Part shown: one piece after another, positions 1-57,774 of the stretch | Numbering within the stretch: the stretch's first letter is position 1 | Layout: each line of letters begins with the position of its first letter | Origin: a virus | DNA length: 57,774 nucleotides | IMG/VR virus record: IMGVR_UViG_3300044972_000988 | Span: 1-57,774 of that record | Reading direction: 5' to 3' (one strand) | Translations under genes and position numbers: made by a program | The notes under the pieces: generated by a model | Database searches by the model: none | What the model saw: only the letters and a program-made list of their open reading frames with translations | What the model was told of the DNA's origin: nothing

Positions 1-31
1 GCATCAATCCCAACACAAGGTTTATATCACA

Positions 32-448
32 ATGAAACAATACAACATTTACAACAACAACGAAACAGGGCTAGGAACGTTCAGCGACGATCGCGGCACA
101 ATTACAGATATCTTTTACAAGGCCGGGGTCAATCACGCCTGTTTGATTACCAACACAGCCGGGGCAGTACGTGGTAATCACTATCACAAACACACTACTC
201 AATATACCTATGTGCTCACAGGCAGCATGGTGTATTACAGCAAACCTGTAGACAGTGATGGAACACCTACCGAATTCTTGGCCAGAAAAGGTGACTTTAT
301 TATCAGTCCGCCCAATGAGATTCACGCAATGAAAACCACTGTGGATGGCTGTACATTCATTGCCTTTGCCGAAGGCCCACGTGGCGGAGAAGACTACGAA
401 ACTGACACGTACAGAGTGGATTCGATCATTCCAGAGGATGACAAATGA
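32..448 (+). CDS. Cupin-fold protein, sugar epimerase/isomerase-like
   Basis: A 138-residue single-domain protein. A typical cupin signature is visible around residues 49-70 (GNHYHKH.TQYTYVLTGS, with clustered histidines as likely metal ligands) and a second around residues 85-110 (GDFIISPPNEIHAM). It resembles the WxcM/FdtA and dTDP-4-dehydrorhamnose epimerase-like cupins that act on nucleotide sugars. The gene overlaps the next one (sugar dehydrogenase) by ATGA, and an SDR epimerase follows, so a role in nucleotide-sugar conversion is likely. The exact substrate cannot be told. No strong Shine-Dalgarno is visible upstream; the operon probably begins before the window. Confidence 0.75.
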   Translation: MKQYNIYNNNETGLGTFSDDRGTITDIFYKAGVNHACLITNTAGAVRGNHYHKHTTQYTYVLTGSMVYYSKPVDSDGTPTEFLARKGDFIISPPNEIHAMKTTVDGCTFIAFAEGPRGGEDYETDTYRVDSIIPEDDK

Positions 449-1218
449 ACGTGGGTGTAATTGGTAAAGGCACTGTGGGCAAAGCAGTGTACGAAGGACT
501 AGAGTATCTGGGCCATAACATGTGTTTCTTTGATCCTGCATACGAAGGATCTTCTATCATGGACGTTATAGACGCTGATTGTGTTTTTGTCAGTGTGCCA
601 ACCAATCAAGCACCAAACGGAGACTGCGATACCAGCATTGTAGAAAATGTAATCAAAGATCTTGATGGACTAAACTACCGAGGATTGATTGCAGTTAAAA
701 GTACAGTGGTACCGGGCACCAGCGAACGGCTCAGTGCAGAGTATCCACGTATGAAAATCTGTAGTGTGCCAGAGTTCCTACGTGCCAAGACTGCATTGGC
801 AGACTTTATTCACAATCATGACCTGTTGATCATTGGCAGCCATCGTGAAGAGGACTTTGAATTGATTAAGAAGATTCATGGGTTTTATCCCAAGCATGTG
901 GCCTGCGTTAAACCTACAGAAGCAGAAATTGTCAAGTACTTTAACAATGTTCACCATGCCATGCAAGTGACATTTGCCAACGTCACTTATGAAGTTTGTC
1001 AAAAACTAGACGCCAACTACATGAATGTGTACAATGCAATTACTCAACGTGATTGTATCAACCCTGCATACTTGATGGCCAATAAAAACACACGTGGCTA
1101 CGGCGGACATTGCTTGCCCAAAGACACCAGTGCGTGGAATAACTTGATCAAGAAACTGGGACTTGACTTTAAACTGATTCAAAGTGTAATCGACGACAAC
1201 GAGAAATTTATCAAATGA
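445..1218 (+). CDS. Short UDP-glucose/GDP-mannose 6-dehydrogenase-like protein
   Basis: 257 residues. The N-terminal Rossmann motif GVIGKGTVG is at residues 4-12. Residues 158-168 (KPTEAEIVKYF) match the family's conserved helix, and GYGGHCLPKD (residues 219-228) carries the catalytic cysteine C223. This enzyme family oxidises the C6 hydroxyl of NDP-sugars to uronic acid with NAD+. Cellular members are about 400-450 residues; this one ends soon after the catalytic cysteine and lacks the C-terminal UDP-binding domain. It overlaps its neighbours by ATGA on both sides, in a sugar-nucleotide operon. The substrate is not identifiable. Confidence 0.85.
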   Translation: MNVGVIGKGTVGKAVYEGLEYLGHNMCFFDPAYEGSSIMDVIDADCVFVSVPTNQAPNGDCDTSIVENVIKDLDGLNYRGLIAVKSTVVPGTSERLSAEYPRMKICSVPEFLRAKTALADFIHNHDLLIIGSHREEDFELIKKIHGFYPKHVACVKPTEAEIVKYFNNVHHAMQVTFANVTYEVCQKLDANYMNVYNAITQRDCINPAYLMANKNTRGYGGHCLPKDTSAWNNLIKKLGLDFKLIQSVIDDNEKFIK

Positions 1219-2126
1219 AAATATTAGTAACCGGTGCCAGCGGCTTATTAGGCACAGAAATCTGCCGCCAACTCAAACACGATAAAAAAAATGTAGTATG
1301 GGCCATGGACAACCATAGTCGTAGTTCAACCATACCGCCCTGTGACAAGTTTATTGATGTAGACTTGACTGCTGGCGATGTGGCCTACGCAGACTTGCCT
1401 GTGGACTTTGATTACATCTATCACTATGGTGCAATCAACGGAACCAAGAACTTTTACGAGCGTCCTAACCAAGTGTTATGGAACAACATGGTGGGTGACT
1501 TCAATGTGTTTGAATTTGCCGGCATGAATAAACAGTTAAAAAAACTAGTGTACGCTAGTTCCAGTGAAGTAGTAAGTGACGATCCGGTTAGTCCTGTTGC
1601 TGAGCATACAGATATCACAATCAACAATATTCACAATGCCAGATGGAGTTATCGTTTGCCCAAGATCTGTGCAGAAAACTACTTGACCAATTCACCGTTG
1701 CCCTATGTGATGATACGGTACTTTAACGTGTACGGCGACAACAGCAAGGCCGGACATTTCTTAGCAGATCAAATTGCCAAGATTCAAAATGGTATATTTG
1801 AAGTTGTTGGTCCAGAAGAAACACGCAGTTTTTGTCATGTAGAAGATGCTGTTCGAGCCACGATTTTCTGCGCCAAAACACAAACACGTGAACTGTTCAA
1901 CATAGGCAATGATAGAGAAATTACCATTCGGGACGCAGTAAAAGTCATTGCCGAAGAACTGGGTCACACTGACCCTGAGTGGACTACCTCACCTGGCAAG
2001 GCCGGCAGTACTGCAACACGTAGACCCAACATTGACAAATTGAGATCGGTCATGTCCGATTATAAACCAATGTCATTTGAGCAAGGTGTCAAACGAATTA
2101 TTAAAAATTTAGTTGACAAGTCATAA
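1215..2126 (+). CDS. NAD-dependent epimerase/dehydratase (extended SDR)
   Basis: 303 residues. The NAD-binding motif TGASGLLG is at residues 6-13. The catalytic triad region has ASSSEV (about residues 114-119) and Y146xxxK150 (YRLPK), followed by RYFNVYG. This is the layout of nucleotide-sugar 4-epimerases, 4,6-dehydratases and UDP-glucuronate decarboxylases. It overlaps the sugar dehydrogenase stop by ATGA and would act on its product or on a parallel NDP-sugar. A second SDR lies at 34432. Reaction specificity is inferred only from the neighbourhood. Confidence 0.85.
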   Translation: MKILVTGASGLLGTEICRQLKHDKKNVVWAMDNHSRSSTIPPCDKFIDVDLTAGDVAYADLPVDFDYIYHYGAINGTKNFYERPNQVLWNNMVGDFNVFEFAGMNKQLKKLVYASSSEVVSDDPVSPVAEHTDITINNIHNARWSYRLPKICAENYLTNSPLPYVMIRYFNVYGDNSKAGHFLADQIAKIQNGIFEVVGPEETRSFCHVEDAVRATIFCAKTQTRELFNIGNDREITIRDAVKVIAEELGHTDPEWTTSPGKAGSTATRRPNIDKLRSVMSDYKPMSFEQGVKRIIKNLVDKS

Positions 2127-2142
2127 ACAATTATTGTATAAT
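2113..2142 (+). promoter_or_regulatory. Sigma70-type promoter before queE
   Basis: TTGACA (2113-2118) and TATAAT (2137-2142), 18-bp spacer. The -10 ends only 5 bp before the queE ATG at 2148, so a transcript from here would be almost or completely leaderless. Confidence 0.6.
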
Positions 2143-2147
2143 AGTAC

Positions 2148-3002
2148 ATGAAATTAAAAGTATCAGAACTATTCTATTCGGCACAAGGCGAAGGTCGCTT
2201 TATTGGTGTACCCAGTGTGTTTTTACGCACATTTGGATGTAACTTTACCTGTGCAGGTTTCGGGTGCCGGCCTGGTGAGAAAAGCACCGAAGCAGATGAA
2301 GTTGCCAAGAACGTACACTTGTACAAAACATTTGAAGAGCTGCCGCTTGTAAACACTGGTTGCGACAGCTATGCAAGTTGGCATCCTGACTTCAAAGAAC
2401 TCAGCCCTACATATGAGATTGATGAACTAGTAAACAAAATGCTAGACTTGATTCCTGACCGTCGTTGGACCAATCGCACAGGCAATGACACACATCTTGT
2501 GATCACAGGTGGTGAGCCATTGCTGGGATGGCAACGTACATATCAAGACTTGTTTGATCATGACGATATGCGTGGCATTAAGAATGTTACATTTGAGACC
2601 AATGGTACTCAAAAGTTACAGCCCAAGTTTAGAGAATATCTTAACACATGGCTTGCTGGACACAATGAACTTACATTCTCTGTCAGTCCCAAACTCAGTG
2701 CCAGTGGAGAAGCATGGGCAGAGGCAATTAAACCCGAGATTGTTGCAGACTATCAAAACTTTGGTACTGTGTATCTTAAGTTTGTGATTGACAGCGAAGT
2801 ACACTTTGAAGAAGTAGATCGTGCTGTGGCTGCTTATCGTGCCGCAGGATTTGAAGGTGTGGTATATGTTATGCCACAAGGTGGTGTTGTTGCTCCATAT
2901 GCAGAGAATCGTGTGAATGTTGCAGACTGGGCACTTGTGCGTGGATACTACTATACTCCAAGATTGCATGTGGATCTTTGGGGCAATGGATGGGGAAAAT
3001 AA
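2148..3002 (+). CDS. queE: 7-carboxy-7-deazaguanine synthase-like radical SAM protein (QueE)
   Basis: 284 residues. The N-terminus (SELFYSAQGEG.F.G.PSVFLR) is diagnostic of QueE, which converts 6-carboxytetrahydropterin to 7-carboxy-7-deazaguanine in the preQ0 pathway. ITGGEPLL (near residue 120) and ETNGT (near residue 150) are further family motifs. The cysteines are odd: C31xxxC35 is followed by GFGC40, and another cysteine sits in GCDSY (C72). The third cluster ligand may therefore be C40 or C72, with an insertion relative to the usual CX3CX2C. No queC, queD or folE partner is in the window, so these would come from elsewhere in the phage or from the host. MetK follows directly. Confidence 0.85.
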   Translation: MKLKVSELFYSAQGEGRFIGVPSVFLRTFGCNFTCAGFGCRPGEKSTEADEVAKNVHLYKTFEELPLVNTGCDSYASWHPDFKELSPTYEIDELVNKMLDLIPDRRWTNRTGNDTHLVITGGEPLLGWQRTYQDLFDHDDMRGIKNVTFETNGTQKLQPKFREYLNTWLAGHNELTFSVSPKLSASGEAWAEAIKPEIVADYQNFGTVYLKFVIDSEVHFEEVDRAVAAYRAAGFEGVVYVMPQGGVVAPYAENRVNVADWALVRGYYYTPRLHVDLWGNGWGK

Positions 3003-3012
3003 AAGGAAATTA

Positions 3013-4113
3013 ATGAGTTATCTATTTACAAGTGAAAGTGTATCCGAAGGACATCCGGATAAAATTGCAGATGCTATTAGCGATGCTGTTCTGGACTTGG
3101 TAATGTCCAAGGAAAATCCTGCACTACGCTGTGCTTGTGAAACACTAGTGACTACCAATCGTGTTGTGGTTGCTGGCGAATACAAAGGCATCTTACATGC
3201 CGAAGAAGTTGAATCAGCAGTACGCAGAGTTATCAAAGACGTTGGATACGAACAGTCTGGGTTTGATTGGCGCACTGTTGAGATCACCAATTTGTTACAT
3301 GGGCAAAGTGTAGACATTGCACTGGGCACAGACACATTTGGTGCCGGAGATCAGGGACTGATGTTTGGATATGCTTGTAACGAAACCGATACACACATGC
3401 CCAGTGCCATTTATTGGAGCCATCGTATTGTGGAAGAACTTGCACGACAACGCAAGGAACTGGGCATTGAATGGCTAGGCCCAGATGCCAAGAGCCAAGT
3501 GACATTTGAGTACAATGATGCTGGCACACCCAAACGCATCGCTAAAGTTGTTTGTTCTACACAACATAGCGATGAAATTGAAACAGCGTTACTCCGCAAC
3601 AAAGTAGAATCGATTATCCGTAATATTCTTCCTAAAAATTATATTGATAATCAAACTGAATTTTATATTAACCCCACTGGTAGATTTGTCGTTGGTGGCC
3701 CCGATGGTGATACTGGGCTTACTGGCCGCAAGATTATTGTTGACACGTATGGCGGGTATAGTCCTCATGGTGGCGGGGCTTTCTCGGGAAAAGATCCCAC
3801 TAAGGTTGATCGCAGTGCTGCCTACTTGACACGCTGGATTGCCAAGAACATTGTGGCCAGTGGTCGAGCAGATTGGGCAACTGTGCAGATCAGTTATGCC
3901 ATTGGCATGGCACAGCCCATGAGCTTTTACGTTGAAACAGACCACAAACCACAAAGTCGTGAATTGACCAAGTGGGTGCAAGACAACGTTGACCTAACAC
4001 CTCGAGGCATTATTGAACGGTTTGATCTCTTCCGTCCTATCTACAGTAGCACAACCAACTACGGACACTTTGGCAAAGACTATTTGCCTTGGGAAACTGT
4101 GGATTTATTCTAA
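3013..4113 (+). CDS. metK: S-adenosylmethionine synthetase
   Basis: 366 residues against about 380-390 in bacteria. Starts at MSYLFTSESVSEGHPDKIAD with a plausible RBS (AAAGGAAAT) upstream; a longer in-frame start inside queE is not needed. Family motifs are intact: GHPDKIADAISDA, GAGDQGLMFGYA, GGPDGDTGLTGRKIIVDTYG and the P-loop-like GGGAFSGKDPTKVDRSAAY. The enzyme makes SAM from ATP and methionine in the cytoplasm. With the SAH hydrolase at 25582 it would complete part of a SAM cycle feeding the phage's radical SAM and methyltransferase genes. Confidence 0.96.
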   Translation: MSYLFTSESVSEGHPDKIADAISDAVLDLVMSKENPALRCACETLVTTNRVVVAGEYKGILHAEEVESAVRRVIKDVGYEQSGFDWRTVEITNLLHGQSVDIALGTDTFGAGDQGLMFGYACNETDTHMPSAIYWSHRIVEELARQRKELGIEWLGPDAKSQVTFEYNDAGTPKRIAKVVCSTQHSDEIETALLRNKVESIIRNILPKNYIDNQTEFYINPTGRFVVGGPDGDTGLTGRKIIVDTYGGYSPHGGGAFSGKDPTKVDRSAAYLTRWIAKNIVASGRADWATVQISYAIGMAQPMSFYVETDHKPQSRELTKWVQDNVDLTPRGIIERFDLFRPIYSSTTNYGHFGKDYLPWETVDLF

Positions 4114-4122
4114 GGAAACTAT

Positions 4123-4506
4123 ATGGGATTTTTTGATAGATTTAAAAAGAAACCTGAACCCAAAGTCAAGGCTGAGCCCAAGCCCAAGGTACCAGTAAAA
4201 ACTGAAAAAGAAATTGCCACAGAAAAAGGCGAGCCATATGTGGCAATTCTCAGCATGCAAGTGGATCCTGAGAACATGCATCAAGGTGCATTTGAACTGG
4301 ACTGGAATGATAAGTTTGTTGCCAATTTGATTCGTGCCGGATATCAAGGCAAACCTGACGACAAAGATTCAGATATTGTTGATCGGTGGTTCCAGAATGT
4401 TTGTCGTCATGTTGTGATGGAAACATGGGAACAAGAAATGGCAAACAATCCCAATCGTGTGGTGAAAAGTCGCGACATAGGGGATGGCCGATCCGAAGTG
4501 TCATAA
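4123..4506 (+). CDS. Unknown small protein with Lys/Pro-rich N-terminus
   Basis: 127 residues, not assigned to a named family. The first about 30 residues are a low-complexity basic stretch (KKKPEPKVKAEPKPKVPVK), followed by a compact, more acidic domain with two tryptophans (VDRWFQNV, METWEQEM). It starts 9 bp after the metK stop and overlaps the next start as TAATG. The basic tail could bind nucleic acid or protein, which is only a guess. Confidence 0.7.
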   Translation: MGFFDRFKKKPEPKVKAEPKPKVPVKTEKEIATEKGEPYVAILSMQVDPENMHQGAFELDWNDKFVANLIRAGYQGKPDDKDSDIVDRWFQNVCRHVVMETWEQEMANNPNRVVKSRDIGDGRSEVS

Positions 4507-5192
4507 TGCTAATATATTTCAACGGTGATAGCAATGTAGCTGGCACAGAGTTGCCGGAGTCTACTCACGGAATGGCACCTAAGTTGGCCGAAAAATTCAA
4601 CGGGCAATACAAAACAAAATTTATCAATGATGCAACACCGGGTGCAAGCAATGATTTAATTTACGAACAAACACTGGATTTTTTAAACAATCCCAGCAGT
4701 CCAAAACCTGACTTGGTAGTGATTGGATGGACACAGTTTAGTCGAGTGCAATGGTTTTTAGTGGACGAGTGGGGCAAGGGACGATTTTGGGAAATAAATC
4801 AAATTGGAGTAGGTATTCCTGTTCCTGAAGAATACAACGATCGATATAAACATTATGTTGAAAATGTGCAACGCGATGGGCACTGGCGTTTGGTGCAAGG
4901 TGCATATTGGCACAATAAAATTTTTAACATACACAAGCTGTTAGAGTACAAAAAAATTCCGCATTTGTTTTTCAATGCGTTTGACGAGTTTATTTTACCA
5001 GTCGAAGTGACCCAACTTGACTGGAACAATGTATTTTTAACACCGTACTCTAAAGAATTAATCTACACTGAATGGTGCCATCACCAAGGTTATAAAGAAA
5101 TAACTCCAGGGTGGCAACACTACGAAAGTGCGGCTCATACTCAGTGGGCAAATGTCATGCATGACCATATTACAAAACACAACATTGTATGA
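4506..5192 (+). CDS. SGNH/GDSL hydrolase-like protein, copy 1
   Basis: 228 residues. Start chosen at the ATG in the TAATG overlap; the longer upstream frame only shadows the previous gene. Block I of SGNH hydrolases is visible as NGDSN at residues 6-10, and the end has a late histidine segment (AAHTQWANVM). A central DLVVIGWTQFSR resembles the strand leading to block III. It is paralogous to the next gene. Such enzymes act as esterases or O-acetylesterases on lipids or glycans; no substrate can be named. No signal peptide is visible. Confidence 0.6.
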   Translation: MLIYFNGDSNVAGTELPESTHGMAPKLAEKFNGQYKTKFINDATPGASNDLIYEQTLDFLNNPSSPKPDLVVIGWTQFSRVQWFLVDEWGKGRFWEINQIGVGIPVPEEYNDRYKHYVENVQRDGHWRLVQGAYWHNKIFNIHKLLEYKKIPHLFFNAFDEFILPVEVTQLDWNNVFLTPYSKELIYTEWCHHQGYKEITPGWQHYESAAHTQWANVMHDHITKHNIV

Positions 5193-5890
5193 TTCTTTAT
5201 GTAAACGGTGATAGCCACACTGCGGCTGCCGAAGCAGTTAATCCGCATGCATTTGCCATGGACGATGGACAGTTGTTTTACATGGGTCGTGCTCCGCATC
5301 CAGAAAACTTAGCAGTGAGTTGGGGCAGGCGATTAAGCGATGCACTACGAGCCAGTTTTCACTGTGATGCTGAAAGTGCCAGTAGTAACACTAGAATTTT
5401 ACGCACAACCAGAGATTGGTTAAAAAAAATACATCATGTCGAAGAAGTGCTAATGGTAATACAATGGAGCACCTGGGAACGAGAAGAGTGGCTGATTGAT
5501 GGGGTGTATTATCAAATTGGTGCCAGTGGCCAGGATGATGTCCCCGACGAGCATAAACAACGCTACAAAGAGTTTGTGGTTGGAGTAGATTGGAAAGAAA
5601 AGACCCAACAAGCGCACGATGAAATTTGGCAGTTACATACCGAACTAAACAAACTGGGCGTTAATCATATCTTCTTCAATGGTAATAATGATTTTAGTAG
5701 CATTAAGAAATCAAAAAAATGGGGCAACAGTTATATTGACCCATACAACTCAGAAGGCACATACAATGCTCGAATCAGAGCCGCTGGAATAGAAACAGTT
5801 GCACCCAATTCTTGGCATTTTGGCAAGGATGGCCATAGCTTTTGGAATCGTTTTATGTTACAATATATCAATACCCACAACAAAGTCTAA
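5189..5890 (+). CDS. SGNH/GDSL hydrolase-like protein, copy 2
   Basis: 233 residues, overlapping the preceding paralog by ATGA. NGDSH lies at residues 5-9 and a C-terminal FGKDGHSFWNRFM gives the Asp-x-x-His-like end of the fold. Both copies share the pattern EVLMVIQWSTWEREEW / DLVVIGWTQFSRVQWF in the middle, so they arose by tandem duplication. Likely a hydrolase or a glycan-modifying protein. Not secreted as far as the N-terminus shows. Confidence 0.6.
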   Translation: MILYVNGDSHTAAAEAVNPHAFAMDDGQLFYMGRAPHPENLAVSWGRRLSDALRASFHCDAESASSNTRILRTTRDWLKKIHHVEEVLMVIQWSTWEREEWLIDGVYYQIGASGQDDVPDEHKQRYKEFVVGVDWKEKTQQAHDEIWQLHTELNKLGVNHIFFNGNNDFSSIKKSKKWGNSYIDPYNSEGTYNARIRAAGIETVAPNSWHFGKDGHSFWNRFMLQYINTHNKV

Positions 5891-5898
5891 GGTTCTCT

Positions 5899-6906
5899 AT
5901 GCGTTATGTGTTAATTGACACAGCTAATATGTTTTTTCGTGCAAGGCACACTGCATTTCGTGCGTCAGATCCATGGGAAAAAGTTGGAGTAGCACTGCAC
6001 ACAACGCTGATGAGTGCCAACAAGGTTGTTAAACGTTTTGAAGCAGACCATGTTGTTTTTGCACTGGAGGGACGTAGCTGGCGCAAAGATCACTACAAAC
6101 CCTACAAAGCAAACCGTGCTGTAGCCCGTGCCGCGCTTACAGAAACAGAAGCAGAAGAAGATAAAATGTTCTGGGAAACGTATGATAATTTGACTAAATA
6201 CTTGTCAGAAAGAACCAATTGCAGTGTGATTCGATGTCCCACTGCAGAGGGCGATGACATTATTGCCCGCTGGATTGCTCTACATCCCCAAGACGAACAC
6301 ATTGTGATCAGTAGCGACACAGATTTTGTGCAGTTGCTGGCCGCAAACGTAAAACAATACAATGGTATCACAGACGAACTTATCACCACCGAAGGCATCT
6401 ATGATGCCAAAGGTCGACCTGTAGTTGATAAGAAGACCAAGGAACCCAAACAGATTCCTGATCCTGCATGGTTGTTGTTCGAAAAATGTATGCGTGGCGA
6501 TACCAGCGACAATGTGTTTAGTGCATTTCCTGGTGTGCGAACAAAAGGCACCAAGAACAAGGTGGGTCTACAAGAAGCATTTGCAGACCGTACAACCAAA
6601 GGCTACAACTGGAACAACATGATGTTGCAAAGATGGACCGACCATAACGGTGAAGAACACCGTGTGTTGGATGACTATGAACGCAATCGTCAGTTGATTG
6701 ATCTTACACATCAACCACAGGCAGTAAAAGACACAGTGGATCTTGCTATCATTGAACAGATCTCGCACAAGGATATCGGACAGGTGGGCGTAAGGTTTAT
6801 GCAATTTTGCGGCAAGTATGATCTAGTACGGTGTAGTGAAAATGCTGAAGGGTTTGGCCGTTGGTTAAATGAAACATACAAAGGAGTTTTAAATGTTAGT
6901 AGCTAA
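5899..6906 (+). CDS. 5'-3' exonuclease / flap endonuclease (T4 RNase H-like)
   Basis: 335 residues from MRYVLIDTANMFFRAR. This N-terminus with its D7 metal ligand is typical of FEN-family 5'-nucleases. Further ligands are visible in CPTAEGDDIIAR and SSDTDFVQLL, then the helix-3-turn-like GDTSDNVFSAFPGVR.KG. In T4-like phages this enzyme removes RNA primers and flaps during DNA replication. A start further upstream overlaps the previous gene and is unlikely. The next gene begins inside its 3' end by 14 bp. Confidence 0.88.
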   Translation: MRYVLIDTANMFFRARHTAFRASDPWEKVGVALHTTLMSANKVVKRFEADHVVFALEGRSWRKDHYKPYKANRAVARAALTETEAEEDKMFWETYDNLTKYLSERTNCSVIRCPTAEGDDIIARWIALHPQDEHIVISSDTDFVQLLAANVKQYNGITDELITTEGIYDAKGRPVVDKKTKEPKQIPDPAWLLFEKCMRGDTSDNVFSAFPGVRTKGTKNKVGLQEAFADRTTKGYNWNNMMLQRWTDHNGEEHRVLDDYERNRQLIDLTHQPQAVKDTVDLAIIEQISHKDIGQVGVRFMQFCGKYDLVRCSENAEGFGRWLNETYKGVLNVSS

Positions 6907-7330
6907 AGTCGTAGCAGACAAACAGTTTTGGATCTTACAAGAAGATGATCGCAAAGTTGGCAACATCGAAGCATGGAATGGCGGATATCAAGTTCGTATC
7001 AACAATCAAGTAAAGCAATTTAAAACAATCAAACTTGCAGCCAAAGAATCAAACATTGTATTTGCCAAAGAAGAAACAACATCCAAACCTGACAATACCG
7101 TGGTACACGGGTATCCGGTAGCAGGTCGTTGTTATAATCCTGTGTGGGACGTGGTGCATCACTTGCCAATTTATACCAAGACTGCCAAAAGCAAAAGTTG
7201 GTTTGCCGCAGGATGGTATTCTATCAAGCGTGGACGAAATTGGAAGATCATTCAGGATCCCAAACTGATTGCACTACAACGCTATCCTTACCAAGGCCCG
7301 TTTAAGAACAAAGAACAAGTGACACTATGA
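6893..7330 (+). CDS. Unknown conserved phage-type protein
   Basis: 145 residues. I do not recognise a catalytic motif. The first half has beta-rich repeats (DDRKVGNIEAW, GGYQVRI) and the second half has GYPVAGRCYNPVWDV and SKSWFAAGWY. It is translationally linked to both neighbours: its start lies within the 5'-nuclease gene and its stop overlaps the MazG-like start (ATGA). A replication- or nucleotide-linked role is suggested only by position. Confidence 0.7.
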   Translation: MLVAKVVADKQFWILQEDDRKVGNIEAWNGGYQVRINNQVKQFKTIKLAAKESNIVFAKEETTSKPDNTVVHGYPVAGRCYNPVWDVVHHLPIYTKTAKSKSWFAAGWYSIKRGRNWKIIQDPKLIALQRYPYQGPFKNKEQVTL

Positions 7331-7695
7331 CAAATCCATTCCGAGATCAAGAAAAGTTCATGAAGGCCTGTGACCAAAAGGTTGATGCCTACTCTATTTC
7401 ACAATATAAAATGTATTTGAGTCTAATAGACGAAGAGCATCGAGAACTGCAAGAAGCAGTTGAAGCCGATGACTTGACTGAACAACTGGATGCGCTGATC
7501 GATATATTGGTTGTTACAATTGGTGCCATTCATTCAGCAGGATTTGATGCCGAGGGTGCCTGGAAAGAAGTTATGGCAACCAACTTTGCCAAGATTGATC
7601 ACGAAACAGGCCGGGTGCGTAAACGCGAAGATGGTAAAGTGCTCAAGCCAGTGGGATGGACTCCGCCAGACTTAAAAGGATACTTGACAAGATGA
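7327..7695 (+). CDS. MazG-like nucleotide pyrophosphohydrolase
   Basis: 122 residues, all-helical. The MazG/dUTPase-like metal motif EEHRELQEAVEADDLTEQLDALIDI lies at about residues 36-60 and provides the EExxE...ExxD acidic ligands. These enzymes hydrolyse NTPs or dNTPs to monophosphates. In phages they are thought to reshape nucleotide pools or (p)ppGpp signalling. The C-terminal KVLKPVGWTPPDLKGYL is typical of phage members. Overlaps both neighbours by ATGA. Confidence 0.85.
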   Translation: MTNPFRDQEKFMKACDQKVDAYSISQYKMYLSLIDEEHRELQEAVEADDLTEQLDALIDILVVTIGAIHSAGFDAEGAWKEVMATNFAKIDHETGRVRKREDGKVLKPVGWTPPDLKGYLTR

Positions 7696-7898
7696 TACAC
7701 ATACAAAAATTTATTGAACGCCTTCAAGGCTTTGAAGCACGTGGTGCCAGAGACTTTACCATGCCCATTAAAGATGCCAAGGACCTGCATGCTGACCTTA
7801 CCAGGCTGTTGATCGCACTACAGGCTGCAAGAGAATCTGCTGTAAATGCCGCACAAGAAAGCGAAATCACAGTGGAAATGAAGGGCGGAGCATTTTAA
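7692..7898 (+). CDS. Unknown small helical protein
   Basis: 68 residues with the start placed at the ATGA overlap with the MazG-like gene. The protein is predicted helical with heptad-like hydrophobics (FIERLQGF, LHADLTRLLIALQAA). Function unknown; its close coupling to the pyrophosphohydrolase suggests a partner role. Confidence 0.65.
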   Translation: MIHIQKFIERLQGFEARGARDFTMPIKDAKDLHADLTRLLIALQAARESAVNAAQESEITVEMKGGAF

Positions 7899-7941
7899 AA
7901 AGTCCCTATATTTGTCATAAATAAATGTAGGAGTTTAATGA

Positions 7942-8238
7942 ATGTCAAGACCAAAACCCAAAGTTATTCTAGAACTGACAAACAAAACCACGTACAAAAC
8001 TGAACAGGTTTTATCGTCAGCAGGAGTGTGGGCTGTGTTCTACAACAACTCTCCTATCAATCTCAAAACCAGCAACATGTTAGTGCAACACCCTGGGCCC
8101 AAGTACAAGAAAGTCAGTTTCTCCAATCCCGGCCATGCACACAATCTTTCAAAGAAACTAAACGCACAGTTCAAGACCGACAAGTTCACTGTGGTATTGT
8201 TGACCCAGGGCGACACAGTTCAGCCCAGTGGTGCGTGA
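7942..8238 (+). CDS. Unknown small basic protein
   Basis: 98 residues, Lys-rich (KPKVILELTNKTTYKTE), with no motif I recognise. A recognisable RBS (GTAGGAG, 7927-7933) lies upstream, as does an ATAAATA motif near 7919. The stop overlaps the start of the next gene. Confidence 0.65.
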   Translation: MSRPKPKVILELTNKTTYKTEQVLSSAGVWAVFYNNSPINLKTSNMLVQHPGPKYKKVSFSNPGHAHNLSKKLNAQFKTDKFTVVLLTQGDTVQPSGA

Positions 8239-8593
8239 TAAACTAAAATTAACCCAAGCACTGGTGGCCAATCTGCCAGAAGAATTTGCCGAGCCCGTTG
8301 AAGTTGCTGTTAAGACTTGGTGGGCAAACATTCGCAAGACTGGTGGCCTGCGTCTTACCGAACATGGATTTTATGTATTCAGTCGTGTGTTAGATCTGGC
8401 ACATTATGAACTAGAAATTAAACCAACACCGGGCAACCGACGCATTGTGTTAACTCTTGACCGTAAACTGCAAAGTCCGTATTACATTAGAATAGACAAA
8501 CGTATTCCAACCGGTGTTTATATGTTTGGCAGTCGTGAAGCAGTCATGGCACAACTGTATGGTGATTTAGAAAAGTTCCTGCGCAACTATTGA
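8228..8593 (+). CDS. Unknown conserved phage-type protein (GTG start)
   Basis: 121 residues. The only sensible start is GTG at 8228, inside the 3' end of the previous gene. It has strand-rich segments (YELEIKPTPGNRRIVLTLDRK) followed by PYYIRIDKRIPTGVYMFGSREAVMAQLYGDL. No enzymatic motif. Its last 27 bp overlap a glycosyltransferase-like gene on the opposite strand. Confidence 0.65.
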   Translation: MVRDKLKLTQALVANLPEEFAEPVEVAVKTWWANIRKTGGLRLTEHGFYVFSRVLDLAHYELEIKPTPGNRRIVLTLDRKLQSPYYIRIDKRIPTGVYMFGSREAVMAQLYGDLEKFLRNY

Positions 8594-9499
8594 CTGCAAC
8601 TCTGGTCGCTGTCGGGCTTTTTCTAACACATCTTTTAAAAACACATTTTGTTGCAACAGATCATAATTGTGCTGTAGACGTACTAAATTAAGACTGCGGT
8701 GTGCCAGATCAAAGTTGGTCAGCAATCCAAGATTAAGTTCCACTGCAAGATCACATCTGCGACCAGGATCCAACTCTGTTTGGTAACTGTGATCAACAAC
8801 ATCATCAAACACATCAAATCCCATGCTGGCCATATAATCTGCTATGCGCCAACCGCCGACCCACATTGGAATAGTTCCTGCGTATAATGCCATCAGTGTC
8901 TTTTCTGTTACTATGGTTTCTTTTTCATAATACGCAGGTTCAGTTATTAAAGAAATACAAGTGGGTTCAAACACTGTTTTCTGCAACAATTTATTATAGG
9001 TGTGTGCATTTTTAAATGAACCGTTACGAACTCCTTGGTCCATCGCAACTTCGGGGCCAAAGACATAGTTGGTTACAGGTATGGTATTAATGTCATTTGT
9101 TTTCCACGCAAGAGAATGACAATAATTGGTTAATTTATGTTGTTCGATTAATGCCAACAATCGACGTCTGTTGGATCTGGGTTTGTTGATCATAAAGTTG
9201 AATGTAGCTGTTTTACGGCTCCAATCTGGTTGTATGTCTTGATGTATAAATTCTTTATTTTCTCGGGCCAAAAACATAGGTAAACAAACATACGGATATT
9301 CAGTTAATCCTTCTTGTACTGTCACATGATCAAATACCAACAGATGCTGTTGCGGATCACATGAACTGTTTTCCAATAATTTTTCCACATGATAACAGTG
9401 TTCGTCGGGACTATAGTGGTGGTCACGAACCAAAATAATTTCGGGGCTGGACAGAATCTCGCCAGAGTAGGTGTAAGTAGGACCGTGTATTTCAATCAT
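8567..9499 (-). CDS. Glycosyltransferase-like protein (GT10/TEKT type)
   Basis: 310 residues. The C-terminal block IVTEKTLMALYAGTIPMWVGGWRIADYMASMGFDVFDD (residues about 196-233) has the TEK..AL.AGT.P..VG pattern of fucosyltransferase-like (GT10) and related phage glycosyltransferases. Asn/Arg-rich FMINKPRSNRRRLLALIE (about residue 105) is a second family block. It would transfer a sugar to an unknown acceptor in the cytoplasm. It lies antisense to the surrounding operon, overlapping the convergent gene by 27 bp. Five other genes with the same motif occur in the window. Confidence 0.75.
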   Translation of the reverse strand: MIEIHGPTYTYSGEILSSPEIILVRDHHYSPDEHCYHVEKLLENSSCDPQQHLLVFDHVTVQEGLTEYPYVCLPMFLARENKEFIHQDIQPDWSRKTATFNFMINKPRSNRRRLLALIEQHKLTNYCHSLAWKTNDINTIPVTNYVFGPEVAMDQGVRNGSFKNAHTYNKLLQKTVFEPTCISLITEPAYYEKETIVTEKTLMALYAGTIPMWVGGWRIADYMASMGFDVFDDVVDHSYQTELDPGRRCDLAVELNLGLLTNFDLAHRSLNLVRLQHNYDLLQQNVFLKDVLEKARQRPELQSIVAQELF

Positions 9500-9526
9500 G
9501 GCCTGTATTTACAAGTAAATATTAAC

Positions 9527-10180
9527 ATGACAGATATAATAAAAACAGCACTTGGATCAACATACTGTATGTTTTATCATCCAGCATTTCCCATTGCACA
9601 ACTAACTCCGGTACAGACACTCGAAGGATCTTGTTCTGTGGTAAATCAAGCATTAGATTTGTATGGCACTGATTTGTTGTCTTGGCCGGCGGGACTGCAA
9701 AACGAAATTGCAAAATTACTGCGGGTCAACTATTTTTATCAAAATTTACACAAAGAGCCCATACGAAAGCCCTTGTTGATACACCAACAACATGAACAGT
9801 ACGTAGTTGATTGTGGCGACACACGACTGATGACACTGCAACTAAATCCCAAAATATCCACAGTCAGTGTTGTTATAACATGCACAGCATCGAACGCTGT
9901 ACAATACAACACTTGGCAGCAAATTAACAACGATCAAGACTTGATAAGACTGACCCAATTTGATGCCAACAACACAACAATATTAGTTACTGCCACACAG
10001 TTTGGTGCTGACTACGGACTTGAGTGGTTAGAAATTGGCGATCAAAGCACCGGCCACCATCTGCACAGTAGTGATCTCAGACTGACAATGATGCAAAATT
10101 ATCTTGACGCACAAGTTAAGAATTTTAAATTTGATACTGAATGGGCCCGATCGCCTGTGGATTGGTTAGCGTTTGTGTAA
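9527..10180 (+). CDS. Unknown protein between two glycosyltransferase-like genes
   Basis: 217 residues from MTDIIKTALGS; the longer frame upstream overlaps the divergent gene and looks non-native. No motif recognised. It contains many Asn/Gln/Thr residues and short hydrophobic strands (STVSVVITCTAS, NTTILVTATQFG). Its last 56 bp are antisense to the 3' end of the next gene. Position suggests glycan modification, but nothing in the sequence proves it. Confidence 0.6.
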   Translation: MTDIIKTALGSTYCMFYHPAFPIAQLTPVQTLEGSCSVVNQALDLYGTDLLSWPAGLQNEIAKLLRVNYFYQNLHKEPIRKPLLIHQQHEQYVVDCGDTRLMTLQLNPKISTVSVVITCTASNAVQYNTWQQINNDQDLIRLTQFDANNTTILVTATQFGADYGLEWLEIGDQSTGHHLHSSDLRLTMMQNYLDAQVKNFKFDTEWARSPVDWLAFV

Positions 10181-11273
10181 GTATGCTGATCCACTGAGCA
10201 AAGTCATTGGGCCACCGAGCAGCCATTACGGCCAATACAGTTTGATTGTGTGTGGCAGCACGTTGACATCTGTCTTGTAGCAGAGCTAGATCTTGAGACT
10301 TCAATGATTTAATAGTTTCAAGGCTTTTCCATACAAATATGCGTTGCTTCTCTTGCACTTCTATTAGTCTATCGTAATGGTTGTGGTCTATTAGATCTGA
10401 CACAGTATCAAATCCCAAGCTAGTTAAATAGGCCACTGTGTATCGACCCGACGACACGGTCCACGGAGCAGGTGTTACTAATGCTCTGAATATTTTTTCA
10501 CTCAGTGATATGTTGTTGTCACTGCTGTAGGTTTCGGCCACAATGTTAACATATGACCGATTAAAAATTTCATCATGTTCTATTTCATAATTGCGCACAG
10601 GCATTTGTGCTGTTAGCAATTCATAACTTTTTTGATATTTTGATTTGTCTTCGTTGCTGGTCTGGTTCCAATGGTCATTCCAATGTTCTAATGCCCGGGT
10701 TGTGGAAATAAGAGCAGGGTCTGACACTACGGAATTTCCTGGACGATAACAGTTGAAATTTACATGGCCTTTGTGCAAATGTACTCTGAGTCCGATTTCC
10801 AACATCAGCATAAATCTGCGTTGGTCAATTCGATTTACTGCAAAAGAAAAATCTCGTTCTGGCCGCCATGTGTAATTGCTGGGCACATAGTGATAGATTC
10901 CCAAGAAACTAGCGGGCAATCTTACCACACGGTACTGTGTGGGACAAGTGATATAGTTGTCGGTTATGACTGTGGTATTGGCATCAAACAAGTAGGGCAA
11001 GTCACTGTGATAGTCTGTACTACAACTTCGTATATCGTCAACCAGGCAGACGATCACTGTTTGGTTTGATTTTTTCCATATCCGTGGATTGTCAGTTACA
11101 CTAAACCCGGTATCGCGTAGTATTTGATATATTGTGTTATTGATGTTGTATTCGTGTACTAGACATTGGCTTTGATTCCAAATCTCGCCGCTGTGTACTC
11201 CGTTGAATGCCTGTTGCATAGTGTACTTATTAAGGCAAATATCTTGAAAAAAATTTGTATTTTGAGCAACCAA
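10125..11273 (-). CDS. Glycosyltransferase-like protein (TEKT type, diverged)
   Basis: 382 residues. The family block appears as NNISLSEKIFRALVTPAPWTVSSG..TVAYLTSLGFDTVSDLIDHNHYD (about residues 252-300), equivalent to TEKT..A....P....G....Y...GF.TF..... in the other copies. Upstream is FSFAVNRIDQRRFMLMLEI, matching the Asn-Arg acceptor-side block. The SEKI variant replaces TEKT, so activity is less certain. Convergent overlap of 56 bp with the plus-strand gene before it. Confidence 0.65.
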   Translation of the reverse strand: MVAQNTNFFQDICLNKYTMQQAFNGVHSGEIWNQSQCLVHEYNINNTIYQILRDTGFSVTDNPRIWKKSNQTVIVCLVDDIRSCSTDYHSDLPYLFDANTTVITDNYITCPTQYRVVRLPASFLGIYHYVPSNYTWRPERDFSFAVNRIDQRRFMLMLEIGLRVHLHKGHVNFNCYRPGNSVVSDPALISTTRALEHWNDHWNQTSNEDKSKYQKSYELLTAQMPVRNYEIEHDEIFNRSYVNIVAETYSSDNNISLSEKIFRALVTPAPWTVSSGRYTVAYLTSLGFDTVSDLIDHNHYDRLIEVQEKQRIFVWKSLETIKSLKSQDLALLQDRCQRAATHNQTVLAVMAARWPNDFAQWISILTQTLTNPQAIGPIQYQI

Positions 11274-11277
11274 GTGG

Positions 11278-11306
11278 TTGACCTTGTATAAATAAACCTA
11301 TACAAT
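11278..11306 (+). promoter_or_regulatory. Sigma70-type promoter with internal TATAAATA
   Basis: TTGACC (11278-11283), 17-bp spacer, TACAAT (11301-11306). The spacer contains TATAAATA (11287-11294), the T4 late promoter consensus. The segment TACAATACACACATGC recurs at the ahpC promoter (21916). Confidence 0.6.
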
Positions 11307-11354
11307 ACACACATGCGCCAATAAAAAGGTGTATGTAAATTTAAAGAAACAAAA

Positions 11355-11495
11355 ATGCAAACAAACGTATTACATTCTATATCAAATTGTTCAGCCAAAC
11401 AGGCCGGCTTCGCGCCCTCTATTTGGTCAGCAATCAACAGCATGTCATATGATCGCACACCAGAGGGTACCAGGGTCCAGGAGACCATGTCGTAA
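11355..11495 (+). CDS. Predicted 46-residue protein
   Basis: A short ORF (MQTNVLHSISNCSAKQ..., ending QETMS) about 50 bp after a good promoter and directly before a strong intrinsic terminator, so it could be a monocistronic small protein. No recognisable domain. The RBS is weak (AAAGAAAC). It might alternatively be part of a non-coding transcript. Confidence 0.4.
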   Translation: MQTNVLHSISNCSAKQAGFAPSIWSAINSMSYDRTPEGTRVQETMS

Positions 11496-11522
11496 ATAAA
11501 AGTTTACACACAAACTCCAAGG

Positions 11523-11558
11523 ACCCTAGGATTAAAAACCCTAGGGTTTTTTGTTTTT
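11523..11558 (+). terminator. Intrinsic terminator
   Basis: Perfect 8-bp stem ACCCTAGG / CCTAGGGT (11523-11530 and 11540-11547) followed by TTTTTTGTTTTT. The strongest Rho-independent terminator in the window. Confidence 0.85.
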
Positions 11559-11570
11559 AGAAAAGGAAAA

Positions 11571-11732
11571 ATGAAGAAATTAGATTTAAAACAACGAATG
11601 CGTGAAGTAAAGTACACAACAGAGCACACGCTGACACCGGAACAACGTGAAAAGTTGATTCGGGAAAAGTTGGAACGTGCTAGGTTGATGCTCGAAACTC
11701 GCATGCGAGTCAAGAATCAACTTCCAGCATAG
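11571..11732 (+). CDS. Small basic helical protein, 53 residues
   Basis: Starts at ATG 11571 after AAAAGGAAAA, a good Shine-Dalgarno. The sequence is highly charged and helical (KLDLKQRMREVKY, then EQREKLIREKLERARLMLE). It looks like a small coiled-coil or nucleic-acid-binding protein. It sits between the terminator at 11523 and the promoter at 11744, at the entrance of the tRNA region. Function unknown. Confidence 0.6.
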   Translation: MKKLDLKQRMREVKYTTEHTLTPEQREKLIREKLERARLMLETRMRVKNQLPA

Positions 11733-11743
11733 ATCCTAAAGTG

Positions 11744-11773
11744 TTGACAGGAAACGAGGTCCTGTGCTACACT
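11744..11773 (+). promoter_or_regulatory. Sigma70-type promoter upstream of tRNA-Cys
   Basis: TTGACA (11744-11749), 18-bp spacer, TACACT (11768-11773). It precedes about 150 nt of structured untranslated sequence and tRNA-Cys. Confidence 0.65.
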
Positions 11774-11779
11774 ATAAAC

Positions 11780-11924
11780 AAGCACAAACGGGCGGCGACT
11801 AGGATGGAATCCCTCTTGTGGGACTAAAAATTAGTTCGTATTAAAGCATTCTTTAAGAACAGGCAGCCTAAGTATTTTAGAGTGCTTTAATACACACATT
11901 GGAAACAGTGTGTTTGACGTATAT
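11780..11924 (+). ncRNA. Structured leader or small RNA before tRNA-Cys
   Basis: Non-coding stretch after the promoter at 11744. It holds nested hairpins: GGAT/ATCC near 11802-11812, ACTAA/TTAGT (11823-11835), and a perfect 11-bp inverted repeat GTATTAAAGCA / TGCTTTAATAC (11838-11848 with 11883-11893). A final CACAC...GTGTG hairpin lies before the tRNA. No known RNA family recognised; it could be a tRNA precursor leader or an independent RNA. Confidence 0.4.
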
Positions 11925-11999
11925 GCACAGGTGGCGGAATGATTACGCAACGGATTGCAAATCCGTATCATGCAGGTTTGAGTCCTGTCCTGTGTTCCA
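11925..11999 (+). tRNA. tRNA-Cys (GCA)
   Basis: Acceptor GCACAGG with CCTGTGT, anticodon stem CGGAT/ATCCG around loop TGCA with GCA at 11957-11959, T-arm with TTTGAGT, and CCA encoded. First of 26 tRNAs in this locus. Confidence 0.9.
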
Positions 12000-12017
12000 A
12001 TTTTACAAAATAAAGAT

Positions 12018-12779
12018 ATGAAACTATTTGCCACAGTGTTTTTTTGTACAGTCTTATCCAATGCGGCGGCCCACGCACGTGAGCCCACTGTGTTGGTCTA
12101 CAACATCAATGCACAGCGCACGGAACTGAGCCAAAATAGTGATCAAATCAGATCAATGGCCAGTGTGACCAAGTTGATGACTGCCATGGTTGCATTGGAT
12201 CACAACAGAGATCTTCAACAGCAGTTGGTGCTGAGAAAAAACACTGGTAGTCGATTGCCGCCTGGCAGATACACCAGAGAACAGTTGTTGCTGGCCATGC
12301 TGGTTAGCAGTGACAACGGAGCAGCCGAAACCATTGCACAGAACTATCCTGGTGGCCGATCTGCCTTTGTGTCTGAAATGAATCGACATGCCCGGATGTG
12401 GAATCTTCAAGATACTAAATTTGTAGATCCTTCGGGGCTAGGTGTGTTCAATGTGACCACTGCACGGGATCTAGTAGAAATGGTACAGATTGCTGCCAGC
12501 TATTGGTTTATACAAGAAGCCAGCGGACAGTCTACTGTACAGTTAACAAAGTCGGATCGAACTCGTGGCAGCTCTGTGAATCTCATTCACACATCCCGTC
12601 CACTGTTGACAGAGTTTGACCGTGTAGACGTGAGCAAGACTGGATTTACCAATCTTGCTGGATGGTGTGTGGCCATGCTGGTAGAACACAACAAACAACA
12701 GTACGCAGTCATTGTATTGGGTGCCAGTTCCAAACTGGATCGCAGTGCAATTATAAAAAAAGTTTTTAAAAATCTTTAA
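12018..12779 (+). CDS. Secreted serine D,D-carboxypeptidase/endopeptidase-like protein (S11)
   Basis: 253 residues. A signal peptide is evident (MKLFATVFFCTVLSNAAAHA, cleavage near residue 20). All three penicillin-binding motifs are present: S49-V-T-K52, S98-D-N100 and K206-T-G208. It resembles the catalytic domain of PBP5/PBP7-type enzymes without the C-terminal membrane anchor domain. Such enzymes trim or cleave peptidoglycan peptides in the periplasm. Lying alone among tRNA genes, it may alter the host wall during infection (timing unknown) or assist lysis. Host acquisition is likely. Confidence 0.85.
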   Translation: MKLFATVFFCTVLSNAAAHAREPTVLVYNINAQRTELSQNSDQIRSMASVTKLMTAMVALDHNRDLQQQLVLRKNTGSRLPPGRYTREQLLLAMLVSSDNGAAETIAQNYPGGRSAFVSEMNRHARMWNLQDTKFVDPSGLGVFNVTTARDLVEMVQIAASYWFIQEASGQSTVQLTKSDRTRGSSVNLIHTSRPLLTEFDRVDVSKTGFTNLAGWCVAMLVEHNKQQYAVIVLGASSKLDRSAIIKKVFKNL

Positions 12780-12788
12780 CATATTTTA

Positions 12789-12880
12789 GGAAGATGATGC
12801 AGCGGGGTTGGTCCTGCGACTGGCCTTGAAAACCAGGTTCTCTTAACAGGGATGGGGTTCGACTCCTCCGTCTTCCGCCA
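12789..12880 (+). tRNA. tRNA-Ser (TGA)
   Basis: Acceptor GGAAGA/TCTTCC, loop CTTGAAA with anticodon TGA, long class II variable arm, T-loop TTCGACT, G73 and CCA encoded. Confidence 0.88.
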
Positions 12881-12905
12881 ACAATATCAATCTTTAAATA
12901 CAACA

Positions 12906-13520
12906 ATGAATAACATATATGTAATTTATTCTCCTGGAAGAACCGGAAGTCACATCATATTAGAAATGTTGACCGGACCTATAGGCACTAAAGGGGGATT
13001 AGCTGACGCATATGCAATATGGCTCCCAGCCAACAAAGAAAAATATCAGCAGGGTATTAAAGATCAAAACACAGTGATACATCTTCATAATCTCATAGAA
13101 ATTAGAGATTTAGATAAATCAACTGTGACATTAATACTGAGTCTCAGACGAGATATATTTGCCCAACTGATGAGTATGTGCGTAGCTCTACTAGTTGATG
13201 AATGGAGTGGTAAAGATTACAGCAACAAGATTGTAGAGCCACTGGTTTTTGATAAAGCAGAATTTATTGAGTTAGTGAATAATTTGATGTGGGCAAGTAA
13301 TTTAATCTTGTCCGGTTATAAAAAAGTTGTAACCATCTATTATGAAGATCTAATAGATAAAGGTGCAAAATTTGTTGCTGATAAATTAGATTTACGCTAC
13401 AACAAATTGCAAGTTGGTCATGTACATCAACCAAGTCCGTATCGGTACAAAGACATAATTTTAAATTGGGAAGAATTACAACAAGAGTATTTGAAAATGA
13501 TCAACGGTGTGGTCCCGTAA
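12906..13520 (+). CDS. Sulfotransferase-like protein
   Basis: 204 residues from MNNIYVIYSPGRTGSH. The SPGRTGSH loop (residues 9-16) matches the 5'-phosphosulfate-binding P-loop of PAPS-dependent sulfotransferases, and LSLRRDIFAQLMSMCVA (about residues 77-93) matches the 3'-phosphate-binding motif with Arg and Ser. It would move sulfate from PAPS to a glycan or small molecule. Its last 15 bp, including the stop codon, form the 5' acceptor of tRNA-Ser(GCT), an unusual CDS-tRNA overlap. A longer upstream start overlaps the preceding tRNA and is rejected. Confidence 0.75.
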   Translation: MNNIYVIYSPGRTGSHIILEMLTGPIGTKGGLADAYAIWLPANKEKYQQGIKDQNTVIHLHNLIEIRDLDKSTVTLILSLRRDIFAQLMSMCVALLVDEWSGKDYSNKIVEPLVFDKAEFIELVNNLMWASNLILSGYKKVVTIYYEDLIDKGAKFVADKLDLRYNKLQVGHVHQPSPYRYKDIILNWEELQQEYLKMINGVVP

Positions 13521-13595
13521 TGGTATCGGAGCGGTTTGCTAAACCGTCGCTCGGCGTAATCCGGGTTCTCGGTTCGAGTCCGAGTCACACCGCCA
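13506..13595 (+). tRNA. tRNA-Ser (GCT)
   Basis: Acceptor GGTGTG/CACACC, anticodon loop TTGCTAA with GCT, long variable arm, T-arm CTCGG-TTCGAGT-CCGAG, CCA encoded. The first 15 nt are also the 3' end of the sulfotransferase gene. Confidence 0.9.
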
Positions 13596-13601
13596 CGTCG
13601 T

Positions 13602-13677
13602 GGGAACGTAGCTCATCAGGTAGAGCACCAGACTGAAAATCTGGGTGTGGTTGGTTCGAGTCCAATCGTTCCTACCA
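13602..13677 (+). tRNA. tRNA-Phe (GAA)
   Basis: Acceptor GGGAACG/CGTTCCT, D-arm GCTC..GAGC, anticodon stem CAGAC/TCTGG region with GAA, T-loop TTCGAGT, CCA encoded. Confidence 0.92.
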
Positions 13678-13681
13678 ATCA

Positions 13682-13756
13682 GGGTCCTTGGTGAAATGGA
13701 TATCATGCTTGGCTTCGAACCAAGTGGTGTGGGTTCGATTCCTGCAGGACCCGCCA
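13682..13756 (+). tRNA. tRNA-Arg (TCG)
   Basis: Acceptor GGGTCCT/AGGACCC, anticodon stem TTGG/CCAA with loop CTTCGAA giving TCG, T-loop TTCGATT, G73, CCA encoded. Confidence 0.9.
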
Positions 13757-13763
13757 AAAATTT

Positions 13764-13837
13764 AGCCCGTTAGCTCAATGGTAGAGCACTCGACTGATAA
13801 TCGAGCGACAGAGGATCGTTACCTCTACAGGCTACCA
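13764..13837 (+). tRNA. tRNA-Ile (GAT)
   Basis: Anticodon GAT in stem TCGAC/ATCGA, D-arm GCTC..GAGC, T-arm with slightly irregular loop (GGATCGTTACC), CCA encoded. The acceptor has one mismatch (C5-A68). Confidence 0.85.
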
Positions 13838-13843
13838 AATAAT

Positions 13844-13917
13844 GTATCCCTAATGTAATGGCAGCATGACAGTCTCCAAAACTGTTCGTCGGGGTTCGAG
13901 TCCCTGGAGGTACGCCA
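13844..13917 (+). tRNA. tRNA-Trp (CCA)
   Basis: Anticodon CCA in stem ACAGT/ACTGT, T-arm GGGG-TTCGAGT-CCCT, G73 and CCA encoded. One mismatch in the acceptor stem. Confidence 0.87.
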
Positions 13918-13958
13918 ATAATAACCCTACTTGCTGTAGGGTATACTAAAGTACTAAC

Positions 13959-13987
13959 TTGACCATTTAATGCCGTTTTGCTATAAT
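13959..13987 (+). promoter_or_regulatory. Sigma70-type promoter P1 of the tandem module
   Basis: TTGACC (13959-13964), 17-bp spacer ending TTGC, TATAAT (13982-13987). Confidence 0.75.
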
Positions 13988-14056
13988 AGAAACAAGTTAA
14001 GAAATTAGCTGGATCTGCAAATAACCCTACACAGTGTAGGGACTTTGCAAAACAAA

Positions 14057-14085
14057 TTGACTAGATATAGCCATTGTGTTATACT
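14057..14085 (+). promoter_or_regulatory. Sigma70-type promoter P2 of the tandem module
   Basis: TTGACT (14057-14062), 17-bp spacer, TATACT (14080-14085). It would drive the structured RNA at 14112-14370 and the tRNAs after it. Confidence 0.75.
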
Positions 14086-14111
14086 AGAGACTAGTTAGGA
14101 AATTAACTAGA

Positions 14112-14370
14112 CGTTCTTTAAAAAGTTGTTGTTTTTGGTAACCTGCAAGGGTTGCTATTTTAAAACGTATTAAAGGTTACCTACACCGTTAGGGATCTAA
14201 GGCGAGGACTGTGGGGCCGCCCACGCTCAAGCTAGGTCTATGAAACCGGGCAGAAATGTCCAGAAAAGCGGCGGAGCATGTAGGCAGTAATGACCGTGCA
14301 GGTCTATAGGAGACGGTCCTATAGGTAGACATAGATGCACAATGGTTCCTTTAGTATGTTTTAAAATAGT
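14112..14370 (+). ncRNA. Unassigned structured RNA in the tRNA array
   Basis: About 260 nt with no credible ORF, preceded by two promoters. Helices visible by eye: GGTAACC/GGTTACC (14137-14143 with 14175-14181) enclosing GCAA/TTGC; GTGGG-GCCG-CCCAC (14211-14224); and a long hairpin in which GTGCA/TGCAC (14296-14300, 14336-14340) encloses CTATAGGA/TCCTATAG (14304-14311, 14317-14324). I do not recognise a family. It is too short for a full GOLLD RNA, which is known to lie beside phage tRNAs. Confidence 0.5.
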
Positions 14371-14377
14371 AGATTTT

Positions 14378-14452
14378 GGTCTGTTCGTATAGAGGTTATT
14401 ACTGTGGATTGTCTATCCACTTACGGGGGTTCGATTCCCCCACAGACCGCCA
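14378..14452 (+). tRNA. tRNA-Asp (GTC)
   Basis: Acceptor GGTCTGT/ACAGACC, anticodon stem GTGGA/TCCAC with loop TTGTCTA, T-arm GGGGG-TTCGATT-CCCCC, G73, CCA encoded. Confidence 0.92.
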
Positions 14453-14458
14453 AGTTTT

Positions 14459-14531
14459 GAGAGCCGCATCGCCTGGACACTTCTCTCGGCAACGAGACAC
14501 TAGGTCCTGCAACCGTGGCTCTCCTCTTTTT
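14459..14531 (+). ncRNA. Small structured RNA or elaborate terminator between tRNAs
   Basis: A closed structure: outer stem GAGAGCC/GGCTCTC (14459-14465, 14517-14523), an inner GGAC/GTCC helix, and a TCTCG-GCAA-CGAGA hairpin with a GNRA-type loop. CTCTTTTT follows immediately. The 7-bp outer stem plus U-run suggests termination or a discrete roughly 70-nt RNA. No tRNA anticodon arm is present. Confidence 0.55.
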
Positions 14532-14606
14532 GCTCGATTCGTCTATCGGTTAGGACATCTGGTTTTCATCCAGGCAAGAGCGGTTCGACTCCGCTATCGA
14601 GTACCA
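14532..14606 (+). tRNA. tRNA-Glu (TTC)
   Basis: Acceptor GCTCGAT/ATCGAGT, anticodon stem TCTGG/CCAGG with loop TTTTCAT giving TTC, T-loop TTCGACT, CCA encoded. Confidence 0.9.
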
Positions 14607-14611
14607 CACAT

Positions 14612-14695
14612 GGAGATGCCGCCGTAATGGTATGGCAGGGGACTGTAAATCCTCCGACTTAGTCACAATAGGTTCGATCCCTATCATCTCCACCA
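14612..14695 (+). tRNA. tRNA-Tyr (GTA)
   Basis: Acceptor GGAGATG with CATCTCC, anticodon GTA in stem GGAC/ATCC, long variable arm of a bacterial class II tRNA-Tyr, T-loop TTCGATC, CCA encoded. Confidence 0.9.
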
Positions 14696-14898
14696 GAACG
14701 TTCCGGGTGTCTCCGGATAGTCAGACCCTGACGATGAGAAGTAGTGTGACAGCTACGGGTGGTAGTCTTCGAACCCAAAGGCCGCTGGCAATGCGAGAAC
14801 GGTCCCTGCCGGGAAGCGGGTGGAAGGAGTGTGTGATGGGTATGATAGCGTCATATCTTGATACTCTATAATTACCGCCGGGGGATGCAGAGCATATT
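14696..14898 (+). ncRNA. Non-coding spacer with several hairpins
   Basis: About 200 nt between tRNA-Tyr and tRNA-Ala without a credible gene. CCGG/CCGG around 14703-14716, GTAG/GCTAC around 14740-14757 and GCC-GCT-GGC around 14781-14789 can pair. A TTCGAACCC segment recalls a T-loop, but no anticodon arm or acceptor stem goes with it. It may be a processed spacer, a decayed tRNA or another RNA. Confidence 0.3.
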
Positions 14899-14972
14899 GG
14901 GGGATTAGGCTAGTGGGAAACCGGTGCCTTTGCAAGGCTCATTCGCGAGTTCGACTCTCGCATCCTCCACCA
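14899..14972 (+). tRNA. tRNA-Ala (TGC)
   Basis: Acceptor GGGGGAT/ATCCTCC has the G3:U70 identity pair of alanine tRNAs. Loop TTTGCAA gives anticodon TGC, T-arm GCGAG-TTCGACT-CTCGC, CCA encoded. One mismatch in the anticodon stem. Confidence 0.9.
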
Positions 14973-14991
14973 TTTTATAAAAGGAAATTGT

Positions 14992-15129
14992 ATGAAACAT
15001 AAACCGATCGTGCGCGAACGTAACTGCTTCGTTCGTCTTGCACTATTTCGCAAAGCAGGTGCGCATCGCAAGACCAACAAGGCTTTGCGACGAGCACAAA
15101 AACAAGAACCATTGGGGGTGAAACTTTAA
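14992..15129 (+). CDS. Small very basic protein, 45 residues
   Basis: ATG 14992 follows AAAGGAAATT, a good RBS. The product is Arg/Lys-rich (RERNCFVRLALFRKAGAHRKTNKALRRAQK) and looks like an RNA- or DNA-binding peptide. The ORF's last 16 bp, including the stop, are the first 16 nt of tRNA-Lys, the second CDS-tRNA overlap in the locus. Function unknown. Confidence 0.6.
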   Translation: MKHKPIVRERNCFVRLALFRKAGAHRKTNKALRRAQKQEPLGVKL

Positions 15130-15187
15130 GGTGAAGTAACGGACTTTTAATCCGTAAAACAGGGATCGTTCCCCTGCACCCCTACCA
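15114..15187 (+). tRNA. tRNA-Lys (TTT)
   Basis: Acceptor GGGGGTG/CACCCCT, anticodon stem CGGAC/TCCGT region with loop TTTTAA giving TTT, T-arm AGGG-ATCGTTC-CCCT, CCA encoded. Overlaps the small basic ORF by 16 nt. Confidence 0.87.
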
Positions 15188-15275
15188 TATAAAAGCACAT
15201 TACACGGCTACCCTGCGTGGTTGCAGGCTGTTAGTGACGCTTAACAACCAGGGCGCATATAGTGTGCTTTTATAT
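15187..15275 (+). ncRNA. Long nested hairpin RNA after tRNA-Lys
   Basis: A perfect 13-bp outer inverted repeat ATATAAAAGCACA / TGTGCTTTTATAT (15187-15199 and 15263-15275) encloses inner helices CCCTG/CAGGG, GGTTG/CAACC and TGTTA/TAACA. No T-run follows, so it is not a simple terminator. It could be a processing signal or a small RNA. Confidence 0.5.
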
Positions 15276-15305
15276 GGTGTGTAAAACCAGTCAATAAATA
15301 AAATT

Positions 15306-16040
15306 ATGAAAATTAAACTACCCCAAGAACTACATTGGCTCTGCCCCGTTGCAGTGCCTGACCTAATTAGATTAGGTGGAAAAATGGATGGCGGCTACAT
15401 TGTGCCACGTTCAGCAGTGGAACAAGCACAGGGCCTACTAAGTTTTGGTCTAGGTGACGATTTTACATTTGACCAAGACTGGCATGATCTCAAGCCACAG
15501 GATCCAATTCAGATGTATGACGCCAGTGTCACCAGAGATACCATGCGTATCAGCATCAATACGCCTGTTCGTGGACACTTGGATATTCGAGCCATGTACG
15601 ATGAATTCTTTCAAGGTAACGTAAAACATTGGCCAGAGTTCATTGGGCCAGAAAACTTTGCACGAGCACTAGACAGAATGGGCGTAGACCAGGTGTTCAT
15701 CAAGATGGACATTGAAGGTGGTGAATACAGTTTGATTGAAAGTATCGTACAACATCGCGACCGTATTGTGGGCGTTGCAATGGAATGGCACAACTGTGCC
15801 AATCGTAGCAAACAATGGCAACAGGCTGTGGAGCGGTGGCAAGAGCACTATGCCATTGTACACGTACACGGCAACAATCACGTGGGCTATGACACTGATG
15901 GCGTTTTTGGATGTATGGAATTGACACACATTCGCCGAGACTTGGTTCCCGGAAATGACTTGCGTCGCGAGTCTTACATACACGGCTTAGATTATTCTAA
16001 CGTGGCTGGTCTCTCTGATCTTGAATACTACTTCGACTGA
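15306..16040 (+). CDS. FkbM-family SAM-dependent methyltransferase-like protein
   Basis: 244 residues. LIRLGGKMDGGYIVP (residues 20-34) and VFIKMDIEGGEYSLIE (residues 130-145) match FkbM-type class I methyltransferases. The acidic IEGGE motif corresponds to the family's conserved active region. These enzymes O-methylate sugars or other small acceptors using SAM. There is no clear RBS; the ATG lies directly after CAATAAATAAAA. The stop is two bases before tRNA-Met. A sugar-decoration role fits the surrounding glycosyltransferases. Confidence 0.72.
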   Translation: MKIKLPQELHWLCPVAVPDLIRLGGKMDGGYIVPRSAVEQAQGLLSFGLGDDFTFDQDWHDLKPQDPIQMYDASVTRDTMRISINTPVRGHLDIRAMYDEFFQGNVKHWPEFIGPENFARALDRMGVDQVFIKMDIEGGEYSLIESIVQHRDRIVGVAMEWHNCANRSKQWQQAVERWQEHYAIVHVHGNNHVGYDTDGVFGCMELTHIRRDLVPGNDLRRESYIHGLDYSNVAGLSDLEYYFD

Positions 16041-16042
16041 TC

Positions 16043-16117
16043 GGTGATGTAGCATAACGGTAGTGCGCCTCCTTCATACGGAGTCCAGTGGTAGTTCGAT
16101 TCTACTCATCACCACCA
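16043..16117 (+). tRNA. tRNA-Met (CAT), elongator type
   Basis: Acceptor GGTGATG/CATCACC fully paired, anticodon CAT in stem CCTCC/GGAG, T-loop TTCGATT, CCA encoded. It lacks initiator features. A lysidine-modified Ile tRNA cannot be excluded from sequence alone. Confidence 0.88.
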
Positions 16118-16120
16118 CAT

Positions 16121-16194
16121 GCGGGATTAGTTTAATGGTCAAACGAAACCTTGCCAAGGTTTAGTCAGGAGTTCGATTCTCCTATCCCGCTCCA
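16121..16194 (+). tRNA. tRNA-Gly (GCC)
   Basis: Acceptor GCGGGAT/ATCCCGC, anticodon stem AACCT/AGGTT with GCC, T-loop TTCGATT, T73 and CCA encoded. Confidence 0.92.
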
Positions 16195-16205
16195 ACAATT
16201 ATTAC

Positions 16206-16283
16206 TGGGGGTTAGCTTAGTTTGGCCTAAAGCATTGGACTTTGACTCCATGATCACTGGTTCGAATCCAGTACCCTCTGCCA
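16206..16283 (+). tRNA. tRNA-Gln (TTG)
   Basis: Acceptor TGGGGGT with ACCCTCT (weak first pair, as usual in glutamine tRNAs), stem TGGA/TCCA with loop CTTTGAC giving TTG, T-arm CTGG-TTCGAAT-CCAG, G73, CCA encoded. Confidence 0.87.
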
Positions 16284-16285
16284 TT

Positions 16286-16360
16286 CTCGCTTTAGTATAA
16301 TGGATAATACAAAGAGCTTCTACCTCTTGAATGTGAGTTCGATTCTTGCAAGCGAGACCA
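16286..16360 (+). tRNA. tRNA-Arg (TCT)
   Basis: Acceptor CTCGCTT/AAGCGAG, anticodon stem AAGAG/CTCTT with loop CTTCTAC giving TCT, T-loop TTCGATT, CCA encoded. Confidence 0.9.
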
Positions 16361-16365
16361 ATTAC

Positions 16366-16441
16366 GGAGTAGTTAGTGTAAAGGTCAACACCACGGATTG
16401 TGATTCCGTTAATATGGGTTCGATTCCCATACTTCTCCCCA
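16366..16441 (+). tRNA. tRNA-His (GTG)
   Basis: Anticodon GTG in stem CGGAT/ATTCCG region. An extra 5' G (G-1, position 16366) faces C73, the histidine identity feature. T-arm ATGGG-TTCGATT-CCCAT, CCA encoded. Confidence 0.9.
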
Positions 16442-16449
16442 GCATATGA

Positions 16450-16635
16450 TCAATAGTGGTCTTTAAGAGTCTTGATCCAATTGACAGCAGTTTCATGATC
16501 ACTAAAGTAACGCATAATTAGCCGATCATTGAAAATATCATTGACAAAAATATAAGATGTGTTATACTCACTAAGTGACAGATGCACTTGTAGATGTCCA
16601 CTAACTGAAATAAAATCTTGTGTTTGCGTTTGCAT
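16450..16635 (-). CDS. Predicted 61-residue protein on the minus strand
   Basis: Encodes MQTQTQDFISVSGHLQVHL... ending ETAVNWIKTLKDHY. An exact TATAAATA (complement of 16641-16648) lies a few bases before its ATG, the only minus-strand case of this late-promoter-like motif. No domain recognised. It is the sole minus-strand gene inside the tRNA array, and its reality rests mainly on the upstream motif. Confidence 0.5.
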   Translation of the reverse strand: MQTQTQDFISVSGHLQVHLSLSEYNTSYIFVNDIFNDRLIMRYFSDHETAVNWIKTLKDHY

Positions 16636-16686
16636 ACAGATATTTATATCGCAATTTTACCCAAATAAATACCCCAAAGGAAACAA

Positions 16687-16842
16687 ATGAAAACAACATC
16701 AGCATTCAAACTAAGCAAACGTACAAAAACATTGATGGCATTGTTAAAGTTTAAAGATCAACACGATCGCAACGGATTTAAAAGAGCCATGATTGATGCA
16801 CAGGCAACACCTGCATCATTCTCGTCTAAAGAACGCAAGTAA
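16687..16842 (+). CDS. Small basic protein, 51 residues
   Basis: ATG 16687 follows AAAGGAAAC, a good RBS. The product is Lys-rich and probably helical (FKLSKRTKTLMALLKFKDQHDRNGF), ending SSKERK. It ends 6 bp before tRNA-Asn. One of several tiny basic proteins interleaved with the tRNA genes; function unknown. Confidence 0.6.
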   Translation: MKTTSAFKLSKRTKTLMALLKFKDQHDRNGFKRAMIDAQATPASFSSKERK

Positions 16843-16848
16843 GATTAT

Positions 16849-16924
16849 TCCCCAATAGCTCAGTCGGTAGAGTAGCAGACTGTTAATCTGTTGGTCCGTG
16901 GTTCGAGCCCACGTTGGGGAGCCA
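16849..16924 (+). tRNA. tRNA-Asn (GTT)
   Basis: Acceptor TCCCCAA/TTGGGGA, D-arm GCTC..GAG, anticodon GTT in stem AGAC/TCTG, T-arm CGTGG-TTCGAGC-CCACG, G73, CCA encoded. Confidence 0.92.
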
Positions 16925-16940
16925 ATTTAAATAAAAATAA

Positions 16941-18074
16941 ATGAACGCTTTTTACACTGTAAACAACCAACCTTATAACAATGTATATCTTGCTTGGATA
17001 AACTCTACTGAAACTGGGCATCCAGTCAAGTTCTATCTAAACGAAGATCAATACGATAAGGTTGACTGGACTACAGAATCAACTGATTCATTTGATAATT
17101 TAATGGCGTATCGAGCCTTTGAGCTCAGGAACAAATACGAAAAATTAGTGCTATACTACAGTGGTGGGTTTGACAGCCAAACCATTTACAATGTATTTGC
17201 CAAACATAAAATACATCTAGATGAGATAATTGTTGCTGCCTCAGAAGAATTTGCATGGTTCCCTACCAGTGCGTATGAATGGGTAAAAAAGAATCACTGG
17301 GATCCGCATACCGAAATAACGTTGCTGGATGCCCGAGCACCTAACAAACACAATCCATTTGTCAACAGCGAAGACTGGATTTTTAATAGCAAGAGAACAG
17401 AGTTAGTTAGATATTTTAATCTTCCATTTACCACAACAGAAGATGCGGTATACCAAAAGTACAGCGGGCACACTTTCAAATGCATCACAGGGTACGAAAA
17501 ACCCAGACTTGTTTATAGAAACGGTCGATGGTTTAGTAGACAACTGGCAATGGTTTTAGATCAAGGGTTTAATAGGCCACATATCGAAGCGTTCTTTTTA
17601 GATCCAGTGCTGGCTGTCAAACAAAGTCATGTGTTCAAGAACAATGTTAAAAAGTACATTCAACAAAATCAACTAAAGTTACACAATGGCGGGCTGGCTG
17701 AGGCCAATTATAAAAAAACCACCAAAGGATTTGAACAAATGAGTTTAGATTGCGGGCGACACCAGGAATTAAACTATGGAGTGAGTCGATCGCAGAAAAT
17801 GCTAAGTGAACGTTTAGCAGGAATTTCAAATGTAAATCTAACCGGTTCTTGGCAAGACATCGAGACAGCATCACCGGAGAGTAGATTCCTGGTTGAAGAT
17901 CTAAAATCTGGACGACCCGAGGCCGCAAACTTCTTAAAAGGCGTATATAATCTATACAACCAAACAACACTAGTAAATCATTTTAAGCATAACAATCTAT
18001 TTCGAACTAAACGGCAAAATATGTTATATGACTTGCCGTTTATTTGGAGCAAGGAATACGACATTGGATCGTAA
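16941..18074 (+). CDS. PP-loop ATPase (asparagine synthetase/QueC-like nucleotide alpha hydrolase)
   Basis: 377 residues. The PP-loop SGGFDS is at residues 74-79 after a hydrophobic strand (KLVLYY), the signature of enzymes that adenylate a substrate carboxylate or carbonyl (asparagine synthetase, ExsB/QueC, tRNA thiolases). No glutaminase domain precedes it, and the N-terminal 70 residues do not match one. The rest (DLPFIWSKEYD end) is unknown. It sits between tRNA-Asn and the Bug protein; the substrate could be an amino acid, tRNA or small molecule. Confidence 0.7.
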   Translation: MNAFYTVNNQPYNNVYLAWINSTETGHPVKFYLNEDQYDKVDWTTESTDSFDNLMAYRAFELRNKYEKLVLYYSGGFDSQTIYNVFAKHKIHLDEIIVAASEEFAWFPTSAYEWVKKNHWDPHTEITLLDARAPNKHNPFVNSEDWIFNSKRTELVRYFNLPFTTTEDAVYQKYSGHTFKCITGYEKPRLVYRNGRWFSRQLAMVLDQGFNRPHIEAFFLDPVLAVKQSHVFKNNVKKYIQQNQLKLHNGGLAEANYKKTTKGFEQMSLDCGRHQELNYGVSRSQKMLSERLAGISNVNLTGSWQDIETASPESRFLVEDLKSGRPEAANFLKGVYNLYNQTTLVNHFKHNNLFRTKRQNMLYDLPFIWSKEYDIGS

Positions 18075-18095
18075 TTAATTTTAAAGAAAGCAACC

Positions 18096-19031
18096 ATGAA
18101 GAAAATTGTATCAACATTATTAACCGCACTTGTTATAAGTGTCAGCGCCACTGCAATGTCGTTTCCTGAGAAACCTGTACAACTAATTGTTCCCACAGGA
18201 GCAGGCGGCGGACTTGATCTTATCACAAGAACTGTGGCAGAAAAACTAGACGGAATCTGGAAATCTGGCGTTGTAGTAATGAACAAACCCGGCGGAGCCG
18301 CTGCCATAGCGTCTCAACATGTGATGTCGGCCCCTGCAGACGGGCATACAATTTTGTTCTACGCATCAACTGCCTATGCCAGTGCAAAACCATCAACAGG
18401 ATTTGATTACGAACAGCATTTTGAACCAGTGTCACATTTCTATTCTCCACAATGGGTATTGGTTACTAACAGCAAAAGAAACATCAAGAATCTCACTGAG
18501 CTAGCAGAACTAGGCAAACAAAAAGGACTAACATATGGTAGCACTGTAGCAGGAAGTCCTCTTCACATTTACGGATCATTGGCCATAGACAAGATGAAAG
18601 TCAAAGGAATTTTGGTCAACTACAAAAGTATACCTCAGGTAATTGTGGATATTTTAAACAATCAACTTGACTTTGCTGTTATCAGCTACGGTAATATTAA
18701 TCAACACATCACTGCCGGAACACTAAAGCCGCTGTTTGTGTTTGACAACAAGAAGTCAACTGACTTTCCAGATTTGCCTAATTTAACAAGTCCCGGATTC
18801 TCTGACTATCAAAACTTAGTGGCAGGATACAGTTTCTTTATAAGAAAAGACACTCCTCGGGAAGTGCGAGATCAAGTTGTCAAGGACCTGAATCAAGCAA
18901 TCAAACTGGCCATGCCTGAATTGGTTCAAAAACATCTGGTCAGTAAGTCTGGTGACTACAAATTAGATTTGCAAAATATCAAAACCATGGACCGCACGTT
19001 TGAATCATTTGCAACAAAACTCGGTCAATAA
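18096..19031 (+). CDS. Bug/TctC-family periplasmic solute-binding protein
   Basis: 311 residues with a clear signal peptide (KKIVSTLLTALVISVSATA). The mature part has the family layout: FPEKPVQLIVPTGAGGGLDLITRTVAEKL at the start, then NKPGGAAAIASQHVMSAPADGHTI, and a C-terminal FIRKDTPREVRDQVVKDLNQAI. Bug proteins bind carboxylates or other small organics for tripartite tricarboxylate transporters and are massively expanded in Burkholderiales. No membrane subunits (TctA/TctB) are nearby, so it would need a host transporter or act as a sensor or scavenger. An RBS (AAAGAAAG) precedes it. Probable host acquisition. Confidence 0.9.
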   Translation: MKKIVSTLLTALVISVSATAMSFPEKPVQLIVPTGAGGGLDLITRTVAEKLDGIWKSGVVVMNKPGGAAAIASQHVMSAPADGHTILFYASTAYASAKPSTGFDYEQHFEPVSHFYSPQWVLVTNSKRNIKNLTELAELGKQKGLTYGSTVAGSPLHIYGSLAIDKMKVKGILVNYKSIPQVIVDILNNQLDFAVISYGNINQHITAGTLKPLFVFDNKKSTDFPDLPNLTSPGFSDYQNLVAGYSFFIRKDTPREVRDQVVKDLNQAIKLAMPELVQKHLVSKSGDYKLDLQNIKTMDRTFESFATKLGQ

Positions 19032-19042
19032 ATAAAAACAAT

Positions 19043-19127
19043 GCGGATGTGGCGTAATTGGTAGCCGCAACGGTCTTAGAAGCCGTCGCCGAAAGGCGTG
19101 TGAGTTCGAGTCTCACCATCCGCACCA
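19043..19127 (+). tRNA. tRNA-Leu (TAG)
   Basis: Acceptor GCGGATG/CATCCGC, loop CTTAGAA giving TAG, class II variable arm CGCC-GAAA-GGCG, T-arm GTGAG-TTCGAGT-CTCAC, CCA encoded. Confidence 0.92.
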
Positions 19128-19139
19128 AGGTACAATATT

Positions 19140-19640
19140 ATGGAAAAGATAAATCTTGTTAAAGTAAAAAAGTTCATTGAAGAACAAACTCCCGAGACTA
19201 AGATTTATCTTGGGTGTGATTCTGTGCGGCATCGTGTAAACGGTGTTTGGTATGCTGATTATGTGTTGGCAGTTGTGGTGCATATCAATGGTAACAGTGG
19301 GTGCAAACTGTTTGGTGAAGTACATCGTGAACGGGACTTTGATCAAAAAACATCACGTCCAAGTATGCGTCTGATGAATGAAGTTTACAAAGTATCGGAA
19401 CTGTATTTGAAATTGGGCGAAGTATTAGAAAATCGTCATGTTGAAGTACATTTAGATATCAATCCAGACAATAAATATGGGTCAAGTTGTGTAATATCAC
19501 AGGCTGTTGGCTACATTAAAGGAACGTGTAATGTAACTCCATCAGTTAAACCCAATGCATTTGCTGCCAGTTATGCGGCAGATCGGTTTAAAGGATTATC
19601 AACTGCAAGTTATCGTGCCAGAATCAATGAAAAATTCTAG
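19140..19640 (+). CDS. RNase H-like fold protein (YkuK/DUF458-like)
   Basis: 166 residues. The first strand carries IYLGCDSVRHR with a conserved Asp (about residue 26), then YADYVLAVVVH, RERDFD, and a later VEVHLDINPDNKYGSS segment with two acidic residues. This matches the YkuK-type RNase H-like family. A nucleic-acid processing role is possible, and its place next to tRNAs and the tmRNA makes RNA maturation an attractive guess, but catalysis is not shown. Confidence 0.65.
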   Translation: MEKINLVKVKKFIEEQTPETKIYLGCDSVRHRVNGVWYADYVLAVVVHINGNSGCKLFGEVHRERDFDQKTSRPSMRLMNEVYKVSELYLKLGEVLENRHVEVHLDINPDNKYGSSCVISQAVGYIKGTCNVTPSVKPNAFAASYAADRFKGLSTASYRARINEKF

Positions 19641-19663
19641 CACATTTATTAAAGGAAAATATA

Positions 19664-19897
19664 ATGTATAAAACAAAAATACTCGTAGAAGCAGGATACG
19701 TATTAACAGAGGCCGCAAAAAATGTTCTCAAAGAGATAACATGGAGAGAAGGGATTGGTGAGTGGCCAACAGAGATACTACTCGAAAACGGTAATCGAAC
19801 TGTTGAAAGAACATGGCCCACGCTTGAAAGAGCAACTGAATACACAAACTGGGTAGCCACACAACCTGGTGTGTTATCCAGCGAAATTTTGCCATAA
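19664..19897 (+). CDS. Unknown 77-residue protein
   Basis: Starts after AAAGGAAAATATA, a good RBS. The protein has a helix-strand pattern (VLTEAAKNVLKEI, then NRTVERTWPTLERATEYTNWV). No motif recognised; the ending resembles small ABM-like alpha/beta dimers, which is weak evidence. It ends 10 bp before a Ser tRNA. Confidence 0.6.
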   Translation: MYKTKILVEAGYVLTEAAKNVLKEITWREGIGEWPTEILLENGNRTVERTWPTLERATEYTNWVATQPGVLSSEILP

Positions 19898-19907
19898 AAC
19901 AACTGTA

Positions 19908-19997
19908 GGAAGCGTGGCCGAGTGGCCGATGGCACTGGATTACTAACCCAGCAGGGATTAACGTCCCTCGTGAGTTCGAATCTCACCGCTTCCGCCA
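19908..19997 (+). tRNA. tRNA-Ser with anticodon ACT
   Basis: Acceptor GGAAGCG/CGCTTCC with G73 and CCA, D-arm with TGGCCGAGTGG, long variable arm GGGATTAACGTCCC, T-arm GTGAG-TTCGAAT-CTCAC: a standard tRNA-Ser body. The loop TTACTAA gives anticodon ACT, which is very rare in bacteria and phages; GCT would be expected for AGY codons. Confidence 0.85.
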
Positions 19998-20003
19998 ATT
20001 TAT

Positions 20004-20078
20004 CGCGGGGTACGTCAGTGGTAGACCGCCAGGCTCATAACCTGGAAGCCGGAGGTTCGAGTCCTTCCCCCGCAACCA
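20004..20078 (+). tRNA. Initiator-type tRNA-fMet (CAT)
   Basis: Acceptor CGCGGGG with CCCCGCA leaves C1 opposite A72, the unpaired first position that marks initiator tRNAs. Anticodon loop CTCATAA carries CAT, T-arm GGAGG-TTCGAGT-CCTTCC, CCA encoded. The anticodon stem CCAGG/CCTGG lacks the usual three consecutive G:C pairs in GGG/CCC order. Confidence 0.85.
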
Positions 20079-20080
20079 AT

Positions 20081-20088
20081 TATAAATA
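20081..20088 (+). promoter_or_regulatory. TATAAATA motif before the tmRNA
   Basis: Exact match to the T4-type late promoter consensus TATAAATA, directly upstream of the tmRNA acceptor piece. Confidence 0.4.
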
Positions 20089-20089
20089 A

Positions 20090-20431
20090 GTGTTATTGCT
20101 GTATGAAGCCGATAAAAATGGATTCAAGACGCGGGTTCGACTCCCGCCACCTCCACCTAAGTGTATAAGGTATATTTAGGTGGGGGTGACCAGGCTATCG
20201 ATTGGGTCAGAAGTATTGAAGTGGACAGCTCGGGAATGTGAAACCCGTAGGGTTGGGGAAACTCGGCCGAAGAAGCAAAAAACGTAAATGCAAACGTAAA
20301 CAAAACCGTAACTGTTTCTGGTAAGAACGTCAAGTTCTCTGCTCGTACAGCCAAGGAAGCATTGGCAGTCTAAACACTGCCTAGGGTTTTTGGTAATTTA
20401 TCCTCGTAACAGAATTAAATTACCTTTTATT
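20090..20431 (+). ncRNA. ssrA: Circularly permuted two-piece tmRNA
   Basis: The acceptor piece comes first. T-arm GCGGG-TTCGACT-CCCGC lies at 20131-20147 and acceptor strand CACCTCC at 20148-20154, followed by A and CC(T). A 24-nt intervening segment (20158-20181) follows. The coding piece begins GGGGGTGA at 20182, and GGGGGTG pairs with CACCTCC including the G3:U70 alanine pair. GCAAAAAACG...GCAAACG mirrors the canonical resume region. The resume GCA is at 20290-20292 and the tag frame runs to TAA at 20371-20373, inside a GGCAGT/ACTGCC hairpin loop. The tag is 27 residues, starting ANVNKT and ending KEALAV. ACAGC (near 20225) can pair with GCTGT (near 20098) as helix P2. A terminal hairpin (20392-20424) ends the gene. 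Confidence 0.85.
20392..20430 (+). terminator. Hairpin terminator of the tmRNA gene
   Basis: Perfect 9-bp stem GGTAATTTA/TAAATTACC (20392-20400, 20416-20424) followed by TTTTATT. It may also be the 3'-terminal helix of the tmRNA coding piece. Confidence 0.6.
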
Positions 20432-20451
20432 CAAAGACAAAATCCAATGGC

Positions 20452-21771
20452 ATGAACATTCCCTTAGACAATTTGTACCACTGGGTGCAATCAATTATAC
20501 CTGTTCCAACAGCATTTTACAGATTTTATCCTCACGGTAGTAAAGATATTTCTGACCTTAGACCATTGACTGATCTTGATACATTGACTGATCTTGATAC
20601 ATTGACTGCTCTTGACGCCAATGGCGTTGACGGCCTAACATATTTTATTAACATTCCAGTTGTTGCGCACGACCAAGAGCCATTGCATTATGATTTTTAT
20701 ACAAATATTGATCCTGTGTCATTACACATTGCGTTAAACGAACCCACTGTGGCCAAAATAAGCAGTCAAGCGGCAGCTGATAAAAATTTATTGTCAATAC
20801 CATTATTGTGTGGATCTCTTTATGAACAGGCAATTTTACTGCATTCTGAAAAAAATTCTGTTGACTTAGAACAGTATTCTCAAAATAATTTTTTACCAGT
20901 TTATTATTGGTGCCATGCAATTATTGCTCGTGACTGGTATAGATTTGCCGAGATAGATGCTCGGCTAACATCGCAATCTCAAGTTTGTAAAAAATTCCTA
21001 ATATACAATCGTGCCTGGGGCAACACTAGAGAATACAGATTAAAGTTTTTGGAGTTGCTGGTCAAACATGGGTTGCATGAACAAAGTAAAATCAGTATAT
21101 CGAGAATGTCCGAAGGTGATCAAGGATATCATTACCGAGACCACAAATTTAAAAATATAAATTTTGAACTCAAAGATATCACTGTATTAGATCTGCTCAA
21201 GGACAACCAATGTGGTAGCAACGAGAGCGCACTGTACAATCATGATGATTTTAATTCAACTGCAATAAGTGTAGTTTCAGAAACTATATTCGACGACTCA
21301 AGAATTCACCTAACAGAAAAAACACTGAGACCAATTGCCTGCGGACATCCATTTGTGTTGGCAGCAGGCCCGCATAGTTTAGAATATCTAAGAAGTTACG
21401 GATTTAAAACATTTGATCCTTGGATCGACGAAAGTTATGATCAAGAGACAGATAGTTTGCTAAGACTGGAAAAAATTATCAATAGCATGAATAAAATTAA
21501 TTCTCTTGGCGCACCAGAGTTTGATCAATTTTTACTAGAAATTAGACGCATAGCGGATTTTAACAAAAAACATTTTTTTAGCGACATTTTTCAGCAACAG
21601 GTAATTGAAGAATTAAAAACGAATTTTATAGATGCATTTCGACTCGCCAAAAAACCACGTGGCACATTTCGAAGAGCGATACGAAAAAAAATATTAAAAC
21701 AAGATCCGGGATCTAGTAAAAAACTTTATAATTTGCATCGACGACTAATTCAGTGGTTAAGATCTCAATGA
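20452..21771 (+). CDS. Glycosyltransferase-like protein (TEKT type) with an internal micro-repeat
   Basis: 439 residues. The family block IHLTEKTLRPIACGHPFVLAAGPHSLEYLRSYGFKTFDPWIDESYD lies near residues 284-329, and FLIYNRAWGNTREYRLKFLELL (about residue 183) is the second block. An acidic micro-repeat (DLDTLT x2 then ALD, residues about 40-52) comes from an 18-bp DNA duplication at 20564-20599. The C-terminus is strongly basic (KKPRGTFRRAIRKKILK), perhaps for membrane or RNA contact. Expected to glycosylate an unknown acceptor. Confidence 0.72.
   Translation: MNIPLDNLYHWVQSIIPVPTAFYRFYPHGSKDISDLRPLTDLDTLTDLDTLTALDANGVDGLTYFINIPVVAHDQEPLHYDFYTNIDPVSLHIALNEPTVAKISSQAAADKNLLSIPLLCGSLYEQAILLHSEKNSVDLEQYSQNNFLPVYYWCHAIIARDWYRFAEIDARLTSQSQVCKKFLIYNRAWGNTREYRLKFLELLVKHGLHEQSKISISRMSEGDQGYHYRDHKFKNINFELKDITVLDLLKDNQCGSNESALYNHDDFNSTAISVVSETIFDDSRIHLTEKTLRPIACGHPFVLAAGPHSLEYLRSYGFKTFDPWIDESYDQETDSLLRLEKIINSMNKINSLGAPEFDQFLLEIRRIADFNKKHFFSDIFQQQVIEELKTNFIDAFRLAKKPRGTFRRAIRKKILKQDPGSSKKLYNLHRRLIQWLRSQ
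20564..20617 (+). repeat. 18-bp tandem repeat inside a glycosyltransferase-like gene
   Basis: CATTGACTGATCTTGATA occurs twice head to tail (20564-20581, 20582-20599), with a third degenerate copy to 20617. In frame, giving repeated DLDTLT. Confidence 0.85.
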
Positions 21772-21803
21772 GCAAGACCCACGCTTCTGAGCTAGTTTAA
21801 AAT

Positions 21804-21846
21804 ACCCACCCAACCCCTTTTGGCGGGTTTTCTTTATTGATTTTTT
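21804..21846 (+). terminator. Probable intrinsic terminator
   Basis: AACCC/GGGTT (21812-21816 with 21835-21839), extendable as imperfect ACCCACC/GGCGGGT, followed by TTCTTTATTGATTTTTT. It ends the glycosyltransferase transcript before the ahpC promoter region. Confidence 0.55.
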
Positions 21847-21880
21847 CTATGGCAGCCATAGAAATATATTCAGTAGAAAC

Positions 21881-21921
21881 CATGAGAGATGGTTGATTTC
21901 TCATGTAAATAACTGTACAAT
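21881..21921 (+). promoter_or_regulatory. ahpC-operon promoter with candidate operator
   Basis: TTGATT (21893-21898), 17-bp spacer, TACAAT (21916-21921). A perfect 7-bp inverted repeat CATGAGA/TCTCATG (21881-21887, 21899-21905) brackets the -35, as an operator would. Another palindrome, CTATGGC-A-GCCATAG, lies upstream at about 21848-21862. The downstream TACAATACACACATGC is shared with the promoter at 11278. Confidence 0.55.
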
Positions 21922-21976
21922 ACACACATGCAGAACAACTTCTGCAAACATTTTCATTCAACACAAAGGAGATAAC

Positions 21977-22516
21977 ATGAAAACAGTTGGCGACAAATTA
22001 GCCCCATTCGCAGTCACAGGTGTCCGTCCCGGACAACCAGAAGATGCTTTCTATACAATTACAGACGAATCGTTTGAAGGCAAATGGAAAGTAATTGTTT
22101 ACTATCCAAAAGATTTTACGTTTGTATGCCCAACAGAGATTGTGGCCTATGACAAGTTGGCATCAGACTTTGCTGATCGTGATGCTGTATTGCTTACAGG
22201 TAGCACAGACAATGAGTTTTGTAAAGTTGCTTGGCAAACAGCACACGCAGATCTAAAGAAGATCACCCATCATCAGTTTGCTGACACACAGCGTGGTGAG
22301 TTGAGCTTGATTGAACAACTAGGTGTGTTCTATACTCCAGCAGGTGCGGCATTACGTGCAACATTCATTGTGGATCCAAGCAATGAAATTCAACACGTTA
22401 CTGTGAACAACTTGAACGTGGGTCGTAGCCCAGAAGAAACACTTCGTGTATTGGATGCATTGCAAACAGGTGAACTGTGTGCATGTAACCGCACAGTAGG
22501 TGGCGAGACTCTGTAA
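21977..22516 (+). CDS. ahpC: Peroxiredoxin, AhpC type
   Basis: 179 residues. Start chosen at MKTVGDKLAPF, which has a strong RBS (AAAGGAGAT); the longer frame begins inside the promoter. Peroxidatic cysteine C51 lies in FTFVCPTE, with resolving-type cysteines C168 and C170 in ELCACNR near the C-terminus. It reduces hydrogen and alkyl peroxides in the cytoplasm. It is first in an operon ending with AhpD, the disulfide reductase that recycles AhpC in mycobacteria and relatives. It has its own regulated-looking promoter. Confidence 0.93.
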   Translation: MKTVGDKLAPFAVTGVRPGQPEDAFYTITDESFEGKWKVIVYYPKDFTFVCPTEIVAYDKLASDFADRDAVLLTGSTDNEFCKVAWQTAHADLKKITHHQFADTQRGELSLIEQLGVFYTPAGAALRATFIVDPSNEIQHVTVNNLNVGRSPEETLRVLDALQTGELCACNRTVGGETL

Positions 22517-23139
22517 TGTTAGAAACTATATGCGATACCTTGGTTGAAGCATATAGACGCAACTGGATTACCAGTCGTGATGGCAATGTGTCAATTCGTC
22601 ATCACGACCGTGATCATTTTTATATCACACCCAGTGGCGTCCGTAAGCAGACCATGCAACCTGACCAATTTAAAAAGATCAAGATTGTCAGCAGTTTAGC
22701 ATGGAGAGAAGAGCCTTACTCTGACATCAGCGCCAATCTCAAGCCCAGTGGAGAAATTCCCCTACATTTTGGCCTACAACGAGCAATGGGTCAGCACAGT
22801 ACTGATGTCAGGGTAGTGGTTCATCTACACCCTACCTACTGTGTAGCTGCCATGCATCGTGGTATTGAACTAAGCAGTCTTGCTGACAGCTTTCCTGAAC
22901 TTAGTCGCTATACAAAAGTGGCCAAGAACGTAGGCGACGTGCCTCCAATTAGTCAAGAGCTTGCGGATCGTTGCCATGAAAATCTCTGGCTAAGAAAAGA
23001 TGGCACTGTTGGTTTTGACATTGTGGGCATCAAAGGTCACGGTGTAGTTGCTATAGATACCAGCCCGTGGCGGGCATTTGAACACATTGAACGATTAGAA
23101 CATATTTGTCAAATCGTACTAGCATCAGGTAAATTTTAA
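22516..23139 (+). CDS. Class II aldolase/adducin-family protein
   Basis: 207 residues, overlapping the ahpC stop as TAATG. Family motifs: N-terminal DGNVSIR, FYITPSGVRK, PSGEIPLHFGLQRA (catalytic Glu), VVVHLHPTYCVAAM with the HxH zinc ligands, and the third histidine in GIKGHGVVA. The family includes fuculose- and ribulose-phosphate aldolases/epimerases and methylthioribulose-1-phosphate dehydratase (MtnB). With metK and ahcY elsewhere in the window, an MtnB-like methionine-salvage role is conceivable, but so is a sugar-phosphate role. Confidence 0.82.
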   Translation: MLETICDTLVEAYRRNWITSRDGNVSIRHHDRDHFYITPSGVRKQTMQPDQFKKIKIVSSLAWREEPYSDISANLKPSGEIPLHFGLQRAMGQHSTDVRVVVHLHPTYCVAAMHRGIELSSLADSFPELSRYTKVAKNVGDVPPISQELADRCHENLWLRKDGTVGFDIVGIKGHGVVAIDTSPWRAFEHIERLEHICQIVLASGKF

Positions 23140-23149
23140 GGAGAAAATT

Positions 23150-23839
23150 ATGTTTGGAACAAGTTATACAGGTGGGATCGCATATCGTTCTGCCAGTGAA
23201 ATCAACTCTGCAATGGGCCGTGTGTATGGACACATGAGTCTGGCTGTGATTGTGTCAATGTTTGTGAGTTACTTTGTGGGCTCTAGTCCAGAGTTGCTGG
23301 CATTCTTTTTTACAGGTGTAATGAAATGGATTGTGATCTTTTCACCACTGGCAGCCATCTTTGGTGTCAGCTATGTGCTAGGTAATAATCCTAGTAAAGG
23401 TGTAGCACAGTTATGCTTGCACGGCTTTGCAGCCTTGATGGGATTAAGTTTTGCTATGATCTTTGCTGTGTTCACCATGGGATCAATTGTGTCAGCATTC
23501 ATGGGTGCAGGCATCTTGTTTGGAGTGATGAGTGGCTATGGCTATTTTACCAAACAGAGTCTAGACAGCATGGGCAAGTTTATGTTTGTAGGATTGATTG
23601 CTATTGTCATTGCCAGCATTGTGAATATCTTTATCGGATCAACAGTGATGCAGATGGTAATTTCAGCATTGGCAATTATCATCTTCCTTGGCTTAACTGC
23701 TTACGACACACAGAAGATTCGTGAAGAACTCAGTATGGAAACCAGCGATTCAGCAGAAGTGCGTGGAGCACTGACCTTGTACATGGACTTTATCAACTTG
23801 TTCTTGAACTTGTTGCAGTTGTTTGGTGATAGAAAATAA
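23150..23839 (+). CDS. Bax inhibitor-1 / YccA-family membrane protein
   Basis: 229 residues with about seven transmembrane segments after a short cytoplasmic N-terminus. The family signature is ITAYDTQKI-like: LGLTAYDTQKIREE near residues 182-195. The C-terminal ALTLYMDFINLFLNLLQLFGDRK is typical of bacterial YbhL/YccA proteins. Bacterial members sit in the inner membrane; YccA modulates the FtsH protease and BI-1 homologs leak calcium. In a phage it may protect the membrane or tune FtsH, which is inference. RBS AAGGAGAAAA. It overlaps ahpD. Confidence 0.9.
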   Translation: MFGTSYTGGIAYRSASEINSAMGRVYGHMSLAVIVSMFVSYFVGSSPELLAFFFTGVMKWIVIFSPLAAIFGVSYVLGNNPSKGVAQLCLHGFAALMGLSFAMIFAVFTMGSIVSAFMGAGILFGVMSGYGYFTKQSLDSMGKFMFVGLIAIVIASIVNIFIGSTVMQMVISALAIIIFLGLTAYDTQKIREELSMETSDSAEVRGALTLYMDFINLFLNLLQLFGDRK

Positions 23840-24345
23840 TGGCTTTTATTGACGCAGTAAAAGGTGCATTGCCAGGCTATGCCAAAGATACCAAGTTAAA
23901 TCTTGATGCTGTACTGTTACGTAGCACACTAGATGCAGATGTGGCCATGGGTTGTGCTGTGGCTGCATTGGCTGCAACCGGCAACGGTAAAATCCTATCA
24001 GTAATTTTAGCAGATGCTCCAGTACACGCAGAGTCGGCAATGACAGCCGCAAGCATTATGGCACAGAACAACGTATGGTATCCCTATGTTGAAATGGCTG
24101 ATGATCCTGCATTGAAAGGATTGCCAGCACAGCTACGCATGAACGCCATTGCGTCACATGGCGGAACTACTAAGTCAAACTTTGAAGCATTTAGTTTGGC
24201 AGCAAGTATTGTGGGCCGGTGTCACTTCTGTGTGAAAGCACATTACGAAACATTAAAGACCGAAGGCTACTCTGTAGAACAACTTCGTGACATTGGCCGT
24301 ATTGCCTCAGTGATGAACTCGGTGGCAAAAGTCTTGAACAGTTAA
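23839..24345 (+). CDS. ahpD: Alkyl hydroperoxidase AhpD-like protein
   Basis: 168 residues, overlapping the previous stop as TAATG. The CxxC motif C128-H-F-C131 is followed by VKAHYETL with H135, exactly the AhpD active site (Cys-x-x-Cys-x3-His). The N-terminal half matches AhpD of about 175 residues. It reduces AhpC disulfides or peroxides directly. It is last in the ahpC-aldolase-BI-1-ahpD operon, followed by a new promoter for tRNA-Leu. Confidence 0.92.
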   Translation: MAFIDAVKGALPGYAKDTKLNLDAVLLRSTLDADVAMGCAVAALAATGNGKILSVILADAPVHAESAMTAASIMAQNNVWYPYVEMADDPALKGLPAQLRMNAIASHGGTTKSNFEAFSLAASIVGRCHFCVKAHYETLKTEGYSVEQLRDIGRIASVMNSVAKVLNS

Positions 24346-24357
24346 TCTCTATAGAGG

Positions 24358-24386
24358 TTGACAATTAACTTGATTTATTGTATAAT
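24358..24386 (+). promoter_or_regulatory. Sigma70-type promoter of the second tRNA cluster
   Basis: TTGACA (24358-24363), 17-bp spacer, TATAAT (24381-24386), a perfect consensus. It lies 18 bp before tRNA-Leu(TAA). Confidence 0.8.
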
Positions 24387-24403
24387 ATATACAAGTTAGA
24401 AAT

Positions 24404-24489
24404 GCGAGTGTGGTGTAATCGGTAGCCACAGCAGACTTAAAATCTGCCGCTGTAATGGCGTGCCGGTTCGATTCCGGCCACTCGCACCA
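24404..24489 (+). tRNA. tRNA-Leu (TAA)
   Basis: Acceptor GCGAGTG/CACTCGC, anticodon TAA in stem CAGAC/TCTG, class II variable arm, T-arm GCCGG-TTCGATT-CCGGC, CCA encoded. Confidence 0.92.
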
Positions 24490-24507
24490 CGATATAAATA
24501 GAAACAC

Positions 24508-24582
24508 GCCCGATTGGCTCAGGGGTAGAGCAACCGCCTTGTAAGCGGTAGGTCGTCTGTTCGAATCAGACATTGGGCACCA
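24508..24582 (+). tRNA. tRNA-Thr (TGT)
   Basis: Acceptor GCCCGAT/ATTGGGC, D-arm GCTC..GAGC, anticodon stem ACCGC/GCGGT with loop CTTGTAA, T-loop TTCGAAT, CCA encoded. TATAAATA (24493-24500) lies 8 bp upstream. Confidence 0.92.
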
Positions 24583-24597
24583 TTTTAAAGTTACAAA

Positions 24598-24750
24598 ATG
24601 AAATTATACGAAGCAACAGTTAGAGGACCCGACGGCAAGGAGTTTAAGGCTCGTGTGGGTGCTGACTCTGCAGAAGAGGCTCGCAAGTTGTTGCAACAAC
24701 TACACGGTCCCAGAGCAGTTCCTTATTTGCCTCATATGATTCCCAGTTAA
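24598..24750 (+). CDS. Unknown 50-residue protein
   Basis: MKLYEATVRGPDGKEFKARV then ADSAEEARKLLQQLHGPRAV. The beta-hairpin followed by a helix beginning SAEEA resembles small domains found in phage and plasmid proteins that take up a strand-strand-helix fold. It ends 6 bp before tRNA-Pro. No function assigned. Confidence 0.6.
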   Translation: MKLYEATVRGPDGKEFKARVGADSAEEARKLLQQLHGPRAVPYLPHMIPS

Positions 24751-24756
24751 GTTTTT

Positions 24757-24830
24757 CTCGGTATGGTGAAATGGTATCACTGAACGTTTGGGACGTTCGA
24801 GCGTAGGTTCGATTCCTGCTACCGAGACCA
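24757..24830 (+). tRNA. tRNA-Pro (TGG)
   Basis: Acceptor CTCGGTA/TACCGAG, anticodon stem GAACG/CGTTC with loop TTTGGGA giving TGG, T-loop TTCGATT, CCA encoded. Confidence 0.92.
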
Positions 24831-24843
24831 GTAAAGAATTTTT

Positions 24844-24919
24844 AGGACGTTAACTCAGTTGGTAGAGTTCTTCGCTTACACCGAAGCTGTCGGCGGTTCG
24901 ATCCCGTCACGTCCTACCA
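24844..24919 (+). tRNA. tRNA-Val (TAC)
   Basis: Acceptor AGGACGT/ACGTCCT, D-arm ACTC..GAGT, anticodon TAC in stem TTCGC/CCGAA region, T-loop TTCGATC, CCA encoded. Confidence 0.92.
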
Positions 24920-24926
24920 AGTATAT

Positions 24927-25000
24927 GCGGGGTTCGTATAGTGGTAATACCTTAGCCTTCCAAGCTAATGCTGACAGTTCGATTCTGTTACCCCGCTCCA
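24927..25000 (+). tRNA. tRNA-Gly (TCC)
   Basis: Acceptor GCGGGGT/ACCCCGC, anticodon stem TAGC/GCTA with loop CTTCCAA giving TCC, T-loop TTCGATT, CCA encoded. Last tRNA of the array. Confidence 0.92.
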
Positions 25001-25013
25001 TTTTATAAATAAC

Positions 25014-25361
25014 ATGCTACCATTTAAAAAACCATTAAAAATTTATCTGTTTAAAGATAAACAATCAATTGACATCACCATACGTATTACTGATAGTCAT
25101 GCACACACGTATGCAATGTCTGCAGAACAGTTTGAATATCTACTAGATAATTGGCTTGACAACAATGGTTGCTCATTTACAACGCCAAATCAACATTGGT
25201 TTGTTCATTACAAAATCACAACGCCCAGGCCCGAGAGTGCTCCAGCAAGTTATGTAAGAATATCTGTGAACCACCAGCAGTATAGAGTTGATCACAGCGA
25301 CATGATGGATTTAGTAAAAGATTATTATTTTCAAAAAAATAATAAAATGTATTGGGATTAA
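25014..25361 (+). CDS. Unknown 115-residue protein
   Basis: No family recognised. Beta-rich first half (KIYLFKDKQSIDITIRITDSHAHTY), a short helix (AEQFEYLLDNWL), then VRISVNHQQYRVDHSDMMDLVKDYYF. TATAAATA ends 2 bp before its ATG, so translation would start close to any late transcript start; no separate RBS is visible. Followed closely by another small gene. Confidence 0.6.
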   Translation: MLPFKKPLKIYLFKDKQSIDITIRITDSHAHTYAMSAEQFEYLLDNWLDNNGCSFTTPNQHWFVHYKITTPRPESAPASYVRISVNHQQYRVDHSDMMDLVKDYYFQKNNKMYWD

Positions 25362-25366
25362 TCAAA

Positions 25367-25573
25367 ATGCAAATATCAAGAGCCGAACAAAGTGCTATAA
25401 AATACAATCAAGAACAGTATCGGTTGGATCAGTCTCGGTTAGAAAAACAGCGGTCTGAAGATTATAGCCGTGTTATTGAACAACGTAGATTTGAACAAAT
25501 TATTGCAGATCGAACTAGTAGAAATCTTCGGTTAGATTTAGACAAAGGTCGACACATAGACATAGAATGTTAA
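25367..25573 (+). CDS. Small coiled-coil-like protein, 68 residues
   Basis: Start at ATG 25367 (a TTG five codons upstream is possible). Almost entirely charged helix ([22 protein letters not shown], shown in part), rich in Gln, Arg and Glu, likely a coiled coil. It overlaps an in-frame-shifted alternative ATG of ahcY and lies 8 bp before the chosen ahcY start. Function unknown. Confidence 0.55.
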
Positions 25574-25581
25574 AGGAAAAT

Positions 25582-26868
25582 ATGGATTACAAAGTTAAAG
25601 ATATCAGCCTGGCTGAGTGGGGTCGTAAAGAAATTGCCATTGCTGAACACGAGATGCCAGGCCTTATGGCCATTCGTCGCGAATACGCAGGATCCAAACC
25701 ACTCGCTGGTGCACGTATTGTGGGCAGTTTGCACATGACCATTCAAACGGCTGTGCTGGTCGAAACACTAATTGAACTTGGCGCCAGTGTGCGGTGGAGT
25801 AGTTGCAACATCTTTAGCACTCAGGATCAAGCAGCCGCGGCATTGGCAGTTGAAGGAATTCCTGTGTTTGCTTGGAAGGGCGAAACAGAAGCAGAATACT
25901 GGTGGTGCATTGAACAAACTGTGCGTGGACCAGATGGTTGGACACCAAACATGATTCTTGATGACGGACATGACTTAACTGGTTATATCCATGATCAGCA
26001 CCCTGATCTCATCCCTGGCATTAAAGGTGTTACAGAAGAAACCACAACAGGTATTCACAAGTTGTTGGAACGCATTGCCGCAGGCACACTGCGGATGCCT
26101 GCTATCAACGTAAATGACTCAGTGACCAAAACCAAGTTTGACAACCTGTACGGTTGCAGAGAAAGTCTAGTGGATGCTATCAAACGTGCCACTGACGTTA
26201 TGATTGCAGGCAAGGTTGCTGTAGTAGCCGGCTATGGTGACGTGGGCAAGGGCTCTGCACAAGCCTTGCGAGCACTTTCGGCCCAGGTCTGGGTCACTGA
26301 AGCAGATCCTATCTGTGCCTTACAAGCCGCTATGGAAGGCTTCCGTGTGGTCACAATGGAATACGCGGCAGACAAAGCAGACATCTTTGTAACTGCCACA
26401 GGCAACGTAGATGTTATCACACGCCAGCACATGGATCAAATGAAGAACAATGCTATTGTGTGTAACATTGGTCACTTTGACACAGAGATCGATGTTGCCA
26501 GCATCAAGGATTGTGAGTGGGAGAACATCAAGCCGCAGGTAGATCATGTTATCTTCCCCAGTGGCAAGCGCATTATCTTGTTGGCTGAAGGTAGACTGGT
26601 TAATTTGGGTTGCGGCACTGGTCATCCCAGCTTTGTGATGTCAAACAGTTTTACCAACCAAGTGATGGCACAGATTGACCTGTATAACAACACCAGTAAG
26701 TACGAAACAGGTCGACTGTATTTGTTGCCCAAGCATCTAGATGAAAAAGTTGCACGACTGCACTTAGAGCAGATTGGTGCAGAACTCACTACCATGACTG
26801 AAAAGCAGGCCGCATACATTGGCGTCACTGTTGCAGGTCCATACAAGCCAGAAACGTATAGATACTGA
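25582..26868 (+). CDS. ahcY: S-adenosyl-L-homocysteine hydrolase
   Basis: 428 residues from [18 protein letters not shown] with RBS AAAGGAAAA. Family motifs: [16 protein letters not shown] (substrate domain), the NAD-binding GYGDVGKG at residues 217-224, NIGHFD, and the C-terminal KPETYRY with the conserved Lys and Tyr. Length is in the normal range for the compact form. It splits SAH into adenosine and homocysteine, relieving product inhibition of SAM-dependent enzymes. Together with metK (3013) this gives the phage both ends of the SAM cycle. Confidence 0.96.
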
Positions 26869-26870
26869 GA

Positions 26871-26899
26871 TTGACCAAAAAATCATCTTGTGCTATACT
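26871..26899 (+). promoter_or_regulatory. Sigma70-type promoter before the metallophosphoesterase
   Basis: TTGACC (26871-26876), 17-bp spacer ending TGC, TATACT (26894-26899). RBS AAAGGAGC precedes ATG 26925. Confidence 0.75.
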
Positions 26900-26924
26900 T
26901 GTTGTTTAAAGAAAGGAGCACAAG

Positions 26925-27530
26925 ATGCCAGCAGTATTTTTAGTAAGCGACACACACTTTGGACACGCCGGTGTCTGTCGCTTCACACACCCTGACGATC
27001 CTGAAGTGAAATTGCGTCCGTGGACGGATCCTGATGAGATGGATGAAGAAATGATCCAACGTTGGAACGACCGTGTGCGTCCTTCGGACAAGGTGTACCA
27101 TTTGGGTGATGTTGTGATCAACCGCCGGGCCTTGAAAACATTGGCCAGGTTGAACGGAGACAAAGTGTTGATCCGTGGCAACCACGACATTTTTCCTGAT
27201 GCAGAGTATCGTGAGTACTTTCGTGAGTTACGAGCATACCATGTGTTGAACGGGATGATCTTGAGTCATATCCCTGTGCATGAAGCCAGCTTGGGTCGAT
27301 TTGGTACCAACATTCACGGACACTTGCATGCTAGTCGTGTAAAGAAGGCACGTGGCGTTGATGCCAAGACCGGAACTGTATTGTACAGTGACAAGGACGA
27401 TGTGCGTTATCATTGTGTATGCGTGGAGCAGACTGACTTTGCCCCCATTTTGTTGGAAGACGTTTACAAGCGCATCACAGCAGAAGGTGGTGAGATTGGG
27501 TTTAGGAACGGCAACGGCCCTACAATGTAG
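26925..27530 (+). CDS. Calcineurin-like metallophosphoesterase
   Basis: 201 residues. The metal-binding motifs are all visible: D9-T-H11, G61-D62, G85-N-H-D88, H115 in LSHIPVH, and G132-H-L-H135. It belongs to the small phage and bacterial phosphoesterases that act on cyclic nucleotides, nucleic acid ends or phosphoproteins; the substrate is not predictable. It is monocistronic, with a promoter upstream and a hairpin over its stop codon. Confidence 0.88.
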   Translation: MPAVFLVSDTHFGHAGVCRFTHPDDPEVKLRPWTDPDEMDEEMIQRWNDRVRPSDKVYHLGDVVINRRALKTLARLNGDKVLIRGNHDIFPDAEYREYFRELRAYHVLNGMILSHIPVHEASLGRFGTNIHGHLHASRVKKARGVDAKTGTVLYSDKDDVRYHCVCVEQTDFAPILLEDVYKRITAEGGEIGFRNGNGPTM

Positions 27531-27555
27531 TGTTGCGTAAAAACAACACTACATT
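27524..27555 (+). terminator. Hairpin terminator overlapping the phosphoesterase stop
   Basis: Perfect 12-bp stem AATGTAGTGTTG/CAACACTACATT (27524-27535, 27544-27555), with the stop codon in the left arm. No U-run follows, so it may act with Rho or as an mRNA 3' stabiliser. Confidence 0.6.
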
Positions 27556-27585
27556 CTGCTTAAAAAATAGACACTTTTTGCCCGG

Positions 27586-27614
27586 TTGACCCATAATTCC
27601 CATTTTGCTATAAT
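27586..27614 (+). promoter_or_regulatory. Sigma70-type promoter
   Basis: TTGACC (27586-27591), 17-bp spacer ending TTGC, TATAAT (27609-27614), then ACTTGTA. RBS AAGGAG precedes ATG 27646. Confidence 0.8.
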
Positions 27615-27645
27615 ACTTGTATTGTAACTTAATAAGGAGTCGATA

Positions 27646-27921
27646 ATGCCCGTTATTGAATATGCTGATTATGATACTAGATTAATATTAGAATGTGATG
27701 ATGGTCCTGATATTGATTCAGACGATTATGTAGATACTACAAAACCAGTAGATTGGAATATCAGTAATCTTTATGTTATGGGTGATTTTGATCCCGAGGA
27801 TATTGCTGAAATTCTAGGCATTACCTTATTAAGAGTAGCACAATGTTTGGCCCCGCACGGGCTAGATTTCCCTGAATTCAATGATCCAGTTGTGTTTGAC
27901 AGCAACGGAAACGTGTTGTAA
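27646..27921 (+). CDS. Unknown acidic protein, 91 residues
   Basis: Very acidic (EYADYDTRLILECDDGPDID..., shown in part), with a helix-turn-helix-like segment DPEDIAEILGITLLRVAQCLAP in the C-terminal half. The acidic start and HTH-like end could suit a DNA-mimic or regulatory protein, but this is a guess. Monocistronic between promoter and hairpin. Confidence 0.65.
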   Translation: MPVIEYADYDTRLILECDDGPDIDSDDYVDTTKPVDWNISNLYVMGDFDPEDIAEILGITLLRVAQCLAPHGLDFPEFNDPVVFDSNGNVL

Positions 27922-27932
27922 AAACACAACAC
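27913..27932 (+). terminator. Small hairpin over the stop codon
   Basis: GTGTTGT/ACAACAC (27913-27919, 27926-27932) spanning the stop of the acidic gene, similar in placement and sequence to the hairpin at 27524. Confidence 0.45.
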
Positions 27933-27941
27933 ACAAAACGA

Positions 27942-27970
27942 TTGACCAATAAATTCCATTTTGCTATAAT
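27942..27970 (+). promoter_or_regulatory. Sigma70-type promoter
   Basis: TTGACC (27942-27947), 17-bp spacer ending TTGC, TATAAT (27965-27970), then ACTTGTAT. Nearly identical to the promoter at 27586. RBS AAAGGAG precedes ATG 28000. Confidence 0.8.
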
Positions 27971-27999
27971 ACTTGTATAGTAACTAAAAGGAGCCAACA

Positions 28000-28386
28000 A
28001 TGCATACATACACAAAACAGACAGAACTTTCCTGGATCGACAGCAACGACATTGGTGAACACATTGAGGACTTTGGTGACGACGCCCTAAACAAGGCGTT
28101 TGGCAAGTTTTGCATTATGGACGACCAAATAGCCTTTCACAACGTGTTGGGTGACATGGGCTACGAGCAAGACGAAGTTGACCCCGACCACGTAGACATT
28201 GTGCAAAAAACAGTAGAAGAAACTCTCAAACAAGTCAACCTTGTGTTCCGGAACTTGGGCATTGCCTTGGAGTTCAAACAGGCCGACATGGTAGAGTACA
28301 CTGCCTACATGCTCACAGGCAAAGGCGACACGCCCGAGGACATGGGTGTACGAATCCGTAGACTGGTTGACGGAAAAACAGTTTAA
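28000..28386 (+). CDS. Unknown acidic helical protein
   Basis: 128 residues, acidic, predicted mostly helical (WIDSNDIGEHIEDFGDDALNKAFGKF, shown in part, and VDIVQKTVEETLKQVNLVF). No motif recognised. Own promoter and RBS. The -35 box of the next promoter lies in its last codons, so the gene order is under promoter-overlap constraint. Confidence 0.65.
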   Translation: MHTYTKQTELSWIDSNDIGEHIEDFGDDALNKAFGKFCIMDDQIAFHNVLGDMGYEQDEVDPDHVDIVQKTVEETLKQVNLVFRNLGIALEFKQADMVEYTAYMLTGKGDTPEDMGVRIRRLVDGKTV

Positions 28387-28395
28387 ACGTATAAT
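28367..28395 (+). promoter_or_regulatory. Sigma70-type promoter of the MoxR gene
   Basis: TTGACG (28367-28372), 17-bp spacer, TATAAT (28390-28395). RBS AAGGAAAC precedes ATG 28426. Confidence 0.75.
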
Positions 28396-28425
28396 ACATA
28401 CATTCACTAGCAACAAGGAAACACT

Positions 28426-29511
28426 ATGTCAGATACCCGTACAGTTACCTCTACACAGGCTCGCAAGAGCTTGCTCAAGGCATTTAAAGTTAAACGTCCA
28501 TTGTTCCTTTGGGGTCCTCCCGGTATCGGCAAAAGTGAACTGGTAGAGGAACTTGCAAACGAACTAGGTGGCATTATGTACGACTGCCGACTGGGACAGA
28601 TGGAGCCCACAGACATTCGAGGCATTCCTTTTTACAACAAAGAAATTGGCAAAATGGATTGGGCTCCTCCCATCGACTTGCCGGACGAGGAAACTGCCAG
28701 CCAGTATCCTATTGTAGTGCTGTTCTTGGACGAGATGAACAGTGCCGCAGGCAACGTGCAGGCTGCCGCTTACCAACTTATTTTGAACCGTCGTGTGGGC
28801 AAGTATAAACTGCCGGACAATGTTGTTATGGTGGCCGCCGGCAACAGAGAAAGCGACAAAGGCGTTACCTATCGTATGCCTACTCCGCTTGCCAATCGTT
28901 TCATCCACCAAGAGATGAAAGTGGACTTTGCCAGTTACCAGGCCTGGGCTGTTCAACACAACATCCACAAAGATGTTGTGGGTTATTTGAGTTTTGCCAA
29001 ACAGGACCTGTACGACTTTGACGCTAAGAGTGCCAGCCGTGCCTTTGCTACTCCACGCTCATGGACCTTTGTGAGCCAGTTGTTGGATGACGAGGACACA
29101 GACAACGATACTTTGACCAACTTAATTGCTGGTACAATTGGCGAAGGCCTTGCTGTTAAGTTTATGGCTCATCGTAAGATTAGTTCTAAACTGCCCAAGC
29201 CCGAGGACATTTTGAGTGGCAAGGTAACCGACCTGTCTGTTAAAGAAGTCAGTGCCATGTACAGTTTGGTCATCAGTATGTGCTACGAGCTCAAAGATGC
29301 AGTGGCCCGTAAAGTGCCAGACAAAGAGTTCCATACTATGTCTGACAACTTCCTGGGCTACATGATGAAGAACTTTGAGACAGAACTAGTTGTTATGGGT
29401 GCTCGTATTGCTCTTACCACATACGACTTGCCATTCCAGCCTACCAAGCTGAAGAACTTTGACGAGTTCCACCAGAAGTACGGCAAGTACATTTTGCAGG
29501 CTAGAGCGTAA
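28426..29511 (+). CDS. MoxR-family AAA+ ATPase
   Basis: 361 residues. Walker A GPPGIGKS at residues 30-37, Walker B VVLFLDEMNSA at about 97-107, sensor-1-like VMVAAGNRESD and the PLANRF arginine region. MoxR ATPases remodel or activate partner proteins, usually working with a VWA-domain protein encoded next door. Here that partner is at 29936, after one small gene. A perfect terminator follows the stop. Separate promoters let the two be expressed in parallel. Confidence 0.9.
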   Translation: MSDTRTVTSTQARKSLLKAFKVKRPLFLWGPPGIGKSELVEELANELGGIMYDCRLGQMEPTDIRGIPFYNKEIGKMDWAPPIDLPDEETASQYPIVVLFLDEMNSAAGNVQAAAYQLILNRRVGKYKLPDNVVMVAAGNRESDKGVTYRMPTPLANRFIHQEMKVDFASYQAWAVQHNIHKDVVGYLSFAKQDLYDFDAKSASRAFATPRSWTFVSQLLDDEDTDNDTLTNLIAGTIGEGLAVKFMAHRKISSKLPKPEDILSGKVTDLSVKEVSAMYSLVISMCYELKDAVARKVPDKEFHTMSDNFLGYMMKNFETELVVMGARIALTTYDLPFQPTKLKNFDEFHQKYGKYILQARA

Positions 29512-29517
29512 ACAAGG

Positions 29518-29544
29518 AAGCGGTAGAGATACCGCTTCTTTATT
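29518..29544 (+). terminator. Intrinsic terminator after the MoxR gene
   Basis: Perfect 8-bp stem AAGCGGTA-GAGA-TACCGCTT (29518-29537) followed by CTTTATT. Confidence 0.7.
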
Positions 29545-29877
29545 ATGAAATACAAAATTACTAGACTCGACAAGCGGTACAGTCAAAAAGAATACTTTCA
29601 GTACATGATTGAATTCTCAAAGGCACACTGGAAAGGCACAGGTGTGTTGGATTTTGATCATGGTCGGAAATGGTTTAATAAGACATTTGGATGGAGCCAA
29701 GATGTTGAAACCCGTGTTGCCATGATCAAAAGCGGCAGTGCCAATCCCCTGCTGTTTGAGCCGGATGATGTCAATCCTTTGTGGGCATACAGTGCTCGGT
29801 ACAATGATTATAGAATCTATGTGGCCACAGACAAAGAACTAAATTGGTTTATGTTGAGTCATCCTAAAACTGTTTGA
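29545..29877 (+). CDS. Unknown 110-residue protein
   Basis: Sits between the MoxR ATPase and its VWA partner. Aromatic-rich (YSQKEYFQYMIEFSKAHWKGTG, shown in part; LWAYSARYNDYRIYV). The ATG is directly behind the terminator with no clear RBS, which is odd. No family recognised. Confidence 0.55.
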   Translation: MKYKITRLDKRYSQKEYFQYMIEFSKAHWKGTGVLDFDHGRKWFNKTFGWSQDVETRVAMIKSGSANPLLFEPDDVNPLWAYSARYNDYRIYVATDKELNWFMLSHPKTV

Positions 29878-29879
29878 GC

Positions 29880-29908
29880 TTGACGAATAATGCATATTCT
29901 GCTATAAT
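29880..29908 (+). promoter_or_regulatory. Sigma70-type promoter of the VWA gene
   Basis: TTGACG (29880-29885), 17-bp spacer ending TGC, TATAAT (29903-29908). RBS AAAGGAATG precedes ATG 29936. Confidence 0.78.
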
Positions 29909-29935
29909 ACATACATAAGCAACAAAAGGAATGTT

Positions 29936-31231
29936 ATGAGCGCCAAAAAAGGTACCACTGCAGACTCTAAAGAAAACGACAAGTTTAAAGATCTCGTAGG
30001 TAAAATGGATCCTAAACTGGATCGAGAAGTACGAGAAATTTTGACCACAGCCCGTGTGGGACTGTTGCTTAAGGCCAGTTTCTTTGGTAACTTGGCAACT
30101 CGGTTGAAGCTTGTCAACGCAGACGAATGGTGCCCTACTGCCGCAACAGACGGCCGTAACTTCTATTATAACTGCAAATTCATTAAACTGCTGAAACCCA
30201 AAGAAGTAGAATTCCTGTTTGGACACGAGGTGTTGCATTGTGTATATGACCACTTTGGACGCAGAGGTGAACGAGATCCCATGCTGTGGAATATTGCAGA
30301 CGACTATTGTGTGAACGGGGACTTGAAGAAGCACGGTGTCGGCGAGTTCATTACCAGTGTTCCTTGCTTGTACGACAAAAAATACGAAGGCCTGTGTGCC
30401 GAGGAAGTGTACGATATCTTGTATGAAAAAGCAGACAAGATCGACATTGGCAAATTGATGGAACAGATGATTGACGAGCACTTGGATGGTGAGGGCGATG
30501 ACGACAGCGGTGGCTCAGGTGAAGAAGGCGATAAAAAAGGCCGGGGTCGTCCCAAGTTGAGCCCAGAAGATCGTCAACAAATTAAAGATGAGATTAAAGA
30601 AGCCATGTTGGCGGCAGTGGCCGCAGACGCAGATGGCGCAGGCAACTTGCCCGCAGGTGTTCGTCGTATCTTAAAGGACTTGACTGAGCCCAAAATGAAC
30701 TGGCGCGAACTGCTCCGTATGCAGTTAGAAAGCACTATTAAGAGTGACTATACCTGGATGCGAACCGGCCGTAAAGGTTGGGACATGGATGCTATTATGC
30801 CGGGCATGAAGTTAGAGCCCATGATCGATATTGCAGTGGCTATCGACATGTCGGGTTCCATTAGTAACGAGATGGCCAAGGACATGCTTGGTGAAGTCCA
30901 AGGCATTATGGAATCGTTTCCGGCATATAAAATTCATGTTGTTAGTTTTGATACAGAAACTTACAATCCTGTACAATACGACAGTGACAACTTGGATACT
31001 ATCTGCGACTACGAGCCAGAAGGTGGTGGTGGCACAGACTTTGATTGTGTGTACCGGTACTTGAAAGACAACGAGATTGAGCCCAAGCGACTGGTCATGT
31101 TTACAGACGGATACCCATTTGGTTCATGGGGCGACGAGAACTATACAGAAACAGTGTTCATCTTGCACGGCACCAGAACTATAGTTCCACCATTTGGACA
31201 ATATGCCTACTTCGGTGAAGAGGAAGAATGA
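29936..31231 (+). CDS. Metallopeptidase-like plus VWA-domain protein, MoxR partner
   Basis: 431 residues in two parts. The N-terminal part carries a zincin-like H97-E-V-L-H101 helix (FLFGHEVLHCVYDHF). An acidic Gly/Ser linker (about residues 184-210) follows. The C-terminal VWA-like domain has the MIDAS D304-M-S-G-S308 and a late FTDGYPFG. This matches the predicted metallopeptidase/VWA-like proteins that pair with MoxR ATPases. In phages such pairs are common but of unknown function, perhaps protein remodelling or host takeover. Overlaps the next gene by ATGA. Confidence 0.82.
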   Translation: MSAKKGTTADSKENDKFKDLVGKMDPKLDREVREILTTARVGLLLKASFFGNLATRLKLVNADEWCPTAATDGRNFYYNCKFIKLLKPKEVEFLFGHEVLHCVYDHFGRRGERDPMLWNIADDYCVNGDLKKHGVGEFITSVPCLYDKKYEGLCAEEVYDILYEKADKIDIGKLMEQMIDEHLDGEGDDDSGGSGEEGDKKGRGRPKLSPEDRQQIKDEIKEAMLAAVAADADGAGNLPAGVRRILKDLTEPKMNWRELLRMQLESTIKSDYTWMRTGRKGWDMDAIMPGMKLEPMIDIAVAIDMSGSISNEMAKDMLGEVQGIMESFPAYKIHVVSFDTETYNPVQYDSDNLDTICDYEPEGGGGTDFDCVYRYLKDNEIEPKRLVMFTDGYPFGSWGDENYTETVFILHGTRTIVPPFGQYAYFGEEEE

Positions 31232-31584
31232 AATTTATTCTATCACTGTTACTATTATTCTTTACCAATGTTAACGCAGAGAATAGGCCTTGGACGGATG
31301 TAGAAAAAGTGGTGTTTGTTGCTAATACTGTGCTTACTACAATGGACTGGAGCCAGACTAGATACCTTTCTAGAAACCCCATATACTACGAAACTAATCC
31401 TATATTAGGAACGTATCCATCAACTCAAAAAATTGATATGTTTTTCATAGGACAACTGATAGGACAATATTATTTGTTTGATTACCTTAATGAAAATCGG
31501 CTGGGATTCATGGTCGGAGTAACCTTGGGTAGACTAGAAGTAGTAAATCGCAATATTCGTCTTGATATTAAAATGAGATTTTAA
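31228..31584 (+). CDS. Exported or membrane-associated protein of unknown function
   Basis: 118 residues. The N-terminus (MKFILSLLLLFFTNVNA) is a likely signal peptide or anchor. Then ENRPWTDVEKVVFVANTVLTTMDWSQT, NPILGTYPST and a short hydrophobic end. The NPILG..PS pattern with a membrane helix is seen in small conserved bacterial and phage proteins of unknown role. Translationally coupled to the VWA gene (ATGA). Confidence 0.65.
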   Translation: MKFILSLLLLFFTNVNAENRPWTDVEKVVFVANTVLTTMDWSQTRYLSRNPIYYETNPILGTYPSTQKIDMFFIGQLIGQYYLFDYLNENRLGFMVGVTLGRLEVVNRNIRLDIKMRF

Positions 31585-31586
31585 AA

Positions 31587-31814
31587 ATGAAACAAAAACT
31601 ACACGATCTTGCATTGCAGGCAGGATTAAAAATAGACAACTTACCCGACGATGTGTATATTCCATTGGAAAAATTTGCAGAATTGTTAATTGAAGAATGC
31701 ATTCAAGTTGTAGATGCAACACCTATGCATTGTGCCATGACCACATTCCAACAAGGCATTGTTAAATGCACAATTAGTGAAAGTGTAAAAACATTAAAAG
31801 AGCATTTTGAATAA
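31587..31814 (+). CDS. Unknown 75-residue protein
   Basis: Starts 2 bp after the previous stop. Helical, with LPDDVYIPLEKFAELLIEECIQVV near the middle, a pattern frequent in small phage proteins. Its stop overlaps the next start as TAATG. No function assigned. Confidence 0.65.
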   Translation: MKQKLHDLALQAGLKIDNLPDDVYIPLEKFAELLIEECIQVVDATPMHCAMTTFQQGIVKCTISESVKTLKEHFE

Positions 31815-32047
31815 TGGGCTATGCCGAATACTTTGCCGACAAAAACAAAGATACTCCGCGGCCCAAGTTTGATCTTGGAACTAGAGTATTTGGCCGTTTT
31901 ACTGGAGTGCCATTCATTGGTACTGTGGTAAGAGCACAGGAAAAACGTGTGCTGGTGCATGCCGATCTTCCGGTAAAAGTCAAACAAGACATTCACAATG
32001 TCATGTGGGTTCCAACAAAAGATGTAAAGCAATTGGTGGAATTTTAA
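31814..32047 (+). CDS. Unknown 77-residue protein, probable small beta-barrel
   Basis: FDLGTRVFGRFTGVPFIGTVVRAQEKRVLVHADLPVKV suggests an SH3-like barrel. It ends WVPTKDVKQLVEF. It might bind nucleic acid or protein. Coupled to the previous gene. Confidence 0.65.
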   Translation: MGYAEYFADKNKDTPRPKFDLGTRVFGRFTGVPFIGTVVRAQEKRVLVHADLPVKVKQDIHNVMWVPTKDVKQLVEF

Positions 32048-32053
32048 TCTAGT

Positions 32054-32076
32054 TTAGGATGATCAATTTGTCCTAA
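32054..32076 (+). terminator. Possible weak hairpin terminator
   Basis: TTAGGA/TCCTAA (32054-32059, 32071-32076) in the roughly 100-bp gap after 32047; no U-run directly behind. Nothing else is visible in this gap. Confidence 0.3.
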
Positions 32077-32145
32077 GTGACCAGTTTTGAGTGTAATCCA
32101 CAGTAAAAAACTTTTGCACTGCACATTTTTTTATTAAATATCTAT

Positions 32146-32349
32146 ATGGAAAACAAAGAAATTACTATCGCCGATTTAAATCTGTTAAAAGATATCGTTG
32201 ACTTAGCAAGCACACGCGGTGCCTTCCGTGCCGCAGAAATGAAGGAGATTGGAGAAGTTTACAACAAACTAACCAGTTTCCTTGAAGCAGTAGTAGCACA
32301 AGCCAAGGCCCAGGAAGAATCTGCGGCCAGTAACACACAAGGAGAGTAA
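32146..32349 (+). CDS. Unknown 67-residue helical protein
   Basis: EITIADLNLLKDIVDLASTRGAFRAAEMKEIGEVYNKLTSFLEAVV is a helical pattern common in small T4-like phage proteins. No RBS is obvious, but AT-rich sequence (TTTTTTTATTAAATA) lies upstream. Followed 2 bp later by the next gene. Confidence 0.65.
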   Translation: MENKEITIADLNLLKDIVDLASTRGAFRAAEMKEIGEVYNKLTSFLEAVVAQAKAQEESAASNTQGE

Positions 32350-32351
32350 CA

Positions 32352-33101
32352 ATGGCATTTATGAAACACGTTGGTAAACACGGTGACCGTAAGGTCTGCA
32401 TTTTGTTCCGTCAGGTACCCGGAGAAGATCACATGAGTCTAGTTGTCTATCCCGAAACGCTACAGGCACACTGGCAAGATTCTGTGCAAAAGGTATTGGA
32501 AAGTACAATTGGTCAATCAGCAGAAGAATTTGCCGATGCGCTACATCGCAGTTACTTCCCAGATGGTCGTCCTATCTTGGAAACTCTGCACCAAGAGCGC
32601 ATGATCAAGAAGGTACGTTCTAGTGACATCATTGTTACACCTTCCGGCGATGCAAGAATTCGCCTAGATGAACTCAACAAGATGTTGAATGAAATGAAGC
32701 AAGGCGAAGAAGCCATCAAGCGTATGGCACAAAATGATGCCAGCCGCGGAATGGTAGCGCCAGAAGTCAAACGCAAAGCAGAAGCAGAATACAAAGCCGG
32801 ACAGGCTGCCAAGTCAGCACCTGGTTATGTTGCTCCTCCAGTACTGCGAGCCGGTGAAGGTGGTGCGTTGACTGATCGCGACATTGCTGCCAACATGTTG
32901 TCACAAGCACAGGTAATGGAAGCAAATGCCAAGTCAATGATCGCAGAAGCGGCACGTATGAAGAAAGATGCTGAACGCATGGATCCCACAGTTAGTCGCC
33001 CAAGCAAAAGCAAACCAGTAGCAACCGAGCCGGCTGTGTCTGCAAAACGCACACGTGGCCCTAACAAAGTTAAGACTGCTGTTGCCGATGGAACACAATA
33101 A
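32352..33101 (+). CDS. Unknown 249-residue protein with helical Ala/Lys-rich tail
   Basis: N-terminal globular part (KHGDRKVCILFRQVPGEDHMSLVVYPETL), then long Ala/Met/Lys-rich helices from about residue 110 and a basic low-complexity C-terminus (SRPSKSKPVATEPAVSAKRTRGPNKVK). This resembles conserved structural or accessory proteins of T4-like marine phages; I cannot name one. RBS GGAGAG. Confidence 0.65.
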   Translation: MAFMKHVGKHGDRKVCILFRQVPGEDHMSLVVYPETLQAHWQDSVQKVLESTIGQSAEEFADALHRSYFPDGRPILETLHQERMIKKVRSSDIIVTPSGDARIRLDELNKMLNEMKQGEEAIKRMAQNDASRGMVAPEVKRKAEAEYKAGQAAKSAPGYVAPPVLRAGEGGALTDRDIAANMLSQAQVMEANAKSMIAEAARMKKDAERMDPTVSRPSKSKPVATEPAVSAKRTRGPNKVKTAVADGTQ

Positions 33102-33390
33102 AGACTTCCTGACTGCTTGGGAACACATTATTGCCGACGTATCCAAAACTGATGTACCGTTAGAATGTATCAAGAAAGTAATTCTTAAATTTCACGGCGG
33201 TCGTCAGAAGACGTTTAACTTGTCCACACTACAAAAGCAAGGTATGAGTGTGGACGAAATTGAAGTGATGTTGACTCGTACCCTTGCAGAATTAGATGAC
33301 GAAATTCGCGACATAGACTTTGTGGTAGATGTTGGTGCTGTGGCCAATCTTGTTCAACCTGAAACCAATAAAATCTTAAACGGTTTATGA
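33088..33390 (+). CDS. Unknown 100-residue protein
   Basis: Start placed at ATG 33088 inside the end of the previous gene (14-bp overlap). CIKKVILKFHGGRQKTFNLSTLQKQGMSVDEIEVML gives a beta-hairpin followed by helices; the C-terminus is acidic. The stop overlaps thyX by ATGA, implying co-expression. Confidence 0.65.
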   Translation: MEHNKDFLTAWEHIIADVSKTDVPLECIKKVILKFHGGRQKTFNLSTLQKQGMSVDEIEVMLTRTLAELDDEIRDIDFVVDVGAVANLVQPETNKILNGL

Positions 33391-34079
33391 AAATACAACT
33401 TGTATCTTACAGCCAACCAACCCAGGAGTTTGCTGACCAGGGTGTTGCAGATGCGCAAGAACTAATTGCGTACTGCGCCCGTGTCAGCAATCCTGCCAAT
33501 CAACTCAACACAGAAACCAGTGAAAAACTAATCAAGTATCTAGTTCGACACCAACACTGGAGCCCACTGGAAATGGTTTCGGCCTGTATGGAAATTACAA
33601 CCACACGTGATATTGCAAGACAGATCTTACGTCATCGTAGTTTTAGTTTTCAAGAGTTCTCTCAGCGTTATGCTGATCCTACACAAGAACTCGACGAAGC
33701 GTTTGTTCTGCGTGAAGCACGATTCCAAGACGCAAAGAATCGTCAGAACAGTGTAGAACTAGATCTGTCAGATGAACAGCAACGGTTGATTGCATTTGAA
33801 TGGGAACGTGCTCAGCGGCGTGTGCTGTTTTCAGTTAAACAAGAATACTCTTGGGCAATTAAAAATGGCATTGCCAAAGAACAGGCCCGTGCTGTGTTAC
33901 CCGAAGGACTTACTATTAGCCGTATGTACATGAATGGTACGCTACGCTCATGGATTCATTACATTGAGCTACGTGCGGCCAATGGCACACAAAAAGAGCA
34001 CATGGAAATTGCAAGAGCTTGCGCTCTAGCCATCACAGCAATCTTTCCAATGGCAGCCGACTTGGTTGCTAACAACTGA
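33387..34079 (+). CDS. thyX: Flavin-dependent thymidylate synthase
   Basis: 230 residues. The ThyX signature RHRxxSxQExSxRY is present as RHRSFSFQEFSQRY at residues 82-95, and PEGLTISRMYMNGTLRSWIHYIELR matches the C-terminal substrate region. It makes dTMP from dUMP using FAD and methylene-THF, supplying DNA precursors. ThyX is frequent in phages. ATGA overlap with the gene before; a promoter for the next gene overlaps its end. Confidence 0.95.
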   Translation: MKIQLVSYSQPTQEFADQGVADAQELIAYCARVSNPANQLNTETSEKLIKYLVRHQHWSPLEMVSACMEITTTRDIARQILRHRSFSFQEFSQRYADPTQELDEAFVLREARFQDAKNRQNSVELDLSDEQQRLIAFEWERAQRRVLFSVKQEYSWAIKNGIAKEQARAVLPEGLTISRMYMNGTLRSWIHYIELRAANGTQKEHMEIARACALAITAIFPMAADLVANN

Positions 34080-34094
34080 TCCTTATGCTATACT
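34066..34094 (+). promoter_or_regulatory. Sigma70-type promoter
   Basis: TTGCTA (34066-34071), 17-bp spacer ending TGC, TATACT (34089-34094). ATG 34100 is only 5 bp after the -10, another nearly leaderless start. Confidence 0.55.
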
Positions 34095-34099
34095 AGAGT

Positions 34100-34435
34100 A
34101 TGGCAATAGCACACAGACCTGAATCTGATTACAGACACTGGAAAGCCGAAGAAGTAAAACTCATCGGCGATCGTGCTGTGCGTTATAACGACGTATGTGT
34201 ACACGAATTCTCCATGGGAGATGTGGAAGATCCAGAATTGTATGCCGCAGAGCCGCTATGGCAATGGCAACAAAGTGAAGCAGGGCAATGGACAATGGAG
34301 CATGCTGTAGAGAAACCTTATTGGATACAGTCATTAGATTACAATTCATGGGGACACAAGTTCAAAGTCATGGCTAGACTCAGTGAGCAAGACCAGACTT
34401 TCTGGACTCTTAAATGGGGTGGAATTAACAAATGA
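34100..34435 (+). CDS. Unknown 111-residue Trp-rich protein
   Basis: HRPESDYRHWKAEEVKLIGDRAVRYNDVCVHEFSMGDVEDPELYAAEPLWQWQQSE is characteristic (seven or more Trp in total) and looks like a conserved small phage protein. No function assigned. Overlaps the next gene (epimerase) by ATGA. Confidence 0.65.
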   Translation: MAIAHRPESDYRHWKAEEVKLIGDRAVRYNDVCVHEFSMGDVEDPELYAAEPLWQWQQSEAGQWTMEHAVEKPYWIQSLDYNSWGHKFKVMARLSEQDQTFWTLKWGGINK

Positions 34436-35397
34436 AAATACTAGTAACCGGCGGACTTGGGCTGATTGGACACAATGTAGTGCAACGATTAGAAGCACAA
34501 AGGCATGATGTTGTCGTTACCGACACACGTACTGACTATGGAATCATTCCGCAGACTGAAATTGACTACTTGATGTCAGAACGTTTGAAAAAGATATCCG
34601 GCAACAACATCTATCACATTGATATCACCGATGCTGATAACTTTGATTGGTTAGTAAATAAACACCAACCTGAAGTTGTCATCCATATGGCCAGTTTTCC
34701 CCGGCAGAAAGTTGTCAATGCTAACCCTGCTTGGGGCAGTCGTGTAATGAGTGAAGGCTTGATCAATGTTTGCGAGAGTGCCAAAAAACACCGTATCAGT
34801 CGTGTTGTGTACATTTCTAGTAGCATGGTCTATGGCGACTTTGACGACCAAGTTGAAGAAGACTACAATTGCCAACCCATCGGCCAATACGGCATCTTAA
34901 AATTAACAGGAGAAGACATTGTCAAAGACTACCATCGTCGCGGCGCTTTTGATTACGCTATTATTAGGCCTAGTGCTGTATACGGCCCCTTGGATGTGGA
35001 AGACCGAGTGGTTGCCAAGTTTATGCTCACCGCAATGCGAGGCGGCATTCTCCGAGTTAATGGGGCAGGGGAGACGCTAGACTTTACCTATGTAGATGAT
35101 GCCGCTGATGGCATAGTGTCAGCCGCGACTCTTGCACATGCCAGCAATAATACATATAATATTACCAAATCACATTCGGTGAGTTTGTTACAAGCTGCCG
35201 AAATGATTGTTAAAATTGTTGGCAAAGGCACAATCGAATGCCGAGATAAAGATGCAGACTTTCCCAGTCGCGGTGCATTAAATATCACAAAGGCAAAAAT
35301 TGTACTGGGATATAATCCCCAAGTGGATGTTGAAGAAGGATTCCAAAATTACTACAAGTGGCTGAGTGAATCTTCATACTGGCAAACTACTTTTTAA
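34432..35397 (+). CDS. NAD-dependent epimerase/dehydratase (extended SDR)
   Basis: 321 residues. TGGLGLIG at residues 6-13 binds NAD; YISSSMVYG is the Ser region; Y153xxxK157 (YGILK) is the catalytic pair; RPSAVYGP follows. The family covers UDP-glucose/GlcNAc 4-epimerases and dTDP-sugar dehydratases. It is followed by a PLP aminotransferase, so the pair could make an amino- or deoxyaminosugar nucleotide (inference). Confidence 0.87.
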   Translation: MKILVTGGLGLIGHNVVQRLEAQRHDVVVTDTRTDYGIIPQTEIDYLMSERLKKISGNNIYHIDITDADNFDWLVNKHQPEVVIHMASFPRQKVVNANPAWGSRVMSEGLINVCESAKKHRISRVVYISSSMVYGDFDDQVEEDYNCQPIGQYGILKLTGEDIVKDYHRRGAFDYAIIRPSAVYGPLDVEDRVVAKFMLTAMRGGILRVNGAGETLDFTYVDDAADGIVSAATLAHASNNTYNITKSHSVSLLQAAEMIVKIVGKGTIECRDKDADFPSRGALNITKAKIVLGYNPQVDVEEGFQNYYKWLSESSYWQTTF

Positions 35398-35408
35398 AGA
35401 TAAACAAA

Positions 35409-35588
35409 ATGAATGACTTAGAAACTGCATTAAAAAATCATGATTGGAGTCTTGATGGATACAAGACCCGGCATAGTCTAGACCTCTTGATGAAAGAGAA
35501 TCCAGAGCAAGCAAACACATTGTGGGAACAGTATTGCCCGTGGAGCAATGCCAATGGTGGGTATATTGCCTGGGCAAAGAATGCATGA
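35409..35588 (+). CDS. Unknown 59-residue protein
   Basis: NHDWSLDGYKTRHSLDLLMKENPEQANTLWEQYCPWSNANGGYIAW, a compact helical, Trp-rich protein. It lies between the epimerase and the aminotransferase and overlaps the latter as ATGA, which fixes the aminotransferase start. Function unknown. Confidence 0.6.
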   Translation: MNDLETALKNHDWSLDGYKTRHSLDLLMKENPEQANTLWEQYCPWSNANGGYIAWAKNA

Positions 35589-36691
35589 ATACCGGACTTA
35601 CAATCCCGTTTACTGGTTTAAAAAAACAGTATAACAATCTCCGCACAGAAATTCTAGATGTGACTGACGAAGTTCTTCGCAGTGGTCAACTCATGAACGG
35701 CAACAATACTGTGGAGTTTGAAGCATGGCTTGCTCGAAAGAATCATGTGCGTTATGCTGTAACTTGCCATTCAGGCACACATGCACTTGAAATCTTAGCC
35801 AATTACTGGGCCATGGAATCTCCTGTGCCGCATCCTCCTACTGTGCTGATACCGTCAATGACCTATGTGGCCACTGCCAATGCATTCTTACGTGCAGGAT
35901 GGGATATACACATCATTGATACAGATGCACAGGGATTATTAAACACTAATTCAATACCAGCAGGATTAAGTTATCAGGCAATTGCAATGGTTGGATTGTA
36001 CGGTGCCGCAGTTACGCATCACGGTGACGTTCGCTCTTGGAATCAATGGATACAACATGATACTCTTATAATCGAAGATGCCGCACAACATTGGTTATCG
36101 GCTGACTGCACAAGAATAGGCAAAGGTGGTGCGGCAATTAGTTTTGATCCCATGAAAAACTTGGCTTGCTATGGCAATGGTGGTGCTGTTGTTACAGACA
36201 ATTTGGATCTAGCAGAATATGCTCGTGCCTGGCGAGACAATGGTAAACCTACACATCGCAATCCAGGAACTAACAGTCGCATGAGCGAACTGGACTGTGC
36301 GCACATGTTGGTTAAATCTCGACATATTGATTATTGGCAAGCACGTAGACAAAAGATTGCAGATCATTGGCGTGATCGTTTTAAACACACAGACATACGG
36401 TGTTTGATCAACGATGCCAATGCACACAATCATGCTGTTCATAAGTTTGTTATAGATGTTGATGGACGTGATACGCTACGAGCAAATCTTGCACTGCGCA
36501 AGATTGATACACGAGTACATTATATAAACCCATTGCACGAACTACCGTTGTATAGAGCATATCCTGGCCCAGACATGTTGGCCGCAAGTTCTAGTCTTGC
36601 TCGTCGTGTGCTAAGTCTGCCTATCTATCCCGAACTAACAGACCTAGAAGTCGAATACATCAGCGATCAGGTTGTAGACTGCGTCGCATAA
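35585..36691 (+). CDS. DegT/DnrJ/EryC1-family PLP aminotransferase
   Basis: 368 residues from MNTGLTIPFTGLKKQYNNL; a longer frame exists but its first 21 codons lie over the previous gene. The PLP site is intact: D165 in IIEDAAQ and K191 in SFDPMKNLACYGNGG. The N-terminal PFTGLKKQY..L..EI.DVTDEVLRSGQLMNG is typical of sugar aminotransferases that convert 3- or 4-keto NDP-sugars. Partner of the epimerase at 34432. Its last 32 bp are antisense to the repeat-protein gene. Confidence 0.9.
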   Translation: MNTGLTIPFTGLKKQYNNLRTEILDVTDEVLRSGQLMNGNNTVEFEAWLARKNHVRYAVTCHSGTHALEILANYWAMESPVPHPPTVLIPSMTYVATANAFLRAGWDIHIIDTDAQGLLNTNSIPAGLSYQAIAMVGLYGAAVTHHGDVRSWNQWIQHDTLIIEDAAQHWLSADCTRIGKGGAAISFDPMKNLACYGNGGAVVTDNLDLAEYARAWRDNGKPTHRNPGTNSRMSELDCAHMLVKSRHIDYWQARRQKIADHWRDRFKHTDIRCLINDANAHNHAVHKFVIDVDGRDTLRANLALRKIDTRVHYINPLHELPLYRAYPGPDMLAASSSLARRVLSLPIYPELTDLEVEYISDQVVDCVA

Positions 36692-39491
36692 ACGCATAAC
36701 TGGCCAGCCAAGACCACTCGTAACTTTTCTTTAGAGCCGCAAAGTCGCCGGCCACTTCGTCGTAGTACTCTACTGCATCTTCTGCACCCCACTGACTCCA
36801 TTCTGCATTTGGGACTTCGCCAGCATTGCTGAGCCACATACGGAGTCGGTATTCACTTTCTACATCTGGCAGACTGGCCTTTAGTTTAAGCACTTCGCGG
36901 AATGCAGTGCGCCAGGCCATCCAAGGTGTTTCATTATAGTTGGCTACACCACTGAGCACGGGCACAACTTCATGTGGTTGATCCAGTGTAAAGTCTAAAC
37001 CTGCTCCAGCGTTCTCCAACACCATCTGCTTGTTGTAGGCAATCATGGCCTGGTGACCATATGTCAATCCATTCACAGGATTGTATGCGTGAAAGATATA
37101 GTGTTTGGCCTGTTGCATACGATCAGGTTGCCATGTCCAGTCAAACTTGGGATCAACTTCTAGCTTGGCAAACACAGCAAAGAACCAAGGTGTTGTGCTT
37201 GACCTGGCGGCTGCTTGGTATGCTGCCACTCGGCCGTTTACGCCTGTAGAATGATGTATGTGATTGCAGTCAAGCCCGTCTCTTTGTACTGATCGATATA
37301 ATTGTTGTTCATGAAAACCAGCATACTTTTCGCCGTTGCTGATAAACACAATGTCTAACGGATGTTCTTTGCCCATGCGTTGTGTTTTATTAATGTACGG
37401 GTAATCGTATAACTGTGTTCGAATATCACCTACTGCCACTCGCGGAACAATCACACTGGCAGCACCTTTGCTCAAGGGCACAATAGTTTTGGTTTCGGTG
37501 CGCCACAGTGGAACTGTGACTACATTGTCCGGAACATAATCAGTTGTGGTGAATGTGGCCAATGGACCTGACCATGTTGCGTTCTTGACTGCATCTACAT
37601 GACTGTCTTCTGTGTGCTGTATCACAGGCATGGGCCTGCGTGGAACACGAATCCGGGGCACATAGTTTACTGAATACCATTCCAACAGGGCTTTCTTTTC
37701 TGCACGAGCCGCAAATGTAGGAACGTGCATGTAGAATGTATCTCCAAACTTTTGTTCATTGCTGGCAAACACATGTAGCATTGTGCTTTGCCATTTTTCC
37801 GGGTGCCACGAAAAGTCAAAGTCAGTGTAGTCACAAATACTGCTACACACCCATACAAACTCATGCTCGCCGAGTAAGCTCTTTGCTAACCGTATCAGAG
37901 TATCTCTGTAGTTGTCAAAGTAACGAACCTTCTTTATGGCTCCCGGAACTTGCCCTCCGGCACCATCCAAGTGATCAATCTCCACAATAGGAACTGTAGC
38001 AGTTTGAATTTTGATCTCTACATGCTCAAGGTATTTGGTTTCAGTTGCACCAGGTACATGATACTGTGGACCGCCGGTCTTTTGCCACTGCGTAGCAAAC
38101 TGATATATGTACGGAGGCTCACCTGGATCTGGCACCCAAGTAAAGTCTACTTGTTCTTTGCGCACACCCTCGGGTAACACCCACATTGCTTTGTTGGGTA
38201 CTAGCGTGGCTCGAGGGTAATCTACATACTTGACAGGTAGGCCTTCGTCCTTGGGTTCTGAACAGTAACGCAACATGGACATTTTCTCTGCTGGCCAGTG
38301 TTGATTGCCAAACACATAGATCATAGGTGGCTCACCAGGGTCCGGGGTCCAGGAGTAGTCAAACTCATAGTCGTGATGTGTAATATTGTCCCAGTGTAGC
38401 TGTGTTGCCCGCAGTTGAGCACGTGGATAATCCATGTACTTGCGTTCAGTAGCACCCGGAACAGTGTAGGTAACAGTGGGCATGATCTCTGCCGAATGCC
38501 ACTGATTGCCAAACACATAGATGTAGGGCGGATCACCTGGGTCAGGAATCCACGAATAATCCCAGTCACACTGTTGTATAGTGTGCCACTTGTTGTCTTG
38601 ACGTACAGGTAATCTAGCCCGGGGATAATCCACGTACTTGCGTTCAGTGGCATTGCCCACACGATATTCCACTGTGGGCATGATCTCTGCTGTGTACCAT
38701 TCATTGCCAAACACGTATATGTAATCTGGATCCGTAGGGTCGGGTCTCCAACTATAATCAAAGTCAGCAACATCATGCAACACATCAAAGTCTGCAGGGC
38801 TAGATGCCACTGTAGCCACAATGTCATCTACATACTTGCGTTCTGTTGCTCCGGGTACTGTATAAATTATTGTGGGTTCTAGTACACCAGGATTCCACTG
38901 ATTGCCAAACACATACACATAAGGAGGATCAAAAGGATTGGGTTCCCACGAATAATCAAACTTGCTCACTGCTAGATTATGTGCAAACAACTGTGGCTGC
39001 GATAGTCTAGTTGTTTTTAGATCCATGTACTTGCGTTCTGTTGCTCCAGGAACAACATATTCTACACTGGCTTTGTATTCAGGAAAGTTCCATTGATTAC
39101 CAAACACGTAGATGTAAGGAGGCTCTGCTGGATCTGGATGCCAGGACCAATCCCATGACTCTTGATCTATCGATTCGTGTATTTTCCATGACTCTTCATT
39201 GTTGATTCTTTGCAATACTACATCGGTGTGATAGTTTGTGTCTATGTAGCCTACTGTAGGCACAAGGTATGTGCCTGAGTCTGGTTGGTGTTGGCTTGCC
39301 CAAGCATGTCGCTGGTGTGCTTGCCAAGGCACTGGCTCCCAAAGAAAATCAAAGCCAGTGTAGTCCGATAAGTAATTTACAAACCAGAAAAACCGTGTAC
39401 GACTTTGCTGTTGTGCTTGTTCAATGGTATCTACTGCCTGCTCATGCGCAAACAAATTGGGCTTTTTTCCAGAATAAAATACATCAAACAT
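36660..39491 (-). CDS. Large repeat protein with DYSW.PDP..PPYIYVFGNQW units
   Basis: 943 residues. Six clear repeats of about 66 residues span residues 113-490. Each contains FDYSWxPDPxxPPYIYVFGNQW, then a variable strand, then VPGATERKYxDYPRA. Degenerate copies occur near residues 48, 558 and 790. LDIVFISNGEKYAGFHEQQLYRSVQ (about residue 700) recalls a glycosyltransferase-2-like start, and NETPWMAWRTAFREVLKLK (near 860) is shared with the last gene of the window. No signal peptide. It may be a virion surface or glycan-handling protein. Its start codon overlaps that of the divergent gene. Confidence 0.8.
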   Translation of the reverse strand: MFDVFYSGKKPNLFAHEQAVDTIEQAQQQSRTRFFWFVNYLSDYTGFDFLWEPVPWQAHQRHAWASQHQPDSGTYLVPTVGYIDTNYHTDVVLQRINNEESWKIHESIDQESWDWSWHPDPAEPPYIYVFGNQWNFPEYKASVEYVVPGATERKYMDLKTTRLSQPQLFAHNLAVSKFDYSWEPNPFDPPYVYVFGNQWNPGVLEPTIIYTVPGATERKYVDDIVATVASSPADFDVLHDVADFDYSWRPDPTDPDYIYVFGNEWYTAEIMPTVEYRVGNATERKYVDYPRARLPVRQDNKWHTIQQCDWDYSWIPDPGDPPYIYVFGNQWHSAEIMPTVTYTVPGATERKYMDYPRAQLRATQLHWDNITHHDYEFDYSWTPDPGEPPMIYVFGNQHWPAEKMSMLRYCSEPKDEGLPVKYVDYPRATLVPNKAMWVLPEGVRKEQVDFTWVPDPGEPPYIYQFATQWQKTGGPQYHVPGATETKYLEHVEIKIQTATVPIVEIDHLDGAGGQVPGAIKKVRYFDNYRDTLIRLAKSLLGEHEFVWVCSSICDYTDFDFSWHPEKWQSTMLHVFASNEQKFGDTFYMHVPTFAARAEKKALLEWYSVNYVPRIRVPRRPMPVIQHTEDSHVDAVKNATWSGPLATFTTTDYVPDNVVTVPLWRTETKTIVPLSKGAASVIVPRVAVGDIRTQLYDYPYINKTQRMGKEHPLDIVFISNGEKYAGFHEQQLYRSVQRDGLDCNHIHHSTGVNGRVAAYQAAARSSTTPWFFAVFAKLEVDPKFDWTWQPDRMQQAKHYIFHAYNPVNGLTYGHQAMIAYNKQMVLENAGAGLDFTLDQPHEVVPVLSGVANYNETPWMAWRTAFREVLKLKASLPDVESEYRLRMWLSNAGEVPNAEWSQWGAEDAVEYYDEVAGDFAALKKSYEWSWLASYAFMRRSLQPDR

Positions 39492-40581
39492 GATAAGAAT
39501 AGACGAGATTTATAATAATACTTTTTGGCCTTGGATAGAAAAAAATCTACCAGGTACGAGATTGTTTTTTTGTGATCCACCAGGAAGAACCGACCCGGAT
39601 GCTTTATTTAACTTGGGCAGTGATGACATCATAGAAACCGACTACGTGTGGATGCACGATCAAGAGCCATGTTGGACAGAAGAATATAAATCATTGTTTG
39701 ACGATGTTATCAGACGCAACAAGGATATACGGGCAAAACCACGTGGGCATGTTGTTGTAAGCGAACATGGAGAGTATGTTGAACGTCTGTGTGAAACATA
39801 CGGCTGGAAAAGTCACTATTATTTTTACCACGGCTGGGCCTGTCAAGATTGGTTCCGTGGGTATGATAAGTCATTCTTAATTCCTCGTGCAAGAGATCGT
39901 GCGCCCACACGGACTTTTATGAGTCCCAATCGTATTGTAGGCGGCAAGCGTGATCATCGTGTGTTGTTTTTGTATAATGTATTCAAACAAGGTTTAGAAC
40001 ATAACCATATCAGTGTGCCACGAGTATGCCAATACGAAAACGTTGACATAAGTGTTGTGGCCAACAAGTATTGTAACACATATCCAGATATTTCGCAAGT
40101 GTTTGAACAGGCCGCATTACCAAGATTGTTTGCAGGAGAAGAATCGCAACAAATGACCAGTTGCTGGCTAGGTAACTATGCAGAAGCACAAGACAGTTTG
40201 GTATATGTTCCTACCGAAACTGTATACTTTGGACGCAGAACACACATAACAGAAAAAACATTTAAAGCAATTGCATTAGAAATGCCATTTGTATTGGTTG
40301 CGCCTGCCAACAGTTTAGAGTATATGCGCAGTTACGGATTTAAAACATTTGATGACATATTTGATGAAACATATGATACTGAAACTGACGACGTACTACG
40401 TGTGGAAAAGGTCACTCAATTACTAAAAGATCTAGACAATCAAAGCGAGCGAGAGCGCCAATCAATACATCGTGCGTGTTTACCTATCGTGGAACACAAC
40501 TTCCGCCATTTTTACAGGGGTGGCCTGACAAACGTATTATGGCCAGAACTAACTGGCATGCTCCATGGACTACGCAAATAA
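39490..40581 (+). CDS. Glycosyltransferase-like protein (TEKT type)
   Basis: 363 residues. HITEKTFKAIALEMPFVLVAPANSLEYMRSYGFKTFDDIFDETYDTETDDVLR near residues 251-303 is the full family block; RDHRVLFLYNVFKQGLE is the upstream block and VWMHDQEPCW an N-terminal one. The GT20452 copy shares SLEYLRSYGFKTFD. Start codon overlaps the divergent repeat gene; the next gene starts inside its 3' end (17 bp). Confidence 0.78.
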   Translation: MIRIDEIYNNTFWPWIEKNLPGTRLFFCDPPGRTDPDALFNLGSDDIIETDYVWMHDQEPCWTEEYKSLFDDVIRRNKDIRAKPRGHVVVSEHGEYVERLCETYGWKSHYYFYHGWACQDWFRGYDKSFLIPRARDRAPTRTFMSPNRIVGGKRDHRVLFLYNVFKQGLEHNHISVPRVCQYENVDISVVANKYCNTYPDISQVFEQAALPRLFAGEESQQMTSCWLGNYAEAQDSLVYVPTETVYFGRRTHITEKTFKAIALEMPFVLVAPANSLEYMRSYGFKTFDDIFDETYDTETDDVLRVEKVTQLLKDLDNQSERERQSIHRACLPIVEHNFRHFYRGGLTNVLWPELTGMLHGLRK

Positions 40582-41752
40582 CTTCGTTGCTGACCGCGTA
40601 ATTCGTAACAAAGCATATCCTGCACTAGCACGTTGGCAGGCACTGCCTTACACCACAGAATGGCGTGAATTTGTACAGCATTGGCCCAACACAGTTCCTG
40701 CTGAGTTGTACGAACATTTCAACACACACGGCATCAAGTACAAGTTATCTGACCTTAGCAATCTTACAAGTGGTGCTTACTACACAGTAGGACTAGGCTT
40801 TTTTAACTTTGATGTTGATTACTTTGCCTTAATGACTGAGGTAGTACGACGTCAATTACGGCGAGAAGAACTGACTGTGCTGTTTTACTATCACGAAGGT
40901 GACAATCCATTCCGTATCAAAGATCGACTAGATGAACTGTGTCAAAATCATTTGCTGCCACCCAACTGCTACCGGTTTGTCAGTGGCAATACTGCGGCCG
41001 AAGGTATTCCTGGCTTTGCATATTTTCCAGATCACGAACTTCTATACTGGCATCGTAATCAAGCAATACCCCCAACACCTGTACACACCAATCGGCGATT
41101 GCGTGACTTTACCGTATTAAGCAGAACACACAAATGGTGGCGGGCCACTGCGATGACAGACCTACATCGTACAGGGTTGTTGAACAACAGTTACTGGAGT
41201 TATAGGACAGACGTTACTACAGACGAAGCCGAAACTGACAATCCCATCGAAGTTGACACACTTGAAATCAGGACAGATATCAACCAGTTTTTAAGCAACG
41301 GTCCATACAGTTGCGATGCACTTACGCACGAACAACATAACGATCATCACCTAATAGAAACCAATCATTTTACAGATAGTTACTGTAATATAGTATTGGA
41401 AACACATTTTGATGCAGACGGTTCAGGTGGTGCGTTTTTAACTGAAAAAACATTCAAAGCAATCAAGCATGGACAACCTTTTGTTATAGTAGGGTGCCCA
41501 GGTTCGTTGGCCGCATTGAGAGAGTTGGGTTATCGTACATTTGATCATGTCGTAGACAACAGTTACGATACAATACAAGATAATACTGAACGGTGGATTG
41601 CTGTGCGTAAAACAATTGCACAATTAAAGTCACAAGACTTGCACACCTGGTTTGAATCTTGCCGATCAGATGTTGAACACAATCAACAGTTATTTTGTAG
41701 CTCAAAAGCCAGCAGATTAAATACTCTATTAGAAAGAATACACAATGATTAA
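40565..41752 (+). CDS. Glycosyltransferase-like protein (TEKT type)
   Basis: 395 residues. AFLTEKTFKAIKHGQPFVIVGCPGSLAALRELGYRTFDHVVDNSYDT (about residues 289-335) is the diagnostic block; RDFTVLSRTHKWWRATAMTDLHR is the middle block. Also carries ETHFDADGSGGAFLTEKT with an acidic pre-motif. Coupled by overlap to both neighbours (glycosyltransferase and amidinotransferase). Confidence 0.78.
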   Translation: MDYANNFVADRVIRNKAYPALARWQALPYTTEWREFVQHWPNTVPAELYEHFNTHGIKYKLSDLSNLTSGAYYTVGLGFFNFDVDYFALMTEVVRRQLRREELTVLFYYHEGDNPFRIKDRLDELCQNHLLPPNCYRFVSGNTAAEGIPGFAYFPDHELLYWHRNQAIPPTPVHTNRRLRDFTVLSRTHKWWRATAMTDLHRTGLLNNSYWSYRTDVTTDEAETDNPIEVDTLEIRTDINQFLSNGPYSCDALTHEQHNDHHLIETNHFTDSYCNIVLETHFDADGSGGAFLTEKTFKAIKHGQPFVIVGCPGSLAALRELGYRTFDHVVDNSYDTIQDNTERWIAVRKTIAQLKSQDLHTWFESCRSDVEHNQQLFCSSKASRLNTLLERIHND

Positions 41753-42764
41753 TTCCTACACCAGTTGGCAACCCTTAGAAGAAGTTATTGTGGGTCGTGC
41801 TTACAGTCCAGACTATTTTGACTTTATTGACAATCCGCAGGTGCGCAATCAACTACAACAAATTCTAGCTGAGACTGAGGAAGATTTAAACAACCTGCAA
41901 AAGACCATCGAAACCTATGGTGCCCGTGTGCGTCGTCCCAACTTGCCGCCCAAGGATCAATTTGTGTGGTGGCAAACAGAAAACGGTGGTGCACCTTTGC
42001 CACCACTGACTCCACGTGACTGGCAAATCAGTCTGGGACAAAAGTTACTGCGTGTGTTACCAATGGAAGAACTTGATGACATTTGTGCAGAGTATGCTGA
42101 CCAGGTTGTTAATCCACACAATGGTCGTTGGGATGCTGACTGTATCTTAAATCAAGCAAGTGCCAGTTGTATTGTACGTGTAGGGCGTGACGTATTCTTT
42201 GACAATAGTGATTACTTAAAACCTGAGCAGACACGCTGGATTGTGGACAATTGCTTGGGTCCAGAATATCGTATTCACGAAGCAGTGACAGACGGACACG
42301 GTGATGCTGTGTTTGCTATTCTTAAACCTGGTGTTATCTTGTCAAGCAAGCACGATGTTAACTTAGATCTAGCCAAAGACTTTCCCGGTTGGGAAGTGTT
42401 AAAGATTTGGGATAGCAGTATCTGGGCTGCCATGGAAATAGGCAAGTTCAAGTACGAACAAAGCCCCGGAGCATGGTATGTGCAAGGACAAACCCCTACA
42501 CAGGAGTTTACAAAGTTTGTTGACACATATCTAAACAAGTGGACAGGTTTTGTTGCCGAAACAGTGTTTGATGTTAACTGTTTAGTGCTGGACGAAGAAA
42601 ACGTTATCTTCAGTGCGTACAACAGAGATGTGTTTGATTTCTGTAAACGGCATCGTATCAATCCAATCATTTCAGAACTGCGACATAGTTATTTCTGGGA
42701 CGGTGGCATCAGTTGCTGTACACAGGACTTGACACGCCGCGGCGGCTTAGAAACATATCTATAA
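41745..42764 (+). CDS. Amidinotransferase-family protein (glycine/inosamine amidinotransferase-like)
   Basis: 339 residues. Start MINSYTSWQPLEEVIVGRA is family-typical (W.PL.EV.VG). Catalytic features: DADCILNQASA, H185 in DGHGDAVFAILKPG, and the nucleophilic cysteine at C324 or C325 in DGGISCCTQDLTRRG. The family transfers an amidino group from arginine to an amine (glycine, scyllo-inosamine) or acts as a deiminase. Here the acceptor may be an amino sugar or peptide amine. Overlaps its neighbours by 8 bp and 1 bp. Confidence 0.88.
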   Translation: MINSYTSWQPLEEVIVGRAYSPDYFDFIDNPQVRNQLQQILAETEEDLNNLQKTIETYGARVRRPNLPPKDQFVWWQTENGGAPLPPLTPRDWQISLGQKLLRVLPMEELDDICAEYADQVVNPHNGRWDADCILNQASASCIVRVGRDVFFDNSDYLKPEQTRWIVDNCLGPEYRIHEAVTDGHGDAVFAILKPGVILSSKHDVNLDLAKDFPGWEVLKIWDSSIWAAMEIGKFKYEQSPGAWYVQGQTPTQEFTKFVDTYLNKWTGFVAETVFDVNCLVLDEENVIFSAYNRDVFDFCKRHRINPIISELRHSYFWDGGISCCTQDLTRRGGLETYL

Positions 42765-43792
42765 TGTTTGTTATACCAATTGCTAATCAGCACTCCTACA
42801 ATTCAATACCGCGCAATGCAGATTTAAAATTAAAAATTGACAATCACTGCAATGCGCCCAGTCGCCAGTTGGTTATAGACTGGAAAGGTGATTGTTTTGT
42901 ATGCGGTTGTGAAGCATGGTTGCCAATCAGTGTAGGACAAATTTCAGACTTTGATTCATTGGCCAGTGTATGGAATAGTAATACAGCAGTGGCATTACAA
43001 GCCAACATTGATTCTGGGGCATATACACATTGTGCGGTTGATCGGTGTGGTGTAGTACACTCTAGCAAAATAGATACAACACACGTGGTCAGCATCAACG
43101 TTGACGAAAGTTGTAATCTACGTTGCCCAAGTTGCAGGCCTTCAGCAATAATGATCAACTCTGGCGACGATTACGATCGAAAACTGGCACAGGTACAACA
43201 CATACGTCGTTTGTTAGAAGAATTCAAAGAACCCTGTCACATTGTAATGAGTGGCAACGGAGATCCACTGGCCAGTGCTATCATGCGACCATTGATACGA
43301 GAGTTTCAGCCAGGGCCTAATCAAACTATTCGATTGTTTACCAATGGCCTGTTATTAAAAAAACAATTAAATGATTCTCCCATACTTGATCACATTACAC
43401 AGTATTTTATCAGCATAGACGCAGGCTCTGCTGAGGTATATGAACGTGTGCGTCTAGGAGGACAGTGGTCACAGTTGATTGCCAACCTAACTTGGTTGCA
43501 GGACACTGCTGAACGCACAGGTGCAGAAGTACTGTTAAAGTTTGTGCTACAACAAGACAACTATCAAGACATGCAGAACTTCTGTCGACTATGTGTAGAC
43601 ATGGGATTTAGCGGAGTAATTAACCGTTTAGAAGATTGGGGTACCTGGACAGATTACGCTGTGCATGATGTAATGGGCAACGCCGAACATACAGATCATT
43701 TGGCGGCCATGTATTTCTTAACCAGTGCGTACTCAGAGTATGCAGGTCGTATACAGTTTAATCCCAGTCTTGAAGAATTATGTAGGCAGTGA
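42764..43792 (+). CDS. Radical SAM protein with N-terminal Cys-rich (twitch/SPASM-like) segment
   Basis: 342 residues from MFVIPIANQHSY at the TAATG overlap. The [4Fe-4S] motif C117xxxC121xxC124 (CNLRCPSC) lies after about 115 residues holding another cysteine group (C44, C47, C49, C90, C95) within a VWNS..A...Q..I.SG.Y..C pattern usually found at the C-terminus of SPASM proteins. Core motifs VMSGNGDPL, LFTNGLLL, ISIDAG follow. Substrate unknown. It is the plus-strand member of a seven-paralog set; the 3' end overlaps the convergent paralog by 15 bp. Confidence 0.88.
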   Translation: MFVIPIANQHSYNSIPRNADLKLKIDNHCNAPSRQLVIDWKGDCFVCGCEAWLPISVGQISDFDSLASVWNSNTAVALQANIDSGAYTHCAVDRCGVVHSSKIDTTHVVSINVDESCNLRCPSCRPSAIMINSGDDYDRKLAQVQHIRRLLEEFKEPCHIVMSGNGDPLASAIMRPLIREFQPGPNQTIRLFTNGLLLKKQLNDSPILDHITQYFISIDAGSAEVYERVRLGGQWSQLIANLTWLQDTAERTGAEVLLKFVLQQDNYQDMQNFCRLCVDMGFSGVINRLEDWGTWTDYAVHDVMGNAEHTDHLAAMYFLTSAYSEYAGRIQFNPSLEELCRQ

Positions 43793-45049
43793 CGCTAACC
43801 ACGGAAACAACAGTTTCCAATCAGTGCCACGACGTCGATCTATTTCAGTTAGATAAACTTTCAAATCAGCAATACGTTCTGCGTTGCGAGGGCCTGCTAC
43901 AATCTGTTTCATAATACCACGCATGTGTTCTTTAGCACTGACTTCGCTGGGATTGCGTTCTCGCATTGCAGCCAGTAAACGTGTAAAGTCCTGTTCAAAC
44001 ACACCTGGTCCAAATATGTCTGGAACCATTTCGGGCGGGGTCATTACACTCATGAAACTGTAACTGATAGGATTCCATGGATTGCGACGATCGTTCCATT
44101 CGTTTATCTTTTCCACCAGCTCAGGTGCTGTTTTAATTGTCAATGCCGACACTGCACTGTTCACGCACATCACAACCCAGTCTTTATCCAGTAGATATTC
44201 CCAGTTTTCTGTCCACTCGGCCAAGTCTAGTCCCCACCGCACATACTCTTCTTGTGGCCCCCAGGCATCTATACTACCTGTGATTTGCAATCGTTTTAAT
44301 GCGCCGGCTTCCACCATCTTGCCAAAGCGATCAATGTAGGCTCGGAACTTTTTAGGTGGCACCTTTAGGTTGGTAATAATGTTAAATGTGAGTTCTGGAT
44401 TGGGATGACTCTCCCAGAAGTCCATGCTGATGTCAAATTCAGCCTGGAAGAAAGGCTCGCCACCCAGTATTTGATAGTAGCGTATGTGTTTGTAACGATC
44501 TTTCTCTTCAAGATAACGCCAAAAGTCTGCTAACATGCGCTCATAGTTGGGATTAGATTGTGTGTTGTATCCAAAGTTTACATTGCCTTGTGTAAACACA
44601 CCAAAGCGTCGGTTCTCTTCTTCCCATTTGGTACTGAAGTGACTGCCGCAATACAAGCAGGCCATGTTGCATACATTGTTGAAATACACTTCTAGTATGG
44701 TAGGTACAACTTCCAACGTGGCTGGATCTTCAAACAACTCGTGTGGAGTGCGATCATGGTCATGTCTAGCATGCAATTGATATTGTCTATCACTCATGCC
44801 ACCGGCTGTTTCAATCTTTTCGCAGTATTGACACCCACCTTGTGGCCATTCGCCACGCAACATCATTTGCCTGGCTTCTATTTTGTTTGGCAGGTTATGA
44901 AAACTTGCAAAGTTGTCTGGAGGTATGGGTTGTTGGTCTGTACGGTGACAACTAGCACTTGTGCCTTGATTTAAGTACACAGTGCTCCAGGCCCACTTGA
45001 GCAAGCATCCTGTGTCTGTTTTGATTGGAAATACTTGTTTATCAGTCAT
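43778..45049 (-). CDS. Radical SAM protein, subgroup A
   Basis: 423 residues. N-terminal cysteines C15, C34, C73 and C76 (GGCQYCEKIE) precede the [4Fe-4S] motif C127xxxC131xxC134 (CNMACLYC). ILGGEPFF and a C-terminal DRRRGTDWKLLFP are shared with the paralogs at 51457 and 53919. It is the last gene of the minus-strand operon, overlapping the carbamoyltransferase stop by ATGA. Likely modifies a peptide or carbohydrate; the substrate cannot be named. Confidence 0.88.
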   Translation of the reverse strand: MTDKQVFPIKTDTGCLLKWAWSTVYLNQGTSASCHRTDQQPIPPDNFASFHNLPNKIEARQMMLRGEWPQGGCQYCEKIETAGGMSDRQYQLHARHDHDRTPHELFEDPATLEVVPTILEVYFNNVCNMACLYCGSHFSTKWEEENRRFGVFTQGNVNFGYNTQSNPNYERMLADFWRYLEEKDRYKHIRYYQILGGEPFFQAEFDISMDFWESHPNPELTFNIITNLKVPPKKFRAYIDRFGKMVEAGALKRLQITGSIDAWGPQEEYVRWGLDLAEWTENWEYLLDKDWVVMCVNSAVSALTIKTAPELVEKINEWNDRRNPWNPISYSFMSVMTPPEMVPDIFGPGVFEQDFTRLLAAMRERNPSEVSAKEHMRGIMKQIVAGPRNAERIADLKVYLTEIDRRRGTDWKLLFPWLASLPT

Positions 45050-46557
45050 GAGCAGACTTTTACTCCGTATAATTGTTCAAATCTATCTGCGTCTGCACGA
45101 TCATTTACCATGGGCTCACCACGTATGTTAAGACTTGTGTTAAGCAACATAGGACAACCTGTGTTCTTGTACCATTCTTCTAGCAGTTGTCTTATTCCGG
45201 AGCCATCCTTGGGAACAGTCTGTACCCTACTAGTGCCGTCCCTATGAACGATAGCAGGAAATATGTGAGGATGCCTACAGCGAGCGATGACTTGCATATA
45301 CCTACTGTTATGGAAGCCATGAGGCATATCAAAATACATATCAACATGCTCCTCCAAAATGACTGGCGCAAATGGTCTGAATTGCTGTCGTCTTTTAATA
45401 TCATTTACACGATCCTTTATGTCTGCACCACGCGGGTCTGCTAATAAACTCCTATTGCCGAGAGCCCTAGGGCCAAACTCAGCACGACCACTAGCAACAC
45501 CAACAATTTTATCGCGTAGTAAGCAAGATACAATATCAGCAACAGGATAAGCACCTGGAATAACACCACCCAAATAGGCGTTTTTCCAATGTATCTGTTT
45601 TCCGTATGCAAGTGCTGCCGCGCCCAGGCTACTGCCAGCGTCACCAGGACAAGGCATAATCCAAATATTATCAAAGTATTCTCCTAGGTTGCGGTTAGCA
45701 CTACAGTTGAGAGCAACACCGCCCATGTAGACCAAGTTGTTGCTCCAGCCAAAGTCTCTGGCTCTGCGCATCACGCTGTTGATCAATTGTTCCGCAATGG
45801 CTTGTGCACCTGCGGCAATATCAAACTCAGTTAAATCTTGCAGGTATTGACTGTCTATTCCTGTGTGTAGATTTTCACAAAAGCGTATGGTGTCTACATC
45901 TTCTACCAATGCTTGCATTTTAACAGCGTGACTAGCATTGCCATATGCGGCCATACCCATCAAGATATATTCTTCGTCTAGTGGGCGTAGGCCAACGCTG
46001 CCAGTAGCCGCACTGTAGAACAATCCAATTGAATGTGGGTAACGCTGTGTCCAAAGTTTTTTATACGTTGCCATGCCTGATCGATCATATTCTGCTCCCC
46101 AGATAGTTACGGTGTCTAATTCGCCAATTGCATCAATTACAACCACTGTGGCCCTGTTATAGGGGCTGGATTGGAATCCTGCGGCGGCGTGACTATGATG
46201 ATGGGACATATATTCTCTAGGGCATCGTAGTAGTTGCTGCCGATGAACAGTATCAGATAGATGTTTATGCAAATACTGATCCAAAGTAAAATTCCCAAAA
46301 TCAAAGGCTTCCTCATATTGTCCCGAATATAGTTGTTGTAGTTTTTTGACCCACGGACGTTCATAGTATGCAATCACATCCGGAGTTGCGTATGACATTG
46401 CTTCTGCAATGATCGAATCATTTAGGTGTGCATCGTTTTTGTTTTTGCTGTAGCGTTCTGCATGTCCGGCAAAAAGTACACTGCCGTCAGACTGAATTAC
46501 ACTCACAGCGGCATCGTGAAACCCGGCACTGATACCCAAATATGTTTTCAACTTCAT
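45046..46557 (-). CDS. NodU/CmcH-type carbamoyltransferase
   Basis: 503 residues. N-terminal Kae1-like domain: YLGISAGFHDAAVSVIQ, SHHHSHAAAGF (metal histidines), VVVIDAIGE, GGVALNCSANRNL. C-terminal YrdC-like domain: RAEFGPRALGNRSLLADPR and FRPFAPVI. These enzymes make carbamoyl-AMP from carbamoyl phosphate and ATP and transfer the carbamoyl to a sugar hydroxyl, as in Nod factors and antibiotics. Related genes occur in large phages. Embedded in the radical SAM operon with ATGA overlaps on both sides. Confidence 0.92.
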   Translation of the reverse strand: MKLKTYLGISAGFHDAAVSVIQSDGSVLFAGHAERYSKNKNDAHLNDSIIAEAMSYATPDVIAYYERPWVKKLQQLYSGQYEEAFDFGNFTLDQYLHKHLSDTVHRQQLLRCPREYMSHHHSHAAAGFQSSPYNRATVVVIDAIGELDTVTIWGAEYDRSGMATYKKLWTQRYPHSIGLFYSAATGSVGLRPLDEEYILMGMAAYGNASHAVKMQALVEDVDTIRFCENLHTGIDSQYLQDLTEFDIAAGAQAIAEQLINSVMRRARDFGWSNNLVYMGGVALNCSANRNLGEYFDNIWIMPCPGDAGSSLGAAALAYGKQIHWKNAYLGGVIPGAYPVADIVSCLLRDKIVGVASGRAEFGPRALGNRSLLADPRGADIKDRVNDIKRRQQFRPFAPVILEEHVDMYFDMPHGFHNSRYMQVIARCRHPHIFPAIVHRDGTSRVQTVPKDGSGIRQLLEEWYKNTGCPMLLNTSLNIRGEPMVNDRADADRFEQLYGVKVCS

Positions 46558-46655
46558 TTGTAGATAAAAGGATCTCGTTTGCGTAGTTCTTTTAGTTTTT
46601 TACGATAGCGTATTTCTAAACGAATACGATTGTATAAATTTTTAATCCAATTCAT
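46554..46655 (-). CDS. Micro-protein, 33 residues, Arg/Lys-rich helix
   Basis: Encodes MNWIKNLYNRIRLEIRYRKK... ending KRDPFIYK. Stop overlaps the carbamoyltransferase start (ATGA) and its start is one base after the preceding stop, so it fills the operon exactly. One amphipathic basic helix, perhaps membrane-associated. The same ending (KRDPFIY) seems familiar from small ORFs of T4-like cyanophages, from memory only. Confidence 0.6.
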   Translation of the reverse strand: MNWIKNLYNRIRLEIRYRKKLKELRKRDPFIYK

Positions 46656-46656
46656 A

Positions 46657-47700
46657 TCATGTTCCTTGTATTATTTTAATTTGTTGATCTGCATAATCTG
46701 AATCTGTCCAGTTATAGCTATATGTAGCTGTTGCATCACTGGTGCGTATTTTATGCACATTAAGATGACTTCCTAAAGTGTTCCATATATCTACATAGTT
46801 ATCTGTTCCAAAACTACGGATTAAATCTACCTGTGCCACCTGCGGATGTCCAATGGTTAGACTTTTATCTTCTGGGTCAAACCCGTTGTTTGTTAACCAT
46901 ACTCTAAAATCTGCCAAGGTTTTTTGCTGCCACGGAAATGTGCCAGGATTGTTGGCCCATTCAATGTCAAAGTCGCCGGCGGCTTCTGTTTGTGGTTTTA
47001 GCGTTGTAGTTATTAACTCTCCTACACGGCTGTCTCGTCCTTCATCATTGAACACTTCCCAATGGTGTTTGCCTACAGCTTTATTTACGCCTACAAAAAC
47101 TCCACCCAGTGGCCTATTGATTGTTTCAACTCCAAACAGTTCATAATCTTGTTCATCTAACACAAATCGCGGTGCGTGTAGCCAACACATGAGTTGACTA
47201 GGTCGTTGCCATTCAGGTGTATAAAGTGCTTTGCGCATACTGAGAACAAGACTTTCGTATTCATGACATAACAAATTTAATTGTCTTATATGCCATTGTG
47301 TAGCGGGATCTGCTTTGGTATAAAAAGTACTCATTGCACCCGATACACCTTGCAAATCTTCAAAGTAACGATGTAGATAGTTTAACTTATCATGTATTAA
47401 CTTTACATCGGGCGCAATAGTATTAGCAGTTGAAAAATAATCGTCAATATGATATCCAATGTTGGCAGCATTAATGGCAGCAATACTACTGTTCATTTGT
47501 TCGGTTAAGTATTCTGCGTTGCGTTGACTTTGCACAAATCCAAAAAAACAGTAATTCTTTTCTAAATGATAATTGTTACGTATCAGAGTATTTAATGCGG
47601 CAAGCCATTTGTGACTCAAGCTGTTATCTGCAACATCAATCCACACTGTTGCAGTGCTGTTGTCATTGCCTTTTAAAGTAATTTCAATTTGATCTATCAT
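46657..47700 (-). CDS. Unknown 347-residue protein in the radical SAM operon
   Basis: Start placed at MIDQIEITLKGNDN, where ATGA overlaps the preceding radical SAM stop; a start 18 bp upstream is possible. No cofactor motif. It has INAANIGYHIDDYF, LNYLHRYFEDLQGVSG, and PRFVLDEQDYELFGVETINRPLGGVFVGVNKAVGKHHWEVFNDEGRD. Not a membrane protein. It may be the substrate-binding or scaffold partner of the radical SAM enzymes, but only position suggests this. Confidence 0.7.
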   Translation of the reverse strand: MIDQIEITLKGNDNSTATVWIDVADNSLSHKWLAALNTLIRNNYHLEKNYCFFGFVQSQRNAEYLTEQMNSSIAAINAANIGYHIDDYFSTANTIAPDVKLIHDKLNYLHRYFEDLQGVSGAMSTFYTKADPATQWHIRQLNLLCHEYESLVLSMRKALYTPEWQRPSQLMCWLHAPRFVLDEQDYELFGVETINRPLGGVFVGVNKAVGKHHWEVFNDEGRDSRVGELITTTLKPQTEAAGDFDIEWANNPGTFPWQQKTLADFRVWLTNNGFDPEDKSLTIGHPQVAQVDLIRSFGTDNYVDIWNTLGSHLNVHKIRTSDATATYSYNWTDSDYADQQIKIIQGT

Positions 47701-48995
47701 TGTATATTCATCCACCACGTTAATACATCAGGCCGGTTGCTCAGTATGTCTGTCATTGTAACTGGTTGTGTACGTATCTGTTCTAATTTTAACACACGAG
47801 CTTTGCCTTTTGCAACACCTGCGGCATATTGGTCTGGCCATTGTTCAGCAAATGTAGGGCGTGTGCGCAGTTGAGCAAGCATATCACGCATTACTTGCGT
47901 GTGGCATTGTGGTAATAACTCGTCAATCCACGGTTCTAATAAATCACGTGGCAACGACAATGGACTCATAACAATATCAGGACCGAAACTGAATATCACT
48001 TTAGCCAGCAACTCTACATTATACTTTTGCGCTAACTTTTCCATTTTGATAATCTCAAACATTCCGGGCAGTGTTAGTGTAAAGTCTAGACGCATTTGTC
48101 TTCGGTTCTTTTGATAAGCTAGTCCTTGCTCAAAATTATTTAAAAAGGATACATACTCCAAACCTGTACGTATGTATTCTCCGATATCTTCTGTTCCGTC
48201 CAAGGAAGCGCAAATCTGCCAGTCGCGTATATTAGATAAAATATCACGATATAAATTAATGCCACGATACTCAACGCGACTAAGATTGGTGTTGTACCTA
48301 GCATATACTCTTTCTCCATCTCCAAGTTCTACTATTCTTTTCATGTAGCGCCAGTGCTGTTCATACATCAATGGTTCGCCGCCTACCCAGTATACTTCTT
48401 CTACACGATGTTGTTCAACTGCTTCAGCAAATTCTGCCTCAATTTGTTTATCCTGAAACTTGGTTATTTCTTGACGTACATTTGGTTGCATCCAATTGTT
48501 TTTAGGATTGTGCCAGTTGATCATGTCATGTGTTTTTTGTTCTGTTTCCCAGGCACTAGATAGCATATCACCGCAGGTTCTGCATTTAAAGTTACAGAGA
48601 TTACTAAAACGATAGTCCCAACTTACAGGTTTCATTGTGGTATACCCTGTGGCATCTGTAGTAGCAACTACCTCGTCATACTTGTGTCGAAACAAATGCC
48701 AAAAATAACTACGATAAACATCGGTGTTTAGCAGTTTGCTATTGCATACATCGCACTCAGGCAACGTTTCGCCGGCCAGCATCCGACGTCGCACTGATCG
48801 CATATGATCGCTATTCCAGTGCTGATCCAAAGTAATAGGAGTATACCGGCCTGTGCCTGTACCGGTGTCAATATACTGTTCAAAACTTTGCGCAGGTTCT
48901 CGTGACGCACAACACATACGACGTTCTGTTTGCGGACTCAGATACGTGTGTGTCCAAGGCGCCATGCACAGTGTGTCAGGTTTTGTTGTAGTCAT
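47697..48995 (-). CDS. Radical SAM protein, subgroup B
   Basis: 432 residues. N-terminal LCMAPWTHTYLSPQ with C10, C28, C29, then C81 and C84 (ECDVCNSK); [4Fe-4S] motif C134xxxC138xxC141 (CNFKCRTC). VGGEPLMYEQH and ISASLDGTEDIGEYIRTGLEY are core motifs. Closest relatives are the next two genes. Its start lies 20 bp inside the upstream gene. Confidence 0.88.
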   Translation of the reverse strand: MTTTKPDTLCMAPWTHTYLSPQTERRMCCASREPAQSFEQYIDTGTGTGRYTPITLDQHWNSDHMRSVRRRMLAGETLPECDVCNSKLLNTDVYRSYFWHLFRHKYDEVVATTDATGYTTMKPVSWDYRFSNLCNFKCRTCGDMLSSAWETEQKTHDMINWHNPKNNWMQPNVRQEITKFQDKQIEAEFAEAVEQHRVEEVYWVGGEPLMYEQHWRYMKRIVELGDGERVYARYNTNLSRVEYRGINLYRDILSNIRDWQICASLDGTEDIGEYIRTGLEYVSFLNNFEQGLAYQKNRRQMRLDFTLTLPGMFEIIKMEKLAQKYNVELLAKVIFSFGPDIVMSPLSLPRDLLEPWIDELLPQCHTQVMRDMLAQLRTRPTFAEQWPDQYAAGVAKGKARVLKLEQIRTQPVTMTDILSNRPDVLTWWMNIQ

Positions 48996-50196
48996 AGTCG
49001 ATCAATGCCGCAAACTCTGGTGCCACTTGTGCTAAGTTTTGCTTTCTCTTATGGTCAAGGTCTCGTAGATTCATACGTAACAAATGTCCATCTAGACTGT
49101 TGCCACGATTCATAAACTCGGCTGCACTGACAAACTCTTTAAGTACCTTGGGTGGAACATTTGCAGAAGTCAGTTGTTTAGTAACTTCTGCTTTGGCCGA
49201 CTCTGGCAATGTACTAATACTAAAGTAATAGGCATCGTGCATCATGTTCCAGTAGATAAAATCAAATCCCTGTTGTATTAACCAATTGGCCACTGTTTCG
49301 AGATAGTACACATTGAATACATTAATAGTGCAACAGGCTTGTAATGTGATATTACTGTTACGACTGCGTAGTTGACGAAAACGTGCTACATTTTCAACCA
49401 CTTCTGACCACACAGCATTGGTACGCTGATATTCAAACCGTTCTGCTACATCGTCGATGCTGATGGCAATTTCAACATTCTTGAAGTGTTTCCAGATTGC
49501 CTCACCTTCTTCTGGGTACTGTGTGCCATTGGTGTTGTAGTGTATTTCAACTTGCCTGGCACGGCCAGTGTCTACTAATTTTTGTAGCAGTTGAAAATGC
49601 TCTCGAATCATAAAGGGCTCGCCGCCAGTGAACTCAATGTAGCGTATGTTGTCCAGGTGCTGGTCCAGGTCCGTCCAAAACTCTACACTTTCTCTTGGCC
49701 AGGCACCGTCCTTCAGCATTTGGTAAGCAAAGTTGCCACGAGTATCTTCGGCACGATTGTATTTGATTTCTTCTGCGGCAAACTGACTGCTACTCCACGA
49801 GCCGCAAATACGACATTTTAAATTACAAATATTGCCCAGTTTAAGATCCAGGAACATCAAAGGCATAGCATCTGCGGTCCAGGCTACATCAGCATCAATC
49901 ATGTGCTTAAGTCTGTCCAGTGTGTGCATACGTTTGCTAGTGCGTCCTGCACGTTCTTCATTCCAGCAACGACGGCAATTCTGCGGCTTTTTACCAGCAA
50001 GAAAGTCTTCACGCAGAGTTTTCATTGCTCGGCTATTTTGTATTTCAACTAATCCAGTAGTTGCCAGTTTATATTTGTCTCCATTGTCATCAGTGATTTC
50101 GTCCATGGCCAAACAGCAAGGACGTACAGTCCCAACAGGACTTGCCTCTAAACTGATCCAAGGCAGTACACAAAAAGTTTCATGTGGTATGTTCAT
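48976..50196 (-). CDS. Radical SAM protein, subgroup B
   Basis: 406 residues. FCVLPWISLEASPVGTVRPCC (shown in part below 20 in a row: FCVLPWISLEASPVG, then PCC) gives C9, C27, C28; C74 and C77 in NCRRCWNEE; [4Fe-4S] motif C124xxxC128xxC131 (CNLKCRIC). FTGGEPFMIREH and EIAISIDD follow. The N-terminal cysteines look like a twitch-type auxiliary cluster placed ahead of the core. Overlaps neighbours by 20 and 4 bp. Confidence 0.88.
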   Translation of the reverse strand: MNIPHETFCVLPWISLEASPVGTVRPCCLAMDEITDDNGDKYKLATTGLVEIQNSRAMKTLREDFLAGKKPQNCRRCWNEERAGRTSKRMHTLDRLKHMIDADVAWTADAMPLMFLDLKLGNICNLKCRICGSWSSSQFAAEEIKYNRAEDTRGNFAYQMLKDGAWPRESVEFWTDLDQHLDNIRYIEFTGGEPFMIREHFQLLQKLVDTGRARQVEIHYNTNGTQYPEEGEAIWKHFKNVEIAISIDDVAERFEYQRTNAVWSEVVENVARFRQLRSRNSNITLQACCTINVFNVYYLETVANWLIQQGFDFIYWNMMHDAYYFSISTLPESAKAEVTKQLTSANVPPKVLKEFVSAAEFMNRGNSLDGHLLRMNLRDLDHKRKQNLAQVAPEFAALIDYDYNKT

Positions 50197-51476
50197 TTAA
50201 TTGCTCTTAATTCTGGTAACACATCAAGTACATGTTCTCGTCTAATAGCGTCAAGCTCGTACGTCTTGCGCCAAAAGGTATCTAGTAGATGTGTATTGTC
50301 TGTGCTGTTCATAAATGCAATAGCACTTTCAAATCCCACAGTGGCACGATTTAACTGATCCAATGGACGTAGCCATTCTAAATGTTGTTCATATTTGTGT
50401 TGTATTTTTTGTTTGTATTCTGCAGGTGCAATATCAATGCGTAAATAAGCAGGATCTTGTAGTATGTTCACGTTGAGATCTTGTGGCTTTAGCAGACCTT
50501 TTTCGACCCAATCCCTGTGAAAGTCTGGAAGATGCCAGGCATTCATTATACTCAGTGTAGGACTAATGTAAAAATCTACCTGTGGGCATATTTCCATCAT
50601 TTGTCTACGATTAGATTCTACCACAGCCCAGTCTGTGCCTTTGCGTATGTACTCGCCGCGTGATCCTTGAGCATCTAAACTGGCGCCCACGGCCACACTG
50701 TCAAACTTGCGCCAGTAATCAAAAACTGTTCTATCTTTGAGGCGTGTTTGTGTAAAGTTGGTGTTGTATATTAATCTGACATCAAAGCGGCCACGACGTT
50801 CTAGTTCTTCTAGAATCAAGTAATGTTCTTCCATCATCAGGGGTTCGCCACCGGCAAAGTAAATCTGCTCTACATGATCAATGTGCTCAATTAGTTGTTC
50901 CCACAGGTCAGTAGCAAAACGACCAGCATAGTTAAGAGGTTTGTTTTGACCGGCCCAGGCTGGACCTGCTAATTCGGATTGATCTTTGTACCAACTACTG
51001 CTAAAGATATGTCCACAACTACGACAACTTAAATTGCAAAGATTACTAAATCGCAGATCCCAATAGGTCATTTCAAATTGATCAACATGCCCAGTTTCAT
51101 TGGTATTATCTACTCGATTAACATGATGCCCGTGGTGCTTGTTGGCACTTTTACGCCCACTGAAAAATCCTGATTCTTCCTGTTCGTAACAACGGCCGCA
51201 GGCCGGGTTGGGAGTTTCTGTCAACATGTCAACACGTAGTTGTTTTTGTTCTGGGCTGTTCCATATTTCTGTCAACGTGGCTGAACGACAGTTGCCTATT
51301 TGGCCCACACCCATTTCGGCGTGACAGCAAGGATATGCTTCGCCTGTGGGATATGCGTGTAAGTGTATCCAAGGGTAGATACAAAACGTTTTGGAATCTT
51401 TTAATAAAAACTCTTCACGTTGTGTTAGATCTGTTGGGCGTACTAAATCTGTTGAGTTATACTTGTATTGAGTCAT
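50193..51476 (-). CDS. Radical SAM protein, subgroup B
   Basis: 427 residues. FCIYPWIHLHAYPTGEAYPCC region: C32, C50, C51, with C93 and C96 in ACGRCYEQE; [4Fe-4S] motif C147xxxC151xxC154 (CNLSCRSC). FAGGEPLMMEEHYLILEEL and AVGASLDAQGSRGEYIRKGTDW follow. Shares IWNS/NS..K.LR.(D/M)ML....P.C..C with the two genes downstream. Overlaps both neighbours. Confidence 0.88.
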   Translation of the reverse strand: MTQYKYNSTDLVRPTDLTQREEFLLKDSKTFCIYPWIHLHAYPTGEAYPCCHAEMGVGQIGNCRSATLTEIWNSPEQKQLRVDMLTETPNPACGRCYEQEESGFFSGRKSANKHHGHHVNRVDNTNETGHVDQFEMTYWDLRFSNLCNLSCRSCGHIFSSSWYKDQSELAGPAWAGQNKPLNYAGRFATDLWEQLIEHIDHVEQIYFAGGEPLMMEEHYLILEELERRGRFDVRLIYNTNFTQTRLKDRTVFDYWRKFDSVAVGASLDAQGSRGEYIRKGTDWAVVESNRRQMMEICPQVDFYISPTLSIMNAWHLPDFHRDWVEKGLLKPQDLNVNILQDPAYLRIDIAPAEYKQKIQHKYEQHLEWLRPLDQLNRATVGFESAIAFMNSTDNTHLLDTFWRKTYELDAIRREHVLDVLPELRAIK

Positions 51477-52815
51477 ACCATGTTGATAATGTTACGTCTA
51501 TCGGATAACTATCTTTAAATGTATCTTTAAAACTTTTTCCACGGCGTTGATCATACTGTGTGTAAAACTGCTTAAAGTCATTGTGTAACTTAGGCATATC
51601 AAATGCGTCTGAGTGCGGAGTTTTTACCACATCTAAATAATCAATTAATCGTTGTAGATGATTAATTTCGTGTTCGTGCAGTATGCCAGGAACCGTTTTC
51701 CAACGCTTTAGGAAATTAGATAAGTCAAGCATATGACGTGTAAGCAATGCCCGGGGCAGTACCAGTGGACTTTGAAAACTAGGAAATCTCAGTATATTTA
51801 ATGTAAAGTTAACACGTTCACGACCATACTTTGATTTAAGTTGTACTACGTAATGCAGTAACATTGGCAGTGTGGTCAAACACAGTGCATTGATTGTGGC
51901 CATTATGTGTACTGCACCCACGTGACTGTCTAGTAATTTAACTACATTATTTTCCCAAGCAGGATAATCTAGTCCATCTCGAATATATTCAGCGTGAGCA
52001 CCAACGGCTTCCATTGATGTGTAAATTTCTACATCCAAGCCCTGTGTGCTTTCAATCAATCTATCTACATCTACATCTGCACCAAGATTTGAGTTAATTG
52101 CTAACCGGGTGGTTGATCTGCCTGGATTGTTTTTAAACCAGTCAATCAGTTTCCATGTCTCTGCACTCATCAGCGGCTCGCCGCCGGTTATTCGTAATTC
52201 TTGGAGTGTTCGGTGTAGGTCAGTTTCCCACCATTTAAAGAACGCTTCAATATAGGGATTCGTTTCACCAAATCGGTATAGTTGACTGCTAGCATGAGCA
52301 TGAGTAAAGTGATTACGCCCATCAGACACCAGGCCGACATATGGGCCGCTTCGCTTGATATCATTAACCCATGTGCTACTGAAAGCAGGGTTACAATAGC
52401 TACAAGCAAATTGGCAAGTGCGGTCGAATGCAATTTCAAGTGTGCGAAGATTGACATCTTCTGTATGGGGTGTGCGGTATGCTTCATCTAAGGCCTCTAT
52501 AGGGTAAATTTTACTTTTGTACACACGGTCAGATACGGAATCTTTGCCCATGTCTTCAATCTTCCAGCAGTATTCACAACCTGTGGGACGTTTTCCTTCC
52601 AACATCAGCCGCCGATCATCTTTTTTCTTTGCGGTGTTGTGCAGTGCAGAGGGATTGGCGGCCAGTGCATCCAGATCAATTGAGTGTGCCGGTGGATGGT
52701 GGCAACTGGTAGTTTGTCCACTTCCCAACCATATGGTAGCATTGTACCATTTGGCCGCACAAAAACTTGCACTCTTGGTGTCTAAAATTTCATGTTTAAA
52801 ATCTAAATCGTTCAT
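51457..52815 (-). CDS. Radical SAM protein, subgroup A
   Basis: 452 residues from MNDLDFKHEILDTKSASF; a longer frame upstream lies inside the glycosyltransferase gene and lacks similarity. It has N-terminal SCHHPPAHSID, GCEYCWKIEDMG and the [4Fe-4S] motif C134xxxC138xxC141 (CQFACSYC). ITGGEPLMSAETW and the end DQRRGKSFKDTF match subgroup A (43778, 53919). Start overlaps the preceding gene by 20 bp. Confidence 0.87.
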   Translation of the reverse strand: MNDLDFKHEILDTKSASFCAAKWYNATIWLGSGQTTSCHHPPAHSIDLDALAANPSALHNTAKKKDDRRLMLEGKRPTGCEYCWKIEDMGKDSVSDRVYKSKIYPIEALDEAYRTPHTEDVNLRTLEIAFDRTCQFACSYCNPAFSSTWVNDIKRSGPYVGLVSDGRNHFTHAHASSQLYRFGETNPYIEAFFKWWETDLHRTLQELRITGGEPLMSAETWKLIDWFKNNPGRSTTRLAINSNLGADVDVDRLIESTQGLDVEIYTSMEAVGAHAEYIRDGLDYPAWENNVVKLLDSHVGAVHIMATINALCLTTLPMLLHYVVQLKSKYGRERVNFTLNILRFPSFQSPLVLPRALLTRHMLDLSNFLKRWKTVPGILHEHEINHLQRLIDYLDVVKTPHSDAFDMPKLHNDFKQFYTQYDQRRGKSFKDTFKDSYPIDVTLSTWYDSIQV

Positions 52816-53935
52816 TGATAAATTGTTGGAAACGGTCAGGAAACTCTTTGCGACACTGTGTGCGCAATTCTGCAAGGTGTTGTTGATTGTATTTACATAC
52901 ATTATAGCATTCATTTAGAAAACTTGCAAGATCTTGTTGACATAAATCTTTGACTATCATTGCTATTCTTTCCATTCGATCTTGATGATTGTCGATTATA
53001 TCAAAACTTTCATCTATCACATGTCCAAATGTTTGAAATCCCAATTTGTGCATGTCTCGATAAAATCCCACACTGGAGGCACAGATCCACGGATGGCCCA
53101 TTGCCAATGGTTTGGCAATTTTTTCTGTTCTAAAACTATAAGGATATTCAAACACAGTTTCAGTTACTAAACTAAAGTAGGTGTCAATGTACGGGGCAGG
53201 TTCTAAATAGATTTCACCCCAGTGGGTGTCAAACAATTCATTTTTGGCAAATTTATGTGGGTAATCCAACACAATAGATTTATTCTTAAAAAATTTAAAT
53301 TCGTATTCTGAAGGCAACTGTTTAATTGCAGTATTTTGACCAATTACATCTATGCCGTTTTCATGTAGACTAAAATATTGATTATTTGGAATTCGGCCAT
53401 CTAACATGGTCCAGATTGCACTGTCTAAAATGTCCAGCTGACGCAATCTTTCAAGTAGGTATTTTCTATGAGAACGTACCCGTCCGTTTAAAAATAAAAA
53501 TTTATAAGGTTTAATTTTTTTGTTAAAAATTTCATCAGTGCGTTGTTGTGCTTGAATGTTTTCTTCATAATCTAGTATGTGTGTGATAAAATGTTCATGC
53601 AACAAATATGAATATTGAGGTTCAATTTCGCCGCCACTCAACAGCAATATCTTTCCCGAAATCACTAAGTCTTCTATTTTTAACACACGCAATTGATCTA
53701 CAATTGTTTTAGATCCTTCGGCACTGTTGCCAAATATCACAGTTATAGTTGGGTCAGCAGCCATTGATCTGATACGATCTGTGTGTTCTACCATTTGCTT
53801 GCGGCCTATTAGATAGATTGAGTTGGGCTGAATTTCGTGAGCGCCTAGATCCCACAACTCATCGTCAGAGTAAGGTTTCATCATACTGTAAACCTCGCTC
53901 ATTGTGTCAATGATAAATTTACGATTGCCGAGCAT
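52796..53935 (-). CDS. Glycosyltransferase-like protein within the radical SAM operon
   Basis: 379 residues from MLGNRKFIIDTMSEVYSMM (17-bp overlap with the preceding gene); the in-frame extension upstream is inside that gene. The family block is FRTEKIAKPLAMGHPWICASSVGFYRDMHKLGFQTFGHVIDESFD near residues 291-335, with FLFLNGRVRSHRKYLLERL at about 170. TEKI replaces TEKT. Its position between two subgroup A radical SAM genes suggests joint action on one substrate. Confidence 0.77.
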   Translation of the reverse strand: MLGNRKFIIDTMSEVYSMMKPYSDDELWDLGAHEIQPNSIYLIGRKQMVEHTDRIRSMAADPTITVIFGNSAEGSKTIVDQLRVLKIEDLVISGKILLLSGGEIEPQYSYLLHEHFITHILDYEENIQAQQRTDEIFNKKIKPYKFLFLNGRVRSHRKYLLERLRQLDILDSAIWTMLDGRIPNNQYFSLHENGIDVIGQNTAIKQLPSEYEFKFFKNKSIVLDYPHKFAKNELFDTHWGEIYLEPAPYIDTYFSLVTETVFEYPYSFRTEKIAKPLAMGHPWICASSVGFYRDMHKLGFQTFGHVIDESFDIIDNHQDRMERIAMIVKDLCQQDLASFLNECYNVCKYNQQHLAELRTQCRKEFPDRFQQFINERFRF

Positions 53936-55325
53936 GGTACTCACATTCTGCCCACCATGCTCGCATTTCTGGAAAAGCTGTTGAGAAATCAGTGCCACGT
54001 CTACGATCGTGTTCCGCAAAAAAGCGATAAAAATCTGCTTGGGCAGTTGTAGTGTCTTTGTGTTGTCCTTCACGCATCCACGCAATGTCACGTTCAATAC
54101 GTTGCACTTCGTAATCTTTAAATCCGTGTAAAGGGTTAGCTTCTGTAACCATGTTAGCCAACATAAAATCTCTAGCACGTTCTAATTGTTGTGCATAACT
54201 TTCTGGAAGTATTTGTAAACTTTGCCAAGCAGGTTCACGTAGTACAGGAGTATCAAACCACACACGTTGATAAGTTGTCGAATATGTTTTTCTTAATTCT
54301 AGTATCCATTTTAACAGTGCAGGCAAACCAGTGACAGTTAAATTGTTCATAGTAATAATAAACGTCAAACTGTTGCGATTGGGAATATCACGTAAGAATT
54401 CTTCAACATTGTTGGCCATGCGATTGTAGTCTAATCCGTGGCGTATGTATTCTGCTTGTGGTGCTAGACCAGAGTCTAAGCTGACATACTGCATAAAGTG
54501 TTCAATGTCCGGTGTACACAGACGCTTTACATAGGATATGTACTTTTTAAACAGTTGATCTTCTACAGAGAAATTTGACGTTACGTTCAAGTGTAGTTTA
54601 GGACTAGGGTGTTCTAACACATAATCAAACACCCTGTAGGTGTTCCGGTCCATTAGTGGTTCACCCCCAGTCATTCTAAAGTGTACCAGTTCTGGATAAA
54701 GTGTTGGCCACCATTCCCAAAATGCATCAACATAAGGATTGTGTTCTCTGACAGGAATAGGTTTGCGATTGCCTACAAAATGTTCGGGTGCATTATGTGG
54801 TTTGCTTGTAGGAAACGCACCATATCGATCTATTTCTTCTCCCCAACTGGAACTAAATTGTGGTGAACAATAACTGCACTTTAGATTACAGGCATGATTA
54901 AAGTTGACTTCTACGTAGCTAGGAACAACATCATCCTCATTACCTACACTATTTTTAATTTTTTCAAAGTCTACTGCGGCCCAGGCCTCGCCTGACCGGT
55001 AATGTCTGTCTGATAGCTTGCCTAAGTTTTCCATGTTCCAGCAATACTGACACTCTGTGGGCTTTTCACCGCGAATCATCATCATGCGTTGTTGCTTTTT
55101 GTGTTCAGTGTTGTGTATGCCGCCGGAACGTTGTAGGTCAGTTGCAGAGATCGGATGCAAGGGCGGATGGTAACAGGAGTTATTAAGGCCGGTGGTCAAG
55201 TGTAGGCTAACTTGTTTCCATTTGGCCAGACACATGCTCGAGCCTAACATAGCCTTCATGTCTTCGGCGCCGCTTAGAAACTTTGATTTAAAGTCAGTTG
55301 TGACTTCATCTCCTTTATTATTCAT
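53919..55325 (-). CDS. Radical SAM protein, subgroup A
   Basis: 468 residues. MCLAKWKQVSLHLTTG (C32), NSCYHPPLHPIS (C51), ECQYCWNMENLG (C92, C95), then [4Fe-4S] motif C146xxxC150xxC153 (CNLKCSYC) followed by SPQFSSSW. MTGGEPLMDRNTYRVF and the C-terminal DRRRGTDFSTAFP are shared with subgroup A. Overlaps the glycosyltransferase start by 17 bp and the preceding gene by 8 bp. Confidence 0.88.
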   Translation of the reverse strand: MNNKGDEVTTDFKSKFLSGAEDMKAMLGSSMCLAKWKQVSLHLTTGLNNSCYHPPLHPISATDLQRSGGIHNTEHKKQQRMMMIRGEKPTECQYCWNMENLGKLSDRHYRSGEAWAAVDFEKIKNSVGNEDDVVPSYVEVNFNHACNLKCSYCSPQFSSSWGEEIDRYGAFPTSKPHNAPEHFVGNRKPIPVREHNPYVDAFWEWWPTLYPELVHFRMTGGEPLMDRNTYRVFDYVLEHPSPKLHLNVTSNFSVEDQLFKKYISYVKRLCTPDIEHFMQYVSLDSGLAPQAEYIRHGLDYNRMANNVEEFLRDIPNRNSLTFIITMNNLTVTGLPALLKWILELRKTYSTTYQRVWFDTPVLREPAWQSLQILPESYAQQLERARDFMLANMVTEANPLHGFKDYEVQRIERDIAWMREGQHKDTTTAQADFYRFFAEHDRRRGTDFSTAFPEMRAWWAECEYHARQS

Positions 55326-55776
55326 TTTTATCCCAATGTAATCGATTTATATTAAATTCATTTTTTAATGCTAACATATACCTCATTGGGTTTGGTTGAT
55401 CAAAAATAATTTTTATTTTTCCATTAAATCCCCACCAATTTTCATGAGTAACATTTGAAGATCCTTCTACACGGCATATAAAAAGTTTATCAATTAAATC
55501 TTGATGTATAGGAAAATTGTTTATTAATATTCCAGTGACTTCAATTGATTTATCTTTAAGTATATTACCATCGGCGTCGACCTCCATGTCATCTGGATGT
55601 TTATTACTAGTAATTATGTTAATAGTAGTTGGCCAATTAATCAAACAGTCGATACCCATTGTCCCATTTGGTAAATTTTCCCCTGTATAAATGAGCCTTG
55701 TTTGGTCAAATATTTCAATTTTTATTGACCCATTGCACCGTGTATTTGAGCAAAGTAAAGTTAAATTTATTTTCAT
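55318..55776 (-). CDS. Unknown beta-rich protein, 152 residues
   Basis: Alternating strands (KINLTLLCSNTRCNGSIKIEIFD, INIITSNKHPDDMEVDADG, IEVTGILINNFP) suggest an all-beta domain, perhaps carbohydrate-binding, fused to nothing else. Overlaps both radical SAM neighbours (4 and 8 bp). More A+T-rich than its downstream neighbours. No family recognised. Confidence 0.65.
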   Translation of the reverse strand: MKINLTLLCSNTRCNGSIKIEIFDQTRLIYTGENLPNGTMGIDCLINWPTTINIITSNKHPDDMEVDADGNILKDKSIEVTGILINNFPIHQDLIDKLFICRVEGSSNVTHENWWGFNGKIKIIFDQPNPMRYMLALKNEFNINRLHWDKNE

Positions 55777-57185
55777 GCAACTAACTCAACGGAAGTTATG
55801 TCTATACTAGAGCCACCGTTGGAGGCAGTCATATTTAATGATGTTAATAAATCATTTAGTTCATTGAAATAAGTTATTCTATCTTGCGTAGAAATATCAG
55901 TTGCCTGAGTCATCCATATTGTAGGTATTTCACCTCGGACAATGCCGTATTCTTCTTGTTTTCTTTCTAATTTTGTATTGGGCAATATTGCAGACAAAGA
56001 AAATACTACCTGATCTATTGGATTGCAAGCATAATGTTGGCGATCTTGAAACCATTGTTTTGTAAATTCAAAATCTTGTCGCGTTTCAGTTGGATATCCA
56101 ATGATAAGGAGTAGTAACAACTTAACTGAATATTTTTTAGCCATGTCTAGATGATAATCAATGTCTTCGTTTGTAAAATTCTTGCCAAGCGCCACTCTTA
56201 CTTTCTCTACCACACTTTCAATACCCAATTGTAAATGTCCGTTTGATTTTTTAATTTTTTGCCAAAACTCCTCTGGGTGTTGTTTTTTATTTCTAACAAT
56301 AAAGTATCCATCCCAAGAGATTTGAGCGGTTGGATTTTTGTCATTGTAACCGCACATTAGATCCAACAACTTCTGAAATTCTTTCATGTTGCCATTGGTC
56401 AATGCGTTGTAGAAGAAAAATCTTGTGATGTTGTGTTGTTTGATTTGATGCAGCATTTCTGCAAAAATATTATCAGCAGTTCTATACTGATATTTTTTCC
56501 AGTGCTCAATCACATCACAGAATTCACAGGCTCGTACACATCCTCTACTATCGCAAATAGGGATACCAGAATCTTGATATTGCGAAAAATCATAATCGGC
56601 AAAATCAGGATAGCACAATGCATTTAAATCTGGGATAGGTTGCCAAGTTCCAGAGTTTATGCCAGGGTAGCTTAGATTATTGCAAAGATATTCTACAATA
56701 CTGTATTCCCCATCGCCGTTGATATAGTCGTCAATATATCCGTTGGTTTTTAGCAGTTCGGCAAAGTTTAATTTTGATTCTGCTATAAAATGCTTTATAC
56801 CACTACCGCCGATTACAATTTTAAGATCTGGATTTAAAGTTTTAAGATGGTAACATAACCAAATTGTAAAAAACTGACTGTCTTGAGTAAGCAAACTGAA
56901 CCCTAGTACGCAAGGATTCAAACTTATGATCCTGTCAGCACAGTAATCAAGTAAATTGCCAATGTCATCCACTATGTCTGGATGTATTCTTTGTAGTCTA
57001 AAAAAGTCCTCAATGAGAAGTTTTTTAGGATTTTGATTTATTAGATTGACGACTTCAATGTTTAAATCAATAGCCTTGCTGGTATAACCAGCTGCAACTG
57101 CACAACTTTTTAACACAGCTGGCGCAAGAGTAGGACGAAAGGAAAAAGTTCCGGGTACAGAACAAAATAAAATATCTACTCCCAT
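55773..57185 (-). CDS. B12-binding-type radical SAM protein
   Basis: 470 residues from MGVDILFCSVPGTFSFRPTLAP, preceded by a gap after the previous stop; longer starts are possible. The N-terminal about 170 residues look like a cobalamin-binding Rossmann domain (VLGFSLLTQ, IVIGGSG, INGDGEYSIVEYL). The [4Fe-4S] motif C216xxxC220xxC223 (CVRACEFC) follows DSRG. Core motifs LQLGIESV and LLIIGYPTET are typical of the MiaB/BchE-like superfamily. Such enzymes methylate or rearrange unactivated carbons. Confidence 0.87.
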   Translation of the reverse strand: MGVDILFCSVPGTFSFRPTLAPAVLKSCAVAAGYTSKAIDLNIEVVNLINQNPKKLLIEDFFRLQRIHPDIVDDIGNLLDYCADRIISLNPCVLGFSLLTQDSQFFTIWLCYHLKTLNPDLKIVIGGSGIKHFIAESKLNFAELLKTNGYIDDYINGDGEYSIVEYLCNNLSYPGINSGTWQPIPDLNALCYPDFADYDFSQYQDSGIPICDSRGCVRACEFCDVIEHWKKYQYRTADNIFAEMLHQIKQHNITRFFFYNALTNGNMKEFQKLLDLMCGYNDKNPTAQISWDGYFIVRNKKQHPEEFWQKIKKSNGHLQLGIESVVEKVRVALGKNFTNEDIDYHLDMAKKYSVKLLLLLIIGYPTETRQDFEFTKQWFQDRQHYACNPIDQVVFSLSAILPNTKLERKQEEYGIVRGEIPTIWMTQATDISTQDRITYFNELNDLLTSLNMTASNGGSSIDITSVELVA

Positions 57186-57195
57186 GTTGTTTTTC

Positions 57196-57774
57196 TTACC
57201 ATCCTTCTTGCGCCCTGATAACATCAATTTCACGTGTCATAACGCCTTGATTATGCCAGCCGCTACGATAGTGATGTTTAAAGAACTTGCTGGCTTCTTC
57301 TTCATACCATACCATTGGCAAGTCTAACTGTGTGCTCAGCTCTTCGGCTACGCGACCTAACAATAGTTCCGGCTCAGTGTCTTTAACTGTATCCCACAAC
57401 TCATTTAACGAATCAAACCATTGCACTTGTTTGTGATCCCAATTGGTCAGCATGGTCATGTATGTGCCCATTCTTGCGCCGGCGATGGCCCAAACTCCGT
57501 GTTCAGCATCACGTCCTACATTGTGCCACACAGTCAAGTTGTCTAGATTGCGTTGGTGCACACGGTCTTTGAACTCTGCCACAGTGGGACGCACACCTTT
57601 GTTCAAACACATCTTAACACCCTCACGGAAGCCGGCACGCCATGCATGGAACGCTGAACCATTGGGATATGTTGTACTATAACAGTCGTGCATGGCCCAG
57701 TATAAAGGATCAAAACAAAACTCTACTTCGGTAGCGGCTGTGCCATCTGTGTTTTCATGTGTTTTCATTTCGTT
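57196..57774 (-). CDS. Unknown protein, possibly cut by the window edge
   Basis: 190 residues are visible from an ATG at 57768, but the frame stays open to the window edge, so this may be the C-terminal part of a longer protein. YWAMHDCYSTTYPNGSAFHAWRAGFREGVKM resembles the C-terminal module of the 943-residue repeat protein (WMAWRTAFREVLKLK). It ends 10 bp before the B12-type radical SAM start and is probably in the same operon. Function unknown. Confidence 0.6.
   Translation of the reverse strand, partial: NEMKTHENTDGTAATEVEFCFDPLYWAMHDCYSTTYPNGSAFHAWRAGFREGVKMCLNKGVRPTVAEFKDRVHQRNLDNLTVWHNVGRDAEHGVWAIAGARMGTYMTMLTNWDHKQVQWFDSLNELWDTVKDTEPELLLGRVAEELSTQLDLPMVWYEEEASKFFKHHYRSGWHNQGVMTREIDVIRAQEGW

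Follow-up and report, generated by a model that had tools for sequence, protein, structure and literature searches.

The virus record IMGVR_UViG_3300044972_000988, whose 57,774 bases are referred to here as the window, carries four open reading frames that the earlier note had read as a peroxide-defence operon, ahpC-aldolase-BI-1-ahpD. The four frames do form one tightly packed operon on the + strand, with Pfam matches to AhpC-TSA (2.4e-20), Aldolase_II (1e-27), Bax1-I (5.7e-53) and CMD (3.4e-10), respectively. Genes lying between ahpC and ahpD are called cargo below.

21893..21921, + strand: sigma-70-like promoter, TTGATT-17-TACAAT, 9/12 (motif scan)
21977..22516, + strand: ahpC, 2-Cys peroxiredoxin of the AhpD-coupled type, Cys51 with Cys168 and Cys170 (Pfam, PDB alignment, residue conservation)
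22516..23139, + strand: cargo 1, class II aldolase/dehydratase-family protein (Pfam, profile scores)
23150..23839, + strand: cargo 2, BI-1/TMBIM membrane protein, Asp186 and Asp213 conserved (Pfam, YetJ alignment)
23839..24345, + strand: ahpD, CxxC (128-131) adaptor expected to reduce AhpC (Pfam, residue conservation)
24358..24386, + strand: consensus sigma-70 promoter, TTGACA-17-TATAAT, 12/12, before the next unit, a tRNA gene cluster (motif scan)
24404: tRNA-Leu, first gene of that next unit, downstream of ahpD

Translational coupling of the four genes, also proposed earlier, agrees with the junctions, two of which overlap while the third is served by a ribosome site close by. The ahpC stop and the aldolase start share one base (TAATG at 22514, read from the sequence), as do the BI-1 stop and the ahpD start, and the 10-base gap between aldolase and BI-1 contains AAGGAG. 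The window also holds 25 tRNA genes and a tmRNA-like call, together with thymidylate synthase, exonuclease, a MazG-type pyrophosphohydrolase and a phage ATPase, and probably represents part of a jumbo-phage genome.

The phage origin of the locus is of particular importance, since contaminating or misassembled bacterial DNA had been named as the finding that would undo the earlier reading. The gene families originated in bacteria, and the nearest named cellular AhpC found, in Collimonas and Herbaspirillum, is 69% identical. However, relatives occur on at least 599 IMG/VR viral contigs for each of AhpD and AhpC and at least 597 for each of BI-1 and the aldolase (the best 80 per gene being the loci examined), and the gene order recurs among them. 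These relatives include contigs of 300-357 kb that encode terminase, a gene present in 11 of the 14 records searched. One such contig (L006, 346,856 bases, encoding terminase) matches the window at 88% in ahpC, 97% in BI-1 and 95% in ahpD and has several neighbour genes in common with it, in the same order. In a tree of the pair, a quick one that carries a long-branch warning and leaves 55 of 136 branches open, a branch with support 100 separates the 108 phage pairs from 37 bacterial ones, which come from a Collimonas-related family and a few other sources. Of the 294 genomes of that family, 37 yielded an AhpD, with full-length matches at or below 55% identity. Contamination is thus refuted here and retains a vanishingly small probability. 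A host among the Burkholderiales is a reasonable guess, and the habitat, which we take from the sample numbers, is presumably lake water. Among 50,697 INPHARED phage records, AhpD has no relative, and AhpC and BI-1 have relatives in 18 and 9 records, all below 60% identity. No AhpC/AhpD or BI-1 of a tailed phage was found in the literature as covered by titles and abstract openings, with few subscription papers, and the words ahpC and peroxi are absent from PMC13037316, PMC7674155 and PMC12619734.

The complete active sites attributed to AhpC and AhpD are present throughout the phage pairs. In 108/108 pairs, the window included, AhpC retains Cys51, Cys168 and Cys170, and likewise a fourth cysteine, Cys82; AhpD retains Glu116, Cys128, Cys131 and His135. 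AhpC carries its peroxidatic cysteine in PxxxTxxC and ends in a Cys-X-Cys motif, as an AhpD-coupled 2-Cys enzyme should, and AhpD has the CxxC with a glutamate upstream and a histidine downstream. The best solved relatives of AhpC are those of Mycobacterium tuberculosis AhpC (2bmx, 4.4e-43, aligned through the C-terminal cysteine region), and M. tuberculosis AhpD (1gu9, 2.7e-24) provides the only PDB relatives of AhpD at that limit; both entries we take, partly from their codes, to be the mycobacterial proteins. Of the NCBIfam models, the AhpC equivalog TIGR03137 (109.6 bits, cut-off 272) and the ahpD subfamily TIGR00777 (117.4 bits, cut-off 191.95) score these proteins below threshold, and the AhpD core-domain model TIGR00778 scores AhpD above it (29.2 against 27.8 bits). 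For the experimentally tested pair of Burkholderia thailandensis, electron flow is reported from NADH through Lpd/SucB to AhpD, with peroxidatic Cys57 and two C-terminal resolving cysteines, Cys171/173, in AhpC and a CxxC in AhpD (PMC6626918). Every one of these residues is retained by the phage pairs (108/108).

AhpC also appears to be under constraint. Among long phages its identity is mostly 82-94% (72-78% for G008) against 54-84% for TerL, and between most of the same phages AhpC is better conserved than terminase, fourfold sites being near saturation for both. Since AhpC identity is high despite these near-saturated sites, our own reading is that purifying selection probably keeps AhpC as a working enzyme. 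AhpC would then remove H2O2, organic peroxides and probably peroxynitrite, Cys51 being oxidised and then resolved by Cys168/Cys170; the Cys128-Cys131 pair of AhpD would re-reduce AhpC, and host lipoyl enzymes (SucB/Lpd with NADH) would re-reduce AhpD. Two small phage proteins could thus suffice to connect the removal of peroxide with the central metabolism of the host. By analogy with the bacterial systems, the pair is probably a phage peroxide reductase fed by host lipoamide enzymes.

The relationship of the pair to the genes between its halves was followed through 394 viral loci pooled from five scans. Both genes are present in 207 loci (196 complete, 11 partial), on the same strand in all 207, and removal of identical intervals leaves 107 distinct ahpC..ahpD intervals, the window excluded. 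Because the loci, which overlap one another, were selected by similarity to these same genes, gene presence is trivial, and it is the linkage and the mixed surroundings that are informative. In a neighbour-family control ahpC and ahpD are linked in 103/105, and the flanks comprise 639 families among 1602 ORFs. A conserved genomic neighbourhood was considered and rejected, since no flanking family apart from the pair and its cargo has more than 23 members in the 107 loci. An association with tRNA arrays was likewise set aside: a tRNA lies within 1 kb downstream in 12/102 loci and within 1 kb upstream in 36/102, the window's own being directly downstream.

In 43 of the 107 intervals the two genes are joined directly, mostly through TAATG, and in the other 64 they enclose inserts of 190-4289 bp, in which 26 ORF families combine in 32 ways. 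Inserts occur in 40/77 complete pairs retrieved via AhpD and in 46/71 retrieved via AhpC, which indicates that the high frequency of inserts does not come merely from retrieval with the aldolase. In 49/64 intervals the ahpC stop shares one base with the first cargo gene, and in 60/64 the distance from the end of the last cargo gene to ahpD is -4 to +12 bases; insertion therefore mostly preserves linked translation on both sides. In the 37 bacterial pairs, by comparison, the gap is 13-381 bases and never larger, with neither aldolase nor BI-1 within it, whereas 61/107 phage gaps exceed 390 bases. An ORF of at least 45 residues on either strand occupies 5/37 bacterial gaps, all of them small (Fisher test, phage against bacterial ORF-holding gaps, p 8.6e-7, not corrected for relatedness). 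The conserved unit is ahpC-ahpD alone, and aldolase and BI-1 are cargo.

This unit may have its own means of expression. The 9/12 promoter-like site of the window is by itself no better than chance (the window has 11 such sites against 7.1 expected). Among 100 distinct phage stretches, sigma-70-like sites of at least 10/12 occur upstream of ahpC in 44, mostly 60-100 bases ahead of the start, against a shuffled background of 9.2%; over half of the loci are without a site of this quality. A Shine-Dalgarno-like motif precedes ahpC in 106/106. The pair would accordingly be transcribed from its own sigma-70-like promoter, and genes in the slot would share the ahpC-ahpD message, usually starting on the ahpC stop codon.

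The cargo is varied. Across the 107 intervals the families comprise aldolase (47 members), a 211-residue protein of unknown function (15), an SGNH/GDSL hydrolase (14), a small protein (11), BI-1 (7), PsiE-like (5), TerC (5) and HNH-type (3) proteins, and single cases of alternative oxidase, cytochrome c, serine hydroxymethyltransferase (SHMT), a NUMOD3 protein and sugar-nucleotide genes. The aldolase lies between ahpC and ahpD in 46 of the best 80 of its viral relatives (at least 597). No substrate can be named for it, its scores being below every named-family cut-off: it gives 48.4 bits against the 137.05 of TIGR03328 (MtnB, methylthioribulose-1-phosphate dehydratase), and only the wider Aldolase_II family accommodates it. 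The 211-residue protein, represented by L006:7369-8004 in the nearest long relative, where the slot reads ahpC-BI-1-unknown-ahpD, has no Pfam match, and structure predictions for it and for the aldolase have a mean pLDDT of 34. The alternative oxidase (PF01786, 9.7e-76) stands inside a phage peroxide cassette at L054:2836-3447 and has relatives on 394 viral contigs; in the best 80 of these the aldolase is found in four further alternative-oxidase loci, besides the cassette itself.

BI-1 matches the Bax1-I domain over its full length (180.2 bits, cut-off 34.1), its solved relatives are YetJ structures, and Asp186 and Asp213, kept in 61/61, align with aspartates of YetJ that we take to form a calcium-leak gate. 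The suggestion that it modulates FtsH finds no support beyond a weak profile score, 37.6 bits on the YccA model NF007765 against a cut-off of 353. The gene most often found directly before BI-1 elsewhere (12/58 distinct BI-1 loci) is similar, as far as the sequences tell, to the MazG-type gene of the window at 7327. With this as the most frequent preceding gene elsewhere and the BI-1 of the window in the slot, BI-1 seems to have moved into the slot here. A reading frame that we take from its sequence to be ClpP-like lies within 4 kb of BI-1 in 15/58 BI-1 loci (e.g. L138:1256-1876). BI-1 could have a role in membrane or proteolysis control, and the ClpP-like neighbour might bear on the latter.

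On the tree of the pair, the change between insert and direct junction is needed 13 times, and presence of the aldolase changes 17 times, of BI-1 6 times for 7 carriers, of the unknown protein 14 times for 15, of SGNH 12 times for 14 and of TerC 2 times for 5; these are upper-end estimates, as weak branches inflate them. Identities of AhpC and AhpD are weakly correlated (r = 0.31), and in 526 locus pairs AhpC is at least 92% identical while AhpD is at most 80%, as expected if the two halves recombine separately, or likewise if AhpD changes faster in some lineages. Recent transfer of a cassette between lineages was considered for G013 and G005 (TerL 33%, AhpC 93%) and rejected: only 45% of fourfold sites are identical, which makes purifying selection the explanation for much of the likeness in AhpC. 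The near-saturation of fourfold sites means that any exchange was not recent, and vertical descent may account for some of the pattern. Endonuclease-like genes occur in the slot (HNH family 3, NUMOD3 1), and we propose that phages exchange cargo, probably through recombination within the conserved flanking regions, with homing endonucleases helping.

Taken together, these data favour a phage-encoded peroxide reductase with a slot for exchangeable genes at the ahpC/ahpD junction, to which we give a probability of roughly 0.7. Of the earlier interpretation, the AhpC-AhpD antioxidant pair in a phage operon is retained, and aldolase and BI-1 as fixed stress-response partners are not. A fixed four-gene operon, in which AhpC, AhpD, aldolase and BI-1 jointly counter oxidative and membrane stress, has in its favour that a search of phage data for the order ahpC-aldolase-BI-1-ahpD, as the earlier note had advised, found it in three further distinct intervals (L013, L082 and L083), that the junctions are tight, and that other cargo (alternative oxidase, cytochrome c, TerC, PsiE) is also of redox or membrane type. 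Yet 43/107 pairs are empty and BI-1 occupies only 7 intervals against the 47 members of the aldolase family; of the best 80 viral BI-1 relatives (at least 597), 8 sit in the slot, and the other 72 are found in loci that, over up to 6 kb on either side, contain no ahpC and no ahpD. We consider such an operon improbable.

The purpose of the slot is a separate matter. Beyond the slot itself, we tentatively entertain that ahpC-ahpD serves large phages as a dedicated cargo bay, a phage-specific and strongly conserved redox pair that doubles as a standing swap site for genes supporting infection. If so, swaps would span distantly related phages, and the contents of each slot would list the host stresses that its phage meets. 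One may equally imagine a neutral insertion site, a harmless and well-expressed junction whose contents have no common purpose, next to a pair that is ordinary peroxide defence; the endonuclease-like and sugar-nucleotide genes, SHMT and the very mixed flanks would fit this possibility, which we also hold at less than even odds. However, the recurrence of the aldolase, with its 17 changes on the tree, and its company with alternative oxidase outside the cassette suggest repeated selection of particular cargo.

A phage peroxide reductase with an exchangeable slot resembles several known systems in part. With the AhpC-AhpD of Mycobacterium and Burkholderia it has in common gene order, cysteine pattern, CxxC adaptor and near-full-length homology, but the phage version is a separate clade with gene cargo between its halves, its direct junction is an overlapping TAATG where bacteria have a gap, and its AhpD, distant from all sampled bacterial AhpD, reads CHFC where Mycobacterium has CSHC, which places the histidine one position earlier. 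Phages are known to carry auxiliary metabolic genes for redox balance, such as the cyanophage plastoquinol terminal oxidase. Like other redox auxiliary genes (e.g. prxU of the Microcystis phage MaAM05), the pair is phage-borne and expected to act in the infected cell, but it would constitute a two-protein electron relay, with an AhpD without relatives among the phage records searched. Phage insertion hot spots and the mobile gene cassettes of T4-type phages place variable genes, endonuclease-like ones among them, between conserved flanks. The ahpC/ahpD slot does the same, but is located within a functional operon of two genes and in most cases retains the stop-start overlap of ahpC. The window BI-1 has the full-length Bax1-I domain and two aspartates of the TMBIM family and bacterial YetJ, and a viral precedent in the GAAP of poxviruses (PMC6163359). 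Unlike YetJ and GAAP, it is in a tailed phage, adjoins peroxide genes and is known here from sequence.

If these readings are correct, peroxide removal driven by host NADH, with a possible benefit during infection, would be added to the functions of large phages, in a group of at least 599 contigs that has no AhpD-bearing isolate among the INPHARED records. The slot would also offer a simple route to uncharacterised phage genes co-expressed with a redox pair, such as the alternative oxidase and the 211-residue protein. Elsewhere in the window, a TctC-type periplasmic receptor lies at 18096-19031, with no adjoining transporter recognised. The same phage record encodes both S-adenosylmethionine synthetase and adenosylhomocysteinase (2917-4113 and 25567-26868) as well as radical SAM/SPASM proteins at 48-57 kb, possibly a set for SAM supply and recycling. 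Finally, a wall enzyme, D-alanyl-D-alanine carboxypeptidase (Peptidase_S11), is encoded at 12018-12779.
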